A stretch of 64,000 nt of DNA from contig JAGYKR010000001.1 of the NCBI GenBank assembly GCA_018401375.1, positions 62,001 to 126,000 on the forward strand. Direction: 5' to 3'. Within the stretch, counting starts at the first letter, position 1. Each line of letters starts with the position of its first letter. Of this stretch, positions 1 through 64,000 are shown one piece after another. Under the pieces are notes generated by a model, which was given only the letters and a program-made list of their open reading frames with translations, searched no databases and was not told the origin of the DNA. Origin of the DNA: Ilumatobacteraceae bacterium (GTDB lineage: Bacteria; Actinomycetota; Acidimicrobiia; Acidimicrobiales; Ilumatobacteraceae). The translations under genes and the position numbers were made by a program.

Positions 1-756
1 GACCACTACCTCACTCAGCGGTTGATCACCCAGCGAGTGTGGCCACCACAGGGCTGGCTCGGGAATATCAAGACCCCAGGCCACCTCGTTCTGTCCGGTT
101 GCCAGAAGGTGTTCGGTTTCGGCCACCGCCCGGCCGTCAACAGAGGTACGCAGTCGGATGCGGCGATTCGCATCAGCATCGAGCACCACATTTACTAATA
201 GGTGGGCTCGGGCCTCATCAGCGTCTCGGCAGACCACTCGCAGGCTGTGGACACTGACCGGCCCGGTGTCGCGAATGATCACTGGCCCTCGAATACCACC
301 AGGATTCCATTCGGAGTCGATGCCCGGTGCGGCCTGAAAAGCGCCGCTCAAAGTGCGCTTAGTAAGGACTGGGGACTGAGGGGGTGAGGACACCTCGACC
401 AGGATGTGATGGTCGGAGTCGAGGCCAGACAGGGCCGTGATCTCAAACTGGTGGTTCTCGGCGTAGCCCTCAAGGTCACCCAGATAGGCGCCATCAAGCC
501 AGACATCACCCTCGGAAAATATGCCGTCGATCCCGAGCCATCGGCGGCGTCCAGGCTCGGGTGGTTCGATGGAAAACTCCCGGCGGTAAAGCACCGGGCC
601 GTGGGAGTGGGCAAACAGAGCAGAGGTCTGCCAGTGGCCGGGCACCGAGGCCTCGATCCAGTCCTGCTCATCGATGGCGCTGCTCGTACCTAACAGCGCA
701 TCACGGCGTCGATCGTCGCTGGAGATGGCTGCACGCCATTGGCCACCAAGATCCAC
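1..756 (-). CDS. Glycoside hydrolase family 2 protein, N-terminal part (3' end off the window)
   Basis: The minus-strand frame stays open to the window edge, giving the first 252 residues of a longer protein. It looks like a GH2 sugar-binding (galactose-binding-like) domain followed by the immunoglobulin-like domain. Recognisable elements are VPGHWQ, GPVLYRREF, WLGIDGIFSEGDVWLDG and, at the cut end, ALWWPHSLGDQPL, typical of beta-mannosidase and beta-galactosidase relatives. The catalytic TIM barrel would lie outside, so the substrate cannot be told. The GTG at 756 was chosen because TACGAT lies six bases upstream and the protein then begins at the family-like LGGQW; GTG 798 and ATG 870 are alternatives. 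No signal peptide is visible, suggesting cytoplasmic action. It diverges from azlC. Confidence 0.8.
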   Translation of the reverse strand, partial: MDLGGQWRAAISSDDRRRDALLGTSSAIDEQDWIEASVPGHWQTSALFAHSHGPVLYRREFSIEPPEPGRRRWLGIDGIFSEGDVWLDGAYLGDLEGYAENHQFEITALSGLDSDHHILVEVSSPPQSPVLTKRTLSGAFQAAPGIDSEWNPGGIRGPVIIRDTGPVSVHSLRVVCRDADEARAHLLVNVVLDADANRRIRLRTSVDGRAVAETEHLLATGQNEVAWGLDIPEPALWWPHSLGDQPLSEVVV

Positions 757-762
757 ATCCGA

Positions 763-768
763 ATCGTA
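763..768 (-). promoter_or_regulatory. -10-like TACGAT for the GH2 gene (leaderless)
   Basis: TACGAT ends six bases before the GTG at 756. The spacing implies that the transcript starts at or next to the start codon. No clear -35. Confidence 0.5.
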
Positions 769-821
769 GCCCGGCCAGGCTTCAGCTGATCCGGACACGG
801 ACTGGTGAGGGCTTTGGTCGG

Positions 822-827
822 TACTGT
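822..827 (+). promoter_or_regulatory. -10-like TACTGT for azlC (leaderless)
   Basis: TACTGT with an eight-base spacer to the ATG at 836. Confidence 0.45.
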
Positions 828-835
828 GAGCCCCG

Positions 836-1546
836 ATGAGATCATCTCGCCTGACTTCTGCGGCCAACATGGTGGATCGCAGAGCCTTCCGTGAAGGTTT
901 CCCACTGTTTGTGCCAGCGATTCCGTTTGGTCTGGTGATCGGGGTAGCGGCGATGACCTCGCAGATGCCTGCCGCCGGTGGGTGGCTGACATCAGTGGTC
1001 ATCTTCGGTGGGGCATCGCAGTTGGCGACTGTGACCCTTGCAGGCACGGCATCGATCTGGGCGGTGATGCTTGCTGCGTTGGTGATCAATAGCCGCCACC
1101 TGATGTACTCCGCGGCCCTGTCGAGTACCTTTTCTCGTCAGCCACGCTGGTTTGCCGTGCTCGGGCCGTTCGTATTAATCGATCAGGTTTTCGCGCTGAT
1201 GGCTACCAAGACCCATCTCGAACCGACCGAGTTCCGGCGCTACTACATCACGGTCGGGCTATTTTTCTATCTGACTTGGATCCTTGTGGTGTCGGTGGGG
1301 ATGATGCTCGGGCCGGTGATTCCTGTCTCGTGGAGATTGGATGTGGCTCCAGCCTTGATGTTCACCGGGTTGGTGGTGCTCGCCATCGATCGTTCGCCGG
1401 CCTTAGTCGCAGCCATTGTTGGGGGCAGTGTCGCTTACCTCGGCATCAACCTCCCCGAACGGCTCGGAATCGTGGCCGGTGCGGTGGCTGGGGTTGCTGC
1501 AGGCGGTGTCGCAGAGATGATCGCAATGCGGCGGGGTGAACGATGA
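836..1546 (+). CDS. azlC: AzlC family branched-chain amino acid exporter, large subunit
   Basis: A 236-residue membrane protein of the AzlC family (LIV-E type export), which with AzlD exports branched-chain or related hydrophobic amino acids. The N-terminal FPLFVPAIPFGLVIGVAA and the central GGASQLATVTLAG and INSRHLMYSAALS are family signatures, and several hydrophobic spans follow. ATG 836 fits the TACTGT hexamer; ATG 869 (MVDRRAFREGF) is the alternative start closer to the family N-terminus. azlD overlaps by four bases (ATGA), indicating translational coupling. The substrate is inferred from the family only. Confidence 0.9.
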   Translation: MRSSRLTSAANMVDRRAFREGFPLFVPAIPFGLVIGVAAMTSQMPAAGGWLTSVVIFGGASQLATVTLAGTASIWAVMLAALVINSRHLMYSAALSSTFSRQPRWFAVLGPFVLIDQVFALMATKTHLEPTEFRRYYITVGLFFYLTWILVVSVGMMLGPVIPVSWRLDVAPALMFTGLVVLAIDRSPALVAAIVGGSVAYLGINLPERLGIVAGAVAGVAAGGVAEMIAMRRGER

Positions 1547-1860
1547 ACATCATGGAAACAGTGCTCGTGCTCGGGGTGATCGCGATCGGAACATATGTGG
1601 CCCGCGCTGTGCCGATTTTGATGTTGGCGGGGCGGGTGCTGCCAGTGCCGGTGCAGTTGGCTCTGCGCAATGTGGGCCCGGCTGTGCTGTCGGCTCTGAT
1701 CGTGGTGTCGATTTCTACGAGTTCGTTCTCCCCAGGAATCCAGGTTGCCGAGGTAGTGGCTCTGGTCGTGGCCGGGATCGTGGCCCGGTGGCGACGCAAT
1801 CTGATTTGGGCTACTGGGGCCGGTTTGGTCGCGTTGTGGATCGGTCTGTGGTTGTTCTGA
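1543..1860 (+). CDS. azlD: AzlD family branched-chain amino acid exporter, small subunit
   Basis: A 105-residue, almost wholly hydrophobic protein of normal AzlD length, partner of AzlC. Motifs include VARAVPILMLAGR and LRNVGPAVLSALIV (the P-A-L core). It has about four membrane spans and ends close to the last span. Its start overlaps the azlC stop as ATGA. The role is assigned by family and gene pairing; no ligand can be read from the sequence. Confidence 0.9.
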   Translation: MNIMETVLVLGVIAIGTYVARAVPILMLAGRVLPVPVQLALRNVGPAVLSALIVVSISTSSFSPGIQVAEVVALVVAGIVARWRRNLIWATGAGLVALWIGLWLF

Positions 1861-1941
1861 TCAGACGGTACGTTCCAGTTGCGTAGCGACACGCCATGGG
1901 TGTTGCAGGGCTCCCGCAACGCAGATGGCGGTCAGCACGGC

Positions 1942-1947
1942 TAGTTT
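1942..1947 (+). promoter_or_regulatory. -10-like TAGTTT for the AAA ATPase gene (leaderless)
   Basis: TAGTTT, six-base spacer, then ATG 1954. No ribosome binding site precedes the ATG. Confidence 0.55.
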
Positions 1948-1953
1948 CGTCCC

Positions 1954-3387
1954 ATGGGACCACAGGCCACCACGATTGCAGAACTCCGAGCCTCAGGCTG
2001 GGTATCACGACCCGTCAAAGATGAGATTAGGGCTAACGCTGTACTGCGGATCGCCGCCGGCCAGCCCTTGTTTGAGGGGGTGCTCGGCTACGAAGAGACC
2101 GTGATGCCGCAGTTAGAAAACGCAATTCTTGCTGGCCATGACGTGATTTTCCTTGGCGAGCGCGGTCAGGCCAAGACCCGGATGATCCGGTCCTTGACCG
2201 GTTTGCTCGACGAGTGGATGCCGATCATCACCGGTAGCGAGATTAACGACGATCCCTATCAGCCGATCTCTCGGTATGCCCGGGATCTCGTGGCTCTCCA
2301 CGGTGAGGAAACGGCCATCGAATGGGTGCATCGCGATCAGCGCTTTGGTGAAAAACTCGCCACTCCTGACACGTCGATTGCGGACCTGATCGGTGAGGTA
2401 GATCCGATCAAGGTCGCGGAGGGTCGTTACCTGTCTGATGAGCTGACTCTGCATTACGGCCTCGTACCGCGCACGAACCGCGGGATTTTTGCGATCAACG
2501 AGCTGCCTGATCTTGCCGAGCGGATTCAGGTGGGCATGTTGAACGTTCTTGAAGAGCGTGATGTCCAGATCCGCGGATACAAGATCCGCCTTCCCCTTGA
2601 CGTGATGCTGGTGGCCTCAGCGAACCCGGAGGATTACACCAATCGAGGTCGGATCATCACGCCGCTCAAAGATCGCTTTGGCAGTCAGATCCGGACCCAT
2701 TACCCCCTCGACGTAGAGCTCGAATACGAGATTATGTGCCAAGAAGCCCGACCTCAAGATGGGGGTGGGGCCGTGGACGCAAACGGCGAGCCGGTGGGGT
2801 CAGCACAGGTTCCTGAGTATTTGGGCATGGTGGTTGCCACCTTTAGCCACCTGGCTCGGGCCAGCAGTCACGTGAACCAGCGCAGTGGAGTTAGCGTGCG
2901 CCTCAGCGTGGCAAACCTAGAGGCGCTGGCTGCGAATGCGCTTCGCCGAGGGGTCCGCAGCGGAGAGCGCCTCAGCGTGGCTCGGATCGATGACCTTGAG
3001 GCGCTCGCTGCGAGCTCCATTGGCAAAATCGAGATCGAGTCCCTTGAGGAGGGTCGCGAGGGTGTCGTTTTTGACAACCTGCTCAAGTCCGCAGTGCTGA
3101 CGGTATTCAAAGAGATGATCCCGATGGAGATGATCCTCCCTGTAGTCAGCGCCTTTGAGGAAGGGGTCGTGGCCCACACCGGATCGGACATGAGTTCCTC
3201 CCAACTCGCTGCGCTGCTCACTGAGGTTCCGGCCCTGGCCGGCCCCGTGGCGGTGCTCACCGGTGGGGATCCCACTCCGGCGGTGGTGGCTGCAGCGGTG
3301 GAGTTCGTGCTCGAAGGCCTGCACCTATCGAAGCGTTTAAACAAAGATGCGCTCGGCGCACGGGCCACCTACCGTGGCCGGCTCTAG
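1954..3387 (+). CDS. MoxR / Mg-chelatase-I-like AAA+ ATPase
   Basis: A 477-residue AAA+ ATPase. Walker A is FLGERGQAKTRMIR near residue 70; the Walker B-like GIFAINELPDL near 180 is followed by the sensor region VMLVASANPEDYTNRGR. The C-terminal third is an alpha-helical lid. Such proteins act with a von Willebrand factor A (VWA) partner as an ATP-driven remodelling or metal-insertion machine, and a VWA gene lies downstream at 3999. An oppositely oriented nucleotidyl cyclase separates the two. Start chosen from the TAGTTT hexamer and good N-terminal context. The client protein is unknown; chlorophyll synthesis is not implied. Confidence 0.85.
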   Translation: MGPQATTIAELRASGWVSRPVKDEIRANAVLRIAAGQPLFEGVLGYEETVMPQLENAILAGHDVIFLGERGQAKTRMIRSLTGLLDEWMPIITGSEINDDPYQPISRYARDLVALHGEETAIEWVHRDQRFGEKLATPDTSIADLIGEVDPIKVAEGRYLSDELTLHYGLVPRTNRGIFAINELPDLAERIQVGMLNVLEERDVQIRGYKIRLPLDVMLVASANPEDYTNRGRIITPLKDRFGSQIRTHYPLDVELEYEIMCQEARPQDGGGAVDANGEPVGSAQVPEYLGMVVATFSHLARASSHVNQRSGVSVRLSVANLEALAANALRRGVRSGERLSVARIDDLEALAASSIGKIEIESLEEGREGVVFDNLLKSAVLTVFKEMIPMEMILPVVSAFEEGVVAHTGSDMSSSQLAALLTEVPALAGPVAVLTGGDPTPAVVAAAVEFVLEGLHLSKRLNKDALGARATYRGRL

Positions 3388-3932
3388 ATAAACGGAGACC
3401 GGGTCCAAAGTTCGCCGGTGTCGTTGCGGTCGGTCTGCACCGGAACACCGCTGAGTTGGACGATCTCGATTGGGCCGGGGAATCCTCGCAATTCCACTTC
3501 GCCGCGAGGGGTCGCGACAACACCCTCGGGAAGGCGATCGAGGTGCATAGTGGGCATGAGCACGTCCACACCCTTGGCGTGATCGCACAGCCTCGCTGCC
3601 ATATTCACCGCTGACCCGATGTAGTCGTCACCTTCAAACAACAAGGCATGGCCCGTCGCGATCCCGGCTCGAAGCTTGAGCGGGGCACAGACATTTGTAG
3701 CTCGATGTTCAAGTTCCATGGTGAAGGCGATCGCATCGGTGGCGTCCACGGCCACGATCATGCAGCCATCACCGAGCCACTTCGCGATCCGCACCCCACG
3801 ATCTGAGGCCACCTCGCGCACGATGGAACGGAAAGTGCTGAGCAGTCGGCCCGCAGCGTCATCGCCAAATGCGGCGGTGTAGTTCGTGAATCCAGAGAGA
3901 TCCACGAAGACGAAGGTGCGCGGTACACGCAT
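3384..3932 (-). CDS. Class III adenylate/guanylate cyclase catalytic-domain protein
   Basis: A 182-residue single-domain class III nucleotidyl cyclase. FVFVDLSGFT carries the first metal Asp, AKWLGDGCMI the second, and DDYIGSAVNMAARLCD the Asn and Arg that stabilise the transition state, so it looks catalytically competent. There is no membrane segment, HAMP or receiver domain. Whether it makes cAMP or cGMP cannot be settled here. Start ATG 3932 (MRVPRTFVF) fits TATAGT seven bases upstream; a longer frame reaches 3995 but would overlap the divergent promoter. Its end overlaps the AAA ATPase stop by four bases, tail to tail. Confidence 0.85.
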   Translation of the reverse strand: MRVPRTFVFVDLSGFTNYTAAFGDDAAGRLLSTFRSIVREVASDRGVRIAKWLGDGCMIVAVDATDAIAFTMELEHRATNVCAPLKLRAGIATGHALLFEGDDYIGSAVNMAARLCDHAKGVDVLMPTMHLDRLPEGVVATPRGEVELRGFPGPIEIVQLSGVPVQTDRNDTGELWTRSPFI

Positions 3933-3939
3933 GGCCCTA

Positions 3940-3945
3940 ACTATA
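3940..3945 (-). promoter_or_regulatory. -10-like TATAGT for the cyclase gene (leaderless)
   Basis: TATAGT with a seven-base spacer to ATG 3932. It forms a divergent pair with the hexamer at 3987-3992. Confidence 0.55.
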
Positions 3946-3986
3946 TGTCGCTGGAGCCCGCGTGGGCGGGGACGGAAGAGAGCGAG

Positions 3987-3992
3987 TACCGT
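3987..3992 (+). promoter_or_regulatory. -10-like TACCGT for the VWA gene (leaderless)
   Basis: TACCGT, six-base spacer, ATG 3999. Confidence 0.45.
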
Positions 3993-3998
3993 CACGAG

Positions 3999-6008
3999 AT
4001 GGCCTCACGGTTTAGTTATTCGCGTTGGGATGGCACACAGCGAGGTTTTGATCTCGATGCTGATGCGGTGTTTGAGGAGCTGACGGACGAACTGCTCTAT
4101 CACGGCGATGTGAACTCTGCTCTGCGTCGGATGATGCAAGAAGGCATGACAGATCGCAATGGTGACCGGATCAAGGGACTGCGCGAGATCCTCGAGCAAC
4201 TGCGGGCCAAGCGAGCTGAGAAACTTGCTCAGCACGATCTCGGCGGCGTGTACGACGAGATTTCCCGGGAACTTGACGACATCGTGGACGAGGAGCGTCA
4301 TGCAATCGACAACGCCCTGCGTGAAGCCCAAAGCTCTGGTGATCAGCGCCGAGCGGACACCGCTGAACAGACCGCCACAGACAGAAATCTGCAGCTCGAC
4401 TTGATGCCTTCAGACCTCGCTGGCAAGGTCCGTGATCTGCAGAACTACAACTTCGAATCCGCCGAGGCGGCCCGCCGATTTGAAGAGATGTTGGACCGAC
4501 TCCGCCAACAGTTGGCTCAGCAGATGGTGGATCAGATGACCGGCGCCATGTCGCAGATGACCGAGGCGGACATGGCCCGGATGAAAGACATGCTCGGCGC
4601 TTTGAACGAGATGCTCGAACGCCACGCCAATGGCGAGGATCCGCGTTTCGAAGAATTCATGGAGCAATACGGGGACTTCTTTGATGGTGACCCCCAAACC
4701 CTGGAGGAACTGCTCGAGTCCATGGCCGAGCGGATGGCGGCGATGCAAGCCATGTTGAACTCGATGACTCCCGAGCAGCGCGCTCAGTTGCAGTCGTTAT
4801 CGGAGCAACTCATGGAGGATCTCGATCTGCGTTGGCAGATGGATCAGCTCGGATCGCATCTTCAGTCAATGTTCCCGCAGATGGGCTGGCAGCAGTCGTA
4901 CGAATTCAGCGGGGATGACCCGATGGGCATGGGTCAAGCATTGTCCACTATGGCTGAACTCGGGGAGATGGATCAGCTCGAGAATCTGTTACGTAACGCC
5001 ACTTCGCCGGGGGCGCTGGCCGAGGCCGATATGGACCGGGTCCGTGAGTTGATGGGCCCCGATACAGCTGAGGCGCTCGAGCGTTTGGCCGAGTTAACCA
5101 AGATGCTGACCGAGGCTGGTCTCATCGAGCACACTGAAGGTCGTCTGGAGTTGACCCCGAAAGGGATGCGAGCCATCGGCTCCAATGCACTTCGGGACCT
5201 GTTCTCACAACTCACTAAGGAGTCGGTCGGGCAGCATCAAATCAATCGGATCGGTCAAGGTCATGAGCGGACCTATGACACCAAGGCCTATGAATATGGG
5301 GACCCGTTCCAACTAGATCTCCACCGCACGATTCGCAACGCGCTGCGGCGCAGCGGGCCGGGCACCCCAGTGAGCCTGTCTGCTGAGGACTTTGAGATTG
5401 AGCAGACCGAACACTTGACCCGCTCGGCCACCGTGCTGATGCTGGACCTGTCAATGTCGATGCCGATGCGCGATAACTTCTTGCCGGCCAAGAAGGTGGC
5501 CATGGCGCTGCATCACCTGATCTCTTCGCAGTTCCCACGGGATTATCTCGGCCTCGTGGGGTTTTCGGAGACCGCTCGCATCGTGACTCCCGAGCAACTT
5601 CCGGAGGTGTCCTGGGATTTCGTGTACGGGACCAACATGCATCACGGGTTCATGCTCGCCCGGCAGTTGTTATCCAAGCAGACAGGTAACAAACAGATCA
5701 TCATGATTACCGACGGGGAGCCGACTGCTCATTTGCTGAATTCCGGTGAGGTGTATTTCAACTATCCGCCGGTGCGTGAGACGGTGGAAGCCACCTTGCG
5801 GGAGGTTCTGCGCTGTACCAAAGAGGGGATTCGGATCAATACCTTCGTGCTCGATGTGACCACGGCGCTGCGCGCCTTCATTGAGCAGATGACCCAGATC
5901 AATCGCGGTAGAGCATTCTTCACGACGAATTCTGATCTCGGAGATTACGTGCTCGTGGACTTCATCCAACAGCGGCGGGAACGCTCCCGCGGCCGAAGAG
6001 CCGGATGA
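3999..6008 (+). CDS. VWA domain protein, partner of the MoxR-like ATPase
   Basis: A 669-residue soluble protein. The first two thirds is helical, rich in Met, Gln and Glu, with long probable coiled coils. The C-terminal third is a von Willebrand factor A domain: LMLDLSMSMPMRDN gives the MIDAS DxSxS motif and MITDGEPTAH the later MIDAS Asp. This arrangement matches the VWA subunit paired with Mg-chelatase/MoxR-like ATPases, here encoded at 1954. Start ATG 3999 (MASRFSYSRWDG) is supported by the TACCGT hexamer; an in-frame ATG at 3945 lies inside the divergent promoter. The physiological client is unknown. Confidence 0.85.
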   Translation: MASRFSYSRWDGTQRGFDLDADAVFEELTDELLYHGDVNSALRRMMQEGMTDRNGDRIKGLREILEQLRAKRAEKLAQHDLGGVYDEISRELDDIVDEERHAIDNALREAQSSGDQRRADTAEQTATDRNLQLDLMPSDLAGKVRDLQNYNFESAEAARRFEEMLDRLRQQLAQQMVDQMTGAMSQMTEADMARMKDMLGALNEMLERHANGEDPRFEEFMEQYGDFFDGDPQTLEELLESMAERMAAMQAMLNSMTPEQRAQLQSLSEQLMEDLDLRWQMDQLGSHLQSMFPQMGWQQSYEFSGDDPMGMGQALSTMAELGEMDQLENLLRNATSPGALAEADMDRVRELMGPDTAEALERLAELTKMLTEAGLIEHTEGRLELTPKGMRAIGSNALRDLFSQLTKESVGQHQINRIGQGHERTYDTKAYEYGDPFQLDLHRTIRNALRRSGPGTPVSLSAEDFEIEQTEHLTRSATVLMLDLSMSMPMRDNFLPAKKVAMALHHLISSQFPRDYLGLVGFSETARIVTPEQLPEVSWDFVYGTNMHHGFMLARQLLSKQTGNKQIIMITDGEPTAHLLNSGEVYFNYPPVRETVEATLREVLRCTKEGIRINTFVLDVTTALRAFIEQMTQINRGRAFFTTNSDLGDYVLVDFIQQRRERSRGRRAG

Positions 6009-6223
6009 GGGATATCCCTCCTTTGGATAGCGGCGATCAAAAGACTTTCTCTGTCTGCCCAGCGTAGAGGTTTCAGAAATACGCACTTGCGCATACGTGA
6101 TCTGATATGGGACGATATCGTTCGTGTAACTACATCAGTGTGATTTGAACACGACCCATTCTTGGCGCGGTGATCTGCAGCCTCGAGGGGCCATGGTCAA
6201 GGGCGTTAGATCGGGGAGAACTC
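6009..6223 (+). other. Intergenic region upstream of the first whiB gene
   Basis: 215 bases without a gene. It contains GATAT and ATATC arms around 6103-6120 (GATATgggacgATATC), a possible small operator, and the purine-rich ribosome binding site GGGGAGA just before ATG 6224. I could not fix a -10/-35 pair. Unlike most genes here this whiB has a long leader. Confidence 0.4.
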
Positions 6224-6502
6224 ATGGACGAAGATTTCAGCTTGGTGGGAACCATCAACGAGGCATGGCACGATCAGGCCAACTGTCTGGGGGTGGACCC
6301 GGACCTATTCTTTCCCGAACGTGGTGCATCAACTCGTGAAGCTAAAGAGGTCTGTCGCGGCTGCGTTGTGCGAGTGGACTGCTTGGAGTTCGCTCTTCAA
6401 AATGGTGAGAAGTTTGGTATTTGGGGCGGACTCTCAGAGCGTGAGCGCCGGCGCATCCGCAGGCAGCGGGTCCAGGAGTCGCACGAGTCGGTCGGAGCCT
6501 GA
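6224..6502 (+). CDS. WhiB-family [4Fe-4S] transcriptional regulator (WhiB2/WhmD-like)
   Basis: A 92-residue WhiB protein. Cysteines 21, 44, 47 and 53 form the Cx22Cx2Cx5C iron-sulfur ligand set. The beta-turn FGIWGGLSERERRRIRR and the basic C-terminus form the DNA- and sigma-factor-contact region. GIWGGLSERERR most resembles WhiB2/WhmD, which controls division genes in mycobacteria and Streptomyces, but sub-family assignment is tentative. ATG 6224 was chosen for the GGGGAGA ribosome binding site and because it gives the usual short N-terminus. It lies tail to tail with a second whiB at 6568. Confidence 0.9.
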   Translation: MDEDFSLVGTINEAWHDQANCLGVDPDLFFPERGASTREAKEVCRGCVVRVDCLEFALQNGEKFGIWGGLSERERRRIRRQRVQESHESVGA

Positions 6503-6513
6503 AGCCCGAACAG

Positions 6514-6552
6514 CGGCCCGGTGAGTCGGCCCGGTGAGTCGGCCCGGTCAGT
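6514..6552. repeat. 13-bp tandem repeat, three copies, between convergent whiB genes
   Basis: CGGCCCGGTGAGT at 6514-6526 and 6527-6539, then CGGCCCGGTCAGT at 6540-6552. The period is not a multiple of three and no gene runs through it. Confidence 0.9.
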
Positions 6553-6567
6553 TAGACAGCGTCAGGT

Positions 6568-6906
6568 TCAGCCAGCGACAAGTTCAAGGCGGCGACGCTT
6601 AAGTATCCGGCGTCGCTCACGCTCGCTACACCCGCCCCACACCCCGTGTTCGATCCGGTTCTCAAGGGCGTAGTCCAAGCATTCGTTGATCACCGGGCAC
6701 GACGCGCAAATCTTGCGGGCACGGTCCACACCCGCTCCATCAGAGGGGAAGAACTTGTTCGGCGGATAGAGCCGACAGGAACCCTCGGCCATCCAGGCTG
6801 TGACCGATTCGGGGTCAGATCCTTGGTTGACGGGCATGGCGGCCAGGGCCTGCGTGGCGGACCGGCCAGTGCTCGTGTGGGTGTTGTTGGTGCGGTTCTC
6901 GTTCAT
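6568..6906 (-). CDS. WhiB-family [4Fe-4S] transcriptional regulator
   Basis: A 112-residue WhiB protein. Ligand cysteines are 44, 67, 70 and 76 (Cx22Cx2Cx5C), with an extra Cys at 93 in HGVWGGCSERERRR, where Gly-Leu or Gly-Met is usual. About 40 polar residues precede the first ligand. ATG 6906 is well supported by GGAGATCAC directly upstream; the frame stays open to 7032 but has no better start. It converges with the whiB at 6224, so both end around the 13-bp repeat. The target regulon cannot be read from the sequence. Confidence 0.9.
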   Translation of the reverse strand: MNENRTNNTHTSTGRSATQALAAMPVNQGSDPESVTAWMAEGSCRLYPPNKFFPSDGAGVDRARKICASCPVINECLDYALENRIEHGVWGGCSERERRRILKRRRLELVAG

Positions 6907-7223
6907 GTGATCTCCTGCCCCTCCTCGCCCTTTTTGGATTTTTCGAGCTGCGAGATCTGACGACTGGGGGGCGTCGAAAGTTCCCGGAACACTTCCTTGC
7001 TTAACATAAATGTAACCTTGTGTCGAGGTCATTCATGTGAGCTCAAACGAGATAAACCCTGCTCTTACGATTGATTTACCTTGTCCTTACCGAGGTTTGG
7101 AATCAGGGTGACGGGGATTTGAGAGTGCGTTTGTCACGATTTCGTAATATTTAGGTCGGCGCCATTGTGGGGCGATCGAGCACTCACGCTGTGCACCGGT
7201 CCTCAGGCGGTAGAATCTCGGCC
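6907..7223. other. 317-bp intergenic region between whiB (minus) and the small gene at 7224 (plus)
   Basis: No convincing gene on either strand. The part next to whiB holds its ribosome binding site and a long, locally AT-rich leader (7000-7160) with TATGTT-like candidate -10 elements on the minus strand. The right end carries TAGAAT for the plus-strand gene. Likely the control region of both genes. Confidence 0.5.
7211..7216 (+). promoter_or_regulatory. -10-like TAGAAT for the small gene at 7224 (leaderless)
   Basis: TAGAAT, seven-base spacer, ATG 7224; one of the best -10 matches in the window. Confidence 0.6.
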
Positions 7224-7487
7224 ATGAGCGTGAATCCCGAAGAGGCGCCCCGCGCCCATGCCCGCATCGCCTATCTCGGCCCGGTGTCCCCGCATTGGGA
7301 GATTTACGGAGACTGGGGGGATCGCTCGCTCCTCGAGTCATTCCGGGCCAGAGCTCTGGCCCGACTCGTACTCTTGACACGGGATGATCCGCAGTTCCGT
7401 CGTAATCGTGAGCGGGTCAATCGTGACGCCGAGCGTGAGTTGATTTCTCTTGAATGGGATCTGGGCATTTCGGAAACAGTCGGTTAA
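7224..7487 (+). CDS. Small conserved-looking protein of unknown function
   Basis: An 87-residue soluble protein that I do not recognise. It has an aromatic N-terminal stretch (YLGPVSPHWEIYGDWGD) followed by an Arg-rich amphipathic helix (residues about 40-80) with alternating acidic and basic side chains. Composition and codon use look like those of real genes. The start is strongly supported by TAGAAT seven bases before ATG 7224. It lies between the whiB pair and ppk1 in ppk1 orientation, but 89 bases separate it from ppk1. A DNA-, RNA- or protein-binding role is possible; none can be claimed. Confidence 0.65.
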   Translation: MSVNPEEAPRAHARIAYLGPVSPHWEIYGDWGDRSLLESFRARALARLVLLTRDDPQFRRNRERVNRDAERELISLEWDLGISETVG

Positions 7488-7576
7488 CAGCCTCGGTGCG
7501 GCGGCGTTCTCTTGCTACGGTGCGCTCTCACAGGTCCTCAGATGTCCTGTCGTAGTTTGGGATTGAGGGTGAAGAG

Positions 7577-9694
7577 TTGGAGACGCAGGATCAAGAGTGG
7601 GAGGACTCGTTAGAGCAGCCGCGCCTTTTTGATGTGCGGATCCTCAACCGTGAGTTGAGTTGGCTGGACTTCAACGATCGGGTTCTCTCCATGGCCGCGG
7701 AGACAGGCATTCCACTGCTTGACCGAGCCAGGTATCTGGCCATCTTCTCATCGAACCTCGATGAATTTTTTCAGGTGCGCGTCGCCGCCCTGCGCGACCA
7801 GATTGCAGCGGGGATCGAAACTCCTGCCGCCGATGGGCGGACCCCTCTCCAACAGATGGAAGAGGTGGGTCTCCGGGTGAATGAGCTCATCGCTCGGCAA
7901 GAAGATCTGTTCCTCGACGAACTCCGACCGGCTCTGGCTGCTGTCGGGGTGCGGATCGTTGGATGGAAGGACCTGACATCGGACGAGAAGTCGCTGATGG
8001 CCGAATACTACGAAAACCGGATCTTCCCGGTTTTAACACCGCTCGCTGTGGATCCGGGCCACCCATTCCCGTACATCTCCGATCTCGCTTTATCCATCGC
8101 AGCGACCGTGGCAGATCCCGACAGTGCTGAAGAGCGTTTCGTGCGCCTCAAGGTGCCGGATTTGTTCCCTCGACTCATCGAGGTAGGCAATGGCCGACTT
8201 CTCCCAGCCGAAGATCTGATCGCCGCTCATCTCCACACCTTGTTCATGGGGATGGTGGTCACCGAATGGTCCACTTTTCGGGTGACTCGTAACGCTGACC
8301 TCACCCTCGAGGAAGAGGAAGCCGAGGACCTCCTCGAAGCCGTGGAAATGGAGTTGCGCAGACGGCGGTTCAAGCGCCCAGTCCGCCTTGAGGTCCACGA
8401 GTCGATGAGTGCTGAGATGACGGCACTGTTGGTCAGAGAGTTAGATCTTGATCAGCGCAACGTGTCGCGCCATCGGGCGTTGTTGGATCTCGCTCGCCTT
8501 GAAGTGTTGGCCTCTTTGAATAGGCCCGATCTCAAAACTGTTCCGTGGACTCCGGTGACCGCCGGCCGTTTACTAGTGGTTGAGGACAGTGATCGATCGA
8601 TCTTTTCTGTGATCAGGGATCGTGCCCTGCTGGTTCATCACCCCTACGAGAGTTTTGCCTCCAGCGTGGAGGCATTCGTCGCTAGCGCCTCAGAGGATCC
8701 GCGGGTTCAGAGCATCAAGATGACGCTCTATCGTGCTGGAGGAGATAGCCCGATCATCCGCAGTCTGATTGAGGCGGCGGAACGCGGGGTGCAGGTGGCG
8801 GTGCTTGTGGAACTCAAGGCCAGATTTGATGAGGCCACCAATGTCCAATGGGCCCGCCAACTCGAGCGGGCCGGGGTGCACGTGGTTTATGGCATGGTGG
8901 GACTCAAGACCCACTGCAAGGTGGCCCTCGTCGTACGTGACGACGGCGATCAGTTGCGGCGGTACTGCCACATCGGCACTGGCAACTACAACTCTAAGAC
9001 GGCCCGCATATATGAGGACCTCGGGTACCTGACCTGTGATCAGCGCATCGGGGCGGACGCCGGCCATCTGTTTAATCACCTCACCGGTTACAGCCGATCG
9101 GAAAGCTACGACACGTTGATTGTGGCTCCCCGAGACCTGCGTGGCCGGCTCTATGACCTGATCCGTAACGAAGCCGCCCATGGCTCCGAGGGTCGAATCA
9201 TGATCAAGTGCAACTCGATTGCCGACTCGGGCATGATCGAAGCCCTCTATGAGGCCTCGGCCGCAGGGGTGAAGATTGAGATGATTGTGCGCGGGGTGTG
9301 TGGTCTTCGGGCAGGGGTGCCGGGCCTGTCGGAGAACATCACCGTTCGCAGTGTGCTCGGGCGCTATCTCGAGCACAGTCGGATCTATCGGTTCGGTCAC
9401 GGGCACGCCGATGGTGGGGTACTGCATTTGATCGGTTCAGCGGATTTGATGCCCCGCAACCTTGATCGCCGGGTCGAAGTGCTCGTGCCGATCGATCACC
9501 CACGCCACCGCGAGTGGTTGGACCAGACGTTGACCTTCCTGTCATCTTCAGAAGTGGTGCGATGGGAGCTGGGCCCCGATGATCGTTGGCGGAGACGTGG
9601 TCCAGAGGACCGTTTTAGCCCTGATGCCCAAGAGATGATGTACCGCTGGACAGTGGCCCGACAACAGCAGACACGCCGACCTAATCTGGCCTGA
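7577..9694 (+). CDS. ppk1: Polyphosphate kinase 1
   Basis: 705 residues, normal Ppk1 length. It reversibly transfers the ATP gamma-phosphate to inorganic polyphosphate. The N-terminal domain begins LNRELSWLDFNDRVL; the phospholipase-D-like catalytic halves contain KTHCKVALVVR (the His-containing autophosphorylation segment), YCHIGTGNYN and EHSRIYRFGHG (the second conserved His). The start appears to be TTG 7577 behind the purine-rich GAGGGTGAAGAG; no ATG lies before the conserved region. phoU, a sensor kinase and a response regulator follow, consistent with phosphate-controlled polyphosphate storage. Confidence 0.95.
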   Translation: METQDQEWEDSLEQPRLFDVRILNRELSWLDFNDRVLSMAAETGIPLLDRARYLAIFSSNLDEFFQVRVAALRDQIAAGIETPAADGRTPLQQMEEVGLRVNELIARQEDLFLDELRPALAAVGVRIVGWKDLTSDEKSLMAEYYENRIFPVLTPLAVDPGHPFPYISDLALSIAATVADPDSAEERFVRLKVPDLFPRLIEVGNGRLLPAEDLIAAHLHTLFMGMVVTEWSTFRVTRNADLTLEEEEAEDLLEAVEMELRRRRFKRPVRLEVHESMSAEMTALLVRELDLDQRNVSRHRALLDLARLEVLASLNRPDLKTVPWTPVTAGRLLVVEDSDRSIFSVIRDRALLVHHPYESFASSVEAFVASASEDPRVQSIKMTLYRAGGDSPIIRSLIEAAERGVQVAVLVELKARFDEATNVQWARQLERAGVHVVYGMVGLKTHCKVALVVRDDGDQLRRYCHIGTGNYNSKTARIYEDLGYLTCDQRIGADAGHLFNHLTGYSRSESYDTLIVAPRDLRGRLYDLIRNEAAHGSEGRIMIKCNSIADSGMIEALYEASAAGVKIEMIVRGVCGLRAGVPGLSENITVRSVLGRYLEHSRIYRFGHGHADGGVLHLIGSADLMPRNLDRRVEVLVPIDHPRHREWLDQTLTFLSSSEVVRWELGPDDRWRRRGPEDRFSPDAQEMMYRWTVARQQQTRRPNLA

Positions 9695-9710
9695 GTGGAT
9701 TATGGATTGT

Positions 9711-9738
9711 GACCGCCCGGGTCGATGACCGTCCGGGC
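9711..9738. other. GC-rich inverted repeat between ppk1 and phoU
   Basis: GCCCGG at 9715-9720 pairs with CCGGGC at 9733-9738 over a 12-base loop. The same stretch holds a direct repeat GACCGCCCGG/GACCGTCCGG. No T-run follows, so a terminator role is uncertain. Confidence 0.35.
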
Positions 9739-9740
9739 TC

Positions 9741-9772
9741 ATTCATCTTGCGGCTGGCTCTCGTTCATCTAG
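9741..9772 (+). promoter_or_regulatory. PHO-box-like direct repeats upstream of phoU
   Basis: ATTCATCTTG (9741-9750) and GTTCATCTAG (9763-9772) are exactly 22 bases apart, two 11-bp units, with a degenerate unit between. The second matches the actinobacterial PHO-box core GTTCAYYYRG. The site precedes phoU and the SenX3/RegX3-like genes, so autoregulation by the response regulator at 11699 is plausible (inference). Confidence 0.5.
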
Positions 9773-9811
9773 AGTCCACCTAAAGACGACTTTCCTGACA
9801 CTTCGGCTACC

Positions 9812-9817
9812 TAGGTT
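9812..9817 (+). promoter_or_regulatory. -10-like TAGGTT for phoU
   Basis: TAGGTT with an eight-base spacer to ATG 9826, downstream of the PHO-box-like site. Confidence 0.4.
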
Positions 9818-9825
9818 TCTTCACG

Positions 9826-10530
9826 ATGAGCACAGAACTGCGAACTGGTTTCCAGGCGGATCTCCACGATCTGCGCCAAGGGGTAGCCCTCTTGGCAGCT
9901 TCGGTGACCGAACTGGTCCCCCGGGTCACCATGGTGCTTCTCGATCAGGATCTCGAAGGCGCCGAATATGTGATCTTGGGTGACGATGAGATCGATGCCC
10001 GGTCCATCGATCTCGAGGAGCGGGCCTTGACCATCTTGGCCCTTCAGGCCCCCGTTGCTTCGGATCTGCGGGAACTGATTGCGGTGCTCAAGATCGTGGC
10101 CGAGGTGGAACGCTCCGCCGACCTTTGTGTGAACATCTGTAAGGCCGCCCGACGGATCCACGGTCACACCCTTGATCCGCGGATTCGCGGTGTTGTCCAA
10201 AAGATGGGTCAGCAAGCCCAACACCTCTTCAAAGAGGCAACCGAGGCCTATCTGCATCATGATTCCACTCGAGCCGCAGCGCTGAACGATATGGATTCGT
10301 TACTCGATGACCTGCAGCGTGAGCTGATCCATGTGATCTTTGAGAGCCATGCTCGTGATCACATTGACCTCCAAGTAGCGGTACAGATGGCCTTGGTAGC
10401 GAGGTTTTTTGAGCGGATCGGGGATCATGCCGTCAACATCGGGGAGAAAGTGCGTTATGTGGCCAACGGTTGGTTACCTGAACATGCCGGAGCCGCCCGC
10501 TTCAACGCACGTCGCGAGGATGATGAGTGA
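9826..10530 (+). CDS. phoU: Phosphate signalling protein PhoU
   Basis: 234 residues, two tandem PhoU three-helix repeats. PhoU damps signalling from the phosphate-sensing kinase and the Pst transporter when phosphate is ample. Repeat cores are LEERALTILALQAPVASDLR in the first half and FFERIGDHAVNIGEKVRYV in the second; both carry the family acidic metal-binding residues (E/DxxxD type). Its stop overlaps the start of the kinase gene (ATGA), so PhoU and its likely kinase partner are translationally coupled. No pst transporter genes lie in the window. Confidence 0.95.
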   Translation: MSTELRTGFQADLHDLRQGVALLAASVTELVPRVTMVLLDQDLEGAEYVILGDDEIDARSIDLEERALTILALQAPVASDLRELIAVLKIVAEVERSADLCVNICKAARRIHGHTLDPRIRGVVQKMGQQAQHLFKEATEAYLHHDSTRAAALNDMDSLLDDLQRELIHVIFESHARDHIDLQVAVQMALVARFFERIGDHAVNIGEKVRYVANGWLPEHAGAARFNARREDDE

Positions 10531-11702
10531 GATCAACTTCCAGGTTCTTGGCGCAGAGCAGGGGGCAGTCGTCAGTGACCGCCGTTGGTCAGACCGATGC
10601 TGAGATCCTTGAACAGGTGGCACGGCTGACAGCAGTGGTGGATGGCCTCAGCACCGCCGTGGTGATCTGCGATTCGACAGGACAGGTCACCCATCGCAAT
10701 CTTGTGGCCAAGGTGATGCACGGGACCCATTCGGGACTGCTGATCGAAGAGGTGATCGATAGGCATCTCGCAGTGGCGACCCACCAACATTCCGAACTGC
10801 TCGCCGCCGAGGAGTTGGACTTGTTTGGTCCGCCTCGGCAGGTGATGGTGGTGCGAGCGATGCGCTTAGACCACGGCGGAGCTTATGCCTTGATTGAGGA
10901 CGTCACCGAGCGACGTCGGATCGATTCGGTGCGGACCGATTTTGTGGCCAACATCAGCCACGAACTCAAAACCCCTGTTGGTGCATTGGCGGTTTTGGCA
11001 GAGACTCTCGTGGAGGAGGAAGACCTCGACATCGTGCGGCGGATATCTGCGCGTTTGTTTGAGGAGGCCCACCGGGCTGCGCACACGATTGATGATCTGC
11101 TGGAACTCTCCCGTATCGAACTCGATGGAGGCCGGTACACCGAGTCGGTCAACGTGGCCGAGGTGGCTGCGGCCGCCCTCGTACGCGCCGCACCGTTATC
11201 GGAAGGGAATCAAATTGCCGTCGAGGTACAGATCGATGGCCCTTTGACCTTGCGTGCCAACCGCCGCCAGTTGGAATCCGCGCTCGGAAACCTGGTGGAG
11301 AACGCTGTGAAATATTCCGAATCCGGTACCACCGTGACTGTGGAGTGCCGCTTGCAGGGCACGTATATCGACTTCGTGGTAAGTGATCAAGGAGTGGGAA
11401 TCCCGGTCCAGGATCTGGATCGGATTTTTGAGCGGTTCTACCGAGTGGATAAGGCGCGCAGTCGGGGCACCGGCGGTTCCGGGCTTGGACTTGCGATCGT
11501 TCGCCATGTGGCCACCAATCATCGTGGTGAGGTGTTGGTCTCCTCTGAGGAAGGCCGCGGAAGCCGATTTACCCTTCGGATCCCGCATCGAATCCCAGAC
11601 AGGCTCGAAGATCGAGAATCAGAGTCAGAGTCAGAGTTTTCATCTGACCAATTCACGACAACTCGTAACCCCCCTCACGAGGAGCGCAACTCACCGTCAT
11701 GA
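10527..11702 (+). CDS. senX3: SenX3/PhoR-like phosphate sensor histidine kinase, without visible membrane anchor
   Basis: 391 residues. A PAS-like domain occupies about residues 30-130. HisKA follows with FVANISHELKTPVGAL (phospho-acceptor His145). The ATPase domain shows NLVENAVKYS (N box), SDQGVGIP (G1) and GGSGLGLAIV (G2). This is the SenX3 architecture except that no transmembrane span is visible at the N-terminus, where SenX3 normally has two. The C-terminal tail carries a short Ser-Glu repeat. The gene sits between phoU and the regX3-like regulator with ATGA overlaps on both sides. A cytoplasmic kinase sensing through PhoU is one reading; a wrongly assigned start is the alternative. Confidence 0.88.
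   Translation: MRSTSRFLAQSRGQSSVTAVGQTDAEILEQVARLTAVVDGLSTAVVICDSTGQVTHRNLVAKVMHGTHSGLLIEEVIDRHLAVATHQHSELLAAEELDLFGPPRQVMVVRAMRLDHGGAYALIEDVTERRRIDSVRTDFVANISHELKTPVGALAVLAETLVEEEDLDIVRRISARLFEEAHRAAHTIDDLLELSRIELDGGRYTESVNVAEVAAAALVRAAPLSEGNQIAVEVQIDGPLTLRANRRQLESALGNLVENAVKYSESGTTVTVECRLQGTYIDFVVSDQGVGIPVQDLDRIFERFYRVDKARSRGTGGSGLGLAIVRHVATNHRGEVLVSSEEGRGSRFTLRIPHRIPDRLEDRESESESEFSSDQFTTTRNPPHEERNSPS
11620..11637 (+). repeat. Hexanucleotide repeat CAGAGT, three copies
   Basis: In-frame microsatellite encoding alternating Glu-Ser in the C-terminal tail of the sensor kinase. Confidence 0.85.
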
Positions 11703-12400
11703 CATCGCCCAAAGTTTTGGTCGTCGAGGACGAACCCGGTTTCATCGATGCATTGCAAATCGGCTTGACTCGCGAAGGATTCATCGTCCACGTAGCCACC
11801 GACGGGGTGACCGCTCTCGAGATGTTCGAATCCGTTCAACCCGATGTGATCCTGCTCGATGTCATGCTGCCGAAGGCGAGCGGTATCGATGTCTGTCGTC
11901 AGATCCGGATGCGCAGTTCGGTGCCAATCATTATGGTGACCGCCAAGGGCGGAGAGATTGACACGGTGGTCGGCCTTGAGGTCGGCGCAGATGATTACGT
12001 CACGAAGCCGTATCGGATCCGTGAGTTGGTTGCTCGGATGCGCGCGGTGATGAGGCGAAAACCCTCCGAGCGATCTGTCGATCTCTCTTCGGAAGCCATC
12101 GAAGTGGGACCGGTGGTGCTTAATCCTGTCGAACACCTTGTCACCTTAAGAGGCGAGCCAGTGGCTATGCCGCTGAAAGAGTTTGAACTGTTGCACTTGT
12201 TGTTGGCTAACGCCGGTCGGGTGCTGCCTCGAGACCTGTTGATTGACCGGGTCTGGGGTAACGATTACGTGGGAGATACCAAAACGCTTGATGTTCACAT
12301 CAAACGTTTGCGCTCCAAACTGGAATCAGATCCGGGAACCCCGCAGATGATTGTCACGATCCGTGGTCTCGGCTACAAGTTTGAGCGCTCCACGTCTTGA
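11699..12400 (+). CDS. regX3: RegX3/PhoB-like response regulator
   Basis: 233 residues, OmpR/PhoB family. The receiver domain has KVLVVEDEPG, phospho-acceptor Asp54 in VILLDVMLPKASG and DDYVTKPY with the switch Lys. The C-terminal winged helix includes VWGNDYVGDTKTLDVHIKRL and ends GYKFE. It is coupled by ATGA overlap to the SenX3-like kinase. The family binds PHO-box direct repeats, and a candidate site lies at 9741-9772. Confidence 0.95.
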   Translation: MTSPKVLVVEDEPGFIDALQIGLTREGFIVHVATDGVTALEMFESVQPDVILLDVMLPKASGIDVCRQIRMRSSVPIIMVTAKGGEIDTVVGLEVGADDYVTKPYRIRELVARMRAVMRRKPSERSVDLSSEAIEVGPVVLNPVEHLVTLRGEPVAMPLKEFELLHLLLANAGRVLPRDLLIDRVWGNDYVGDTKTLDVHIKRLRSKLESDPGTPQMIVTIRGLGYKFERSTS

Positions 12401-12425
12401 GCGCCCCGGCTCACACCGAGCCACC

Positions 12426-12431
12426 TAGCAT
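12426..12431 (+). promoter_or_regulatory. -10-like TAGCAT for the MFS gene at 12440
   Basis: TAGCAT with an eight-base spacer to GTG 12440. Confidence 0.4.
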
Positions 12432-12439
12432 CGGTTCGA

Positions 12440-13699
12440 GTGAGTCCCGCCCCCACATCTTCCTCGCCGTTTCGGCGCCTGGCTGCCGTGCATGCGGCAA
12501 TGCTGGCAGGCGAGGCGACGATGGTGGTCGCGCTGGCGGATTCGTTCTTTTTTGATGTTGACCTCGATGCGGCCCGATCAAGGATCCTGACGTTCTTACT
12601 GGTCAGTTTCGCCCCATTCATCTTGGTAGCGCCGTTGATCGGACCGGTGATCGACCGGATCCGTGGTGGCCGCCGTTTCGTGGTGCAGATCGTGGCTGTT
12701 CTGCGGATCCTCATACAGATTGCGATGATCCGGTACTCCGGTGAGGTCGCTCTGTTCGCATTGGTGTTTGGGGCCTTAGTCCTCCAGAAGACCTACACGA
12801 TCTCTAAATCGGCGCTGGTTCCCTCGGTGGTGCGCAGCGATCGTGAGTTAGTGGAGGCCAACTCCAAGCTTGGGTTGATCGCCGGGATCACCGGCGCAGT
12901 GGCGGTGATCCCGGCGGGTGCCTTGCAGATCCTGTTCGGCACCCCGGTGACCTTGGCTTTTGGTGCGGTCCTCTTCCTCGGAGCCCTTGCCGCAGCGATC
13001 AAGCTGCCCCAAGAGGTTCTGATTTCTGCCTCCTCCCGGGTTCGTGGTCGAGGTTTTGAGGTTTCGCCGGGGATGCGTGCGGGCGGTGATGCATTGTTGA
13101 TGCTGCGCGGGTCAGCGGGATTCTTGATGTTCCATCTTGCGTTCTGGCTACGCGGTCAAGAGCGCGGAACCTTGTGGTTTGCTCTGGTTGTGGTGGCCTC
13201 CACGGCGGGAACCATGCTCGGGAACATCTCTGGACCGCGGCTGCGCCGGATGCAGTCCGAGGAGAAAATGGTGGTGCTGGCGTTGACCGTGCCGGCGGTG
13301 GCTGGTCTTGTGGCGGTGGTGTTGCCGGGTCGCATCCCCGTGGTCATGTTGGCGTTGGTGGTAGCCATGGCAGCAGGGGTGGCGCGCCTTGCATTTGAGA
13401 GCATCGTGCAACGCGATACCACCGTGATTTCTCGGGGGCAGGTCTTTGCTTATTACGAGACACGGTTCCAATTTGCGTGGGTTCTGGCGGCGGCACTAGC
13501 AGTGCTGCTCAATCTGCCCGGTTGGCTGGGTCTCGTTGCGGTCTCTGGGGCAGCGGCCTCAGGCCTGATCGGCACCCGGGCGGAGGCCTTGAGTCACAGC
13601 CCACGACAGCGAACCCCCAGGCGGCGGTCCCGCCGATCCCCCAAAAACTTAAAGGGGCGTTCAAATGGGAGTTCGCAGGGGCGTTCTACTCGCCGGTGA
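12440..13699 (+). CDS. MFS transporter of unknown substrate
   Basis: 419 residues with about 10-12 hydrophobic spans. GPVIDRIRGGRRFVVQIV between early spans is an A-motif-like loop with Asp and Arg-Arg. The C-terminus ends in a strongly basic tail (RRRSRRSPKNLKGR), cytoplasmic by the positive-inside rule. The start is taken as GTG 12440. Similar actinobacterial proteins are annotated only as MFS carriers. It follows regX3 by 39 bases but has its own -10 candidate. The stop overlaps the convergent DUF2342 gene by 14 bases. Confidence 0.75.
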   Translation: MSPAPTSSSPFRRLAAVHAAMLAGEATMVVALADSFFFDVDLDAARSRILTFLLVSFAPFILVAPLIGPVIDRIRGGRRFVVQIVAVLRILIQIAMIRYSGEVALFALVFGALVLQKTYTISKSALVPSVVRSDRELVEANSKLGLIAGITGAVAVIPAGALQILFGTPVTLAFGAVLFLGALAAAIKLPQEVLISASSRVRGRGFEVSPGMRAGGDALLMLRGSAGFLMFHLAFWLRGQERGTLWFALVVVASTAGTMLGNISGPRLRRMQSEEKMVVLALTVPAVAGLVAVVLPGRIPVVMLALVVAMAAGVARLAFESIVQRDTTVISRGQVFAYYETRFQFAWVLAAALAVLLNLPGWLGLVAVSGAAASGLIGTRAEALSHSPRQRTPRRRSRRSPKNLKGRSNGSSQGRSTRR

Positions 13700-14885
13700 T
13701 GCGGGCCACCCACAGCCCGGGGGCTTCGATTTCGTTAGCGGTGGGCATGGCTTCGGGAGTGTTCAACAAGAGAGAAATCCCGGATTCCCCGACGCGATCC
13801 ACCACACCTTGGGCGAATGTCTTTCCGCGAGCCACCTGATCAGCGCCGACTCGCACCCCGAGCAATTGCTCCACAAAGACCTCTTCTTGGGTGGCTTCAA
13901 GGCGTCGGCGCCGTACCGCCTCAGCGATACTGAGAGCTCCACCGCCGATCAGGCGCGCAGCGATTGCGTCCACCACCCAATCGGTCACACCGACCACGGC
14001 CGCAACCGCTGCGTCAAGGGTGGGGGCGAGGGATCGCTGCTCATCAGACAGCACTGCGCCGAGCAGCAGACCTGGATCGCTGAAGGCTTGTTGCATAGCG
14101 GCCATCGGATCACCATCGGTGATGTCAAGGCCGCCGAGGCGTTCCGTCAGGGCATTGGGATCTGGCCGAAATGCGCCGACATGGGCCTGGATCAGTTCAG
14201 TCAGACGGGTACGGAGGTGGGGAGCTGACATGACCGCTGATCCAGCCATCTCGTGGGCGAGCACCCACAGTCGCATCTCATTAGTGTCGATCTGCCATTG
14301 TCCGGCAAACTCCTCAATCGTGCGGGGGATCAGCAACAAGGTGGGCCGCGGCCGAGGGATTGGCAGGTCGTGGATCCCGAACACACGCTGGGCCATCGTG
14401 CCGACCATGGACCCGACGGTCATGCCGAGCATCGCAGGGGCCATCATCTGGTTCAACCCAGAGAGCATCTGAGCCAAAGGGTCACCGGCGGTGATCTCGG
14501 ATCCGATCGGGACCCCGGCACCGCCGAGCGAACTGGCTAAGTCGGTGAACAGCGGACGGTAGTCCTCGAGGGTGCGATGGGCCCATTGGCCGCGGGTCAT
14601 CAGTTCGATCTCGGGGACCTCGTTGTCAACGCCGATTAAATCCCCCACGTGGAGAGCTGCAATGCGGGCCAAGTCTGCGTAGGCGGGCCGTAGGAGGGGA
14701 TCCACATTCGGTTCTGCCTCGCCACCGGTCGCTCCGAGTTGGGCGAACTGTCGGGCAGCCTCCCAGTTCAGCGGGCCTTGGCCCGACAGTGCTTTCATCA
14801 TGTCGCCAAGAAACGGCATCGCAGCGAACGGGTCGGGCATGGCGCCACCGGGTGTTTCGCCACCGGGAACATCATCGTCGGCCAT
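13686..14885 (-). CDS. DUF2342/zincin-like protein with degenerate HExxH motif
   Basis: 399 residues of the DUF2342 (zincin_2, 'zinc-dependent metalloprotease / putative hydrolase') family widespread in Actinobacteria. The family segment starting MRLWVLAHEMAG should carry HExxH (often HEVTH); here it reads H-E-M-A-G, so the second zinc-ligand His is Gly. The following SAPHLRTRL still aligns with the family. The protein may be a non-catalytic member. N-terminal Gly/Pro/Asp-rich stretch, no signal peptide. ATG 14885 is supported by TAGCCT seven bases upstream; the frame continues to 15707 but that part is antisense to the next gene. Confidence 0.8.
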   Translation of the reverse strand: MADDDVPGGETPGGAMPDPFAAMPFLGDMMKALSGQGPLNWEAARQFAQLGATGGEAEPNVDPLLRPAYADLARIAALHVGDLIGVDNEVPEIELMTRGQWAHRTLEDYRPLFTDLASSLGGAGVPIGSEITAGDPLAQMLSGLNQMMAPAMLGMTVGSMVGTMAQRVFGIHDLPIPRPRPTLLLIPRTIEEFAGQWQIDTNEMRLWVLAHEMAGSAVMSAPHLRTRLTELIQAHVGAFRPDPNALTERLGGLDITDGDPMAAMQQAFSDPGLLLGAVLSDEQRSLAPTLDAAVAAVVGVTDWVVDAIAARLIGGGALSIAEAVRRRRLEATQEEVFVEQLLGVRVGADQVARGKTFAQGVVDRVGESGISLLLNTPEAMPTANEIEAPGLWVARITGE

Positions 14886-14892
14886 GTCGTAC

Positions 14893-14898
14893 AGGCTA
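14893..14898 (-). promoter_or_regulatory. -10-like TAGCCT for the DUF2342 gene (leaderless)
   Basis: TAGCCT with a seven-base spacer to ATG 14885; divergent with 14971-14976. Confidence 0.5.
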
Positions 14899-14970
14899 CG
14901 GGCTACCGGAGCGGTACGGGTTCGGAGCCTCGCTCGATCCTGTGGAGTACTGAGAGTTGGTGGGGTTCGG

Positions 14971-14976
14971 TAGTTT
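14971..14976 (+). promoter_or_regulatory. -10-like TAGTTT for the SDR gene (leaderless)
   Basis: TAGTTT, six-base spacer, ATG 14983; favours that ATG over GTG 14980. Confidence 0.55.
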
Positions 14977-14982
14977 GGGGTG

Positions 14983-16101
14983 ATGGCCTCTGGAGTCGAC
15001 GCTCCGATCGGTATCCCGCTCGACATCCCAGCACTACCGGTTTCGTCCACTGCGCCATTGCGGGTGTTGTTACGGGGAGCCGATGGGGCTCTCGGACGCA
15101 AAGTGACGGCTCTGCTGGGCAGCCACCCAGAGATCGTGCTGTGCAATGCGACAGCATCCCGCCGGTCATCAGGTGGCGAGAATGAAATTGACCCGAAGAT
15201 TGACCCGAAGATTGACCCGAAGATTGACCCTAAAATTGACGTAGTGATCGAGTTGGGATCGGGGGACCACGATCGCCGGGCACGACGGCGTGAGAGCGTG
15301 ACCATCCCGGCCTCAGAGCTCATCGCTGAAGCTGAAAGCGCAGGGGCGCGCCACCTCGTGTTTTTGTCCTCGGCCATGGTGTACGGAGCGTCGCCGATCA
15401 ATCCGATTCCACTCACCGAGGAGTCGGTGCTACGACCTGATCCTGAGTTCGTGTTCGCTCGGCAGATGGCGTCAGCGGAACAGCTCGTGGAGCAATGGAG
15501 ACTCGCCGACCGCGCCCGCAGCGCAACGGTCTTGCGTCCGGTGGTGATCATGTCGGCCGAGGACAGTTCCGGCCTCGCCCGGGCCCTCGCTGCGGGTAGC
15601 GCGTCACGATTCGGTGAGGAGGACCCGGGATCGCAGTTTGTGCACCTTGAAGATGTTGCGAACGCGATAGTCCACGCCACCGCGCAGCGCCTCGATGGGG
15701 TGTTCAATGTCGCACCTGACGGATGGATCCCATCAGAGCGGGTGCGTGCTTTGACGGGGGAAAGGATGTCCTTACCTCTGCCCTCCCAAGTTGCTGAGTT
15801 TCTCGGAGCGTTGAGATGGCGATTCCAGCGCGGGCCGATTCCTCCCGGTCTGCGCTCCTACATCACCCATCCCTGGTTGGTGGCAAACGATCGCCTTCGG
15901 GCCACTGGCTGGTCACCTACCGTGACCAATGAGCAGGCCTACGTAGAGGGAACCGAAGCACGTTGGTGGACGATGGTCTCTCCTCAACGCCGTCAGGAAC
16001 TTGCGCTCGCCGGTCTTGGAATCGTGGCCGTGAATCTCGTTGTTATGGGCGTTTGGTCACTGGTGAGGTGGCGAAGGAAAGCAGCTCGTTCACCGAGATG
16101 A
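14983..16101 (+). CDS. Extended SDR (NAD-dependent epimerase/dehydratase) with C-terminal membrane anchor
   Basis: 372 residues. The Rossmann start is VLLRGADGALGRKV (GxxGxxG), followed after a repeat insertion by VIELGSGDHD, ARHLVFLSSAMVYG and FVHLEDVANAIVHA. The usual YxxxK is not clear: VFARQMASAEQ lies where it would be, so catalysis is doubtful. A tandem (Ile-Asp-Pro-Lys) insert sits early in the domain. The C-terminus has one hydrophobic span (GLGIVAVNLVVMGVWSLV) then a basic tail, placing the enzyme on the inner membrane face. Its last 59 bases overlap the convergent gene at 16043. A sugar-nucleotide or quinone-type substrate is possible; I cannot choose. Confidence 0.75.
   Translation: MASGVDAPIGIPLDIPALPVSSTAPLRVLLRGADGALGRKVTALLGSHPEIVLCNATASRRSSGGENEIDPKIDPKIDPKIDPKIDVVIELGSGDHDRRARRRESVTIPASELIAEAESAGARHLVFLSSAMVYGASPINPIPLTEESVLRPDPEFVFARQMASAEQLVEQWRLADRARSATVLRPVVIMSAEDSSGLARALAAGSASRFGEEDPGSQFVHLEDVANAIVHATAQRLDGVFNVAPDGWIPSERVRALTGERMSLPLPSQVAEFLGALRWRFQRGPIPPGLRSYITHPWLVANDRLRATGWSPTVTNEQAYVEGTEARWWTMVSPQRRQELALAGLGIVAVNLVVMGVWSLVRWRRKAARSPR
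15187..15240 (+). repeat. 12-bp tandem repeat, 4.5 copies (Ile-Asp-Pro-Lys)
   Basis: ATTGACCCGAAG three times, then ATTGACCCTAAA and ATTGAC. In frame within the SDR gene, after its nucleotide-binding start. Near-identical codons suggest recent expansion. Confidence 0.95.
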
Positions 16102-16837
16102 AGTGGGTGTACACACCTTGGCTGTGCTCCACGCACATCCCGAGCAGGAGTCCATCAGCGTCCACGACTGGTGTCCCACCGACGAGTTGAAGCGGTTCCT
16201 CGTCGGGGATGCCCGTCAGCCGGGCGTAGGTCACGGTTTGGGGCTTCTCCGAGAGCAGAACCACCTCATCGGCTTGTCCCGGTGTGACCGTCGCCAGCTG
16301 ACGGCCAGGAAGTTGAGGCGGCTGATCAAGTTCGATCAGGGCGACCCCGGATCGCGAGGAGATCATGCGTGCCCCGGTCACGGTTCCGTCGAGAAGGCGG
16401 ACCTCGAGTTGGACCTCACGTTGGATCTCGAGACGATTCTGGGGATCTTCGTCTCCATCTGGCTGCGAACGCGACCTCGGCGGGGCAATGGCCCCCAAGG
16501 CGGCAACTTGGTAGTCGCTCGCCATCGCTATACGACTGGCAGAGTCTGGGGCGAGGCCGAGTAGGCGGGCCCATTCCGCTGAGAGGTCGATCGGGGTGGC
16601 GAGCGGGATCGCGCCGCTGTCACTGACCTGAGAGGCATCTGTATCAGCGCCCTTGTCCGGTGACAGCAACACGAGGCCGAGCCCAATCAGGATAAATCCA
16701 ACCGTGGCGGACAAAGTGCCTACGGCGCGGACTGTGGTGGAGGGACGCTCAGAGTCCAAGGCAGAGCGTTGGCCCGAGGCCACTTCGGAGGGGTGACGCC
16801 ACGTCCGTTCATGAGGGGGCGGGGGAACTTGGGCCAC
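16043..16837 (-). CDS. Membrane-anchored trypsin-fold protein lacking the catalytic Ser (pseudoprotease candidate)
   Basis: 264 residues: a short cytoplasmic Pro-rich N-terminus (HERTWRHPSE), one membrane span (about residues 38-60) and an extracytoplasmic domain. Strands such as RSGVALIELDQPPQLPG and LVGGTPVVDADGLLLGM look like a trypsin/HtrA-like fold, but the GDSGGP position reads VGGTPVVD and no obvious His-Asp pair is visible. It is probably a ligand-binding or pseudo-enzyme domain. Start GTG 16837, nine bases after TACTAT; longer frames run into moaE. It overlaps the SDR gene by 59 bases, tail to tail. The fold assignment is tentative. Confidence 0.6.
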   Translation of the reverse strand: MAQVPPPPHERTWRHPSEVASGQRSALDSERPSTTVRAVGTLSATVGFILIGLGLVLLSPDKGADTDASQVSDSGAIPLATPIDLSAEWARLLGLAPDSASRIAMASDYQVAALGAIAPPRSRSQPDGDEDPQNRLEIQREVQLEVRLLDGTVTGARMISSRSGVALIELDQPPQLPGRQLATVTPGQADEVVLLSEKPQTVTYARLTGIPDEEPLQLVGGTPVVDADGLLLGMCVEHSQGVYTHFISVNELLSFATSPVTKRP

Positions 16838-16846
16838 GAATGAGAC

Positions 16847-16852
16847 ATAGTA
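16847..16852 (-). promoter_or_regulatory. -10-like TACTAT for the gene at 16837
   Basis: TACTAT with a nine-base spacer to GTG 16837; divergent with an identical hexamer at 16898-16903. Confidence 0.4.
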
Positions 16853-16897
16853 ATGCCTCTTTGTTCTCGGCAACCGTCGCCGAGCAGCGGTGGCCGC

Positions 16898-16903
16898 TAC
16901 TAT
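16898..16903 (+). promoter_or_regulatory. -10-like TACTAT for moaE (leaderless)
   Basis: TACTAT, six-base spacer, GTG 16910. Confidence 0.55.
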
Positions 16904-16909
16904 GCCGTT

Positions 16910-17446
16910 GTGCACCCACCTGACCAAGGAGAAGATTGGCTCGGCCTCTTCGATGGTGAGTTGCCGATCGGCGAGATCCACGACTGGGTGGTTCGGCCCG
17001 AATGTGGGGCGGTGGTGGTGTTCAGCGGCACGGTCAGAGACCACGCCCAAGGGCGCACCGGAGTGACCGCTTTGACCTACGAGGCGTACGAGGAACAGGC
17101 GGAGACGAGTTGTGCAAAGATCGCCGCTGAGGTCCGCGAACGTTGGCCGATGGTGGGGCGGATCACGTTGTTGCATCGCACCGGTCGACTCGAACTCGGC
17201 GAGAGTTCTGTCGTTGCAGCGGTGTCCACACCGCATCGCCCCGAAGCCTTTGAGGCTGCCAGATTTGCGATCGATGCGCTCAAAGCTGCGGCACCGATCT
17301 GGAAACGTGAGGAATGGGCAGGCGGCGAAGATTGGGGCACCGGTGCTCACCCGATTACCAACCCGGCCGATCTGATGTCGGGCTTTTCGGATAGCACAGA
17401 TGCGGATAGCGCAGATTCGGATAGTGCAGGGTCGGTCCCGCGATGA
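16910..17446 (+). CDS. moaE: Molybdopterin synthase catalytic subunit MoaE
   Basis: 178 residues. MoaE, with MoaD, converts precursor Z (cPMP) to molybdopterin. GAVVVFSGTVRDHAQGR, LTYEAYEEQAE and APIWKREEW (conserved Lys near the C-terminus) are family motifs. The C-terminus extends past the usual end into an Asp/Ser-rich tail built from a 15-bp repeat. GTG 16910 is preferred because TACTAT lies six bases upstream. No other moa gene is nearby; the next gene overlaps by ATGA and encodes a small membrane protein. Confidence 0.93.
   Translation: MHPPDQGEDWLGLFDGELPIGEIHDWVVRPECGAVVVFSGTVRDHAQGRTGVTALTYEAYEEQAETSCAKIAAEVRERWPMVGRITLLHRTGRLELGESSVVAAVSTPHRPEAFEAARFAIDALKAAAPIWKREEWAGGEDWGTGAHPITNPADLMSGFSDSTDADSADSDSAGSVPR
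17389..17433 (+). repeat. 15-bp tandem repeat, three copies, at the moaE 3' end
   Basis: Units at 17389-17403, 17404-17418 and 17419-17433, each starting GGATAG. In frame, encoding the Asp/Ser-rich tail just before the stop. Confidence 0.9.
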
Positions 17447-17673
17447 ATGTGGCGATCCTTGTTGCGATCGCTGTTGTACTGATCCTTGCGATCGTGGTCT
17501 TGGCCCGCCGATCGCGGCCTGATGCAGTAAGCGATTTCCATCGGCAAATCAACGCGCTGTCTGCTGAATCCCGGCGGCCCGTGGTGGATCAGGTCCACAA
17601 GTTCGAAGAGCAAACAGATCAGCCGGTCGAGCCAGACCAGCCAGAAGATGCGGAGCGTCCCGATGGCTCGTGA
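17443..17673 (+). CDS. Small single-pass membrane protein of unknown function
   Basis: 76 residues: an N-terminal membrane span (about residues 3-20, VAILVAIAVVLILAIVVL), then RRSR as a cytoplasmic stop-transfer signal and an acidic, Pro/Gln-rich tail. No known domain. The start overlaps the moaE stop (ATGA); the end overlaps the mreB start by 11 bases. The compact moaE-small protein-mreB arrangement suggests one transcript; a link to cell-shape proteins is only inference. Confidence 0.6.
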   Translation: MNVAILVAIAVVLILAIVVLARRSRPDAVSDFHRQINALSAESRRPVVDQVHKFEEQTDQPVEPDQPEDAERPDGS

Positions 17674-18667
17674 CCTGGCGATCGACCTCGGCACCGCTAA
17701 CACGCTTGTCTACATGAAAGGTCGAGGGATCGTCTTAAACGAACCTTCGGTGATCGCGCTCAATCGTCAAACCGGTGAGGTGCTAGCCACCGGGCATGAG
17801 GCCTGGCAGATGATCGGGAGGACCCCCGGTTACATCGTTGCCGTGCGGCCGTTACGAGGGGGTGCAATCACCGACTTTGAGATCACTGAGCGGATGATCA
17901 GACTGCTGCTCCAGCGGGTGGGAGTCAGCCGTTTCACCCGTCCCAAGGTGGTGATTTGCGTTCCCTCAGCAATCACCGAGGTGGAGCGTCGTGCCGTTAC
18001 CGATGCGGCGCGGAGAGCTGGTGCCGCCGACGCAAACCTGATCGAACAGCCGATGGCTGCTGCGATCGGAGCAGACCTTCCGATCGATGAGCCGGTGGGC
18101 AACATGGTGATCGACATCGGCGGTGGAACGAGTGAGACCGCAGTGATCAGCCTCGGTGGGATCGTGGCCCTTGAAGCGGTGCGCGTGGGATCTTTTGACA
18201 TCGATGCGGCGATCCAAGGCTATGTTCGGCGCGAACACGGGATTGCGGTGGGTGAGCGCACCGCTGAGGAGATCAAGATGGCGATCGGTTCAGCCGATCC
18301 GACTCCAGGTGAGCAGCAGGCCGAGGTGCGCGGCCGCGACCTGATGACCGGACTCCCCAAGACGGTGGTGCTGAATCCCGATGAAGTGCGCTACGCCATC
18401 GAGGACGTGGTCTCTGCCATCGTCGCCTCGGTGATTCGCTGCCTAGCCAAAGCGCCCCCCGAACTGTCCCAGGATTTTTTGACCCGTGGGATGTATCTGG
18501 TGGGAGGCGGTGGTCTGCTGCGCGGTCTCGCCCACAGGATCGAGCGCGAAACCCATGTCCCAGTGAAGATGTCGAAAGTGCCTCTCGAGGCGGTGGTGCT
18601 CGGAGCAGGCCATGTGATCGAGCATTACGACGCTCTTAAGGGCATGTTCATGGGTGCCCGGCGCTAA
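17663..18667 (+). CDS. mreB: MreB-like rod-shape actin homologue
   Basis: 334 residues of the MreB/Mbl family, an ATP-dependent filament-forming actin homologue that guides lateral wall growth. ATP-site motifs are AIDLGTANTLVY (phosphate 1), MVIDIGGGTSETAVISLGG (phosphate 2) and MYLVGGGGLLRGL (adenosine). ATG 17663 (MARDLAIDLGTANT) is preferred over ATG 17648. No mreC, mreD, rodA or pbp2 follows, so it is a solitary copy. Many Actinobacteria lack MreB, which makes its presence a useful taxonomic and cell-biology clue. Confidence 0.92.
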   Translation: MARDLAIDLGTANTLVYMKGRGIVLNEPSVIALNRQTGEVLATGHEAWQMIGRTPGYIVAVRPLRGGAITDFEITERMIRLLLQRVGVSRFTRPKVVICVPSAITEVERRAVTDAARRAGAADANLIEQPMAAAIGADLPIDEPVGNMVIDIGGGTSETAVISLGGIVALEAVRVGSFDIDAAIQGYVRREHGIAVGERTAEEIKMAIGSADPTPGEQQAEVRGRDLMTGLPKTVVLNPDEVRYAIEDVVSAIVASVIRCLAKAPPELSQDFLTRGMYLVGGGGLLRGLAHRIERETHVPVKMSKVPLEAVVLGAGHVIEHYDALKGMFMGARR

Positions 18668-18688
18668 GGAGCGGACACCGGTTCGCAG

Positions 18689-19546
18689 TTAGGTCCGGCC
18701 GATCCGAGTCAGGCCCTCTTGAACCACGCTGACGGCGAGGATGCCATCAGCGGTGTAAATCGCTCCCGCCGCAAGACCCCGGGCCGCTCCAGTAGAGATC
18801 GCAGACTGCTGATAGAGCAGCCAATCGTCGGCTCGGAATGGGCGATGAAACCACATCGCATGATCGAGGCTGGCCATCTGCATGCCGGGGCTGTCCCAAG
18901 ATAATCCAAACGGCATCACTGTGGTGTCGAGCAGGGTCATATCGCTCGCATAGGTCACCACGCAGGCGTGGAGCACCGGGTCATCGGGCAGCACTCCCGC
19001 GGCCCGCAACCACACCTGCTGATGGGTGCTCGGAACACCTTGGCGGCTTAACGGATCAGGGCCGACATAGCGCACATCGATAGGACGCGGTTGGTCGAAC
19101 CATTCGCCGATTCGTTCCTTGTAGGGCTCCATGCGAGTTTTGAAATCAGGGAGCGATTCTGGATCGGGCATGCCGCTGAGGGCAGGCAACTGGTGATCGG
19201 GACCTGGCTCATCATCATGGAAACTGGCCTGCAAATTGAAGATGGCCTTGCCGTGCTGGATCGCAACCACACGGCGGGTAGAGAAACTCCGGCCATCACG
19301 AAGTCGGTCCACCTCGTACAGGATCGGGATGGAGGGGTCTCCTGGACGCAGGAAGTATGCGTGCAGCGAATGCACAAAACGGCCCGGTTCATCCACGGTA
19401 CGCGAGGCTGCAACGAGGGCCTGACCGGCTACTTGGCCGCCGAACACCCGTTGTCGGTTCTCATCCGTGGACCGGCCACGGAAGAGATTGACCTCGATCG
19501 GCTCGAGGTCGAGGAGTTTGATCAGTTCGTCCACAGCAGACTGCAC
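18689..19546 (-). CDS. tesB: Acyl-CoA thioesterase II (TesB type)
   Basis: 285 residues, double hot-dog thioesterase hydrolysing medium- and long-chain acyl-CoA. Motifs are RVFGGQVAGQALVAA, VHSLHAYFLRPGDP and, in the second half, MQMASLDHAMWFHRPFR with the catalytic Asp; a conserved Gln and Thr/Ser complete the triad in the family. GTG 19546 gives the standard N-terminus (ELIKLLDLEPIE); the longer upstream frame is antisense to the phosphatase gene. No clear -10 hexamer. The role is probably acyl-CoA turnover. Confidence 0.92.
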   Translation of the reverse strand: MQSAVDELIKLLDLEPIEVNLFRGRSTDENRQRVFGGQVAGQALVAASRTVDEPGRFVHSLHAYFLRPGDPSIPILYEVDRLRDGRSFSTRRVVAIQHGKAIFNLQASFHDDEPGPDHQLPALSGMPDPESLPDFKTRMEPYKERIGEWFDQPRPIDVRYVGPDPLSRQGVPSTHQQVWLRAAGVLPDDPVLHACVVTYASDMTLLDTTVMPFGLSWDSPGMQMASLDHAMWFHRPFRADDWLLYQQSAISTGAARGLAAGAIYTADGILAVSVVQEGLTRIGRT

Positions 19547-19590
19547 CCCGACATGTTGCCACGCGTCGAGCCCGGTTCTTGTGTTGTCGC

Positions 19591-19596
19591 TAGTTT
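19591..19596 (+). promoter_or_regulatory. -10-like TAGTTT for the phosphatase gene (leaderless)
   Basis: TAGTTT, six-base spacer, GTG 19603. Confidence 0.5.
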
Positions 19597-19602
19597 GAGC
19601 GT

Positions 19603-20127
19603 GTGGTCCATGAACCTTGGCCGAGGGGCCGGCAGCGCGATGGTGGGATCGACGAGGTTCTGCTGCCCTCTCGACCCGGCCGGTTGTGGCTGTGCGGAAA
19701 GCATCTGATCGGTCCTGATCCGGAGGCGGCGCTGGCGCGTGTTGGAGCCACAATGGTGGTGTGTTTGACCGAACGCCACGAAATCGCTGAGCGTTATGAG
19801 GGATACGTGGAATGGCTGGATCGCCATTGTGGGGACCGTGCGATCTGGTTTCCGATCCCAGATCTGCACGCACCGGCACTAAGCGAAGCAATCGAACTCG
19901 TGGCTCGACTCGATGCGGCGATCATCGATGGAGCCGAGGTGATTATGCACTGTGCAGCGGGTATCGGGCGTTCGGGGACGATGGCTGCGGCGCTTTTGAT
20001 GTGGGGAGGGGTGTCCGCTGCAGTGGCCCTCGATGTCGTCGCCACCTCGCGTCCGATGGCCGGACCTGAGGTGGGTCCACAACGCGAACTGCTCACGATG
20101 TTTGAGCGGAGTCTTGGGCGGGTCTGA
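19603..20127 (+). CDS. Dual-specificity/tyrosine-type protein phosphatase
   Basis: 174 residues. The Cys-based phosphatase P-loop is MHCAAGIGRSGTMAA (HCx5R); upstream, FPIPDLHAPALSEA gives the general-acid Asp loop, so both catalytic elements are present. No signal peptide. The substrate could be protein phosphotyrosine/serine or a small phosphorylated metabolite. It diverges from tesB. The next gene has its own -10 candidate. Confidence 0.8.
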   Translation: MVHEPWPRGRQRDGGIDEVLLPSRPGRLWLCGKHLIGPDPEAALARVGATMVVCLTERHEIAERYEGYVEWLDRHCGDRAIWFPIPDLHAPALSEAIELVARLDAAIIDGAEVIMHCAAGIGRSGTMAAALLMWGGVSAAVALDVVATSRPMAGPEVGPQRELLTMFERSLGRV

Positions 20128-20136
20128 GATCACCTC

Positions 20137-20142
20137 TACGAT
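20137..20142 (+). promoter_or_regulatory. -10-like TACGAT before the five-codon minicistron
   Basis: TACGAT, six-base spacer, ATG 20149, the spacing seen at leaderless genes elsewhere in the window. Confidence 0.5.
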
Positions 20143-20148
20143 GCGGTG

Positions 20149-20166
20149 ATGGCAGTGAAATTATGA
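20149..20166 (+). CDS. Five-codon minicistron (MAVKL) coupled to the methyltransferase
   Basis: ATG GCA GTG AAA TTA TGA starts at the position expected for a leaderless transcript, and its stop shares ATGA with the methyltransferase start at 20163. If the mRNA begins at 20149 there is no room for a ribosome binding site before 20163, so reinitiation from this mini-ORF is the simplest way to translate the downstream gene. The peptide probably has no function of its own. Confidence 0.45.
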   Translation: MAVKL

Positions 20167-20810
20167 CGGCGCCGGGTCTTGACACAGGGCTGAGGGAACT
20201 CGCTCTTGGCATCAAGGGCTTCATGCCTGCAGATGAGGGCGATGCGCTGTATGCCGTGGCTCATCAATCGGGCCTCGAGAATCCTGATGCACCATGGGTG
20301 GAGGTCGGCTCATATTGCGGTCGGTCGACGGTCTGGCTGGGTGCTGCTGCGAAGGATCTCGGTCTGACCTTGTTTGCTGTGGACCATCACCGTGGATCAG
20401 AGGAGAACCAGTCAGGGTGGGAGCATCACGACCCCGAACTCCTTGACCCTCACACCGGGACCTTGGATACGTTGCCCTCGTTTCGGGCCACATTGCGCGA
20501 GGCCCGTCTCGAGACCAACGTGGTGGCTGTGGTCGGTTCCTCACCAGTGATCGCTCGGCATTGGAGTGCGCCGCTCGGGTTCTTGTTTATCGACGGGGGA
20601 CATGGAGAAGAGCCCGCTCGGCTTGATTATGAGGGTTGGGTTCCCAAGGTCAAGGTGGGTGGCCGGGTGGCAATCCACGACGTGTTTCCTGATCCGAGCG
20701 ATGGCGGCCGGCCGCCCTATGAGCAGATCTTCATGCCGGCGATGCGCAGTGGTCGGTTTGTGATGGAATCAGCGGTCGGATCGCTGCGAGTGTTACGTCG
20801 CGTGGACTGA
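20163..20810 (+). CDS. Class I SAM-dependent methyltransferase (Methyltransf_24 type)
   Basis: 215 residues. WVEVGSYCGRSTVWLG is motif I (SAM binding), LFAVDHHRGSEEN the acidic strand 2 end, and FLFIDGGHGEEPARLDYEGW with GGRVAIHDVF the metal/substrate loop typical of this group, often found near glycan or secondary-metabolite genes. The ATG is embedded in the stop of a five-codon minicistron. The 3' end overlaps the convergent MFS gene by 18 bases. The substrate is unknown. Confidence 0.82.
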   Translation: MTAPGLDTGLRELALGIKGFMPADEGDALYAVAHQSGLENPDAPWVEVGSYCGRSTVWLGAAAKDLGLTLFAVDHHRGSEENQSGWEHHDPELLDPHTGTLDTLPSFRATLREARLETNVVAVVGSSPVIARHWSAPLGFLFIDGGHGEEPARLDYEGWVPKVKVGGRVAIHDVFPDPSDGGRPPYEQIFMPAMRSGRFVMESAVGSLRVLRRVD

Positions 20811-21944
20811 GAACTCTTGGAGGGCAGGATCAATCGGTGGGGTCCGATGCTCCACCCACCACAATCCAATCGCCGCAATGAAGATCAGGGTTCCGCTGAA
20901 GATCCCGAGTGCTCGCACCGAGGCGTGGGTATAGATAAGGCCGCCGATCGCAGGGCCAAACACTCGGCCAAAGGCCAGCATCGCCTGGGCGTCTCCGGCG
21001 CGCTCGTTGGGATATCGCGACCGGGCCGCCAGAAGGGAGAACGCCGCCGGTACGGCCATCCAAAACCCAAAACCCCAGATCGCCATCCCGGCCACGAAGA
21101 GCACCGGGATGTGGGGCAGGCTGATCGCGAAAGAGGACAGGGCGGTGATCGCAACCCACACACCGGCCTCGCTTCGCACCCCGCGGTATCGGGCAGAGGG
21201 GATCCCGAAGACCGCATTTGCGCTGAAGGCCAATGAGACAGCGAGCGCACTCATCTTGGTCACTCCGAGCCCGATCGCTGCGGCATACACAAACAGCGAG
21301 GAACCTCCGAGCGTCATCAGCGTCAAAAGAACGAGGATCAAAGCGGCGTGAGGGGTGGGCCGATGTCGAGGCCCGGACATCTGCTGACCTGGTGCGAGCC
21401 GGGTTCGATGCAACATGGTCAGGGGGAGCAGGTGCATTGCGGCGAAAGCTAGGAACAATGTGGTAGAGCCGTTCAGGTCCACGAACACAGCGAGAACCGG
21501 GGCCATCAAGGTCCCGACTACGGGGCCGATCACGGCCACATCTCCGACTCGGGAATCATCGCCGAACACCTCGCGCCAAGCCATCCAATCGATGAGGCCA
21601 ATCGCGAGGCCGCTCAACAATCGGGCGAGCAGCAGCAGGCTGAACCACGGGGTGAACGCCGACGCCAAGTTGGCGATGACCCCGAGTGCGGCAGCCCAGA
21701 TGATCACCTTTGGGCCTGCGGTCACGACCCTGCTCGCACCCCAGGTAGCGAGTACAAACCCAGCGAGTTGGGCCGTGGAGATGAGGCCGATCAGGCCGAC
21801 GGGGCGACCGAATTCACCGGAAAGCGCGGGAAGAAGAAACGGTGTGGCAGTGAACACCACGGTGGAGATGATCGACCCCATCAGCACGGAGGCCGGAAGC
21901 TTTGGCCGCAGGCCGAGCAGTAATCGAACAGGGGTCTGTTGCAT
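20793..21944 (-). CDS. MFS transporter of unknown substrate
   Basis: 383 residues, about 11-12 membrane spans, compact carrier. The second-span region reads FVLATWGASRVVTAG where the A motif would be. It resembles unassigned actinobacterial MFS carriers (drug or sugar efflux type). It is first of a minus-strand series with plsC and the glycan genes upstream, but the gaps are short and co-transcription is possible. ATG 21944 chosen; no -10 or strong ribosome binding site stands out. Confidence 0.75.
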   Translation of the reverse strand: MQQTPVRLLLGLRPKLPASVLMGSIISTVVFTATPFLLPALSGEFGRPVGLIGLISTAQLAGFVLATWGASRVVTAGPKVIIWAAALGVIANLASAFTPWFSLLLLARLLSGLAIGLIDWMAWREVFGDDSRVGDVAVIGPVVGTLMAPVLAVFVDLNGSTTLFLAFAAMHLLPLTMLHRTRLAPGQQMSGPRHRPTPHAALILVLLTLMTLGGSSLFVYAAAIGLGVTKMSALAVSLAFSANAVFGIPSARYRGVRSEAGVWVAITALSSFAISLPHIPVLFVAGMAIWGFGFWMAVPAAFSLLAARSRYPNERAGDAQAMLAFGRVFGPAIGGLIYTHASVRALGIFSGTLIFIAAIGLWWVEHRTPPIDPALQEFSVHAT

Positions 21945-21970
21945 CGCAGGTCACATGCTGGCGATCGGAA

Positions 21971-22759
21971 TCAGGTCAGCGATGAGTCGGCGCGCATCAG
22001 GGCGAGTTCGGCGGCGATTATCGATCGCACACGTTCCCGCAAATCAGCGGTATCGCCTTCGTTGAGGCCGTCGGTGGGAACCACCGGCAAGATCCGGACC
22101 TCGGCTCGGGATCGGCCGAAACGCCAGTCATGCTTGCGCAGGGCAGTGCGGGTCCCATGAACTGCGAGCGGCAGAATCGGGGCACCTGAGGCGATCGCTG
22201 TGGAGAACGCCCCGTCTTTAAACGGCCCTAGTTCTCCGCTGATCGATCGGGTGCCCTCGGGGAAGATCATCACTGAGACATTGTCGCTGAGGCGGTCTCG
22301 ACATGCGGCTAGTGCTGCAATCGCTGAGTCCCGGTCCCCACGCTGGAGTGGAATATCACGGGCCAAACGCATCATCCATCCCACGAGCGGGTACGAAAAG
22401 AAGTCTTTCTTCGACAGCCATTTCATCTCCATGGGCAGATGAGAGATCAACAAGATGTCTACGAAACTCTCGTGATTGGCCACAACCACATAAGGCCGGC
22501 GCGGGTCCGAAGGCACAGAACCCACGACAGAGAACTTCCAAAGCGGAGTGGCCTTTTGGTGCACCACCGTCAGTTTCCTGAATAGATACCCCGCCGCATA
22601 GGCCCCCTTATCAAAGGGTGCAGTCACCATTCGCACGATCGCCACCAGCGGACACCAGACGATGACCACCACCCCGAGCACGAGCCAACTCCACACACTG
22701 ATCACAGTTCGCACGAGCGGTTGATCCAACAGTTTCTCGTTCACATCGGTACCGCTCAT
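21971..22759 (-). CDS. plsC: 1-acyl-sn-glycerol-3-phosphate acyltransferase (PlsC) family
   Basis: 262 residues. One or two N-terminal membrane spans, then the acyltransferase motifs VVANHESFVDILL (HX4D) and MIFPEGTRS (motif III). PlsC acylates lysophosphatidate to phosphatidate on the cytoplasmic membrane face. Related paralogues acylate other acceptors, and the neighbouring glycan genes leave that open. The short gaps to 21944 and 23812-side genes suggest an operon. Confidence 0.88.
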   Translation of the reverse strand: MSGTDVNEKLLDQPLVRTVISVWSWLVLGVVVIVWCPLVAIVRMVTAPFDKGAYAAGYLFRKLTVVHQKATPLWKFSVVGSVPSDPRRPYVVVANHESFVDILLISHLPMEMKWLSKKDFFSYPLVGWMMRLARDIPLQRGDRDSAIAALAACRDRLSDNVSVMIFPEGTRSISGELGPFKDGAFSTAIASGAPILPLAVHGTRTALRKHDWRFGRSRAEVRILPVVPTDGLNEGDTADLRERVRSIIAAELALMRADSSLT

Positions 22760-22792
22760 TCTGGTTCGGTGAGGGGCTCGTCAGGCCCGTGA

Positions 22793-23812
22793 TCAGGAAG
22801 AAACCGACAGGATATGACTCGCCGGGGTAGTTCTAGCGATCGCATCAGCTGCAAGGATCACCGCAGCAGCGGTATACGAACTGCGTTCATCGGCGGGGAA
22901 CAGCTCACGGTCGGGATAGACGATCCCTGTCCAGTAGCCGCCGTCGCTGCATCGGTGGAGCCGGGTCCACGACAACAGCTCCACCGCTCGATCCATCTGC
23001 CCGGCGGCGACATGGGCGAGCACACACTCGGCGGTCTCTGAAGCGGTTACCCACGGCTCATCGGACACGCAGCGGATCCCACGTCCAGGTAACAAAAACG
23101 CCTCCCAACCGCGAGCCAATCGGGCGGTTGCATTCGGTGGGGTGAGCGCGCCGGTAAGCACTGGGTAGTACCAGTCCATCGCCCATCGGGTCTTGGGCTC
23201 AAAGGCGTTGGGCTGGTCACGGATCACCTTGCAGAGCTGATCTGCGGCCGCCCCCCAGTCCGGTCGAGGACAGCCGAGGATCTCTGATAACGCGAACCCG
23301 TAGCGTAAGGACAACTGGATACTTGATGACCCGGTGAGCAACGCATAGTCCCAGGGGCGTTCGTCTGGCTCGATGGCCCACAGGATCGTCCCGTCTGGCC
23401 GACGTAGCGATAGCACCCAGTCCAAGGCTCTTTGTACCGTCGGCCACATGTCATTCACCGTGTCGCGATCGGAGGTACACAGCCAGTGATGCCACACTCC
23501 GGTGGCGATGTATGCGCACACATTGGTGTCGAGTTTGGTTTCCTCCACGGAGCCGTCACTGCGGTAGTAGTTGTGCCAAGACCCGTCATCACGCTGAGTG
23601 TCGGCCAGCCATCTGTACGCCAGAGCGGCCTCATGGTGCCGCCTGGCGACATCGAGGGCCATCGCCGTTTCCACGTGGTTCCACGGATCGCAGTGAGCTC
23701 CGGGAAACCACGGGATCATCCCAGAGGGCAGTTGCAGTGAAACCAGATGATCGGCGGTGGTTGCGATCTCGGCCTGGCTGAGGACCCCGGGGATCTCGGG
23801 CAGTTCAGCCAT
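22793..23812 (-). CDS. Alpha/alpha-toroid (prenyltransferase/glucoamylase-like) protein
   Basis: 339 residues built of repeated helical pairs with the QRDDGSWHNYY, RRPDGTILWAI and SDGGYWTG motifs typical of squalene/prenyltransferase-like or glucoamylase-like toroids. Actinobacterial homologues are loosely annotated 'prenyltransferase'; no DDxxD-type catalytic motif is visible. The start overlaps the methyltransferase stop by eight bases. With the GT4 and methyltransferase it forms a coupled three-gene set, suggesting a shared glycan or glycolipid substrate. Confidence 0.65.
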   Translation of the reverse strand: MAELPEIPGVLSQAEIATTADHLVSLQLPSGMIPWFPGAHCDPWNHVETAMALDVARRHHEAALAYRWLADTQRDDGSWHNYYRSDGSVEETKLDTNVCAYIATGVWHHWLCTSDRDTVNDMWPTVQRALDWVLSLRRPDGTILWAIEPDERPWDYALLTGSSSIQLSLRYGFALSEILGCPRPDWGAAADQLCKVIRDQPNAFEPKTRWAMDWYYPVLTGALTPPNATARLARGWEAFLLPGRGIRCVSDEPWVTASETAECVLAHVAAGQMDRAVELLSWTRLHRCSDGGYWTGIVYPDRELFPADERSSYTAAAVILAADAIARTTPASHILSVSS

Positions 23813-24602
23813 GGATTCCGTTCTGCGAAGCGACAGTCCGAGTGGAACTAGGGCAAGCCGGGTCAGTAGAGGCTGGCATCGGAGGCAGGGGTTTACGGGA
23901 GTAAAAGACGATGCTTTTGCCGATCACCGGGCCGAGGATCTGCTCGGCCGCCTTGGTTACCCGGGGCTGAGAGATGATGTCCCACTCAAGCAAAGACCGA
24001 TACCGCTTGACCCACGGGTGGTCATCACGCGACGGGCCGACCGCACATTTCAGCCACCAATACGGTGAGTGCAGCCCGTGCGCTCGATGGCGGCTCTCGA
24101 TGCGAAGTCCTGCGGCACGCAGTTTTGCAGACAGTTCGGTAGCCGAGTAGATGCGCAGGTGCCCGCCCGGACTTGCGGGGGCGTGATACTCGCTGGAAAG
24201 GCGCCAGTTGATGACCTCGGGAAGCCAACTCGGCACCGTCACAGCAAAGATGCCGCCGGGCTTCAACACCCGATACATCTCGGCGATCGCTGCAACATCA
24301 TCTTGGATGTGCTCGAGTACCTCCGAGGTGATCACCACATCGAAACTGCTGTCGGGGAACGGCAGACAGGTTGCGTCCCCGCGCAGCGCCCCACCAAACC
24401 GATCGGCCGGGATCTCTCCGGCTTCCACCATTGCAGCAACGGTGGAACGGGTGGAAACCACCTCGGCCTCTCCGTAATCGAGGGCCACGATCCGCGCCCC
24501 CCGTCGAGCCACTTCAAAGGCGTGGCGACCGAAACCGGCGCCCACATCGAGGACACGGTCACCGGGTTGGAGGTCCAAGCGGTCAAACCTGATCGTGAGC
24601 AT
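23805..24602 (-). CDS. Class I SAM-dependent methyltransferase (Methyltransf_11 type)
   Basis: 265 residues. RVLDVGAGFGRHAFEVARRG is SAM motif I, IVALDYGEAE the acidic post-I residue and FDVVITSEVLEHI motif II; RVLKPGGIFAVTVPS follows. The C-terminal part is variable and probably binds substrate. Its ATG overlaps the GT4 stop (ATGA) and its own end overlaps the toroid gene, so all three are translationally linked. Likely modifies the same glycan or lipid. Confidence 0.85.
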   Translation of the reverse strand: MLTIRFDRLDLQPGDRVLDVGAGFGRHAFEVARRGARIVALDYGEAEVVSTRSTVAAMVEAGEIPADRFGGALRGDATCLPFPDSSFDVVITSEVLEHIQDDVAAIAEMYRVLKPGGIFAVTVPSWLPEVINWRLSSEYHAPASPGGHLRIYSATELSAKLRAAGLRIESRHRAHGLHSPYWWLKCAVGPSRDDHPWVKRYRSLLEWDIISQPRVTKAAEQILGPVIGKSIVFYSRKPLPPMPASTDPACPSSTRTVASQNGIHG

Positions 24603-25900
24603 CAGATCCTCCCGTTGCGGATCAGCTTCTCACGGTTCTGCGGCATGGCCAGCACCTCACGGTATTGCTCCACAGTCATTTGGGCGCAACGGGTCCACGT
24701 CCAGCGATCGAGGACCCGCTGGCGCCCGGCGGCGCCGATTGTGGCCCGAAGCTCCGGATTATCAAGACCGCGAGCGATCGCCGCCGCAAGGGCTGAGGCA
24801 TCTCCAGCGGGACACTGCAGCACGGTCTCGCCATCGCGCCCGGTCACCTCAGGCAAGGCACCACCGTCGGTGGCGACGAGTGGGGTTCCCGAACACATTG
24901 CCTCGATGGCTGGCAGGCTGAAGCCCTCATACAAGCTCGGAACCACTGCGAGCTCTGATTCTGAGTACAGCTCCACGATCCGCTCATCGGTCACACCCGA
25001 AACAAACTGAACGTGGGCTTCAAGGCCGAGCTTCGCGATCAGGTCCATGCTCTTGCCCGGCTTAGGTTTTCCGATCACGGTCAATGAGACCTCGCGTTCG
25101 GTACGCAGTTTGGCGACGGCTTCAAGCAGGTACGACAGTCCTTTGAGGGCGACATCGGCTGAGGCTGTGGTGATCAAGCGGCCCGGGATGCGCGTCACAT
25201 GCTCAAGTGGACGGAAGAGCTCGGGATCCACCCCGACCGGAACCAGCCGCATCTGATCACGGCTCACGCCCATATCGGTATGAATGTCGCTGATCGAGTT
25301 CTCGCTCACGACCACGATTCGCGGCATCGAGCGAGCAACTTTGCCCTGCATCTTGACGAACGAATACCACCGGCCGATGGACCACCGCTTATAAGCGTTG
25401 GGGGCGTGGCTCATCTCAAGCTCACGATCCTTCGTGATCGGGTGGTGCAAGGTGACCACTGTCGGAATCAGTTTTTCGAGTTTGGTGATCCCGTAGCCGA
25501 GGCACTGGTTGTCGTGTACGAGATCGAACTGACCGACCCGGGGTCGCAGATGCCGCAACGCCCGGGCGCTGAATGCCAGCGGCTCAGGGAACACCCCCGT
25601 GGAAAAAATAGCCACCTCTAAGAAGTCCTCGCGGGACTTGAACTCCCAAAAGGCCGGGAAGCGGCCCGGGTACGCATCGTTGAACAAGTCAAGGCTGCGC
25701 AGTTCGGTCAATGTGATCCGTGGGTCAAGGATTGGATAGGGCTGACCACCGAGCACCTCCACCGAATGTCCGAGATCCACGAGAGCTTTGGTGAGATGCC
25801 GGGTGTACACGCCTTGGCCACCAACATGGGGTTTGCCTCGGTATGTCAGATACGCGATCGAGAGCGGTTCGTTCTCGGAGAGCTCCCGGCGTGCAGACAT
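24602..25900 (-). CDS. GT4-family glycosyltransferase
   Basis: 432 residues, GT-B fold. The N-terminal GKPHVGGQGVYTRHLTKALV is the acceptor-side glycine-rich loop; the C-terminal SELAVVPSLYEGFSLPAIEAM contains the E-x7-E motif that binds the sugar nucleotide. It transfers a sugar from an NDP- or GDP-sugar with retention. Promoter proximal in the three-gene set; TAGCCT lies seven bases before ATG 25900. The acceptor is unknown. Confidence 0.9.
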   Translation of the reverse strand: MSARRELSENEPLSIAYLTYRGKPHVGGQGVYTRHLTKALVDLGHSVEVLGGQPYPILDPRITLTELRSLDLFNDAYPGRFPAFWEFKSREDFLEVAIFSTGVFPEPLAFSARALRHLRPRVGQFDLVHDNQCLGYGITKLEKLIPTVVTLHHPITKDRELEMSHAPNAYKRWSIGRWYSFVKMQGKVARSMPRIVVVSENSISDIHTDMGVSRDQMRLVPVGVDPELFRPLEHVTRIPGRLITTASADVALKGLSYLLEAVAKLRTEREVSLTVIGKPKPGKSMDLIAKLGLEAHVQFVSGVTDERIVELYSESELAVVPSLYEGFSLPAIEAMCSGTPLVATDGGALPEVTGRDGETVLQCPAGDASALAAAIARGLDNPELRATIGAAGRQRVLDRWTWTRCAQMTVEQYREVLAMPQNREKLIRNGRI

Positions 25901-25907
25901 CTCGGTG

Positions 25908-25913
25908 AGGCTA
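25908..25913 (-). promoter_or_regulatory. -10-like TAGCCT for the GT4 operon (leaderless)
   Basis: TAGCCT, seven-base spacer, ATG 25900. Confidence 0.5.
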
Positions 25914-25976
25914 CCCGTCAGTAGCCGCTCGGCACAGATCGATGGAGTGGGCTCATCCCTCCTACGAGACCGGCAC

Positions 25977-25982
25977 TACGCT
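25977..25982 (+). promoter_or_regulatory. -10-like TACGCT for dtd
   Basis: TACGCT with an eight-base spacer to ATG 25991. Confidence 0.4.
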
Positions 25983-25990
25983 CCTACAAC

Positions 25991-26512
25991 ATGCGTGCGC
26001 TGGTACAACGCGTGATTCGAGCCGAGGTCCGAGCCGTGATCCGACCTGAGGTGGACGGTGATGATTTTGGGAGTGAAGATCTCGATACCGCCCGTATTGA
26101 ATATTCGGTCGTCGGGCGGATTGGCCGAGGGTTCTGTGTGCTGCTCGGGGTGACCCACACCGATACCGAGGCCACAGCCACAAAAATGGCCGACAAGATC
26201 TGGCATCTGCGCATCCTCAATGACGCAGAGGGCGTGATGAACCTGTCTCCCGCGCAACTCGCTGAGCAGCAAGGATCAGCACCCGCCGCCGTCATGGTGA
26301 TCAGCCAGTTCACCCTCTATGGCGATACGGGGCGAGGTCGACGGCCGAGTTGGATCGAGGCAGCCCGACCCGAGATGGCCGAGCCTCTCGTAGATCAGGT
26401 GGTGGCCGAATTGCGCAAGCGCGGCGCACAGGTGGCCACCGGGGTATTTCGCACCGAGATGCAGGTGGAACTGGTTAACGACGGACCGGTGACGGTGATG
26501 ATCGAGATCTGA
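25991..26512 (+). CDS. dtd: D-aminoacyl-tRNA deacylase
   Basis: 173 residues; DTD removes D-amino acids and glycine from mischarged tRNA. The two defining motifs are present: VISQFTLYGD (SQxxL) and LVNDGPVTVMI (NxGPVT). The usual length is about 145; the extra residues lie mainly in an acidic insertion between the first strand (RAEVRAV) and GRIGRGFCVLLGV. The 3' end overlaps the convergent lnt gene by 38 bases. Confidence 0.93.
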   Translation: MRALVQRVIRAEVRAVIRPEVDGDDFGSEDLDTARIEYSVVGRIGRGFCVLLGVTHTDTEATATKMADKIWHLRILNDAEGVMNLSPAQLAEQQGSAPAAVMVISQFTLYGDTGRGRRPSWIEAARPEMAEPLVDQVVAELRKRGAQVATGVFRTEMQVELVNDGPVTVMIEI

Positions 26513-28022
26513 ACTCAACGGCAGCGGTCACCACCCAGATCACGAGGAGGAGCCAGATCACGGGACCGTCACCGATCCGGGTGTACCACGTGTGTCCCGT
26601 GCGCAATTCCACATCGGCGGTGATGACCCGGGCCTCGGAAACGGCACTGCGTTGGAGCACGTTGCCTCCGGCATCAACGACAGCGGAGAATCCGGTGGGT
26701 GCCACCTGCATCACCCAGCGTCCGGTCTCAATGGCGCGCAACCTGCTCGAAGCCACCTGCTGAGTTTGGACAATGGTGCCGGTGTACGAGGCGCCGTTGG
26801 TGGGATTGAGCAGCACCTGGCCGCCCTGCTTGACGCCTTCACGGGCCCGGCCACTGAAGAAGACCTCCCAGGAGATCACCACCGCCATCGGGGTAAGGCC
26901 CGGATGTTTCAGAATCGCTGGGCCCTTGCCAGCTACAGCATCGCTGAGTACTTGATCTACCGGCGCACCGAGGGTCTCGAGCAGGCTGCGCAATGGCACG
27001 TACTCGCCAAAGGGAACCCTGCGCACCTTGTCGTATCGATCGGTGATGACCCCTGAGGGGGAAAGGGTCACCTGAGCGTTAGTGATTTGGCCGCGGCCGC
27101 CGCGCCCGGTGAGGTCGGCGTCCTCGGTGATCCCGACAGCAAAGGGCACTCCTAGTCTGCGTGACTGCGCCCAGACCTCATCAAACAGTGGGTGATCGGC
27201 AAAGGCGAGATCACGGATCCGCAGCACGTTCTCAGGCCACAGCACGAGGTCGAGATCAGCGTCCACCGGAATCTGCGCAGTGGCTTCGAGATGGCGTGCG
27301 GCCACCAAAGAGGCCGGCACTTGCAGGGCAGAAGTACCTTGGCGTCCGCCGCCTTGGACTGCTGCAATGCGCATGGTCTGGCCGGTGGCGGAGCCCTGCG
27401 GGGCAAACAGTGCTATCACCGCCAGCAGGACCGGCGTCGCCAGTGCGCCGATCATCGCCAGCACGCGCCAGGTTCCACCTGCCCCGAAGCGATGCGCGTG
27501 TCCGATGTGTGCACGAATGGCGAGCACCCATTCGGCGATCGCCGCACCGAGTTGGAATACCACCCATGTCACCCCGATCACCCCGACAACCCGAGCGGTT
27601 CCCCCAAGAGGACCCGCTACCTGGGAGATACCGAGTGAGGCCAGCGGCACCCCACCGAAAGGAAAGGAAAATCGAACCGCCTCGATCAAGGTGTGGGCGG
27701 CGGGCAAGGCCCAAAAACTGGCTCGGTGTTGCCATGAGATCAGGCCGGCTAGGCCGTGAGCTCCGGCGAAAACAAGAGCGGCCGCAATGTAGCCGGGCGG
27801 GGTGAGCTGCCACATCCAGCCACAGCCCATGGCTAACCATCCGAGTCCGAACATAAACCCGAGGCCCGCACGGTCCCGGGCCCGGACCGCTGTCAGCCCG
27901 AGCGCCATATAGAAACTGACACCGATCAGGGCGAGGGGCCAAAAACCCCAAGGTGGGAGCGAGAGGGCTACCAAAAACCCGCTGCCGAGCGCGGCGAGCG
28001 CCCGGCTGAGGCCGCGTGGCAC
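26475..28022 (-). CDS. lnt: Apolipoprotein N-acyltransferase (Lnt) with Ser at the catalytic Cys position
   Basis: 515 residues: an N-terminal block of membrane spans and a carbon-nitrogen hydrolase domain. Lnt N-acylates the N-terminal Cys of lipoproteins. The catalytic Glu is E264 (LVLWPENVL), Lys is K332 (RYDKVRRVPF), and the essential E340 (PFGEYVP) is kept, each three less than E. coli E267, K335 and E343. The residue aligning with C387 is S384 (VVISWEVFF, codon TCC). The C-terminal span is present. GTG 28022 follows the sortase stop by four bases behind GGAGACC. It may be inactive, or may use Ser. Confidence 0.85.
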   Translation of the reverse strand: MPRGLSRALAALGSGFLVALSLPPWGFWPLALIGVSFYMALGLTAVRARDRAGLGFMFGLGWLAMGCGWMWQLTPPGYIAAALVFAGAHGLAGLISWQHRASFWALPAAHTLIEAVRFSFPFGGVPLASLGISQVAGPLGGTARVVGVIGVTWVVFQLGAAIAEWVLAIRAHIGHAHRFGAGGTWRVLAMIGALATPVLLAVIALFAPQGSATGQTMRIAAVQGGGRQGTSALQVPASLVAARHLEATAQIPVDADLDLVLWPENVLRIRDLAFADHPLFDEVWAQSRRLGVPFAVGITEDADLTGRGGRGQITNAQVTLSPSGVITDRYDKVRRVPFGEYVPLRSLLETLGAPVDQVLSDAVAGKGPAILKHPGLTPMAVVISWEVFFSGRAREGVKQGGQVLLNPTNGASYTGTIVQTQQVASSRLRAIETGRWVMQVAPTGFSAVVDAGGNVLQRSAVSEARVITADVELRTGHTWYTRIGDGPVIWLLLVIWVVTAAVEFRSRSSPSPVRR

Positions 28023-28026
28023 GGGC

Positions 28027-28698
28027 TCAGGTCTCCACGAGGTCGGCCCGCACCACGATTCGCTCCCGAGTGGATCCGGGTGGATGGCAGGCGAACAAGG
28101 TGATCGTGGCCGTCGGAGTGGGATCCACAATCCACAGTGCGGTGGGGGGAACGATCTCGATTTCGGTCACCGTATAGATGTGGGTGCCGTCGTAGGCGTC
28201 GACATGGATTTCGTCACCGATCCCGAGTTTGTCGAGATTGCGGAACACCCCACCATGAGAAGTGCGATGACCAGAGATGACAGCGTTGCCGACCTCGCCG
28301 GGAAGGGCAGTGCCCGGCCAATGCCCGGGGGCGAGATCCAATGTGGTCAGACGGATTCCTTGCAGCAGTTGCGAGGACACTGCGATGGAAGGGATCTCAA
28401 TAGAGCCCATTTCCACATACGGATCTTGGCCTCGAGCATCAAGCGGCGGGTCAATTGGGGCCGCAGGCTGTTCCGGTGGCGGAGGGAACAGGGTTGTGGT
28501 CGTCGTGGTCGTCGTGGTGGTGGTCGTGGTTGTTGTTGTGCTCGGTACAGGCGCCAACGTGGTGGTCACCGAAGTGTCTGCCGCCTCTGACGGGGAGTCC
28601 CCCCCGCAGCCAGACAACATGGTGAGCCCGAGGATCACGGCCAAACCGAGGGGGGCCAAGGCCAGACGTGGGGTGCGTAGTGAGCGAGAAGCGAGCAT
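28027..28698 (-). CDS. Class E-like sortase with lipoprotein signal and poly-Thr linker
   Basis: 223 residues. The N-terminal signal with lipobox LTMLSGC (Cys31) marks a lipoprotein; then a Thr-rich linker with 16 consecutive Thr, a Pro-rich stretch, and a sortase domain with ISGHRTSHGG (His144), ITLFACHPPG (Cys204) and STRERIVV (Arg211). The catalytic triad is complete. Sortases normally anchor by a membrane helix, so lipid anchoring is unusual. lnt begins four bases after the stop, and the heme genes are upstream on the same strand. No LPxTG- or LAxTG-type substrate was seen in the window. Confidence 0.85.
   Translation of the reverse strand: MLASRSLRTPRLALAPLGLAVILGLTMLSGCGGDSPSEAADTSVTTTLAPVPSTTTTTTTTTTTTTTTTLFPPPPEQPAAPIDPPLDARGQDPYVEMGSIEIPSIAVSSQLLQGIRLTTLDLAPGHWPGTALPGEVGNAVISGHRTSHGGVFRNLDKLGIGDEIHVDAYDGTHIYTVTEIEIVPPTALWIVDPTPTATITLFACHPPGSTRERIVVRADLVET
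28492..28539 (-). repeat. Thr-codon run (16 ACN codons)
   Basis: Uninterrupted ACA/ACC/ACG codons in the sortase linker. Mixed third bases show selection or divergence at the protein level rather than a pure DNA microsatellite. Confidence 0.95.
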
Positions 28699-28725
28699 GG
28701 GTTTAGGTTCTTCAGTGCACGTTGT

Positions 28726-30123
28726 TCAGAATCGGGTTGTAGAGATGACTCGTTGTACAGCGCGATCGGCGTCGCGCAGGCAGGTGGGAATGCCGATCCC
28801 ACGATAACTCGCCCCCGCCAAGTGAAGCCCCCAAGGGAGCAGTTTCTCTGTGGCGGCAACCCACTCATGATGGCGGGGTTTGTATTGCGGGAAGGCCTGG
28901 TTCCAACGGGTGATCCGTGATTGGGTGGGAGCGAGAGTGATACCGAGGTGTTGGCTTACTTCACGTACGGCGTGATCGAGCATCTGCGCATCATCGAGAT
29001 GATCCACATCAAGTCCGGCTCGGCCGAGTGAGATGCGCAGGATCTGATGACCGTCCGGGTGGGCCCAGTGAGCCCATTTCTGAGATCCGAAACTGGCAGC
29101 GGTGACTGTGCTCTGCACCGGTTTTGGGACGAGATAGCCGCTCATCCTCTCTAACCGTGCCGGCCATTGATCCGCCGGGATTGCCATGGTCACCATGGTC
29201 ACCGAGGCGTGGCGGCTGGCATCGAGCAGACCAGCGGCTGCGGGTGCTGCAGTGCGGATCAGCGGGGCTGCCATGGCAGCGGGCACAGAGATGATGACCT
29301 GATCGAAGTGCTCTCCGTCCACCATCCACCCCTGCGGATCAGATGGAACGATTTCTGAAATCGAATGACCAAGACGAATCTGGCCGCCTGCAGAGGTGAT
29401 CGCAGCGGCGGCCCCATCGACGAGGGCTTGCATCCCGGCGCGAGGGGCAGAAAAGATCGGGTCCCCGGACGGGGGTGGCGCGTTTGCGCGCATCTTGCGT
29501 GCTGCGATTAACAAGCTGCGATGGGATTTGGCGAGTGCAGATACCTGAGGGACCGCCTCAAGGCTGGAGTGATCCGTGTCGGAGGCGTAGATGCTGCCGA
29601 TCAGCGCATCGATCAGGCGCTCGTGCACCTCACCGCCGAGCCGGGCCCGCATATAGGGGCCGAGGGCGTCAGGTGCGAGCGGCGTTCGCGGCACAAAGGG
29701 CTCAAGGGCGGCTCGCAGTTTGCCTCGCCATGACAACAAACTCGAGGCGGCCATCGGCCGTAAGGCGCCAGGCACCCCGAGTACCAAACCACCTGGGATC
29801 GGATGGAGATGGTTGCCTCCCCGAGGGAACCACACCGCAGCCGATGCCGCAGCAGGTGCGACGAACTCAGTAATGCCGATGCGGGCAGCAAACCCGAGGG
29901 CCTCACCGCCTCTCGTCAAAAACGCATCGGGGCCCTCATCCACCGTCGGCACTCCGGCAAAGTCGCTGCTTCGGATGTTGCCGCCGAGTCGGGGCTCCGC
30001 CTCGATTAACACGACGTCACCTACAACGTTGTGACCCGCAGCGTGCTCACAGAGCCCCACCGCGGCGGCGAGACCGGTGATCCCACCCCCGATGACAAGG
30101 ACTCGCTGCTGGTTGGTCCCCAT
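28726..30123 (-). CDS. hemG: Protoporphyrinogen/coproporphyrinogen III oxidase (HemG/HemY type)
   Basis: 465 residues, FAD enzyme. VLVIGGGITGLAAAVGL is the dinucleotide-binding fold, followed by LIEAEPRLGGNIRS and DEGPDAFLTR; the C-terminus LHLAGASYRGIGIPTCLRDAD closes the FAD site. In Gram-positive lineages this enzyme usually oxidises coproporphyrinogen III (CgoX) in the coproporphyrin-dependent heme route. It follows hemE and hemH on the same strand; the gap to hemH is six bases. Confidence 0.93.
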   Translation of the reverse strand: MGTNQQRVLVIGGGITGLAAAVGLCEHAAGHNVVGDVVLIEAEPRLGGNIRSSDFAGVPTVDEGPDAFLTRGGEALGFAARIGITEFVAPAAASAAVWFPRGGNHLHPIPGGLVLGVPGALRPMAASSLLSWRGKLRAALEPFVPRTPLAPDALGPYMRARLGGEVHERLIDALIGSIYASDTDHSSLEAVPQVSALAKSHRSLLIAARKMRANAPPPSGDPIFSAPRAGMQALVDGAAAAITSAGGQIRLGHSISEIVPSDPQGWMVDGEHFDQVIISVPAAMAAPLIRTAAPAAAGLLDASRHASVTMVTMAIPADQWPARLERMSGYLVPKPVQSTVTAASFGSQKWAHWAHPDGHQILRISLGRAGLDVDHLDDAQMLDHAVREVSQHLGITLAPTQSRITRWNQAFPQYKPRHHEWVAATEKLLPWGLHLAGASYRGIGIPTCLRDADRAVQRVISTTRF

Positions 30124-30129
30124 CGATCC

Positions 30130-31053
30130 TCAGTTGCCAGCGAGATCGCAAGCGATGACTCGATCCGCCAAAGCTGCCATCACCGCGGAGTCATCGTTGA
30201 CGCAGGCGGTGCGATCAAAGGCGAGCCCTTGGGAGGTGGCTCGATGGTTGGCCTCGATGTCGAGATCAAAAAGCACTTCAAGGTGATCGGCCACAAATCC
30301 GCAGGCGGAGATGACCACCCCATCAGCTGCCTCAGAGGTCGCGAGGTCATCGATGACTTCCAAGATGTCGGGACCGATCCAGGGCTCAGGGGTCCGGCCG
30401 GCGCTTTGCCATGCGATCGCCCAGCCGCTCCATTCGGCGAGACCAACAGCCTCGGCTACCGCTGTGGCAGTGGCTCGGAGTTCGTTCGGGTAGGGGTCAC
30501 CGCCATCGATGATGCGCTGCGGTAACGAATGCGCAGTGAACAACACCTTGGTGTTGGCCGGCATGTTGGCCAAACGGGCCCTGAGGTCGCGAGAGAGGAA
30601 CTCGATGAAGGCGGGCTCCACCGCCCAGGATTCCACCCCGAGTACCTCGATCCCGTGGGGTTCGGCGGCGGTCCGAGCCCGGCCGAGATACTGGCCGATC
30701 GAGTAGGAACTGAAGTGCGGGGCGAGCACGAGGCCGATGATCCGGGTGATCCCTTCGGCTGCGAGGGCGTCGACCGCCTCCTCGATCTGCGGGGAGGCAT
30801 GTTTGAGGCCAAGGGTCACTCGGTACTGGCCCGGGTTCTGAGCGTCGAGGGCGGCTTGGAGAGCATCGCGTTGGCGTTCGGTGAGTTCGGCCAACGGTGA
30901 GATGCCGCCGATTGCGTCGTAGCGGGCCACAAGGTCAGCGAGAGCCTCGGGGGTGGGCGGCCGACCCCTGCGGATGTCGGTGTAGTAGGCCTCGATCTCA
31001 TCGGGGTGGCGAGGGGTGCCGTAGGCCATCAACAAGACTGCAGTGGTGCTCAT
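30130..31053 (-). CDS. hemH: Ferrochelatase (coproporphyrin ferrochelatase type)
   Basis: 307 residues. It inserts Fe2+ into the porphyrin. AVLLMAYGTPRHPDEIEAYY is the N-terminal signature; VLFTAHSLPQRIIDGGDPY carries the catalytic His and GVVISACGFVADHLEVLFDL the second conserved region with the C-terminal Glu/Asp. No C-terminal 2Fe-2S extension. Starts inside the hemE stop (ATGA). Actinobacterial members usually act on coproporphyrin III (CpfC). Confidence 0.93.
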   Translation of the reverse strand: MSTTAVLLMAYGTPRHPDEIEAYYTDIRRGRPPTPEALADLVARYDAIGGISPLAELTERQRDALQAALDAQNPGQYRVTLGLKHASPQIEEAVDALAAEGITRIIGLVLAPHFSSYSIGQYLGRARTAAEPHGIEVLGVESWAVEPAFIEFLSRDLRARLANMPANTKVLFTAHSLPQRIIDGGDPYPNELRATATAVAEAVGLAEWSGWAIAWQSAGRTPEPWIGPDILEVIDDLATSEAADGVVISACGFVADHLEVLFDLDIEANHRATSQGLAFDRTACVNDDSAVMAALADRVIACDLAGN

Positions 31054-32165
31054 ACGGGATCTCCATGGTTGGCGTTACCCATACCGGTGATGGCTGGGTT
31101 GCGGGTGGCGGAATGGACGGCGTTCACCACAGCGGCGAGCACCTCAGGGTTGGTTTCTGGGACCACACCATGGCCCAGATTAAAAATGTGTCCGGGGTGG
31201 CCGCCGTTATCGGCGAGCACCTGTGCCGTACCAGCGAGCGCAGCCTCGGTGCCGGCGAGCACGAGGGCGGGATCCAAGTTGCCTTGGACGATCAGATCCT
31301 CGCCGATCCGGGCCCGAGCATCAGAGATCGGGGTGCGCCAGTCAAGTCCGAGCACCGTGGCCCCGCAGGCGTAGATGGATTCGAGGAGGTGATCGCATCC
31401 GATTCCGAAATGGATTGCCGGGACCTCGGGATGCCGGGACCTTAACTCGGTGATCACCCGGCGCGAATGAGGAGCGACGTAACGGTCATAATCTCGGCGA
31501 GACAGCGTGCCTGCCCACGAATCGAACAGTTGGTATGCCCGAGCACCGTGGGAAAGTTGAGCGTCGATAAAGGTGATCGCTGATTCGCTCAGGCGTTCCA
31601 TTAACTCGTGCCACAGATGTTCCTGCGTGGCCATCATCTCTTTGGTGAATCGATAGTTCCGGCTGGGTCGACCCTCAATCAGGTAACTCCCAACGGTGAA
31701 GGGAGCCCCAGCAAAGGCGAGCAAGGGGACGTTCTTTGGTAACTCGTTCACCAAAATGTCCACGGTGTCAGTCACATAGGACACATCTTCAGGGCTGAGC
31801 GGGCGGAGTCGGTCAAGATCGGCCGGGCGTCGAATCGGATGTTCGGCTACCGGGCCCGTACCCGGGGCAACGTCGATCCCGAACCCGACGGCATGGGCGG
31901 GAACCACGATGTCAGAGAACAACACTGCAGCGTCCACCCCGTAACGACGCACCGGTTGCAAGGTGATCTCTGCGGCGAGATCGGGCTGTTTGATGGCGTC
32001 GAGGATGGACCCTTCCCCTCGGACCGCCCGGTATTCGGGCAGGCTGCGCCCCGCTTGGCGCATGAACCAGACCGGGGTGTGCGCAGCCGGCCGGCCCGCC
32101 GCAGCTGCGATGAATGGGGGTTCAGAGCCAACGGACACCGGGGATGCGGGGGGACCCGAGACCAT
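31050..32165 (-). CDS. hemE: Uroporphyrinogen III decarboxylase
   Basis: 371 residues. It decarboxylates uroporphyrinogen III to coproporphyrinogen III. TPVWFMRQAGRSLPEYR is the family active-site signature; VLFSDIVVPAHAVG and FAGAPFTVGSYLIEG are further conserved blocks. ATG 32165 is supported by TAGCGT seven bases upstream; ATG 32198 would lie upstream of that hexamer. First gene of the hemE-hemH-hemG-sortase-lnt run. Confidence 0.95.
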   Translation of the reverse strand: MVSGPPASPVSVGSEPPFIAAAAGRPAAHTPVWFMRQAGRSLPEYRAVRGEGSILDAIKQPDLAAEITLQPVRRYGVDAAVLFSDIVVPAHAVGFGIDVAPGTGPVAEHPIRRPADLDRLRPLSPEDVSYVTDTVDILVNELPKNVPLLAFAGAPFTVGSYLIEGRPSRNYRFTKEMMATQEHLWHELMERLSESAITFIDAQLSHGARAYQLFDSWAGTLSRRDYDRYVAPHSRRVITELRSRHPEVPAIHFGIGCDHLLESIYACGATVLGLDWRTPISDARARIGEDLIVQGNLDPALVLAGTEAALAGTAQVLADNGGHPGHIFNLGHGVVPETNPEVLAAVVNAVHSATRNPAITGMGNANHGDPV

Positions 32166-32172
32166 GACGGGG

Positions 32173-32178
32173 ACGCTA
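32173..32178 (-). promoter_or_regulatory. -10-like TAGCGT for hemE (leaderless)
   Basis: TAGCGT, seven-base spacer, ATG 32165; decides against the upstream ATG. Confidence 0.55.
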
Positions 32179-32247
32179 TCGGTGCCGATAGGCTTCACCG
32201 ACCCATTTGGTGTCCCACGGCGCTGAACTTGAGTCCGAACCTTCGAA

Positions 32248-34491
32248 ATGACCCAACAGCATCCGGATCTGGCCGATGAACAGGCGTATGTGGATTACGC
32301 CTACGAATGTCTGGAGAGCAGTCGCGTCTCGGCATGGAAACTGCGTGATCTGAACGAGGCGAGTACGGGTGGGACCTTTCAGGCTCGTTTCGAACGCAAC
32401 GCCTTTGATGAGGCCCTCATCAAACGCCTCACGGATCTTGATCTCGGTAATGCAGCGCTGGTGTTTGGCCGGATCGACCGGATCCTTCCTGACGAGACAG
32501 CCGAAGCGAGTGCCCAAAGCTCCGGTTCAGTGAGTGCTGGCTCGATCGAATCGTTTCATATCGGTCGCCTTGCAGTAGCCGATGAGCAGAGCAACCCGGT
32601 GGTCGTTGACTGGCGGGCCCCGGTGGCCGAACCCTTCTATCGGGCGACCGGCCGTGAGTCGATGGGGCTCGCACGGCGGCGGCATTTCATCGTGGACGGT
32701 GCACGGGTGCTCGGCCTCGAAGACGAATTGTTCGGTGAAGGCCATCTCGGTCTCGGCCACGATGAGGGGTTGGCCGAATCTGTGAGTTCGGCGACACAGG
32801 GCGGAGCACCCTTGGTGGGGGCGGGTGGGCTGCGTGGCTACAACACCTTGATCGCAACCATGGAACGCGGCCGGACCGGGGCGCTCGGGGACATCGTGGC
32901 CACGATCCAGGCCGAGCAGGACGAGATCATTCGCTCCCCCCAACAGGGGGTGCTGGTGGTCCAGGGAGGTCCCGGCACCGGCAAAACTGTTGTGGCCCTG
33001 CACCGGGCGGCATACCTGCTCTACACCCATCGTTTCCCACTCGAGGACCAAGGGGTCTTGGTGATCGGACCGAACCGGGTGTTCCTGCGCTACATCGAAC
33101 GGGTGCTGCCTTCCCTCGGGGAGGCGGGCGTGGCTCTAGCGGTGCTGTCGGATCTTGTGCCTGATGTGCGCTTCGGAGGTGTGGACTCTCGGGAGGCCGC
33201 CCAGATCAAAGGCGACGTGCGGATGTTGCGTTTCATCGATCGGGCAATCCGACATCGTGAACGTCCCCTTCGCAAGGACTTGGTCATGCCGTTTCGTAGT
33301 GGTTACCTGCGTTTACGTGCCGAGGAGACACGGCGGATTGTCACCGCTGCCAGACGTCGCTTTCGCCGCCATAACGCTGGCCGACGGTATGTGGAAAATG
33401 AGATCTGGTCAGCGATGGCTGCCACCTGGCGTGGACCAGAGATCACTGAGGATGATGTGCGGTCAGCGATGTGGACCGAACGTGAGGTGCGTGAGGCCCT
33501 CGATCGCATCTGGCCGGTGCTGACACCGGCGGAGTTGTTACACGATCTGTTCGGATCCCGAGCGTTGCTCCGGCTCGCAGCCGAGGGTGTGGTGTCTTCC
33601 GAGCAAGCCGAGGCTCTCTACCGCGAGCGCAGCCCAGATGTCACTGAAGTTCGTTGGACCGCCGCTGATGCGGCTCTGCTCGACGCAGCCCGCGAGACCC
33701 TCGGCCCACGGCCGGCTCGTCGGGGGCGCACCGAGGAGTCAGAGGAGATTCGGACCTATGGCCACATCGTGATCGATGAGGTCCAAGATCTCACTCCGAT
33801 GCAACTTGAGATGGCCACTCGGCGATCCCTCAGCGGGTCGATGACCGTGGTCGGTGACATCGCTCAGGCCACCGGGCCGCTCGCACCAAACGACTGGTCC
33901 GAGGTTCTCGCTCACCTGCCTGATCGCCGTGAACCCCGAGTCGCGGGGCTGTCGGTTGGCTACCGGATCCCGGCCCAGATCCTCGAGGTGGCGATCCCGG
34001 TGATGGAGGCTGCGACCCCGGGTTTGCGCGTGCCCCGGTCGGTGCGGGTGGGAGATTCTGCTCCTCGTTTCGTCTCCGTCGCTGAATCAGAACTGGCCGC
34101 AGGATCCACTAACGGGGACCAAACGGCAAACCTCCTGAAGGTTGCAGCGCAGGAGCTTGACGCCATGGGCAGCGAGTTGGAGGGCGGGTCCGTGGCCGCT
34201 GTCGTGCCCGACAGTTTGTCGGAGGCGTTCTCTGCGGCTTTGGATGAGGCGGGAGTGGCTCACGGCCAGGTGGGCGTCACAGGCCTCGACACCCCAATCA
34301 CTGTGGTGCCGATCAGTCTCGTCAAAGGTCTCGAACTTGACGGAGTGGTCGTGTTGGAGCCGTCATTAATTGTGGCCGAGGATCCGCACGGGATGCGGGC
34401 ACTGTATGTGGCATTGACCCGTTCCACCCAGCGTTTGACCGTGGTTCATGCTGCTGCTCTGCCACAGCCGTTGCAGAAGTTCAGCCGCTGA
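32248..34491 (+). CDS. helD: HelD/HelR-like RNA polymerase-recycling ATPase (SF1 helicase fold)
   Basis: 747 residues. A helical N-terminal arm leads into the segment VVVDWRAPVAEPFYRA, characteristic of HelD proteins; Walker A is VQGGPGTGKTVVALHRAAYL and Walker B HIVIDEVQDLTPMQ, with SF1 motifs VVGDIAQATG and LYVALTRSTQRL near the end. HelD and HelR enter the RNA polymerase channels and release stalled or rifamycin-bound polymerase. Nothing in the sequence shows rifamycin resistance directly. It diverges from hemE, with an 82-bp gap. Confidence 0.88.
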   Translation: MTQQHPDLADEQAYVDYAYECLESSRVSAWKLRDLNEASTGGTFQARFERNAFDEALIKRLTDLDLGNAALVFGRIDRILPDETAEASAQSSGSVSAGSIESFHIGRLAVADEQSNPVVVDWRAPVAEPFYRATGRESMGLARRRHFIVDGARVLGLEDELFGEGHLGLGHDEGLAESVSSATQGGAPLVGAGGLRGYNTLIATMERGRTGALGDIVATIQAEQDEIIRSPQQGVLVVQGGPGTGKTVVALHRAAYLLYTHRFPLEDQGVLVIGPNRVFLRYIERVLPSLGEAGVALAVLSDLVPDVRFGGVDSREAAQIKGDVRMLRFIDRAIRHRERPLRKDLVMPFRSGYLRLRAEETRRIVTAARRRFRRHNAGRRYVENEIWSAMAATWRGPEITEDDVRSAMWTEREVREALDRIWPVLTPAELLHDLFGSRALLRLAAEGVVSSEQAEALYRERSPDVTEVRWTAADAALLDAARETLGPRPARRGRTEESEEIRTYGHIVIDEVQDLTPMQLEMATRRSLSGSMTVVGDIAQATGPLAPNDWSEVLAHLPDRREPRVAGLSVGYRIPAQILEVAIPVMEAATPGLRVPRSVRVGDSAPRFVSVAESELAAGSTNGDQTANLLKVAAQELDAMGSELEGGSVAAVVPDSLSEAFSAALDEAGVAHGQVGVTGLDTPITVVPISLVKGLELDGVVVLEPSLIVAEDPHGMRALYVALTRSTQRLTVVHAAALPQPLQKFSR

Positions 34492-34959
34492 TTACCAGTT
34501 GCGGGTCAGGTTTGTCAGGATCAAAAGCCCTTTGCTCGCATCGGCTGGACGCCTGCGTTCCACGGCGCTGCGGGCCAGATCCAGGGCTTGTTGAAATCCG
34601 AACAGGGCCGCTGGACGCTCAGAACGCAGCAGCGGTTCGGCCTGGGCCCAAATGCTTTCGATCCGCTCCAGAGCTTCAGTGGCTCGGTGTGCATCAATCA
34701 CCCGCTGGTCCAGTCCCCGCCAAGAGGCGAGCATTTCGCCGAACAAGGTGGGTAGATCAGCGTCAGAAGCGATCGGGGTTGTGAGCGGATCAACCGAGGA
34801 GATGGGAGCCGCCCCAGACCCGCCTGCTGCGGGTGCGGTGAATCCAGCACCCTCAGGACGATCGGCGAGGTCATAGGTCTCCCCGCAACCGAGCGTTACA
34901 AGCAAGGTGGCGCAGAGGAGGACCGGGCCCAGCGTCTTCGATGAGAGGAAACAGAACAT
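34492..34959 (-). CDS. Small exported/lipoprotein-like protein of unknown function
   Basis: 155 residues. A hydrophobic N-terminal segment ends in LLVTLGCGE, a lipobox-like Cys with Thr at -3, so lipidation is possible but not canonical. A Gly/Ala/Pro-rich linker follows, then a helical domain (residues about 75-150, LERIESIWAQAEPLLRSERP). I do not recognise the family. It follows the DtxR gene by 13 bases and may be co-transcribed. Its stop directly abuts the HelD stop, tail to tail. Confidence 0.6.
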   Translation of the reverse strand: MFCFLSSKTLGPVLLCATLLVTLGCGETYDLADRPEGAGFTAPAAGGSGAAPISSVDPLTTPIASDADLPTLFGEMLASWRGLDQRVIDAHRATEALERIESIWAQAEPLLRSERPAALFGFQQALDLARSAVERRRPADASKGLLILTNLTRNW

Positions 34960-34972
34960 GGCGGCAGCGGTC

Positions 34973-35632
34973 TCAGATCGAGACCAGAATCCGATCGCTG
35001 GCATAGGCCCCCACCTCTACGAGGCCGCCATCGATGGACACCCTGTAGCCCCCAGCAACGATGGCCTCAGTGATAACTCCTTCGTTTCCGGGCAGGATCC
35101 GGGCCTCTTGGAGGAACTCCAAAATGCCCGGAGCAAACTCCAACTCTTCGGGGATCCGCCGCACGACGAAGGGGGTTCCCACTCCAACCGATGACAACGG
35201 CTGGGGTGCCTCATCAACATAATCAGAACCCGGGATCGGGTTACCGTGCGGGCAGGTGGTCGGACTGCCGAGGAACTCATCAAGGGCCGCTTCCACCGAG
35301 TCGCTCATGATGTGTTCCCATTTGCCGGCCTCGTGATGGGCCTCTGCCCACGGCAGGTTCAACACATCGGTCAAGAAGCGCTCCGCTAGTCGGTGACGAC
35401 GTACCACCCGTTCGGCGAGGACGTGGCCCGTAGCGGTCAATGCGATGCGACCGTGGTTGGTGATGAGGCCTTCGGTTTCGAGTTTTTTGATCATCTCCGA
35501 CACCGCTGGGCGTGAGACACCGAGCCGTTCGGCGATCCTCGCCTGGATCACCGAGACCTCATCTTCTGCGAGTTCGAAGATGCACTCGCAGTATTCCTCA
35601 AACGCCGGATGGTGCTCACCGGGTGCAGGCAT
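34973..35632 (-). CDS. DtxR/IdeR-family metal-dependent repressor
   Basis: 219 residues. Winged helix with IAERLGVSRPAVSEMIKKLE (recognition helix), dimerisation domain with RRHRLAERFL, EAHHEAGKWEHIMS and PTTCPHGNPIPG (metal ligands including the Cys-containing loop), and a C-terminal SH3/FeoA-like domain. The family uses Fe2+ or Mn2+ as co-repressor; which metal cannot be said. TACACT precedes ATG 35632 by seven bases. The next gene encodes an exported protein. Confidence 0.9.
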   Translation of the reverse strand: MPAPGEHHPAFEEYCECIFELAEDEVSVIQARIAERLGVSRPAVSEMIKKLETEGLITNHGRIALTATGHVLAERVVRRHRLAERFLTDVLNLPWAEAHHEAGKWEHIMSDSVEAALDEFLGSPTTCPHGNPIPGSDYVDEAPQPLSSVGVGTPFVVRRIPEELEFAPGILEFLQEARILPGNEGVITEAIVAGGYRVSIDGGLVEVGAYASDRILVSI

Positions 35633-35639
35633 AGCCGCA

Positions 35640-35645
35640 AGTGTA
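35640..35645 (-). promoter_or_regulatory. -10-like TACACT for the dtxR-like gene (leaderless)
   Basis: TACACT, seven-base spacer, ATG 35632. Confidence 0.5.
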
Positions 35646-35672
35646 CCGGCATCGGTTGGCGCCCGAATCAGA

Positions 35673-37397
35673 TCAGACCCGACGCATCCGACGCAACCAA
35701 CTCTCGGCGTACCGTATGCGGCGCTCGAGTTGATCGGCAGTGGCGGTGGAGACTTTGGTCACCCCTGCGAGACGGTTCATCTCGGCGTTAACCCGAGCAT
35801 GGTTCCACCCGGTGAGATCAACGATCCGGCGCGCGAGGTCCGCATTACGACCTCGTAGGTCCTCTCGGCGTTCGGCCACGCTCATTGTGGACCCGTCGGC
35901 GGTGTCGGTGACCGTGCCCGCTGCAGTCGGCAGTATTGGCAGGCTCAGGGCGAGTCGGGGATCAAGGTCGGGATCAGGTTCGGGGACTTCGGACTCGTCA
36001 TCGAAATATGCCACCTCGGTACCGCCGAGGGTTCCTTCTCCGGTGACGGCATGCATCGTGATCCCGGTGGCAGTGGACGAAACCACCGAGAACAACGAGA
36101 GTTGTTCACCAAACTCGTCGTGTGCAGAGAGCGGATCGAGTTCTGCGCCATCGGCGTCGGAGGCATCGTCATCGGCGGGCGGACGTAACACATGGCGCCG
36201 GGCCTCAGCGATAGTGAAGGCATGGGCGCGCAGGCGAGGGTCGTCGGGGATGAAAACGTAGGCCTTTTGGGCGGTGAGCCCAGACTGCCACCGCACGAAA
36301 CGTCCGACGGCTTGACGAAAGAACAATTCGGTGGCGGTGGTGGTTGCGTACACGCCAACGCGTAGCCGCGGGATGTCCACCCCTTCGGAGACCATTCGGA
36401 CCGCCACTAACCAGGTCCGGTCCCCGGCAGCGAACTCGGCGATCCGGCCCGAAGCCTTGGGATCATCGCTTACCACCACATCTGCTGCGGTCCGCAACTC
36501 CTGGCGAAGCCATTGGGCGATCCCTTGGGCATGTTCCTGGTCCATCGCGATCACCAGTCCGCCCGCATCGCGTTGATGCGTCCGGATCATCTCAAGGCGA
36601 CGATGAGCCTGATGCAATACCGTCGGCAGCCAGTCTCCGTCCAAGCTCAGCGCAGTCCGGAGACGCTGGGACATTTGATCGCGGGCCAGCTCATCAGAGA
36701 AGTTGGCGCGGATGGTGTCTCCGCCGGCGGTACTCCATTCCATTTGGCCGTCTACCCGGGGGAAATAGACCGGTCGGACCACGCCGCCATCGCGCAGGGC
36801 GTCGGCGTACCCGTAGGTGAAGTCGCTGCGAGCGAGATCCCCTTGTGCAGTGGCCTCGTAGTTCACAAAGGGTATTTGTGCTGAGTCACTGCGAAACGGG
36901 GTGCCTGAGAGCGACAGACGACGGCGGCTGTGGGCGAACGCGATCCGGACCGAATCTCCCCAGGCGCGTTCCTGTCCGGCGTGATGGATCTCATCGAGAA
37001 TGATGAAGCCGTCGGCGCTCAGAGCGTTGAGGCGGGCGGCCGCATCCCCAGTGGCGATCTGCTGGTAAGTGGTCACCAAACCGTGGACATCCCGCGACAA
37101 TCCGTCCGATGGGGTCCAATACGGATCGAGTTCGAGGCCCATTCGGTGCGCGGCCTTGGACCATTGGGTCTTGAGATGGGTGGTAGGGGCCACGACCACG
37201 AGCGGGCTCGGGGTCTGCGCGCCACCACTATCGGCCCACCATTGACCAAGAGCCGCCCGAGCGCAGGTCAACGCAAACGTGGTCTTGCCGGCGCCGGGGG
37301 TCGCGACAGCCAGAAAGTCAGGAGTTTGTGATGCGGTGAACGCATCAAATGCGGCCCGCTGCCAGGCTCGGAGGTGGATCGGGGGGTGCGAGGTCAT
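35673..37397 (-). CDS. DEAD/DEAH-box SF2 helicase
   Basis: 574 residues. Motif I is VATPGAGKTTFALTCA, motif II FIILDEIHHAGQERAWG, motif III-like LSLSGTPFRSD and motif VI VGRFVRWQSG. The C-terminal part is acidic, then a helical end. Similar actinobacterial helicases are annotated 'DEAD/DEAH box helicase' or XPB/type III restriction-like; no nuclease or methylase is adjacent, so a restriction role is not supported. Its start meets the stop of the flavin oxidoreductase gene. Confidence 0.85.
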   Translation of the reverse strand: MTSHPPIHLRAWQRAAFDAFTASQTPDFLAVATPGAGKTTFALTCARAALGQWWADSGGAQTPSPLVVVAPTTHLKTQWSKAAHRMGLELDPYWTPSDGLSRDVHGLVTTYQQIATGDAAARLNALSADGFIILDEIHHAGQERAWGDSVRIAFAHSRRRLSLSGTPFRSDSAQIPFVNYEATAQGDLARSDFTYGYADALRDGGVVRPVYFPRVDGQMEWSTAGGDTIRANFSDELARDQMSQRLRTALSLDGDWLPTVLHQAHRRLEMIRTHQRDAGGLVIAMDQEHAQGIAQWLRQELRTAADVVVSDDPKASGRIAEFAAGDRTWLVAVRMVSEGVDIPRLRVGVYATTTATELFFRQAVGRFVRWQSGLTAQKAYVFIPDDPRLRAHAFTIAEARRHVLRPPADDDASDADGAELDPLSAHDEFGEQLSLFSVVSSTATGITMHAVTGEGTLGGTEVAYFDDESEVPEPDPDLDPRLALSLPILPTAAGTVTDTADGSTMSVAERREDLRGRNADLARRIVDLTGWNHARVNAEMNRLAGVTKVSTATADQLERRIRYAESWLRRMRRV

Positions 37398-38387
37398 TCA
37401 GGTCAGGTGAGCCCGAGATAGCGAGCCGAGCACCTCACGAAAGCCGGCCACGATCTCAGTGATGATTTCTTCTACCGATTTTACGCTCTCAATGCGCCCG
37501 GCCACCTGGCCGGTGAGGGCGATGGAGGACTCGAGGTCCCCTCCAAAGTAAAGGTCGGTGATTGTGCCGAACACTTCCATCCCGACATGATCTTGTCGTT
37601 CGAGACGCTCGGTCAGTTCGGTACGCAGAGCCCGCAGCGCCGGGCGGCTGTGGCGGTTCAGCATGACCGTGTCGGTTTCGGCGGCGTTGACGATGGCCTG
37701 TTTCCAGTTCTCATGCACGGGTGATTCCGCTGCAGAGACCATGCGGGTACCGAGTTGGACGCCTTCTGCGCCGAGCGCAAACGCAGCGGCCATACTCGGA
37801 CCGTCCACCACGCCTCCGGCGGCGATGATCGGGACCTGGACTTTGGAGGCAACCAATGGCAGCAGGACCATTAAGGCCACATCGCGCGGATTTTTGAAAC
37901 CGCCGCCCTCGCCCCCTTCCACAACGAGGCCGTCCACCCCAGCGGCTACTGCTTTCAGCGCCCCAGCCAGTGTGGGAACCACATGGAACACGGTGAGGCC
38001 GGCCTCTTTCAGTTTGCTGGTGTACACCGTTGGATCACCGGCGGAGGTGGTCACAAATCGCACCCCGTTGTCCACCACGAAATCCACGATGCCTGGATCC
38101 CGCACAAAGGCTTGAGCGATGTTGACGCCGAAGGGTTGGTCAGTCAGATCGCGCATTTTGGTGATCTCGACACGTACTGCGTCAAGATCACCGGAGGAGG
38201 TTTCGATAATGCCGAGCCCTCCGGCATTGGAGACGGCGCTGGCTAACTGCGATCGAGCGATCCATCCCATCGGGGCCTGCACGATCGGGTAGCGGGTTCC
38301 CAGAAGCTGCGTGACCCGAGTACTGATCGGAGAATTGATCGGGGAATCGATGGGAGGATTGATCGGGGAGTTGTGAGGGGCGTTCAT
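37398..38387 (-). CDS. NAD(P)H-dependent flavin oxidoreductase / nitronate monooxygenase family
   Basis: 329 residues, FMN TIM barrel. Conserved blocks are YPIVQAPMGWIAR, VVEGGEGGGFKNPRD, VPIIAAGGVVDG and FALGAEGVQLGTRM. The family includes nitronate monooxygenase and enoyl reductase-like enzymes; the substrate is not determined. The first 22 residues are a low-complexity NSPI-type repeat outside the family fold. No -10 hexamer at the usual distance. Confidence 0.88.
   Translation of the reverse strand: MNAPHNSPINPPIDSPINSPISTRVTQLLGTRYPIVQAPMGWIARSQLASAVSNAGGLGIIETSSGDLDAVRVEITKMRDLTDQPFGVNIAQAFVRDPGIVDFVVDNGVRFVTTSAGDPTVYTSKLKEAGLTVFHVVPTLAGALKAVAAGVDGLVVEGGEGGGFKNPRDVALMVLLPLVASKVQVPIIAAGGVVDGPSMAAAFALGAEGVQLGTRMVSAAESPVHENWKQAIVNAAETDTVMLNRHSRPALRALRTELTERLERQDHVGMEVFGTITDLYFGGDLESSIALTGQVAGRIESVKSVEEIITEIVAGFREVLGSLSRAHLT
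38325..38372 (-). repeat. 12-bp tandem repeat, four copies, at the 5' end of the oxidoreductase gene
   Basis: In-frame units encoding NSPI, NPPI, DSPI and NSPI just after the start codon. Confidence 0.9.
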
Positions 38388-38445
38388 ATGCCTATCTTGA
38401 CCGTTCGCTCAGCAGGACCATGCCCCGAACCATACCGACGCCCCC

Positions 38446-39027
38446 TCAGCCGAGAGCGCGGAGCCCGGCCCAGGCCAGGCGGCTGATGGATTGAGCCACC
38501 TGATCAGGATCGAAGGGGGTGCCGCGTTCCACGAGACGTCTGCTCGCATTTTCGGCGAGGCCCACGAGTCCATGGGCCAACGTGCGCTGTTCTTCGGGGT
38601 CAATGTCCACTGCGATCAAAGGGGCGATTGCGGATGCGACGAGATCGGTGATCTTTCGTACCGATTCGCTGAACTCCTCATCGCGCCGTGCGCCTCCGCC
38701 GAATAGCAACATAAAGCTCTCATGATCATCGGCAACCCACCGGAAATAGGCCTGAAAGCCGAGTTCGGTCTGAAGTTTTCCGTCGGAGACGTGGGCGGTA
38801 GCGGCCGTGATCGCAGCGAGCAGGCGTTGTCCTGCCTCCTCCACCAAGGCGAGGAATAGTTCGCGTTTGGAGGTGAAGTGTTGGTACAGAACAGGTTTGG
38901 TGACACCGGCCGCCTCTGCGATGTCGTTCATCGACGCACCGTAATAACCCGCCGATCCGAGAACGTCGAGCGCGACCTCAAGGATTTGGACACGGCGTGC
39001 TGGTGCAGAAAGGCGAGGTGGCGACAT
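38446..39027 (-). CDS. TetR-family transcriptional regulator
   Basis: 193 residues. The N-terminal helix-turn-helix is YYGASMNDIAEAAGVTKP with VLYQHFTSKRELFLALVEE; the C-terminal ligand domain is variable. The neighbouring flavin oxidoreductase and the enoyl-CoA hydratase across 39479 are possible targets, as TetR proteins often control lipid catabolism in Actinobacteria (inference). No operator palindrome was obvious. Confidence 0.9.
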   Translation of the reverse strand: MSPPRLSAPARRVQILEVALDVLGSAGYYGASMNDIAEAAGVTKPVLYQHFTSKRELFLALVEEAGQRLLAAITAATAHVSDGKLQTELGFQAYFRWVADDHESFMLLFGGGARRDEEFSESVRKITDLVASAIAPLIAVDIDPEEQRTLAHGLVGLAENASRRLVERGTPFDPDQVAQSISRLAWAGLRALG

Positions 39028-39100
39028 GAGTGCAGGGATCTGGAGAGACAGTCGAATGAGTTCAGATCCAAGTAGCAGAAAGCCTAGGGCCTGTGGTTAC

Positions 39101-39139
39101 AGACCGCGTTCATAGACCGCGTTCACAGACCGCGTTCAC
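39101..39139. repeat. 13-bp tandem repeat, three copies, spanning a stop codon
   Basis: AGACCGCGTTCAT, then AGACCGCGTTCAC twice. The stop of the minus-strand gene (39123-39125) lies in the middle unit. Confidence 0.95.
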
Positions 39140-39467
39140 GGTCGTCGCGCTCGGCAGCCTTCACGGCGTAACCGAGGATGATTGATGGAGCGAGCAAAGC
39201 AAACGAAATGATCATTAAAGCGATCACGAGGCCAGCCAGGGTGGGGGAGAAGCCGAAGACAAAAGCCACCACAAACAAAGCGATCGCAAGCGCAAGAACC
39301 AAGTAGCCGATGCGATTGGCGAGCAGGGTCCAATGGGCTACTCGGGCCCGCCGGGCCCGCACCGGATCAACCTGCTTTGGATCAACCTGCTTGGGCACGA
39401 GACGTGCAGCCAGCGGATCTGCAGGTTCGGGATCTGCGGATTCGGGGGTCGGGGTGGAAGAAGTCAT
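39123..39467 (-). CDS. Small two-span membrane protein of unknown function
   Basis: 114 residues. An acidic N-terminal tail made of short repeats (ADPEPADP, PKQVDPKQVDP), then two membrane spans (ANRIGYLVLALAIALFVVAF and LAGLVIALMIISFALLAPSI) and a short cytoplasmic end. I do not recognise a named domain. ATG 39467 lies 11 bases from the divergent enoyl-CoA hydratase start, so the two share one promoter region. Confidence 0.6.
   Translation of the reverse strand: MTSSTPTPESADPEPADPLAARLVPKQVDPKQVDPVRARRARVAHWTLLANRIGYLVLALAIALFVVAFVFGFSPTLAGLVIALMIISFALLAPSIILGYAVKAAERDDRERGL
39364..39393. repeat. 15-bp direct repeat, two copies
   Basis: GGATCAACCTGCTTT and GGATCAACCTGCTTG, in frame within the small membrane-protein gene (Lys-Gln-Val-Asp-Pro). 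Confidence 0.85.
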
Positions 39468-39472
39468 ACGCT
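39467..39472 (+). promoter_or_regulatory. -10-like TACGCT for the enoyl-CoA hydratase gene (leaderless)
   Basis: TACGCT, six-base spacer, ATG 39479; it overlaps the start codon of the divergent gene. Confidence 0.5.
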
Positions 39473-39478
39473 GGCCCA

Positions 39479-40237
39479 ATGGTACGCCTCGAGATGCGCT
39501 CCGACATCGCTGCGGGAGTAGCGCTGATGACGATTGACCGACCCGATCGGCGTAACGCCGTGGATCTCAGCACTTTGCAGGAGATCCGCCGCCACCAGAT
39601 CACCCTCGCCTCCAGCGCTCGCGCCGGAGGCGATCCGGTACGAGTGCTGGTGTTAACCGGTGCGCCACCAGCGTTTTGTGCGGGTGCGGATTTGACCGGG
39701 GTGGAAGAGAGCGAGTTCACATCCACCTTGACCGAGGTGTTGCGGGGTTTCACTGAACTAGCGATGCCAGTGATCGCAGCCGTGGATGGACCGGCCCTCG
39801 GCGCAGGAACCCAGTTAGCGATGGTCTGTGATCTGCGCGTGGCCACGAGCCGTAGCCGCTTCGGTATCCCGGCGGCGCGTTTGGGATTGGTGGTGGACCA
39901 TTGGACTGTTGATCGTCTCACGCGGGAGTTTGGCTGGGCGACAGCCCGGGCGATGTTGCTCGCAGCAGAAACCTTCGATGGTGAGGCACTGCGAGCCTCG
40001 GGGGCCGTGCATCGCCTCGGAGACCTAGACGCAGCCTTGAGTTGGGCCAAAGAAATCGCTCACCTCGCTCCGTTGACGATCGCGGGGCACAAACTTGCCT
40101 TGGAGCGCTGCACGAGTGGGCCGGCCTTTGATGCTGAGGTGGAGGAGGCCCGGCGAGCAGCCTGGGCCAGCGAGGATGCCGAGGAGGGGCGTCGGGCGTT
40201 CCTTGATAAGCGTACGGCGGGATTCACCGGCCGTTGA
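39479..40237 (+). CDS. Enoyl-CoA hydratase/isomerase family protein
   Basis: 252 residues, crotonase fold. MTIDRPDRRNAVDLSTL and LTGAPPAFCAGADLTG form the CoA-binding and first oxyanion region; AAVDGPALGAGTQLAMVCDL is the second. Of the two hydratase Glu positions, the second is not obvious, so the exact reaction (hydratase, isomerase or other) is open. ATG 39479 matches the family N-terminus and the TACGCT hexamer. Confidence 0.88.
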   Translation: MVRLEMRSDIAAGVALMTIDRPDRRNAVDLSTLQEIRRHQITLASSARAGGDPVRVLVLTGAPPAFCAGADLTGVEESEFTSTLTEVLRGFTELAMPVIAAVDGPALGAGTQLAMVCDLRVATSRSRFGIPAARLGLVVDHWTVDRLTREFGWATARAMLLAAETFDGEALRASGAVHRLGDLDAALSWAKEIAHLAPLTIAGHKLALERCTSGPAFDAEVEEARRAAWASEDAEEGRRAFLDKRTAGFTGR

Positions 40238-40290
40238 GGACGGTAGTGCGGGGTGGTAACGGTGCCTAAGTCGGTCCCTGTGGGCTCGTC

Positions 40291-41553
40291 TCAGAGTCCT
40301 GGTGGGACGAGACGGTGAACATTTTGAAAGAAGAAATACAGCGCCATGCCAAATGGGGCAATCCCGACGGCGAAACCCACGAGGTCGCGCCGCAAGAGCA
40401 CGCTGACCCGATGGGCGATGAACGAAATCACCATCAGTAGTGCGCCCCACAGCGCAAGTTGTGGAATCGCATCGCGGTCATGGAACCAGCCATCGGCAAA
40501 GGCATCGGTGATTGGCTCGGCAGGGGCCACCGTGGTGATCGGGCTCGGGGGAGCAGGGATTGTGGACTCTGGGGTCGCTGGGCCAGAGCCGACTGGATCC
40601 GGACGTGTTCCTGCGGGATCGGAGTCTTCGCCGAAAGCAGGCTCCCCAGCACCTTGCGAATCTCGTAGGTCTGATGGGTCCTCCACCACTTCATAGCGAA
40701 GTGGATCCTGCGTCGGGCTGGACTCTTCGGGGACGAGCGAGGCCGAGACAATGATCCGCTGGGCAGTTGACCAGACCGGGTGGCACGACACCAGCGTCAA
40801 TTGCGCTTCATCGGGCTTGGTGGTGAAGACCACGAAGTAGTCGCTCGGGCTGACGATGCGGGTATCGGTCACCCGATAGGTGAATGAACCCTCCTGGGTG
40901 GTGGCGTAAATCTCATCGCCGGGTTGAAGGCGATCCACATTGCGAAACGGTTGGCCATAGGTCGTGCGATGGCCGGCGATCGCCGAATTGCCGAGATGCC
41001 CCGGGGGCACGGTGTCGGGAAAATGTCCGGGCCCGAGCTGGAGTTCGGCGCTACCAACTCCTGCCACGACGATGTCGTCCACCTCGATGCGGGGGATTTG
41101 AATGCGAGCTACGGGATCGCCGAGAGCGAGTTGGCGGGGGGCGCGATCCATTGGCGGCGTCGGTGTCTGGACCCCGGCCTCAGGCGGGGTATTAGTCGAG
41201 GTATCAGGCGAGGTATCAAGCGAGGTATCAGGCGGGGTATCAAGCGAGGTATCAAGCGAAGTTTCGGGCAATGTCTCGGGCGATGAAAGAAGCTGTTCAA
41301 ACTCCGTGGACAAGGCCCGCTGCGCCCGAGCGGTCTCGATTCCGGTACCCCAGAGTTGGTAGGCCACGAAACCGAACAGCAACAGGCCCGCCGCGATTAA
41401 GCCACGTCCGATCATCGCAACCGAATCCCAGACCTTGGTGCTGGAGGTGGTGGGTAGGGCGCGGCGGAGATCTCGTTGTCTCCATTTGCGGACCCGGCGA
41501 TCACGCAGCCGATCTCGGGTGGCCGACAACGGACGTCGTTGGGGGGAGATCAC
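40291..41553 (-). CDS. Class E sortase with repeat linker and two C-terminal membrane spans
   Basis: 420 residues. A basic cytoplasmic N-terminus, membrane span at 48-68, a Thr/Asp/Pro repeat linker (residues 93-124), then the sortase domain with IAGHRTTYG (His195), LTLVSCHPVW (Cys257) and STAQRIIVS (Arg266). After an acidic Pro-rich linker come two further spans (about 366-384 and 390-410). Class E sortases usually cleave LAxTG signals. GTG 41553 is supported by TAGCGT seven bases upstream. It diverges from the ccm operon. Confidence 0.9.
   Translation of the reverse strand: MISPQRRPLSATRDRLRDRRVRKWRQRDLRRALPTTSSTKVWDSVAMIGRGLIAAGLLLFGFVAYQLWGTGIETARAQRALSTEFEQLLSSPETLPETSLDTSLDTPPDTSLDTSPDTSTNTPPEAGVQTPTPPMDRAPRQLALGDPVARIQIPRIEVDDIVVAGVGSAELQLGPGHFPDTVPPGHLGNSAIAGHRTTYGQPFRNVDRLQPGDEIYATTQEGSFTYRVTDTRIVSPSDYFVVFTTKPDEAQLTLVSCHPVWSTAQRIIVSASLVPEESSPTQDPLRYEVVEDPSDLRDSQGAGEPAFGEDSDPAGTRPDPVGSGPATPESTIPAPPSPITTVAPAEPITDAFADGWFHDRDAIPQLALWGALLMVISFIAHRVSVLLRRDLVGFAVGIAPFGMALYFFFQNVHRLVPPGL
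41183..41278 (-). repeat. 12-bp tandem repeat, eight copies, in the sortase linker
   Basis: Units such as AGCGAGGTATCA and GGCGGGGTATCA (plus-strand reading) encode Asp/Glu/Asn-Thr-Ser/Pro repeats. The longest repeat array in the window; outer units are more diverged than inner ones. Confidence 0.95.
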
Positions 41554-41560
41554 AGGCCAA

Positions 41561-41566
41561 ACGCTA
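41561..41566 (-). promoter_or_regulatory. -10-like TAGCGT for the class E sortase gene (leaderless)
   Basis: TAGCGT, seven-base spacer, GTG 41553. Confidence 0.5.
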
Positions 41567-41661
41567 GTGGCGAATCTTTCTTGCCGGCCTTCAGGTGATG
41601 GCGGGGTTCACTACATGAGGTTTTACGGATCGGTCCGAATCTCCGTAGTGTGAAGTTGTTT

Positions 41662-42297
41662 ATGGAGCCGACCATCGAGTGCGTGGACGTGGTTGCCGTC
41701 ATGGGTGGCTTCCCGGTTCTTGCTGGGGCCTCGTTGCGCGCCGATGCCGGTGAGATCCTGCTCCTTCAAGGACCCAACGGGGCGGGCAAGACCTCGTTGC
41801 TGCGGGTGGTGGCCGGATTGCTGCCGGTCCATCGGGGTGAGGCGAGGGTGATGGGGATCGATCTCGTGGCCGAACCGCGACGGGCGCGCACCCATGTTGG
41901 GATGCTCGGCCATGCGAACGGGTTATATGGAGATCTCACGGTGACGGAAAACGTGGGGTTTTGGGGGTCCACAGTCGGTGCCACAGCAGCCGAGATCGAG
42001 GCGGCGATCTCTCGGATGGGATTGGCCGAACGCCTCGCCGATGTGCCGGCCCGAAAGCTCTCCGCCGGTCAAAAGCGGCGCACGGCTTTAGCCTGCTTAA
42101 TTGCGCGACGGGCCGGGGTGTGGCTGCTGGACGAACCGCATTCAGGTCTCGACGCGGTCGGTCGCGATGAACTCGATGCCGTGCTGCGCCAAGCCGCAGC
42201 GGCCGGGGCGACAATTGTGATCTCGAGTCACGAACTCGACCGGGGCACGAAACTTGCCGATCGAGTGCTCACCGTCAGAGGCGGGATGTGTCTGTGA
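41662..42297 (+). CDS. ccmA: Heme exporter ATP-binding protein CcmA
   Basis: 211 residues, ABC ATPase. Walker A is LLQGPNGAGKTSLLRVVAGL, signature AGQKRRTALACL (with LSAGQ start) and Walker B GVWLLDEPHSGLDA. With CcmB and CcmC it releases heme-loaded CcmE in System I cytochrome c maturation. ATG 41662 gives the normal N-terminus; GTG 41650 in the same frame is possible. First gene of ccmABCDEFGHI. Confidence 0.92.
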   Translation: MEPTIECVDVVAVMGGFPVLAGASLRADAGEILLLQGPNGAGKTSLLRVVAGLLPVHRGEARVMGIDLVAEPRRARTHVGMLGHANGLYGDLTVTENVGFWGSTVGATAAEIEAAISRMGLAERLADVPARKLSAGQKRRTALACLIARRAGVWLLDEPHSGLDAVGRDELDAVLRQAAAAGATIVISSHELDRGTKLADRVLTVRGGMCL

Positions 42298-42313
42298 GAG
42301 TGCAGGTGTTGTC

Positions 42314-43027
42314 ATGAAGCGGTCACGGATCGCATGGGCGATCGCTTCGAAGGATCTGCGCATCGAACTGCGCAGTCGCATCGTGGCAAACCAGATCCTC
42401 CCGTTCGCTGCAGTGATCATGGTGTTATTTGCCTTCGCCTTGGATTCCGATTCGGTCTTGCAGCGAGTCGCTCCGGGTCTCGTGTGGATGGCCACTTTGT
42501 TCTCAATGATCGTGCTGGTGCAACGTAGTTATGCGATCGAGACCGAGGACGGGGCTTTCGATTTGCTTCGATTGTCGGGACTCGATCCGATCGGAGTGTT
42601 TTGGGGCAAGACCCTGGCTTTGGTGGTTCAGTTGCTGTTGCTGGAGATTCTGTTGGTCGCCACTGCGATATTGCTCTATAACACGACCGTTTCTGGAGCA
42701 TGGATCGGCGGCATCGGGTTCCTCGGGAGTGGGTGGGTGCTCTTGGTCACTACCCTCATCACCGCTACCTTCGGATTGGCTGCAGTAGGTACGCTCTACG
42801 GAGGCCTTGCTGCCGGCTTCTCGGGTCGGGAGACCTTGCTCCCCCTCCTCGTTTTGCCAGTGGTTTCGCCCGTGGTTATCGGTGCCACACGGGCGATGGA
42901 ATCCGCTTTTGGTACCGCAGGCGCAGTGGTTTCTGAGGGCTGGTCCTGGACCGGGTTGCTCTTAGTGTTCGCCGTGGCCTTCGGTGTTGGAGGCTCCTTG
43001 GCTTATGGACCTTTGATCGAAGAATGA
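42314..43027 (+). CDS. ccmB: Heme exporter membrane protein CcmB
   Basis: 237 residues with about six membrane spans, the membrane partner of CcmA. Conserved blocks are AIASKDLRIELRSR at the start, EDGAFDLLRLSGLDP, the coupling-helix segment, and FWGKTLALVVQLLLLEI. ATG 42314 lies 16 bases after the ccmA stop. The stop codon falls in a short 11-bp direct repeat. Confidence 0.92.
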   Translation: MKRSRIAWAIASKDLRIELRSRIVANQILPFAAVIMVLFAFALDSDSVLQRVAPGLVWMATLFSMIVLVQRSYAIETEDGAFDLLRLSGLDPIGVFWGKTLALVVQLLLLEILLVATAILLYNTTVSGAWIGGIGFLGSGWVLLVTTLITATFGLAAVGTLYGGLAAGFSGRETLLPLLVLPVVSPVVIGATRAMESAFGTAGAVVSEGWSWTGLLLVFAVAFGVGGSLAYGPLIEE

Positions 43028-43043
43028 TCGCTGAATGATCGAG
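43022..43043 (+). repeat. 11-bp direct repeat over the ccmB stop codon
   Basis: GAATGATCGCT and GAATGATCGAG in tandem; the ccmB TGA (43025-43027) is in the first unit. Confidence 0.8.
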
Positions 43044-43150
43044 CAGTTATCGATCGATGAAAATCAAGTAGTGAAAATCCGCAACATACTCAGTTACCGC
43101 TGGCCTCTGGGCCACAGGTTCCGCAGGTTCCACAGAGAGTGACATCGGTT

Positions 43151-43972
43151 ATGACAGATACCGTTTCCCCAGCACCAACTCCTTCGCCAGATCACTCGTC
43201 GCAAGGTTCGGCCATCACTGGAACAAGAGCGACCAAGGTGCTCGGTGTGTTGGCGATCATCGCGACCGCTTGGTTGGTGGCCTTCGGTCTCGGGTTCTCT
43301 CCGGCCGATCGCGACCAAGAGGAATCGGTGCGAATCCTGTATGTCCACGTCCCAACGATTTGGGTGGCGTATGTGGCTTTCATACTCACCGCCGTGGCCT
43401 CGGGGACATATCTGTTCTCCAAGAAACATTCTCTCGGGTTTGACCGGTTCGCTGGGGCGTCGGCGGAGCTCGGGGTGCTGTTCGTTGGACTGACCCTGAT
43501 CGTCGGTGCCCTGTGGGGACGTTTGACCTGGGGAGTGTTTTGGCAGTGGGATGCCCGCTTGACGACGACCGCACTGCTGTTCGTGACCTATATCGGCTAC
43601 CTCGCAGTGCGGCGGCTCGGCGGTGACCCCCATCAGCGGGCCCGCCGTTCTGCAGTGATGGGCTTATTGTCCGTCTTGTTGATCCCGCTTGTGCACTGGA
43701 GCGTTCGGTTGTGGCGCAGCCTCCACCAAGACGCCACCGTGTTGCGTCCCGATGGCCAAGTCAAAATGGATGGCTTGATGTTGTTCAGCTTGTTTGTGGG
43801 TGTCGTGGCGTTCAGCCTGATTTACGCCTGGCTGGTGATCCACCGGACACGGGTGCTGTGGATGGAGGATCACGAGAGCGAGTACGGCCTCGAAGCTGCC
43901 GTGGAACAGCGTCGGGCGGAGGCGCTCGAGACCCCGAGCAGTAACTCCACGGGAGGAAAAACAGATGGATGA
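43151..43972 (+). CDS. ccmC: Heme-handling membrane protein CcmC
   Basis: 273 residues, about six spans. The tryptophan-rich WWD-type loop appears as LWGRLTWGVFWQWDARLTTT, and YVHVPTIWVAYV carries one heme-ligand His, VHWSVRLWRSLHQ the other. CcmC loads heme onto CcmE. ATG 43151 or GTG 43139 starts it; 123 bases separate it from ccmB. It overlaps ccmD by eight bases. Confidence 0.93.
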   Translation: MTDTVSPAPTPSPDHSSQGSAITGTRATKVLGVLAIIATAWLVAFGLGFSPADRDQEESVRILYVHVPTIWVAYVAFILTAVASGTYLFSKKHSLGFDRFAGASAELGVLFVGLTLIVGALWGRLTWGVFWQWDARLTTTALLFVTYIGYLAVRRLGGDPHQRARRSAVMGLLSVLLIPLVHWSVRLWRSLHQDATVLRPDGQVKMDGLMLFSLFVGVVAFSLIYAWLVIHRTRVLWMEDHESEYGLEAAVEQRRAEALETPSSNSTGGKTDG

Positions 43973-44099
43973 CGCTGGCTTCATCATCGGCAGTTACGTG
44001 GTGACATTTTTAGCCGTGATCGGTTTTGGATGGGCCACATTGCGGCGAGCCCGCCGCCTCGGAAAGAAAATCTCTCAAGAGGAGACGTACTGGACATGA
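43965..44099 (+). CDS. ccmD: CcmD-like small membrane protein
   Basis: 44 residues, in the standard position between ccmC and ccmE. One membrane span (IIGSYVVTFLAVIGFGWATL) then a basic RRARRLGKK cytoplasmic end, the usual CcmD layout. Start ATG 43965 has GGGAGG upstream; stop and ccmE start share ATGA. CcmD bridges CcmABC and CcmE. Confidence 0.8.
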   Translation: MDDAGFIIGSYVVTFLAVIGFGWATLRRARRLGKKISQEETYWT

Positions 44100-44572
44100 C
44101 CGACCTGACCCCCCGCCCCGTCGACGACTCCGGATCACGGCCATCACGCCGGATCCTCCCTCTTGTTGTGCTGGCACTCGTGGTGGCCGCCGGCGGCGTG
44201 ATCTTGACCCAGTTCCTCACGTCGGCTGTGGACTATTACTGCAACGCCGATGAGATCGGTCAGCGCTCCGGCTGCGACGAGGAGCGCCGTTTACGAATCC
44301 AAGGCACCGTCACCGATGGTTCGGTGGCTGTGGAGCGTGGCGTCACGAGTTTCACCATCGCCTTCAATGACGTGACGGTCCCCGTCCATTACGAAGGTGA
44401 ACCCGGAGGAATCTTCAAAGAGTGCATTCCTGTCGTGGTCCACGGTCAGTTTGATCGCGGGGTTTTCCGAGGAGACCGAGTTGAGGTCAAGCACTCCAAC
44501 GAATACGTGGCTGTGAACTCCGACCGTTTAACCGAAGCAGAGTTTGAGGGCTGCGAGCCGGGTTCTACGTGA
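44096..44572 (+). CDS. ccmE: Heme chaperone CcmE
   Basis: 158 residues: N-terminal membrane anchor (ILPLVVLALVVAAGGVIL) and an OB-fold domain. RLRIQGTVTDGSVA and VPVHYEGEPGGIFKE are family blocks; VEVKHSNEYV contains the His that binds heme covalently and the nearby Tyr (HxxxY). A pair of Cys (YYCNADEIGQRSGC) before the OB fold is not a general CcmE feature. Both ends overlap neighbours by ATGA. Confidence 0.92.
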   Translation: MTDLTPRPVDDSGSRPSRRILPLVVLALVVAAGGVILTQFLTSAVDYYCNADEIGQRSGCDEERRLRIQGTVTDGSVAVERGVTSFTIAFNDVTVPVHYEGEPGGIFKECIPVVVHGQFDRGVFRGDRVEVKHSNEYVAVNSDRLTEAEFEGCEPGST

Positions 44573-46566
44573 TGCTGGCAGCAAGCCTGAATACAGCCCT
44601 CGGTAACGCAGGGTTGATGATCATGTTGGCGGCCTGCACCTTCGGGGCGTTGGCCACGGCGTTCTCTATTCGCACCGGCAATCTGGCCACCCTCAAACAG
44701 GCGCCCCGATATGCGTGGTTAGCGCTTGGCGGATCGGTCCTTGCGGTAGTGATGATGCAAAGGGCCTTGATTACCCGCGACTACTCGATCGGCTATGTCC
44801 AGCAGGTCGGGTCCTCCACCACACCACCGCTCTACAACTTCGCTGCCATGTGGAGTGCGCTCGAGGGATCGATCCTGTTGTGGGTCCTCGTACTCGGCAT
44901 CTTCACCGCCGCTGTTGCCTGGCAGTTCCGGGCTCGAACCAGCGATCCACTGGTGGGTTGGGCGCTCGTGGTGATGTTTGCGATCACCGCATTCTTTGCG
45001 TTCATCTCCTTTGGGCCAGCCTCCCCGTTTGCGGGGGGACCGCCAGTCCCGATTGGATTTGACGGTCCTGGTCCGAACCCGTTGCTACAGAACCACATCT
45101 TGGTCCTGTTTCATCCTCCGATCCTGTACCTCGGTTACGTCGGTTTCACGGTGCCGTTCGCATTTGCGATCGCAGCGTTGATCACCGGCAGGGTGGGAGA
45201 AGGATGGCTGATGGAGACCCGCCGTTGGGCACTGATCTCGTGGGCGATGCTCACCATCGGCATCATCTTGGGTGGCTGGTGGAGTTATGAGGTGCTCGGT
45301 TGGAGCGGGGTGTGGGCCTGGGACCCTGTGGAGAACGCGAGTTTGATGCCGTGGCTGACGGGCACTGCGTATATCCACTCAGTGCTCGTGCAGGAACGAC
45401 GCGGCATGCTGCGGGTGTGGAACCTGAGCCTGCTCGTAGCCACTTTCGCGTTGACGATCCTCGGCACCTTCATCACCCGTTCGGGGATCATTAACAGCGT
45501 TCACGCCTTCGGGGCCGGAGACGTAGAGGGGTATCTGCTCGCCCTGTTCGGGATCGTTGTGGTGGTTTCGCTTGCGCTCATCGCATGGCGCGGTGATCGC
45601 TTGCGTTCCCCGGGAGCGATCGACTCGCCGGTGTCGCGAGAGGGCGCGTTCCTTGCGAACAACGTGTTGTTCACGCTCTTCGCATTCATCGTCCTTCTCG
45701 GCACGGTGTTCCCGCTGTTCATTGAGGTTCTGCAAAACCGGCGCACAGTGGTCGGTGCTCCGTACTTCGATCGTCTGTCAGCCCCACTCGGGCTCATGCT
45801 GTTGTTCCTGATGGGGATCGCTCCGGCCTTGCCGTGGCGTAAGGCCTCAGGAACGCTGCTGCGTGAGCGCCTGTTTTGGCCGGCATGGTCGGGGGTGGCT
45901 GCGGTGGCGGTGTCGTTGGCGGTCGGCGTGTTTGGCTTGATGCCCTTGCTCGCTTTCGGCTTGGCTGGGTTCGCGGCCGGCGCAGCCCTTCGGCAGTTGG
46001 TGCTCGCTACCCGCCGGCAGGGTTGGCGCGGTCTGGTGGGCCGGGTGAATGGTGGAATGGTGGTTCACCTCGGTGTGATCGCAATCGCCGTCGGGTTGGC
46101 CGCTTCGAACTCGTTCACTCACTCTGCAGCGATCCCGCTCGAGGTCGGTACCGAACAAGCCTGGGGAGGCCACACCTTCGAGTTGATTGCGATTACCGAG
46201 ACCGTGGATGCCCGATCGAGTGCAGTGGTTGCTGAGGTGCTGCTCGATCGCAGACAGGTGTACGAACCCGCCATCACCAAGTATTTGCGGATGGGAATGG
46301 ACATCGGCACTCCGAGCGTCCGGACCGGCTTCACCAAAGATGTGTACCTGACAATCGATGGCACGATTCGGCCCACACCCGGAGATACCCGAGTCACACT
46401 GCGGGTCTTTATCAAGCCGATGATCATGTGGTTGTGGATCGGCGCCGGAATGATGGCGGTGGGTACGTTGCTAGCAGCGTTCCCCGGGCAACGCCGCCGA
46501 CTCGCCACCGATACAGCCTCGGCTCCGGTGCCGGTAGAAACAGGAACCGGCAGTAGAGATGACTGA
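44569..46566 (+). CDS. ccmF: Cytochrome c heme lyase subunit CcmF
   Basis: 665 residues, about 14-15 membrane spans. The WWD domain is GWSGVWAWDPVENASLMPWL; the heme-ligand His residues lie in ILVLFHPPILYLGY and ATAYIHS-like GTAYIHSVLVQ. CcmF with CcmH attaches heme to apocytochrome CxxCH sites on the outer membrane face. Starts in the ccmE stop and overlaps ccmG by eight bases. Confidence 0.95.
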   Translation: MMLAASLNTALGNAGLMIMLAACTFGALATAFSIRTGNLATLKQAPRYAWLALGGSVLAVVMMQRALITRDYSIGYVQQVGSSTTPPLYNFAAMWSALEGSILLWVLVLGIFTAAVAWQFRARTSDPLVGWALVVMFAITAFFAFISFGPASPFAGGPPVPIGFDGPGPNPLLQNHILVLFHPPILYLGYVGFTVPFAFAIAALITGRVGEGWLMETRRWALISWAMLTIGIILGGWWSYEVLGWSGVWAWDPVENASLMPWLTGTAYIHSVLVQERRGMLRVWNLSLLVATFALTILGTFITRSGIINSVHAFGAGDVEGYLLALFGIVVVVSLALIAWRGDRLRSPGAIDSPVSREGAFLANNVLFTLFAFIVLLGTVFPLFIEVLQNRRTVVGAPYFDRLSAPLGLMLLFLMGIAPALPWRKASGTLLRERLFWPAWSGVAAVAVSLAVGVFGLMPLLAFGLAGFAAGAALRQLVLATRRQGWRGLVGRVNGGMVVHLGVIAIAVGLAASNSFTHSAAIPLEVGTEQAWGGHTFELIAITETVDARSSAVVAEVLLDRRQVYEPAITKYLRMGMDIGTPSVRTGFTKDVYLTIDGTIRPTPGDTRVTLRVFIKPMIMWLWIGAGMMAVGTLLAAFPGQRRRLATDTASAPVPVETGTGSRDD

Positions 46567-47125
46567 GGAGGTTCCGGTGCGCCGTCGCCGGGTCGCCCCG
46601 TATGCCGTGATCGTGGTGGCGGTAGTGATGGCAGGACTCTTCGCTTTGTTGGCTAATGCTGACCCAGCGCGTAACCAAGTGGCTGCTACACCCCTGCTCG
46701 ATCGCCCCGCCCCAACTGCGGTGGGCGTCACCGCAGATGGGCGCTCTTTTGATTTGTCGCAGCGCAAAGGGAGTTGGGTCGTGATCAACTTCTTTACCTC
46801 CACCTGTATCCCCTGCCAGCGGGAGCACCCAGACCTGATCGAGTTTGTGGAGCAGCAACGTCGACTAGGAAATGCCGGAGCCGAGTTGTACACGATTGTG
46901 GTGGATGACACCGTGGAAGCCGTGGAGAGGTATTTCGCTCGAGAAGGCGGGGACTGGCCGGTGGTCTATGACACCGACGGGCGTTTCGCCGTGGCCTTCG
47001 GTGTGGCGCAGGTCCCGGAGACCTGGATCATCGATCCGAGTGGAATCGTGCGCGGTCGATTGATCTCTCAGGTCACTGCAGAGTTCCTCGGCCAACAGAT
47101 TCAACGGATTCGAGAAGGCATATGA
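46559..47125 (+). CDS. ccmG: CcmG/DsbE-like thiol-disulfide oxidoreductase
   Basis: 188 residues: N-terminal membrane anchor (AVIVVAVVMAGLFALLA) and a thioredoxin-like domain with INFFTSTCIPCQREHP (CxxC = CIPC) and the cis-Pro in VAQVPETWIIDPSG. It keeps apocytochrome Cys reduced for heme attachment. Overlaps ccmF and ccmH. Confidence 0.92.
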   Translation: MTEEVPVRRRRVAPYAVIVVAVVMAGLFALLANADPARNQVAATPLLDRPAPTAVGVTADGRSFDLSQRKGSWVVINFFTSTCIPCQREHPDLIEFVEQQRRLGNAGAELYTIVVDDTVEAVERYFAREGGDWPVVYDTDGRFAVAFGVAQVPETWIIDPSGIVRGRLISQVTAEFLGQQIQRIREGI

Positions 47126-47730
47126 CAAGCCTGATGGCGGCACCCAAAAGATGGAATCGGGCACTCAAGAAATGGCCATCGTGGGTGGTGATGGTGTTTG
47201 TAGTTGTGGCTCTTGTCGCGGTGGGTGCCACACGGGACGGTGGTCCTCAAAGTGCGGGGGATCGGGTGGACTCGATTTCGCGCCGCTTGGCGTGCCCGGT
47301 ATGCGATGGGGAGTCAGTGTTTGAGTCGCGCAACAACGCATCGGACAGCATCCGCTCCGAGATCACCGCTCAGGTCTCTGAAGGCCGTCTCGGCGATGAT
47401 GCGATCATCGAGTTCATCGCCGGTCGGTTCGGGGCCCAAGTGCTATTGGTGCCTCGTTCCTCAGGGGTGGAGGCTTTGGTGTGGGCGATCCCCGCCGCAG
47501 CCCTCGTGGTGGCAGTGGCGGGCTTGGCGATGGCGTTTCGGCGTTGGAGGGACGAGGCCCGTGCCTACCCGGATGCCACGGCGGCAGATTTTGATCTCGT
47601 GGCCACAGCCTTAGCCGAAAGCCATTCTGAACAGCCCGGGTCCGATCAGCCCGAGTCCGATCAGCCCGTTCCCATTCAGCCCGAGTCGGGCAACGATGGC
47701 TATCGCAGCGACGAGGCAGGGCAGGAGTGA
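47122..47730 (+). CDS. ccmH: CcmH/NrfF-like apocytochrome c thioreductase
   Basis: 202 residues. Membrane span near residues 20-40, then ISRRLACPVCDGESVFES, the family LRCxxC motif with Ala for Arg, and a second span (VWAIPAAALVVAVAGLAMAF). The C-terminal tail is an EQPGS/DQPES repeat. It binds the apocytochrome for CcmF. ATGA overlaps on both sides. Confidence 0.9.
   Translation: MTSLMAAPKRWNRALKKWPSWVVMVFVVVALVAVGATRDGGPQSAGDRVDSISRRLACPVCDGESVFESRNNASDSIRSEITAQVSEGRLGDDAIIEFIAGRFGAQVLLVPRSSGVEALVWAIPAAALVVAVAGLAMAFRRWRDEARAYPDATAADFDLVATALAESHSEQPGSDQPESDQPVPIQPESGNDGYRSDEAGQE
47629..47688 (+). repeat. 15-bp tandem repeat, four copies, at the ccmH 3' end
   Basis: In-frame units encoding EQPGS, DQPES, DQPVP and IQPES close to the stop. 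Confidence 0.92.
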
Positions 47731-48446
47731 ACCCGGACCAACTAGCGGAACTGGAACAAGAGCGCCGGTTCCTTCTCAACTCGCTAAGGGATCTCGATCG
47801 CGAGCATCAGTTTGGTGATGTGGACGAGGTGGATTTTCAGACCTTGCGCGAGGGGTACACGGCCCGGGCTGCTGCGGTGTTACGTGCCATCGAGGACGGC
47901 AAGGCGGCGTTACCAACCCCACCCCAACAACGTCTGTGGCGCACAATCGGCTCGGCAGCGGCGGTGCTTCTCGTGGCGGTTGCCGCTGGAGCGCTCGTGG
48001 CCCAATCATCTGGGCAGCGACTGCCGGGCCAAGAGATGACGGGTTCGATTCCGGGAGATATCGCCAGTCAGCTCGCTCAGGCCCGGATAGTGCTCGGTAC
48101 AGATCCGGTGGCTGCCCAGAACCTCTACACCCAAGTGTTAAGCGAACGCCCCAACCATCCTGAGGCGCTCGCCTACAGCGGATGGTTGTTGGCATTGAAC
48201 TCGATGGGGGCCAGCGAGGATCTCTTTGATACGGCGCTCGAAACAAGTCGCGGACTCTTGGTACGGGCCACCATTGCAGATCCGAACTACGCCGATCCGC
48301 ATTGCTTTATGGCGATCATTGCGGCGCGGATCCAACCGGACCCCGATGCGGTGGCAGGCCACACCGACCGATGTCTGGCAAACAATCCGCCTGCAGACAT
48401 GCGGGGACTGCTCGAAGCACTGGTGCTCAGCCCGGACGCAGATTGA
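47727..48446 (+). CDS. ccmI: CcmI-like TPR protein
   Basis: 239 residues. LEQERRFLLNSLRDLDREHQ then a membrane span (LWRTIGSAAAVLLVAVAAGA) and an external TPR region (DPVAAQNLYTQVLSERPNHP, EALAYSGWLL). CcmI recruits apocytochromes through TPR contacts. Start GTG 47727 overlaps the ccmH stop. Last gene of the ccm operon; it converges with the SixA-like gene. Confidence 0.85.
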   Translation: MNPDQLAELEQERRFLLNSLRDLDREHQFGDVDEVDFQTLREGYTARAAAVLRAIEDGKAALPTPPQQRLWRTIGSAAAVLLVAVAAGALVAQSSGQRLPGQEMTGSIPGDIASQLAQARIVLGTDPVAAQNLYTQVLSERPNHPEALAYSGWLLALNSMGASEDLFDTALETSRGLLVRATIADPNYADPHCFMAIIAARIQPDPDAVAGHTDRCLANNPPADMRGLLEALVLSPDAD

Positions 48447-48455
48447 ATCTGAGGG

Positions 48456-48929
48456 TCATGGTCGGCCCACTTTCGGGCGATCCCACCAGGTTGCCGACAG
48501 CCATTCACCTTCGGGTGATTTCTCGATCACCCACACGGAGGCTTTACGAAAACCGGTGGGACCAGAGATCGTCATGTGGCGGCGCATCATCGCCTCGATC
48601 ACAGCCGGGATCAGATCCCCGTGGCTGCACACCACAGACCCGGGGCTCAGTCCTTCGCACATGGTGAGGGCCGCCTCGAAACTTCGTCCCTCCCCGAACT
48701 CATCGTGAACGCTGACATTGGTGTGGAGTCTTTGAGCAAGAGGATCGAGAGTCTGGATGCAACGCAGATACGGGCTCGAGTGCAAGGCGGTAGCCCCGGC
48801 CCTGGCCAGTCGTTCGGCGAGGGCAGATGCTTGTTTTCGGCCCTTGGCGTCGAGTGGACGGATGAGGTCTGCAGCCGGATCGTCGAGGGCCACTCCCGCT
48901 GACGCGTGGCGGACCAAGAAAAGGGTCAT
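48456..48929 (-). CDS. Histidine phosphatase family protein (SixA-like)
   Basis: 157 residues. MTLFLVRHASAG has the catalytic RH motif, ATALHSSPYLRCIQT the second Arg and VVCSHGDLIPAVIE the second His, so it looks active. SixA removes phosphate from phosphohistidine; other members act on small metabolites. ATG 48929 shares ATGA with the upstream DUF4328 gene. Confidence 0.88.
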   Translation of the reverse strand: MTLFLVRHASAGVALDDPAADLIRPLDAKGRKQASALAERLARAGATALHSSPYLRCIQTLDPLAQRLHTNVSVHDEFGEGRSFEAALTMCEGLSPGSVVCSHGDLIPAVIEAMMRRHMTISGPTGFRKASVWVIEKSPEGEWLSATWWDRPKVGRP

Positions 48930-49705
48930 CGAAGTGTGGCGAGTTCGCCGGTGAGTCTGCGGTGTCGGGCTACGAGGGCTCGAATCAGGAGTACGTAGGC
49001 CACCGCAGCAATCGCCGTGGCCACACTGGATGCAAGGGTCACCCAGTACTGCTCGGCGAGGATGGTGGCCACGGCCCGAGTGTCGGTGGCCATCAGGCCG
49101 GCATTCACCACGCTGACTCCTAACACGACGGCCAATGGGATCGGGACCAGCCCAAAAAACACCCACCACAGGGTGAAAGAAAAGGGCACGGGATCACCGG
49201 AGGTGCGCCAGTCAGAGTCAGCTGTGAGGCCGGGCTCGGAGGCCTTCCAGAGCTCACGAAACATCAGCCACGGGATCACATAGAACACCCCAGGCGGAAG
49301 GAACCATCCGGCGATCGCCCATGGCGGTCCCCAGGTCGTGCTGCGGTCCAGATCCCGCAGGTTGCGAGCCATCTTGAACATCAAGATGAAGGTCAAAGCA
49401 GCGATCGCTACCTGCCCTGCAGAAGCGAGGGCACCAGCACCCGAGGCTGATGAGTAGGCGTCGATGAACATTTCCTCGGAGATCTGACCGTCGAGGAAGT
49501 TACGGGCATCGGAACGCGCTCCCGCTTGGGTGATTCCCGACAGTAACGAGGCGACTCCGACGATGGAGGTCAAGATCACAATCGTGGACCCGAGTCCCGA
49601 CACCTTGCGCAAGCGAGGATCACTCGATTCGGCCGGTGGACCCGTGGGCGGGTCGAAGGCCGGTGGGGGAGGTGGCGGAGGTGGGGGCGGTCGATGATCG
49701 CTCAC
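48926..49705 (-). CDS. DUF4328-like membrane protein with polyproline N-terminus
   Basis: 259 residues. A run of ten Pro directly after MSDHR, then about six membrane spans. DLDRSTTWGPPWAIAGWFLP resembles the conserved loop of DUF4328 proteins, whose function is unknown. TACGGT lies six bases before GTG 49705. Coupled to the histidine phosphatase gene. Confidence 0.72.
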   Translation of the reverse strand: MSDHRPPPPPPPPPPAFDPPTGPPAESSDPRLRKVSGLGSTIVILTSIVGVASLLSGITQAGARSDARNFLDGQISEEMFIDAYSSASGAGALASAGQVAIAALTFILMFKMARNLRDLDRSTTWGPPWAIAGWFLPPGVFYVIPWLMFRELWKASEPGLTADSDWRTSGDPVPFSFTLWWVFFGLVPIPLAVVLGVSVVNAGLMATDTRAVATILAEQYWVTLASSVATAIAAVAYVLLIRALVARHRRLTGELATLR

Positions 49706-49711
49706 GGATTT

Positions 49712-49717
49712 ACCGTA
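49712..49717 (-). promoter_or_regulatory. -10-like TACGGT for the DUF4328 gene (leaderless)
   Basis: TACGGT, six-base spacer, GTG 49705. Confidence 0.45.
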
Positions 49718-49756
49718 TCGGCTGGGAGTTCTGCTCGGTGCCTGATCCTGAGCGGA

Positions 49757-50902
49757 TCAGATCACCTTGAGTTGCGGACTGAAGACCTTCTTGGGCTTCA
49801 GTTCGGTGGCGATGCGGGAGGCGATCGCTTGAAAGGCTTGAGCAGATTCGCTCTCCGGGTCCACTGCTGTGATCGGACGGCCGTTGTCCCCACCCTCGCG
49901 CAGCGCCGGGACGAGCGGCAGGCTGCCGAGCAACGGGACGTTGAGTTCCGTCGCCAACAGTTGACCTCCACCGCTACCGAAGATCTCATAGCGCTCCCCG
50001 TCGTTCCCGGTGAACCACGACATGTTCTCAATAACACCACGCACGGGGAGATTGACCTTTTCGGCCATTGCAGCGGAGAGGCGGGCCACCTTTTGAGCCG
50101 CAGGCTGTGGGGTGGTCACCACGTACACCTCACCGCGGGGGAGATAGCCCGCCAGGCTGAGGGCGATATCGCCGGTCCCGGGAGGCATGTCCACGAGGAG
50201 GAAATCGGGTTCATCCCAGTACACGTCGGTGAGGAACTGCTCGAGGGCCTTATGCAACATCGGTCCACGCCAGATGACCGCTTGGCCCTCCGGCACGAAA
50301 TAGCCAATGGAAATGCAGCGCACGCCCCACTGCTCCGGCGGAAGCAGCATCTGGTCGATGACCACTGGATCACGGTCGGTGCCGAGCATCCGGGGAATGG
50401 AGTAGCCGTAGATATCGGCATCCACCACGCCCACCGAATACCCCTGGGAGGCGAGGGCGACGGCGAGGTTCGTGGTCACACTCGACTTGCCGACGCCGCC
50501 TTTGCCCGAGGCGATGAGGAGTGGGCGGGTCTTGGAGCCGGGTTGGGAAAAGGGGATCTCTCGCCCTTCGGCATGGCCATGTGCCGGTGCGTTACCAGCG
50601 GTACCGGAGGGGTTTCCATGCAGTTTCTTGCGGAGTTCCTCACGCTCAGAATCGGTCATCACCGTGAACTCAAGATCCATACGGGTGACCCCGTCGAGGG
50701 CGACGACAGCTTCGTTGACCCGTTTGGTGATCTCGTTGCGAAGTGGACAGCCGGCGACGGTCAATGCCACGAGCACCGCCACGGAACCGTCGGGGCGCAC
50801 CTCCACGTTGCGCAGCATCCCAATATCCACGATGGAACGATGAAGTTCGGGGTCTTCCACGGGCCGGAGGGCTTCAATCACGTCAGCAGAGGTCACAGCC
50901 AT
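49757..50902 (-). CDS. mrp: Mrp/NBP35 (ApbC) family iron-sulfur cluster carrier ATPase
   Basis: 381 residues. N-terminal MIP18/DUF59 domain (VIEALRPVEDPELHRSIVD) and a deviant Walker A P-loop (LLIASGKGGVGKSSVTTNLA). LLVDMPPGTGDIALSLA is Walker B. Mrp proteins hold and deliver [4Fe-4S] clusters; the classic CxxC of some Mrp members is not present in the region I read. ATG 50902 is chosen; the longer frame upstream is antisense to the regulator gene at 51024, a SufR-like divergent neighbour. Confidence 0.9.
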   Translation of the reverse strand: MAVTSADVIEALRPVEDPELHRSIVDIGMLRNVEVRPDGSVAVLVALTVAGCPLRNEITKRVNEAVVALDGVTRMDLEFTVMTDSEREELRKKLHGNPSGTAGNAPAHGHAEGREIPFSQPGSKTRPLLIASGKGGVGKSSVTTNLAVALASQGYSVGVVDADIYGYSIPRMLGTDRDPVVIDQMLLPPEQWGVRCISIGYFVPEGQAVIWRGPMLHKALEQFLTDVYWDEPDFLLVDMPPGTGDIALSLAGYLPRGEVYVVTTPQPAAQKVARLSAAMAEKVNLPVRGVIENMSWFTGNDGERYEIFGSGGGQLLATELNVPLLGSLPLVPALREGGDNGRPITAVDPESESAQAFQAIASRIATELKPKKVFSPQLKVI

Positions 50903-51023
50903 GGGTCTTAGTCTGGAGGCCCGTGCCTCGATTTGCACTACAGGGATAGTAGAATTGCCCCCGTCGGCGTTTCTGCTGATCTGACTTTGATATTTCACCG
51001 TTTTTCTTTCATCACTTTTCCTT

Positions 51024-51764
51024 ATGGGTTCCAACGCCTCTTTCACCGCCACCGTGTCGGCCATCACCGACGCCTTCGGCGACCCGACGCGGCGAAGAAT
51101 CTTTTTGTTCCTGCGCGATAGCGGTGGGCGCTCTGCGGAGGGAGGCGGTGTCACCGCAGCGGCCGTGGCCACCGAAGTGGGAGTGCACCCGAATGTGGCC
51201 CGCCACCACCTCGACAAGTTGGCGGCAGGCGGATACGTGGAGGTGTCCACAAGCAGGATCGAAGGCGGTGGGGCGGGCCGACCCTCCAAGCGCTATTCGG
51301 CAGTGGAGGGTGTGCTCACCGATTTCCCGGTGCGCAGCGATGACCTTGTGCTCTCTCTGCTCGGGCGGACCCTCGCCCATTTGCCGGCTGATCTCGCCGA
51401 GAAGATGGCCGAGGAGGTCGGCGCAGAATACGGCCGGGCGATGGCGGCTGGGCTGTCCGGAGAAGACTTCGCTGCCGGACATCGCTCGGTGCGGTCGGCT
51501 GTGGGAGCAGTGGCTGATGCCCTCAGTGCCCACGGTTTTGCAGCCCACGCAGAAAGCCGTAACGATCAGTTGAAGATCATCAATAACCACTGCCCGTTCG
51601 GCGATGTGGCGATCGAGCATCCGGTGATCTGCGCAGTGGATCGTGGCATGGTGCGCGGGATGCTGACCGCGCTGTGTGGGGATGATCGCAACCTGCTGAG
51701 TGGATCGATTGCCACGGAGTCATCGATCGCCCTCGGTGACAGCTTTTGCACCACCCGGGTCTGA
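51024..51764 (+). CDS. SufR-like iron-sulfur-sensing HTH regulator
   Basis: 246 residues. N-terminal winged helix (DPTRRRIFLFLRDSG, VGVHPNVARHHLDKL) and C-terminal cysteines 190, 203 and 218 (Cx12Cx14C; NNHCPFGDVA, PVICAVDRGM, LTALCGDD), plus Cys242. This pattern matches SufR, a [4Fe-4S] repressor of iron-sulfur assembly genes. It diverges from mrp; no suf operon lies in the window, so it probably controls mrp and/or itself (inference). Confidence 0.8.
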   Translation: MGSNASFTATVSAITDAFGDPTRRRIFLFLRDSGGRSAEGGGVTAAAVATEVGVHPNVARHHLDKLAAGGYVEVSTSRIEGGGAGRPSKRYSAVEGVLTDFPVRSDDLVLSLLGRTLAHLPADLAEKMAEEVGAEYGRAMAAGLSGEDFAAGHRSVRSAVGAVADALSAHGFAAHAESRNDQLKIINNHCPFGDVAIEHPVICAVDRGMVRGMLTALCGDDRNLLSGSIATESSIALGDSFCTTRV

Positions 51765-51846
51765 ACAGATCCCCGTTCATTCGATCTCCCGGGGATTCTG
51801 ATCGAGATCACTTGAGCCCGAGATCATGATTCGGTCTCTGGGCGGG

Positions 51847-51852
51847 TACCTT
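51847..51852 (+). promoter_or_regulatory. -10-like TACCTT for the DUF3107 gene (leaderless)
   Basis: TACCTT, six-base spacer, GTG 51859. Confidence 0.45.
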
Positions 51853-51858
51853 CTGGGT

Positions 51859-52089
51859 GTGGACGTACGTATCGGAGTGACCCAATCCCCCCGCGAACTG
51901 GCCTTTGAGGTGGATGAATCCACTCATGCGGAGGTGACTGCCGCTGTGGAAGCAGCGCTGTCGGGAGCCACCGACATCTTATGGATCACCGAGAAGCGTG
52001 GCCGGCGCATCGCCGTGGCCTCAGCCAAGATCGCCTACGTAGAACTCGGCGTGCCTGACGGTGAGCGCCGCATCGGCTTCGGAGGGTGA
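51859..52089 (+). CDS. DUF3107 family small protein
   Basis: 76 residues. VRIGVTQSPRELAFEVDES, ILWITEKRGRRIAVASAKIAYVELG and the glycine-ended C-terminus match DUF3107, a short actinobacterial family of unknown function. GTG 51859 is preferred over ATG 51826 because it gives the family length and follows TACCTT. Overlaps the ArsA-type gene by 29 bases. Confidence 0.85.
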   Translation: MDVRIGVTQSPRELAFEVDESTHAEVTAAVEAALSGATDILWITEKRGRRIAVASAKIAYVELGVPDGERRIGFGG

Positions 52090-53086
52090 CCTGTCAACCT
52101 CCGGTCTGCACCTGTTCGACCGCGAGCTGATCTTCGTCACCGGTAAAGGTGGGGTGGGTAAGACCACCGTTGCGGCTGGTCTCGCACGGGTTGCCGCTCG
52201 CAGCGGTCGACGGACCCTGATCTGCGAGATGGACGCCAAGGGAGATCTCGGACCCGCCGTGATTGACCCGGCGGGCGATGGCGTTTCTGGCGCTGGGTCG
52301 GAGCGCATTGCATTGGGATTCACTCCCACTGAAGTGGCTCCGAATCTGTGGGCGATGGCGATGAACACCGAGGATTCCCTCCGAGAGTATCTGCGGTTGT
52401 TTCTGCGGATTCCCTTGGTTGGCCGCATCGGATCGTTGGCCAGCACCTTTGACTTTGTGGCCTCGGCAGCCCCCGGGGTCAAAGAGATTCTGGCGGTAGG
52501 CAAGCTGTGTCACGAGGTTCGTCAAGGTAACTACGACCTCGTGATCGTCGATGCCGAAGCCTCGGGTCACATCGTGGCTCAGATCGGCGCTCCGATCGTG
52601 ATCCGTGAACTTGTTGCCCTCGGACCGATTCGAGATCAAACCGCTTGGATGTCGGAGATCCTCACCGATCCTCGCCGCACCGCAGTGATCGCCGTGACTA
52701 CCCCCGAAGAGATGGCGGTCATTGAGACCGTGGAGTTAGCACAGCGATTGCGGTCTCAGGCGGGCGTTGATCTGTCGATGGTGGTGGCGAATCGGGTGCT
52801 TCCGGCGCTGTTTGATCGGCGACGCCTCGATCTGTTGGACCGGATCGGGCCGCTGATCCCGATCGACAGCGAATGGGGACGGATCGTGGCCTCGGCCTCT
52901 TCTGCCGATCGTCGCCGGCGGGTGGGAGCAGGGCACCTCGACGATCTGCGCTCTCGTTTGGTGGAGTCGAGTTTCGGTGATGTCGAGACCCTCAATCTCC
53001 CAGAGATCCGGTTCGATCTGGCCGGACCGACAGTGGTGTGCGCAGTGAGTTCCGCCCTCGCCGGAGAGCTTGATGTTGAGTTCTGA
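52061..53086 (+). CDS. ArsA/GET3-family ATPase, first of a pair
   Basis: 341 residues. FVTGKGGVGKTTVAAGLARV is the deviant Walker A P-loop; NYDLVIVDAEASGHIVAQIG holds the switch region. Tandem ArsA-type ATPases of Actinobacteria (Rv3679-Rv3680 in M. tuberculosis) are thought to form a heterodimer that handles anions, membrane proteins or glycerol-related stress; no arsenic genes are here. Start GTG 52061 overlaps DUF3107, and the stop overlaps the second ATPase gene. Confidence 0.88.
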   Translation: MSAASASEGDLSTSGLHLFDRELIFVTGKGGVGKTTVAAGLARVAARSGRRTLICEMDAKGDLGPAVIDPAGDGVSGAGSERIALGFTPTEVAPNLWAMAMNTEDSLREYLRLFLRIPLVGRIGSLASTFDFVASAAPGVKEILAVGKLCHEVRQGNYDLVIVDAEASGHIVAQIGAPIVIRELVALGPIRDQTAWMSEILTDPRRTAVIAVTTPEEMAVIETVELAQRLRSQAGVDLSMVVANRVLPALFDRRRLDLLDRIGPLIPIDSEWGRIVASASSADRRRRVGAGHLDDLRSRLVESSFGDVETLNLPEIRFDLAGPTVVCAVSSALAGELDVEF

Positions 53087-54347
53087 ACCTGTTCAGCAGC
53101 GAACGGGCACCTCGCCGAGGACCGAATACCTCTGGTCCGGAGCCAAAGTGCTGATGGTGGCCGGTCCGGGAGGGGTGGGCAAGACGTCCATGGCCGCCGC
53201 CCTCGGACTCGCCGCGGCGATCAGCGATGAAACCAAAGTGTTGGTGTTGACGGTGGATCCGGCTCGGCGTCTTGCCGATGCCCTCGGCATCGATCTGCCC
53301 GGCCAGCAGGTGACCAGGATTACCGATGAAGTTGCGGCGGCCGCTGGAGTTGAACTGCGGGGCGAACTGTGGGCCGGGATGCTCGACGTCCGGGCAGGTT
53401 GGGACGAACTGATCGGTCGCCATGCCCCGACCCCGGAGATCGCCGAGCGGATTCTGGCTCACCCCCTGTACGCGAACTTGACCCGTCGGTTTGTTCACAG
53501 CCATGACTATCTGGCGATGGAACGCCTCCATGAGGTGACGGCGAGCGGGGAGTATGACCTCGTCATCTTGGATACCCCGCCCTCACGCAATGCCCTTGAT
53601 CTCCTCGATGCTCCTCAGCGCATGCAGGAGTTTTTCGGATCACGATTGATCAGGTGGCTGACTGTGCCGGCCCGATCACGGGTGGCCAATCTGGTCTCCC
53701 AGCCCTTTCAGGCGGTAGCAGATCGCTTGCTTGGGGCCGGATTCCTGTCCGATATCACAGAGTTCTTCGGTCTGTTTCAGACCTTGGAAGAGGGTTTCGT
53801 GCGCCACGCCGTAGAGGTGGAGGCTCAGATGGCCGCACCTGAGACCCGGTTCGTTGTGGTGGCCACTGCAGAGGTCGCACCGGTCCATGAAGCGCGGTAC
53901 CTGATCGACGAACTCGCTCGGCGCAAACTCCACCTCGGGGGAGTGCTCGCTAACCGGATGACCAGTAGCCACGCACCCGGTGAGGTAGTGGGTGGTCCGA
54001 AATCACGGTGGGAGGCCGGTCGGATCGAAGGTAGTGAGGACGTGGCGGCCCTTGCCGAACGGCTCGTCGCCAGTCTCGGCACGACGGGTGATCCGCCGGA
54101 GGTGGATGTGATGCGATCGATGCTTGCGCAGTTACACAGCCGGGCCGCAGAGATCGCCGAACTCTCCGCCCAACAGGAGCGTCTGATCGCCGAGCTCGAG
54201 GTTGGGGTCCCTTCGGTGCTGCGCTGCCCCATACTGGACCGCGATGTGCAAGATCTCTCCGATCTCGCTTCTCTGGCTGGTTACCTGATCGGCGAAACAG
54301 CCACCGCCGGGTCCTCCGACGGACCGATCTCCCCAAGTGAAAGTTGA
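53073..54347 (+). CDS. ArsA/GET3-family ATPase, second of a pair
   Basis: 424 residues. P-loop MVAGPGGVGKTSMAAALGLA; switch segment YDLVILDTPPSRNALDLLD, with the DTPP(S/T) signature of the family; a helical C-terminal half. Probably forms a heteromeric ATPase with the product of 52061. ATG 53073 is preferred over TTG 53070. Overlaps the preceding gene by 14 bases; the next gene begins within its end. Confidence 0.88.
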   Translation: MLSSEPVQQRTGTSPRTEYLWSGAKVLMVAGPGGVGKTSMAAALGLAAAISDETKVLVLTVDPARRLADALGIDLPGQQVTRITDEVAAAAGVELRGELWAGMLDVRAGWDELIGRHAPTPEIAERILAHPLYANLTRRFVHSHDYLAMERLHEVTASGEYDLVILDTPPSRNALDLLDAPQRMQEFFGSRLIRWLTVPARSRVANLVSQPFQAVADRLLGAGFLSDITEFFGLFQTLEEGFVRHAVEVEAQMAAPETRFVVVATAEVAPVHEARYLIDELARRKLHLGGVLANRMTSSHAPGEVVGGPKSRWEAGRIEGSEDVAALAERLVASLGTTGDPPEVDVMRSMLAQLHSRAAEIAELSAQQERLIAELEVGVPSVLRCPILDRDVQDLSDLASLAGYLIGETATAGSSDGPISPSES

Positions 54348-54352
54348 ATACG

Positions 54353-55621
54353 ATGCTCGAACTCCGTCCGCAGGTCGCTGCTGACCTCCCCGAGGTTGGC
54401 TCGCGGCGACTGGCCGTGCGGCTCACGGCTGACGCTTTAACCCATGTGCGGCGCGGCAGTCCGTGGGTCTTTGAAGGGTCGGTGGAATCGCTCAGCCTCA
54501 CCGGCGATGAGCAACCCGGGGATTTGGCGGTGGTCTTTGATGCGCGTCGCGAGTTCGTAGCGATCGGACTGTGGGATCCGGCCTCACTGATTCGGATCAA
54601 GATGCTCCACGCCGGTGCCCCCGTCCAGATCGATGCTGATTTTTGGTTGCAGCGGGTCACGGCCGCGCTCGATCGTCGAGCCACTTTGAGCGAGGATGCC
54701 GACACCGATGCTTACCGCTTGATCCACGGAGAAAACGACGGGTTTCCCGGCCTTGTGGTGGATCGTTACGCCACCACCTTGGTGGTCAAGATCTACTCGC
54801 CAATCTGGTGGCCGCACCTCAAAGCGGTACTGACACCGTTGTTGGCAGCGGAGTTGCCAACTCGGGTGGTCCTGCGTCTGGCTCGATCAGTGACAGCGCC
54901 CTCAGAACATCTCGACGACGGTTCCACCTTGGTGGGTGAGCCGAGCCAGACCCCGGTGGTGATCCGTGAGCGCGGCCTCCAACTTGAGGCCGATGTAGTG
55001 ACAGGCAACAAGACCGGGCACTTCCTTGATCAGCGCGATAACCGGTCTCTGGTGCGAGCGTCGGTTGGGGCCTATCCCAAGGGCGCAGAAGTCCTCGATG
55101 TGTTCTCCCACACGGGCGGATTCGCGTTGTCTGCTGCGGCCGGTGGGGCCCGTAAGGTCCACATGGTGGACGTGAGCGCCGCTGCCCTCGAGGCAGCGAC
55201 TCGTAACTTCACTCTCAATCGCCACATCCACGCCGTGCGTGACTGCCAGGTCCGCACCACCGTCGGCGATGCATTTGAGGTGCTCGCACAGTTACGTGCC
55301 GATGACTACAGCTTCGATGTGGTGATTCTCGATCCCCCCTCCTTTGCTCATGCCGAACGCAACGTGGCTAAGGCCGAACAGGCTTACTTTCGTTTAACTC
55401 AGGCCGGCCTGCGGTTACTGCGCCCCGGTGGCCTGCTCGTTCAGGCCTCGTGTTCCAGCCGGATCGATGATGAAAGCTTTTACCGGATCGTTCATGAGGC
55501 TGCGGTGCACGCCAGGCGGGATCTGGTTGAGATCCGTCGCACCGGACACCCGATCGATCATCCTGTGGGTTTTGAGTACGGGGCGTACCTCAAAGCGGTG
55601 TTCGCCCGGGCTCGTAACTGA
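54353..55621 (+). CDS. RlmI-like class I rRNA (cytosine-C5) methyltransferase
   Basis: 422 residues. N-terminal PUA-like domain (RRGSPWVFEGSVESL), EEHD-like middle and C-terminal SAM domain: AEVLDVFSHTGGFALSAAAG (motif I), KVHMVDVSAAALEAA, VVILDPPSFAHAERNVAKAE (motif IV, DPP) and VQASCSSRIDDE. RlmI methylates 23S rRNA C1962 in E. coli; the same target is likely but unproven. ATG 54353 or TTG 54344. The 3' end overlaps aguA by 32 bases, tail to tail. Confidence 0.88.
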   Translation: MLELRPQVAADLPEVGSRRLAVRLTADALTHVRRGSPWVFEGSVESLSLTGDEQPGDLAVVFDARREFVAIGLWDPASLIRIKMLHAGAPVQIDADFWLQRVTAALDRRATLSEDADTDAYRLIHGENDGFPGLVVDRYATTLVVKIYSPIWWPHLKAVLTPLLAAELPTRVVLRLARSVTAPSEHLDDGSTLVGEPSQTPVVIRERGLQLEADVVTGNKTGHFLDQRDNRSLVRASVGAYPKGAEVLDVFSHTGGFALSAAAGGARKVHMVDVSAAALEAATRNFTLNRHIHAVRDCQVRTTVGDAFEVLAQLRADDYSFDVVILDPPSFAHAERNVAKAEQAYFRLTQAGLRLLRPGGLLVQASCSSRIDDESFYRIVHEAAVHARRDLVEIRRTGHPIDHPVGFEYGAYLKAVFARARN

Positions 55622-56651
55622 CGGGCTTGCAAACAGCCGGAATCTGCTGGGTAATGCAATGGATACCACCACCCCCGTAGGCGAGGATCGGTCCCACTGC
55701 GAGCCCGATCACCTGCCGATCAGGAAATTCCGAGGCGATCATTTCCAAGATCTCTGAATCCGCAGGGTGGTCGGTGGTGGGGACAAGAACGAGGCCGTTG
55801 GCCACATAAAAGTTCAGATAGGGCACCGAAACCAACCGCCGGGCAAACTCCACCTCAGGCAGAACCGGGATCTCGATCACCTGCAATGGTTCGCCTCGGT
55901 GATTGCGACACCCGTTGAGCCAGCGTCGATTGATAGCCAGTCGGTCATGGTCAGGGCTCGTGGGGTCAGCGCAGGTCTGCAAGAGCATCTGGCCCGATGG
56001 AGCGAAGGCGGCGAGATTGTCCACATGGCCATCGGTGTCACAATCCCGGCTGAGGCCATAAGGCAGCCAGACCACCTCGGCCATCCCTGTGGCTTCGAGC
56101 AGGATCCCTTCGATCTGGCCGCGCCCCAAAGTGGGATTCCGGTTGGGGTTCAGCAAGCATTGGCTCGTGGTCACCACAAGGTTGTGTCCGTTGGTGATGA
56201 TCGATCCGCCTTCGAGCACCATCGGCATCGACACGGTTGGTTCCTCGCGAAGAGCACACCATTGGGCGGCAAGGCCTGCGTCACGTTCGTGGGGATACTT
56301 GCCCCCGTAACCGTTGAACTGCCAGAGCGTGGCCCGACGGGTCGTGCCGGCGGCATCGAGTTGGTACATGGGTCCGGTATCACGCACCCAGGAGTCGTCA
56401 CACTCGAGGCTTCGAACGTCAACATCAGGGCCACACAGGCGGCGGGCCTCATCGAGTTGGGAGACGGGGGTGAGCATCGTTACCGGCTCATAGCGAGCGA
56501 TCAAGCGGGCAATCTCGGCATGAGCATCACGTGCTGCGCTGACGAGCGGTCCGTAGACCCCGTCGTCGGTGGGCCATGCGATCAATGTGCGTTCATGGGG
56601 TTCATGCTCAGCAGGCATCCGCCATGAAGATGCTGTGATCGCGGGTTTCAT
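55590..56651 (-). CDS. aguA: Agmatine deiminase
   Basis: 353 residues. Converts agmatine to N-carbamoylputrescine and ammonia. RMPAEHEPHERTLIAWP, CDDSWVRDTGP, VLEGGSIITNGH, DTDGHVDNLAAF and GGGGIHCITQQIP (catalytic Cys) cover the whole family. ATG 56651 is chosen: the frame has ATGs at 56678 and 56675 too, but 56641-56668 is a 14-bp tandem duplication of an ATGA stop/start junction, and 56651 is the in-frame copy. aguB ends at 56662. Confidence 0.93.
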   Translation of the reverse strand: MKPAITASSWRMPAEHEPHERTLIAWPTDDGVYGPLVSAARDAHAEIARLIARYEPVTMLTPVSQLDEARRLCGPDVDVRSLECDDSWVRDTGPMYQLDAAGTTRRATLWQFNGYGGKYPHERDAGLAAQWCALREEPTVSMPMVLEGGSIITNGHNLVVTTSQCLLNPNRNPTLGRGQIEGILLEATGMAEVVWLPYGLSRDCDTDGHVDNLAAFAPSGQMLLQTCADPTSPDHDRLAINRRWLNGCRNHRGEPLQVIEIPVLPEVEFARRLVSVPYLNFYVANGLVLVPTTDHPADSEILEMIASEFPDRQVIGLAVGPILAYGGGGIHCITQQIPAVCKPVSYEPGRTPL

Positions 56652-56668
56652 CGGGCGGGTTTCATCGG
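56641..56668. repeat. 14-bp tandem duplication at the aguB/aguA junction
   Basis: GCGGGTTTCATCGG twice. Each copy contains CAT/TCA, i.e. an ATGA on the minus strand: the upstream copy supplies the aguB stop, the other the aguA start. Confidence 0.92.
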
Positions 56669-57603
56669 GTCGCATCATCAGATGCTGCGCCGTGACGGGT
56701 CAGTGGGCCGTAGAGATCGGGTCGGCGATCCCGAAAGACGCCCCACGTGTGGCGCTGAGATTCGATCGCTGCGAGGTCATAGGAGGCGAACAAGATCTGA
56801 TCGGCGTCCCGGGACGCGCAGGTCAAGATCTCGCCGGTCGGATCGGTCATAAACGAGGATCCGTAGAAGGTGATCTCGAGTCGCTCGCCTTGCTCCATTC
56901 CGTAGCGATTTGCCGCCACTACGGGAACGATGTTTGCAGCGGCGTGGCCTTGCATCACGCGTTGCCAATGCGCCGATGAGTCCAAAGTTGGATCCTGGGG
57001 TTCCGAACCGATGGCTGTTGGGTACAACAGCAGTTCGGCCCCGGCCAAGGCCATTGCCCGGGCAGCCTCAGGGAACCATTGATCCCAGCAGATCCCCACA
57101 CCGATGCGGCCGTAACGGGTGTCCCAGACCCTAAACCCGGTATCCCCAGGAGTGAAGTAGAACTTCTCGGAGTAACCCGGGCCATCAGGGATATGGCTCT
57201 TGCGGTAGCGACCAAGGATCGTGCCGTCGGCATCGATCATGACCACCGTGTTGAACACATTGTTGAGATCGCGCTCAAAAATGCTGACAGGGATGACCAC
57301 TGCGAGTTCAGCGGCGAGTTGCGCACATCTCGCCACCGCGGGACTCTCCTCCACGGTGTGGGCGAGACCGAGATGGGAGCTGTCTTGTTCGATACAGAAG
57401 TAAAGGCCCTCAAACAGTTCGGGGAGCAAGATGATCTGTGCTCCGTGGCTGGAGGCAAACCGGATTGCCGTTTCGGCCGCATCGAGGTTGCCGACGCGAT
57501 CAGGCCCCATCGCCATCTGCACACAGGCCACCATCACCTGACGACTGGGGTCATCGACGAGGTGCGTTGTTGGATCCGATGAATCTGGTCGGGACGTTCC
57601 CAC
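56662..57603 (-). CDS. aguB: N-carbamoylputrescine amidase
   Basis: 313 residues, nitrilase superfamily. Catalytic Glu in IILLPELFEGLYF, Lys in GRYRKSHIPDGPG, Cys in VGICWDQWFPEAARAMA: a full E-K-C triad with the typical AguB sequence. Makes putrescine from the AguA product. GTG 57603 has TACCGT seven bases upstream; GTG 57612 and ATG 57606 are alternatives. Upstream partner of aguA. Confidence 0.93.
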   Translation of the reverse strand: MGTSRPDSSDPTTHLVDDPSRQVMVACVQMAMGPDRVGNLDAAETAIRFASSHGAQIILLPELFEGLYFCIEQDSSHLGLAHTVEESPAVARCAQLAAELAVVIPVSIFERDLNNVFNTVVMIDADGTILGRYRKSHIPDGPGYSEKFYFTPGDTGFRVWDTRYGRIGVGICWDQWFPEAARAMALAGAELLLYPTAIGSEPQDPTLDSSAHWQRVMQGHAAANIVPVVAANRYGMEQGERLEITFYGSSFMTDPTGEILTCASRDADQILFASYDLAAIESQRHTWGVFRDRRPDLYGPLTRHGAASDDATR

Positions 57604-57610
57604 CATCTCC

Positions 57611-57616
57611 ACGGTA
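57611..57616 (-). promoter_or_regulatory. -10-like TACCGT for aguB (leaderless)
   Basis: TACCGT, seven-base spacer, GTG 57603; divergent with 57654-57659. Confidence 0.45.
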
Positions 57617-57653
57617 CTGAACAGTGCACCGCTGTGCCATGGCCCCGGGGCGA

Positions 57654-57659
57654 TACTGT
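57654..57659 (+). promoter_or_regulatory. -10-like TACTGT for the pdtaS-like gene (leaderless)
   Basis: TACTGT, seven-base spacer, ATG 57667; decides against the upstream start. Confidence 0.5.
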
Positions 57660-57666
57660 CTCAGCC

Positions 57667-59157
57667 ATGGCGTCTTTGGCTGATCTGGCCCGTGAACACA
57701 CCTCGCTGAGCCGCGAGGAGATCGTCCATCTCAACCGTTTGGTGACCGAATGGGGCATGCTGGCCGACTTCAGTTTCTCTGATTTGTTGTTGTATCTGCC
57801 GTCGACGGATCAGCGCTGGCTCATCGTTGGGCAGATCCGTCCAGCTACCGGTCAGACGATCTACCAGACCGACTGGGTGGGATCGTGGGCCAATGACACG
57901 GAACGGCCGGTGCTCTCGGCGGCGATGGCCTCGGGAGAGATCTCCGAAGGTGTGATCAAGGTGGAGGATCTGCCCGATGAGGCACAGATGATTGCGATCC
58001 CGGTGTCCATGGAGGGCAAGGTCATTGCCGTGCTCACCAAGGAATGGGTGGTGCAGACCGGTCGTCGACCCGGCGAACTTGAGCACGTGTACTCCACGAT
58101 CTTCGAACGATTCGCCACGATGATCGCCGCAGGGGAGTTCCCGTATCCCTCACGGGTGGGAGATTCGAGCGCGGCTCCACGGGTGGGTGACGGGGTGATG
58201 TTGCTCGACGGCGATGCGCGAGTGCGGTATGTGTCCCCGAATGCGAACTCGGCCCTGCACCGCGTGGGCATCCAGTCCAGCGCCCTTGGAATGCGCCTGT
58301 CCGAACTCGGCTTTTACGACGGTTCGGTCCGTCAGGCTTTTGAGCGCCGCGTCCCCGTGATCGAGGAGTTTGAACAGGGCTCCGAGGTCACGTTGTTATG
58401 CCGCTGCGTGCCGATCATCGAGGCCGGAGAGGTGTCCGGAGGTGTGCAGTTGGTGCGCGACATCACTGAACTGCGTAAGCGAGACCGGTTGCTATTGAGC
58501 AAGGACGCCACCATCCGCGAGATCCACCACCGGGTCAAAAACAATCTTCAGACCATCTCCTCGCTGTTGCGTTTGCAGGCCCGTCGACTCACGAACCCCG
58601 AGGCCAAGGCGGCGGTCTCGGAATCGGTGCGACGGATCCGCACTATCGCTCTGGTGCACGAGGCTTTGTCGAGGGAACCCGGTGAGGACGTGACGTTTAT
58701 CGAGATCGTCCGGCCCTTATTGCGTCTCGCTGAAGAGGGCCTGCAATCACCGGACCGACCGGTCCGCTTCACGGTCCGTGGCGATGGAGGTCGGGTGCCG
58801 GCCAACATTGCAACTCCGCTGTCGGTGGTACTCACCGAACTGCTGCAAAACGCCGTGGACCACGGGTTCCCTGAAGGCAGCGGCGGTGGTCAGGTTGTGG
58901 TGTCCTTGCACAACGATGAGTCGCGGTTGGCGATCACCGTTGTGGACGATGGCCGAGGTCTCAGCCCGGATTTTGATCTTGAGGCGGTGACGGGCCTCGG
59001 GTTATCGATCGTACGAACTCTGGTCACCACTGAACTGAACGGACAGATCCTTATGCGGCCGGTCAAAGCGGAGGATCTGCATCAGGCTGGGATGAGTGGC
59101 CTCGATGCGGTCCATGGCACCGTTGTGGAACTGCTGGTGCCGGTGGAAGTGGACTGA
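57667..59157 (+). CDS. pdtaS: PdtaS-like soluble sensor histidine kinase
   Basis: 496 residues: GAF-like domain (about 1-160), PAS domain (about 175-275), then a HisKA_2 kinase. REIHHRVKNNLQTISSLLRL holds the phospho-acceptor His288; VLTELLQNAVDHGFPEG is the N box and VTGLGLSIVRTLV the G2 box. No membrane span. M. tuberculosis PdtaS (Rv3220c) phosphorylates the antiterminator PdtaR and lies beside whiB1 (Rv3219); here whiB1 follows after one channel gene. No pdtaR-like gene in the window. ATG 57667 fits TACTGT. Confidence 0.9.
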   Translation: MASLADLAREHTSLSREEIVHLNRLVTEWGMLADFSFSDLLLYLPSTDQRWLIVGQIRPATGQTIYQTDWVGSWANDTERPVLSAAMASGEISEGVIKVEDLPDEAQMIAIPVSMEGKVIAVLTKEWVVQTGRRPGELEHVYSTIFERFATMIAAGEFPYPSRVGDSSAAPRVGDGVMLLDGDARVRYVSPNANSALHRVGIQSSALGMRLSELGFYDGSVRQAFERRVPVIEEFEQGSEVTLLCRCVPIIEAGEVSGGVQLVRDITELRKRDRLLLSKDATIREIHHRVKNNLQTISSLLRLQARRLTNPEAKAAVSESVRRIRTIALVHEALSREPGEDVTFIEIVRPLLRLAEEGLQSPDRPVRFTVRGDGGRVPANIATPLSVVLTELLQNAVDHGFPEGSGGGQVVVSLHNDESRLAITVVDDGRGLSPDFDLEAVTGLGLSIVRTLVTTELNGQILMRPVKAEDLHQAGMSGLDAVHGTVVELLVPVEVD

Positions 59158-59158
59158 C

Positions 59159-60169
59159 ATGAACAGTCTGGTGTGGAGCGATTCGGTGGTTCCCGCTGTG
59201 GCCGAGACGGCAGAGGAGGTCTGGGAGGTCCCGATTCCGGCGCTCGCACTCGGGATCATGATCGGTGCTTATGTGTTGAGTCGGATCACCGGATTCGTGA
59301 TCCGCAGAGTGGTGAACCGCCTCGCCCGGCGCAGCATCGCAGCGCCGGTTCGGTTGTGGCGGACACGGATGCGTCGGCGGATCGCCGAAACCTCCGAGAT
59401 GACCGAACAACGGCGTCGGCAACGGGTGGACGCTGCATCACGGATGCTGAACCACTTGGTGTCGGTGGTGATCTGGTTGATCGCAATCGTGACCATTTTG
59501 AACGTGCTCGATATCAACGCTGCGTTTTACCTGTCGAGCGCCGGATTTTTAGGGGCAGCCTTGGCCTTCGGCGGCCAACATAAGGTCAATGATTATCTCA
59601 CCGGTCTCACGGTGCACTTTGAGGATCGCTACGGGGTGGGTGATGAGGTGGTATTCGATGTCGGTTGGAGCGAACCGGTGCGCGCCGTTGTGGATCACGT
59701 CGGCCTGTTCAGCACCCGAGTGCGTGACGGCCACAGCACCATGCACTTCGCCAATGCAGCGCTATCAGCGGTACGAAATCTCTCTCAAGAGCCAGCCTCC
59801 TCGAAGATCCGAATCCGGACTGGGGGTCGCGGTGCCGATGAGGTGGCCCGCACCTTACGCGGACTCGCAGGAAGTAAAGACCTGACCGAGGTGGTCTTTC
59901 TCGGCGATCTGGATAGCTATCAGCCAACCACAGGCGAAGTGGAGGTGGACGTGCACACGCTGCGTCCCTTGGATCGCCTTTCCGTTGAGCGCCTCGTGGC
60001 CAAAGCGGAGCGTCAACTCGGCGTTGTCACCGCAGACTCTGCGCTCACCGCAGCAGAGTCCACCTCAGGGGCCTCTGAAGTGCCCGAGTTTGATGGGGAA
60101 CCACAGTTTCTCACGGAGCCGGGCAGCGAGCCCGAATCAGATGAGGCGGCAGAAACCCCGGAACGTTGA
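59159..60169 (+). CDS. mscS: MscS-family small-conductance mechanosensitive channel
   Basis: 336 residues. About three spans (ALALGIMIGAYVLSRITGFV; LNHLVSVVIWLIAIVTIL; FYLSSAGFLGAALAFGGQ), the last being the pore helix with SAGFLGAALAFGGQHKVNDY, then the beta domain (DEVVFDVGWSEPVRAV) and a long soluble C-terminal cage. Opens under membrane tension. ATG 59159 follows the kinase stop by one base, so they are probably co-transcribed. An acidic C-terminal tail is extra. Confidence 0.9.
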   Translation: MNSLVWSDSVVPAVAETAEEVWEVPIPALALGIMIGAYVLSRITGFVIRRVVNRLARRSIAAPVRLWRTRMRRRIAETSEMTEQRRRQRVDAASRMLNHLVSVVIWLIAIVTILNVLDINAAFYLSSAGFLGAALAFGGQHKVNDYLTGLTVHFEDRYGVGDEVVFDVGWSEPVRAVVDHVGLFSTRVRDGHSTMHFANAALSAVRNLSQEPASSKIRIRTGGRGADEVARTLRGLAGSKDLTEVVFLGDLDSYQPTTGEVEVDVHTLRPLDRLSVERLVAKAERQLGVVTADSALTAAESTSGASEVPEFDGEPQFLTEPGSEPESDEAAETPER

Positions 60170-60170
60170 C

Positions 60171-60464
60171 TCAGCCAGCGGCGCGCTGCTCGGCGGCGCG
60201 ACGACGTCGGATGGCACGGCGCTCCTCTTCGGACAGCCCGCCCCAGATTCCGGAATCCTGATTGGATTCGAGGGCGAAGTCGAGGCACTCCTCGGTCACC
60301 TTGCACTCGGCACAAACCTTTTTGGCATGCTCAATCTGAACCAGGGCCACGCCGGTGGTTCCCACAGGGAAGAACAGGTCAGGATCGGTATCACGGCACA
60401 AAGCCAGATCACGCCAGTCGTCATCGGTCATAGTCAGGGGGTTGCTGGACGCAAGGATCGACAC
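60171..60464 (-). CDS. whiB1: WhiB1-like [4Fe-4S] transcriptional regulator
   Basis: 97 residues. Cysteines 23, 51, 54 and 60 (Cx27Cx2Cx5C). LALCRDTDPDLFFPVG, CAECKVTEECLDFAL and DSGIWGGLSEEERRAIRRRR are close to WhiB1 (nitric-oxide-responsive, sigma-A-binding in mycobacteria). GTG 60464 is set by GAGGAG seven bases upstream; ATG 60431 is possible. A -10/-35 pair lies at 60527-60555. It ends two bases from mscS, tail to tail. Confidence 0.93.
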   Translation of the reverse strand: MSILASSNPLTMTDDDWRDLALCRDTDPDLFFPVGTTGVALVQIEHAKKVCAECKVTEECLDFALESNQDSGIWGGLSEEERRAIRRRRAAEQRAAG

Positions 60465-60526
60465 GCAGTTGCTCCTCGGAGGTGAGTGTGTGAGGGCGCT
60501 CTAGAACCCGGCGCCATCCGGCGGAT

Positions 60527-60555
60527 ACGCTATGCGGTCGCTGGCGGATTGGCAA
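60527..60555 (-). promoter_or_regulatory. Promoter of whiB1 (TTGCCA - 17 bp - TAGCGT)
   Basis: On the minus strand the -35 TTGCCA (60555-60550) and -10 TAGCGT (60532-60527) are 17 bases apart, giving a leader of about 55 bases to GTG 60464. The only clear two-element promoter I found. Confidence 0.55.
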
Positions 60556-60585
60556 CGGATCGTTCGATTGTGATCATGAAGGCTT

Positions 60586-60615
60586 GTGATGACCGGCTTA
60601 GTGATGACCGGTTTG
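60586..60615. repeat. 15-bp direct repeat upstream of whiB1
   Basis: GTGATGACCGGCTTA followed by GTGATGACCGGTTTG; possible operator or another of the short tandem duplications. Confidence 0.75.
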
Positions 60616-60699
60616 GGAGCGGAGAATTGGCCGCGTCTGATGGGATATATGGACACTTGGACATGTACACGGGGTGGAGACCCTCGCTAAACATTGTTA

Positions 60700-61389
60700 A
60701 TGCCAATGATCATCGCCCATCGCGGAGCGTCAAGGGCTCGGCGCGAGAACACTGTCGAGGCCTTTGAGAGGGCGGTGGAGTTGGGCGCCCAGGGCATCGA
60801 ACTCGATGTCCGTCGCACAAAAGACGGGGTCGCAGTGGTTCATCACGACCCTCAGTTCACCGACGATCACGGCAATGAGACGGTGATCTGTGAGGTAGAG
60901 GCTGCGGGCCTGCCCCCGTATCTGCCCACCTTGAACGAGGCTCTTGATGCCTGCGCGGGGGCGGTGGTCAACATCGAGATCAAGAATCTGCCTCACGAAG
61001 CTGACTTTGACCCGCAGTATCAGGTCTGTTCATTAGTGCTTTCCGAACTTGGAGTCCGTGACGTTCAGGGCTGGGTGATCTCCTCGTTTGATCGCGGGAC
61101 CCTTGATCGGATGCGGGAGCTAGCCCCGCAGATCACGACGGCGTGGTTAGCTGTGGAGTTCGACGCAGCCGATCTTGATGAGCTTGTGGCGATCGGGCAC
61201 GGGGGAATCCATCCTTGGGACCAGATGCTCACACAGGAGCTTGTGGCCACTGCCCATGAACGCGGCCTATTTGTCAATGTGTGGACATGCAACGATCCCG
61301 AGCGCATGAAAGAACTCGCCGCCTGGGGGGTGGACGGCATCGTTACCGATGTGCCCGACATCGCTCTTGGCGCCCTCCGTATCGATTGA
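60700..61389 (+). CDS. Glycerophosphodiester phosphodiesterase (GDPD)
   Basis: 229 residues. MIIAHRGASRARRENTVEAF (HRG, E), GIELDVRRTKDGVAVVHHDP (ELD, HD) and the C-terminal NVWTCNDPERM match GDPD/GlpQ. Hydrolyses glycerophosphodiesters to glycerol-3-phosphate. No signal peptide, so cytoplasmic. Start ATG 60700 or 60706. Its stop lies in a 15-bp tandem repeat that repeats the stop in frame. Confidence 0.9.
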   Translation: MPMIIAHRGASRARRENTVEAFERAVELGAQGIELDVRRTKDGVAVVHHDPQFTDDHGNETVICEVEAAGLPPYLPTLNEALDACAGAVVNIEIKNLPHEADFDPQYQVCSLVLSELGVRDVQGWVISSFDRGTLDRMRELAPQITTAWLAVEFDAADLDELVAIGHGGIHPWDQMLTQELVATAHERGLFVNVWTCNDPERMKELAAWGVDGIVTDVPDIALGALRID

Positions 61390-61429
61390 CCACGTGCTGA
61401 TTGACCACGTGCTGATTGACCAGGTGCTG
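61385..61429 (+). repeat. 15-bp tandem repeat, three copies, over the GDPD stop codon
   Basis: ATTGACCACGTGCTG twice, then ATTGACCAGGTGCTG. The GDPD stop TGA (61387-61389) recurs in frame in each copy. Confidence 0.93.
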
Positions 61430-61435
61430 ATTGGG

Positions 61436-62371
61436 TCAGAGCACTCCGGGGTATACCAGTTGCACGGCGTCGGGGACATGGCTGAACTCCAGGCGGGTGG
61501 TCTCGCCAAGATAATCCCCGTCAAGTTGATACGGAAATGGGGTCTGCGAGGACACCACGAGTTCGGAGACATCGGTCCACTCGATGAGATCCTTGGTGGG
61601 TTGGATGCCACCGCCTTTCAGCGCAGTCAGCAATGAAGCGATGATCACTCGAGCACTGAGTGTGCGGAAGGTGACCACCACCAACCGATTTCCTAGGGAG
61701 GCCGAAGCTGATAGATCGAGGGGTCGATTCCCGAGATAGGTATACGGGTTGGTGTTGAGCACTACGGAGAAGTAGCCGTCCTCACAATGCAGGGCCGGTC
61801 GATGTCCGGTTTCGCAGGCGTGCAAAGCGAAATGGGGTTGGGTGCGGTCATAACCGCTCATCCATGTGGAGAGCCCTGCGTACATGAACAACGGATGGCC
61901 GAGCCAGCGCTTGAGGGAGGCGCGCCGTTCCACCGCTTTCACCACGGCGGCATCAAAGCCGATGCCGGTATGGAAACAAAAGTATCTTCCGTTGACTCGA
62001 CCCAGACCGATCGGTCGCAGATCGTGAGCGTCAAGTCCGGCCACGAGGGAGTTGACTGCTGTCACCGGATCGTTGGGCATCCCGAGGGTGCGGGCGAAGA
62101 CATTGGTGGAGCCTCCGGGTAACACCCCGAGTGCGGTGTGGGTGCCGGCAATCCCTGTGGCTACCTCATTGAGCGTTCCATCCCCACCGAAACCGATCGC
62201 CACGTCCACTCCACGACGGGCAGCGTCGGAGGCGAAGCGCGTCGCATGACCTCGACGGTTGGTCTCCACCACCTCTACCTCGTGGGACCTCGAAAGCGCC
62301 CTCTGAACGATCACGGTGTTGCGTGCGGTCACTGATGATGCGAACGAGTTCACCACTAACAAGATGCGCAC
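61436..62371 (-). CDS. Diacylglycerol kinase-family lipid kinase
   Basis: 311 residues. ILLVVNSFASS at the start, AIGFGGDGTLNEVATGIAG (catalytic GGDGT motif), LGVLPGGSTNVFARTLG. DAGK-type kinases phosphorylate diacylglycerol or related lipids (YegS/DgkB/BmrU family). GTG 62371 is chosen by TACCGT seven bases upstream; TTG 62404 also starts the frame. Membrane-peripheral enzyme; no spans. Confidence 0.88.
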   Translation of the reverse strand: MRILLVVNSFASSVTARNTVIVQRALSRSHEVEVVETNRRGHATRFASDAARRGVDVAIGFGGDGTLNEVATGIAGTHTALGVLPGGSTNVFARTLGMPNDPVTAVNSLVAGLDAHDLRPIGLGRVNGRYFCFHTGIGFDAAVVKAVERRASLKRWLGHPLFMYAGLSTWMSGYDRTQPHFALHACETGHRPALHCEDGYFSVVLNTNPYTYLGNRPLDLSASASLGNRLVVVTFRTLSARVIIASLLTALKGGGIQPTKDLIEWTDVSELVVSSQTPFPYQLDGDYLGETTRLEFSHVPDAVQLVYPGVL

Positions 62372-62378
62372 GCGCTGC

Positions 62379-62384
62379 ACGGTA
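62379..62384 (-). promoter_or_regulatory. -10-like TACCGT for the lipid kinase gene (leaderless)
   Basis: TACCGT, seven-base spacer, GTG 62371. Confidence 0.45.
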
Positions 62385-62488
62385 GCAGCGGTCAGCGCCG
62401 TCAAAAATTCGCCGAGAATTTCGGCAGAATCCGCAGCGATCTCCCGGCCGGTTGGGTATCGGGGTCAGGGAGGGATAACAATGATCTA

Positions 62489-63265
62489 ATGAACGTGATC
62501 GTATGCGTCAAGCAGATCCCAGATCCGGCGAGCCCGGGTGAACTGGACCCCTCTACTAACCAACTCAAACGGGACGGAAAGCTCATCCTCGACGAGTCTG
62601 ATAGCTACGGGGTGGAGATGGCCCTACAGCTTGTGGACGCTGCCGGTGGCGGCGAGGTGAGCATTATCTCAATGGCTCCGAATGGTGAGATGTCGGGCAT
62701 GCGCACGGCCCTCGCCATGGGCGCTGTGAAGGGTGTGCTCGTCTCGGATCCGGCCCTGGCCGGCTCGGATGCGTTGACCACAGCCAAGGTGCTCGCCGGA
62801 GCGGTGCAGACCCTCGGTGGCGCTGACCTTGTGATCGCTGGCACCGAGTCCAGCGACGGATACACCGGAACGGTTCCCGAACAGATGGCAGAACTGCTCG
62901 GGCTGCCCTCGGTGACTTTCGCTAAGTCGGTCAAAGTCGACGGTGGAGCACTCAAGGTGTCGCGTCAGACCGAAGAGGGTTTTGACGAGGTGACCTGCCC
63001 GCTGCCTGCTCTGATCAGCGTGACCGCCGGTGTGGTGGAGCCTCGCTACCCGAGCTTTAAAGGCATCATGGCAGCCAAGTCCAAGCCGGTGGACACCAAG
63101 ACCGCAGCCGATCTCGGTGTTACCGCTGCGGGATGGGCCGGCGCCCAGCAGGCGATCGTCGAAGTGGCTCAGGCCGCAGCTCGTCAAGCCGGTGAGGTCA
63201 TCGAAGACGATGGCGAGACATTCAACAAGATCGTCGAGTTCCTCGACGGCCTGAAAGTGATCTGA
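62489..63265 (+). CDS. etfB: Electron transfer flavoprotein, beta subunit
   Basis: 258 residues. MNVIVCVKQIPDP and DSYGVEMALQLVDAAGG are the ETF-beta N-terminal and signature regions; LVIAGTESSDGYTGTVPEQM binds AMP. ETF passes electrons from acyl-CoA dehydrogenases to the quinone pool. A purine-rich GGGAGGGA lies 12-20 bases upstream. etfA follows after 11 bases. Confidence 0.95.
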   Translation: MNVIVCVKQIPDPASPGELDPSTNQLKRDGKLILDESDSYGVEMALQLVDAAGGGEVSIISMAPNGEMSGMRTALAMGAVKGVLVSDPALAGSDALTTAKVLAGAVQTLGGADLVIAGTESSDGYTGTVPEQMAELLGLPSVTFAKSVKVDGGALKVSRQTEEGFDEVTCPLPALISVTAGVVEPRYPSFKGIMAAKSKPVDTKTAADLGVTAAGWAGAQQAIVEVAQAAARQAGEVIEDDGETFNKIVEFLDGLKVI

Positions 63266-63276
63266 GGAGTCGACCA

Positions 63277-64000
63277 ATGGGAATCAACAACATTTGGGTT
63301 TTCGCCCAACAAGCCAACGGTGCCCCTACAACAGGCACTCTTGAATTGCTCGCCAAGGCTCGCGCTCTTGGCGGCAACGTCAGCGCATGGTTCGGCGGAG
63401 ATGCATCGGCAATCGCAGGTGCGCTCGGTGAGCACGGCGCCGCAAAGGTTTTTGCCACCGGCGATCTCGCTGGTGCATTGCCCGGCGTAGCCGTGGCAAG
63501 CGCGATGAAGGCCGTGATCGACGGTGGCGAGAGCCCCGACTTGGTCATGTTCCCTCAGAACTATGAGGGCCGGGACGTGATGAGCCGGCTGTCTGTCAAG
63601 CTGGACCGCACCGTGATCACTAACAACACCGACATCACCGTTAGCGGCGACACCGTCACCGTGACCACCCCAATCTTCGGCGGAAACACTTTGGTGAATA
63701 CCTCGTTCACGGGTTCTGCGCCGTACCTCGCAGCCTTCCGGCCCAAGAGCTTTGTGGCTGAGGCCGCCGGTGGCGCTGCTGCTGAAGTGGTGGCTGCGCC
63801 GGTGCCCGATCTCGGATCCACCGCTGGTGCGGTGGTGACTGCGGTCCACGTAGAAGAGACCACCGGTCCGAAGTTGGACGAGGCTGACGTGGTGGTGGCC
63901 GGTGGCCGTGGCCTCGGTGAGTCCGACAAGTTTGAACTGATCGAATCTTTGGCCAAGACCCTCAAGGGTGCGCCCGGAGCCTCTCGGGCGATCGTCGATG
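63277..64000 (+). CDS. etfA: Electron transfer flavoprotein, alpha subunit (3' end off the window)
   Basis: First 241 residues of ETF-alpha. NIWVFAQQANGAPTTGTLEL, AGALGEHGAAKVFATGD and FPQNYEGRDVMSRLSVKL are the N-terminal domain; ADVVVAGGRGLGESDKFELI opens the FAD domain, which runs off the window. GAGGAG lies upstream of ATG 63277. Partner of etfB. Confidence 0.93.
   Translation, partial: MGINNIWVFAQQANGAPTTGTLELLAKARALGGNVSAWFGGDASAIAGALGEHGAAKVFATGDLAGALPGVAVASAMKAVIDGGESPDLVMFPQNYEGRDVMSRLSVKLDRTVITNNTDITVSGDTVTVTTPIFGGNTLVNTSFTGSAPYLAAFRPKSFVAEAAGGAAAEVVAAPVPDLGSTAGAVVTAVHVEETTGPKLDEADVVVAGGRGLGESDKFELIESLAKTLKGAPGASRAIVD

Follow-up and report, generated by a model that had tools for sequence, protein, structure and literature searches.

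The DNA analysed here, a 64,000-nucleotide stretch of an Ilumatobacteraceae genome (the window), carries a five-codon open reading frame (mini-ORF) that follows a putative leaderless promoter and whose stop codon overlaps the start codon of a methyltransferase gene. By its sequence, the mini-ORF can be assigned to the leaderless coupled small ORFs already described in mycobacteria (Shell et al. 2015, PMC4633059); its translation is predicted. We consider it probable that the mini-ORF acts as a fore-cistron that delivers ribosomes to the methyltransferase by termination-reinitiation at the ATGA overlap, in place of a leaderless nitroreductase cistron coupled to the methyltransferase by RTGA, which the minicistron layout would have superseded in evolution. 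The leaderless promoter would set the transcript start at or beside position 20149. A ribosome would then initiate at the 5'-terminal AUG, translate five codons, terminate at the UGA overlapping the methyltransferase AUG, and reinitiate there; the peptide MAVKL itself would be of no importance.

Table 1 Features of the mini-ORF junction and neighbouring genes in the window
Feature	Position	Strand	Basis
TACGAT, −10-like hexamer (TANNNT) of the putative leaderless promoter	20137–20142	+	Sequence; dominant start signature of the genome
GCGGTG, six-base spacer between TACGAT and the mini-ORF	20143–20148	+	Sequence
Mini-ORF ATG GCA GTG AAA TTA TGA (MAVKL, five codons), predicted transcript 5' end	20149–20166	+	Sequence
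ATGA stop/start overlap, coupling tetramer	20163–20166	+	Sequence
Weak SD-like GGCAGTGA within the mini-ORF	20151–20158	+	Duplex energy
Class I methyltransferase, Methyltransf_24, 215 aa	20163–20810	+	ORF list, Pfam
Dual-specificity-type phosphatase (DSP) gene	19603–20127	+	ORF, Pfam, leaderless signature
Acyl-CoA thioesterase, divergent, start approximate	18689–19546	−	Pfam, start candidates

Direct reading of the DNA bore out exactly what a sequence-only reading had reported for the junction: TACGAT, six bases, and the mini-ORF, with its TGA overlapping the methyltransferase ATG (20163–20165) as ATGA. The mini-ORF ATG lies 14 nt 5' of the methyltransferase ATG and is off its frame by one base. 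The methyltransferase matched the Pfam family Methyltransf_24 with an E value of 2.4e-22. Because position 20163 is the first ATG, GTG, or TTG in the methyltransferase open frame, and the next in-frame ATG falls within the conserved core (KGFMPADEG), 20163 is the sole plausible start of the gene. The DSP gene, on the same strand, ends 35 nt before that start; it too has a leaderless signature, with TAGTTT at 19591–19596, six bases, and GTG at 19603. Elsewhere in the window, a protein that by eye looks like an NAD-epimerase type (14980–16101, + strand) contains IDPK four times in a row as an in-frame repeat, and positions 17648–18667 (+ strand) encode an MreB/Mbl-like protein (E 7e-128).

The start signals of the host genome were examined in 345 genes called by a simple codon model over 396 kb of the assembly, which comprises 2.23 Mb in 47 contigs and is 90% complete. 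In this sample TANNNT preceded candidate starts 44 times at a spacing of 6 bases, 34 times at 7, 19 times at 8, and 15 times at 9, over a background of approximately 3 per offset at offsets 12–29. In-frame leaderless starts (TANNNT-N6/7-RTG) were found in 70–72 of the 345 genes, compared with approximately 5 per control spacing pair. TANNNT-N6/7-RTG is thus the dominant start signature of the host genome, and because it is enriched before the sampled starts, the predicted mini-ORF promoter has the right form; TACGAT itself preceded 3 of the 72 in-frame leaderless starts. No −35 element was enriched among these 72. A candidate −35 element in the window, TTGGGC at 20114–20119, was dropped; it carries no weight, since TTG at spacing 17 was found in only 2 of the 72 leaderless genes. 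It is common for a gene of the host to overlap, by RTGA, the TGA stop of the predicted gene before it; 50 of the 345 sampled genes do so.

To ask how often the whole layout occurs, we counted leaderless sites lying out of frame near gene starts. There were 9 in the host sample, where controls averaged 5, and 1 of them had a stop that overlapped the gene start. A pooled scan, consisting of the host sample plus two other family genomes, each sampled over 400 kb, and compared with 13 control spacing pairs, gave 161 in-frame leaderless starts versus approximately 11 in the control, and 3 overlapping minicistrons versus a control mean of 2.5. From this last comparison we conclude that the minicistron class is not enriched in these samples, unlike in the mycobacterial report; genome-wide, overlapping leaderless minicistrons are at chance.

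The result was different at the methyltransferase itself. A match to the methyltransferase at E ≤ 1e-60 was present in 197 of 221 family (Ilumatobacteraceae) genomes. The best-matching named records were from Ilumatobacter, Ilumatobacteraceae, and Acidimicrobiaceae bins or from bins named only Actinomycetes or Actinomycetota, and lower-ranked matches were from Nocardioides, Streptomyces, and others; a plasmid search returned four records, one of which, from Nonomuraea, covers at least 80% of the query (53%). The start regions compared were drawn from among the matches listed. An N-terminal match was present at 232 loci; removal of 86 that fell outside the family or were not linked to one of its genomes, of 1 duplicate genome, and of 1 locus with a run of N left 144 family genomes in 24 genera; the listed genomes G148, G166, G170, G178, and G196 and the family genomes G005, G012, G029, and G031 lie outside this count. 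In 71 of the 144 the gene immediately before the methyltransferase, in the same orientation, encodes a nitroreductase, and 59 of these 71 had an in-frame RTGA methyltransferase start. The divergent thioesterase was directly upstream in 47. In-frame leaderless methyltransferase starts, at 6 or 7 bases, were present in 40, and 26 genomes had neither an adjacent nitroreductase nor either type of leaderless site.

Out-of-frame leaderless mini-ORFs before the methyltransferase were found in 9 of the 144 genomes, in six genera, with lengths of 4–33 codons (window 5, L123 4, L220 13, L197 14, L255 15, L019 19, L185 20, L021 31, and L188 33). At all nine sites the stop overlapped the in-frame methyltransferase start, compared with 15 of 43 sites at the 13 control spacing pairs (Fisher p 0.0004, or 0.0008 without the window); these p-values are rough, because genomes of the same genus are not independent and one control spacing pair (2,3) had 7 of 7 overlaps, in two genera. 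The share that overlaps says more than the bare number of sites, which was 9, with controls averaging 3.3 and reaching at most 8. An RTGA start is not the rule for the methyltransferase, since an A followed the start codon in only 3 of the 40 in-frame leaderless starts. None of the nine mini-ORF genomes had an in-frame leaderless methyltransferase start. At spacings of 8–9 there were two more overlapping sites, both in one genus and lying in a long open frame. Of the mini-ORF, it is the layout alone that recurs at orthologous loci; the nine peptides differ from one another and are not conserved. No second genome of the host's genus was present among its relatives or among the family genomes listed (4 of the 221 are not listed).

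Some of the nine starts lie within longer open frames. Fewer than 40 open codons precede the leaderless start in five (L001, which is the window, L123, L021, L220, and L255), and the upstream frames that remain open to the stop codon amount to 265 codons in L188, 263 in L185, 105 in L019, and 72 in L197. All four long frames were weighed as possible coupled genes; the L188 and L185 translations resemble, by eye, antisense low-complexity frames. Should these two be genuine genes, the nine mini-ORF cases would shrink to seven.

Gene order in the relatives pointed to a nitroreductase at the position of the mini-ORF. The two best methyltransferase matches of the window by score, among the matches listed, are in G025 and G165. 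G025 has thioesterase (reverse), DSP, nitroreductase, and methyltransferase, in that order; G165 has DSP, nitroreductase, and methyltransferase, and its contig ends inside the DSP. The order in the window is that of G025 minus the nitroreductase, with the putative promoter directly after the DSP. In G165 a TANNNT-N7-ATG lies right at the DSP end, where by eye the TAG stop is part of the hexamer. In G025 approximately 600 bases lie between DSP and nitroreductase, and the DSP protein apparently continues through them; its translation, read by eye, is continued in frame by a GNAT acetyltransferase-like domain (L003 1–796 / L330 about 3099–4136). The best nitroreductase match in the window's own genome (assembly 90% complete) is on another contig and is 43% identical to the G025 copy; the other upstream nitroreductase copies examined are 67–81% identical to it. 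The nitroreductase had a leaderless signature at all 22 loci where its start was visible; a likely ancestral unit is therefore leaderless nitroreductase, RTGA, and methyltransferase. At L128 there is, besides an upstream nitroreductase, a second leaderless promoter, in frame and directly before the methyltransferase, which is possibly a transition state.

Several of the other mini-ORFs resemble what would be left of such a nitroreductase gene. The 33-codon ORF of L188, about 100 bases before the methyltransferase, has kept the nitroreductase promoter and is identical at 12 of 15 positions close to the N-terminus, and its tail, VRWDQW, resembles same-genus nitroreductase forms such as IIHWDQW (compared by eye). 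It looks like a nitroreductase gene minus nearly all its middle, with the leaderless promoter, start, and coupled stop retained. Promoter and start regions were scored against nitroreductase starts, with 241 leaderless ORFs (mean 10.7) as the null. The scores were 31.5 for L188, 27 for L255, 25.5 for L185, and 19 for L019. Only one null value (53) exceeded those four, and it fits the G011 nitroreductase, which is inside the sampled stretch. Because their promoters and starts match those of the nitroreductase, the mini-ORFs of L188, L185, L255, and L019 look like shrunken nitroreductase genes. The match was not significant for L220 (151 of 241 null sites as high), L197 (118), L021 (57), or L123 (25); the L021 mini-ORF has weak similarity to the nitroreductase C-terminus. 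Among the 40 in-frame leaderless methyltransferases, 11 scored at least 20 against the nitroreductase promoter region, and an in-frame leaderless methyltransferase would be the other natural outcome of loss of the nitroreductase cistron.

For the mini-ORF of the window, comparison of promoter and start with nitroreductase starts gave no match above background (score 9.0, with 203 of the 241 null sites as high). Homology of its promoter to the nitroreductase promoter was accordingly set aside as unsupported, and alignment of the junction with that of G165 gave short matches only. It is by its position, then, that the window mini-ORF may be traced to loss of the nitroreductase. The idea that it could be a start-shift remnant comes near what the relatives show, in several of which the mini-ORF looks like what is left of a coupled cistron since lost, but the window's own letters have no such match. 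As a tentative generalization, for which we would claim somewhat less than even chances, the leaderless RTGA-coupled minicistron before the methyltransferase could, in this family, be a recurrent end state of gene loss, in which the leaderless nitroreductase has been cut repeatedly to 4–33 codons because continued translation of the methyltransferase needs only the start signal and the stop/start overlap; the window would then be near-minimal.

The sequence before the methyltransferase was also assessed as a ribosome-binding region. If transcription starts at 20149, the leader of the methyltransferase is 14 nt long and its SD duplex has an energy of −6.3 kcal/mol, a value as low or lower being obtained with 22% of random 14-mers; a gap of 4 nt separates GGCAGTGA from the start. 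For the 22 nt that precede 20163 the pairing energy is −9.1 kcal/mol, a value reached by 13% of random 22-mers. With such weak SD pairing, de novo initiation on the 14-nt leader is possible yet unremarkable. The view that there is no space for a ribosome binding site thus applies to the mini-ORF and not to the methyltransferase. Nor is termination-reinitiation implied, as had been supposed, because the methyltransferase would have this leader with its weak SD-like stretch; it is likely, in view of the start signature, the recurrent layout, and the mycobacterial class. A further suggestion, of deliberate low-level translation control, gained no support.

An attenuating leader peptide has a run of one regulatory amino acid together with a terminator or alternative structure. 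The mini-ORF layout does not have this form. The first 60 nt had no structure beyond that of shuffled sequences (z 0.25), an Rfam scan gave one implausible sub-threshold match (mir-998, 20 bits versus 52, E 0.73), and neither a sigma-70-type nor a terminator-like site turned up at the junction, the single match of each kind falling inside the methyltransferase gene. An attenuator or riboswitch was rejected on the lack of structure and terminator and the sub-threshold Rfam match; MAVKL contains no single-residue run.

Other explanations of the junction were weighed against these results. The main template for methyltransferase translation might be an mRNA that begins at the leaderless promoter of the DSP (19603) and reads through the operon, initiation occurring by way of weak SD-like sequences and the mini-ORF being incidental. 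The short gap between these co-directional genes, the leaderless signature of the DSP, and the −9.1 kcal/mol pairing upstream of 20163 agree with such readthrough. It is nevertheless unlikely, given that a correctly spaced TANNNT lies within the gap and that the cistron at the same place in relatives is often leaderless itself (the nitroreductase at 22 of 22 loci and the methyltransferase at 40 of 144). We give a still lower probability to a transcript that starts near 20149 and is used for de novo initiation at 20163, with the 5'-terminal AUG unused or only a weak aid to ribosome binding. The position of GGCAGTGA would suit this, and 5'-terminal AUGs on leadered mRNAs of Escherichia coli are reported to bind ribosomes and to affect the downstream gene variably (PMC4965119); however, the SD pairing is weak, an RTG at the transcription start was reported to be necessary and sufficient for leaderless initiation in mycobacteria (PMC4633059), and nine of nine family sites end on the methyltransferase start.

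A chance combination of TANNNT and ATG, or an assembly error of one base in what is really an in-frame leaderless gene, as found in 40 of the 144 orthologues, would be consistent with the chance frequency of overlapping minicistrons genome-wide and with a leaderless ATG 14 nt upstream that is just one base off the methyltransferase frame. This seems very improbable, because the layout recurs in eight other genomes of five other genera. Single-base errors are, moreover, rare in assembled contigs. Termination-reinitiation from the mini-ORF onto the methyltransferase is the explanation we favour.

The closest known system is that of the mycobacteria, in which leaderless small ORFs of 5–50 amino acids, some coupled to the next gene by RTGA, are reported to be overrepresented, including some in which the peptide differs and conservation extends no further than placement and coupling (Shell et al. 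2015, PMC4633059). The window mini-ORF shares with these the putative leaderless RTG, the small ORF, the TGA within an RTGA (ATGA at 20163–20166), and the kept placement with divergent peptide (9 of 144 family genomes, six genera). Its five codons are at the lower size limit. As regards an RTG at the transcription start, the promoter geometry TANNNT-N6-ATG is present at 20137–20151. Overrepresentation, a trait of the class rather than one that defines a member, was not found (1 in the host sample; 3 pooled versus 2.5). The mycobacterial class was established by mapping of transcription starts and ribosome profiling (PMC4633059), whereas the mini-ORF of the window, in a different actinobacterial lineage, is predicted and its kind is unenriched in the genome samples; in addition, in some relatives of the window the mini-ORF is apparently a shrunken upstream gene. 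Ribosome profiling of Mycobacterium tuberculosis supports hundreds of leaderless short ORFs (PMC9094748), and polycysteine leaderless uORFs are known in mycobacteria (PMC4633059, PMC9094748).

Likenesses to other systems are partial. In Corynebacterium glutamicum an engineered leaderless bicistronic cassette needs translation of its fore-cistron, which likewise supports the second cistron; that cassette also needed an active SD (AGGAGG) (PMC10367133), whereas the SD-like stretch of the window is no more than weak. The E. coli 5'-terminal AUG uORFs likewise start at the very 5' end of an mRNA and precede a gene, which they affect variably, but they occur on conventional SD leaders, and the abstract of that report states no RTGA requirement (PMC4965119). 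Termination-reinitiation at ATGA or TGATG involves the same overlap of stop and start codons; those cases are gene pairs, unlike the five-codon leaderless ORF considered here (PMC6728339). Among the titles and abstract openings listed for the literature covered, from which subscription journals are mostly absent, we found no description of an origin of coupled leaderless ORFs by gene loss, and a search for leaderless initiation in Acidimicrobiia gave nothing beyond PMC10783764.

These results place the leaderless minicistron layout outside the mycobacteria. Start annotation in such genomes must allow for a leaderless ATG that precedes the true start and is out of frame with it. The relatives form a series, consisting of a full upstream gene, a 33-codon internally deleted gene, promoter-only minicistrons, and an in-frame fusion, which suggests a source for the mini-ORF and lifts the minicistron of the window somewhat above the routine. 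If the gene-loss reading is true, repeated cutting-down of a fore-cistron would be a general route to leaderless coupled uORFs.
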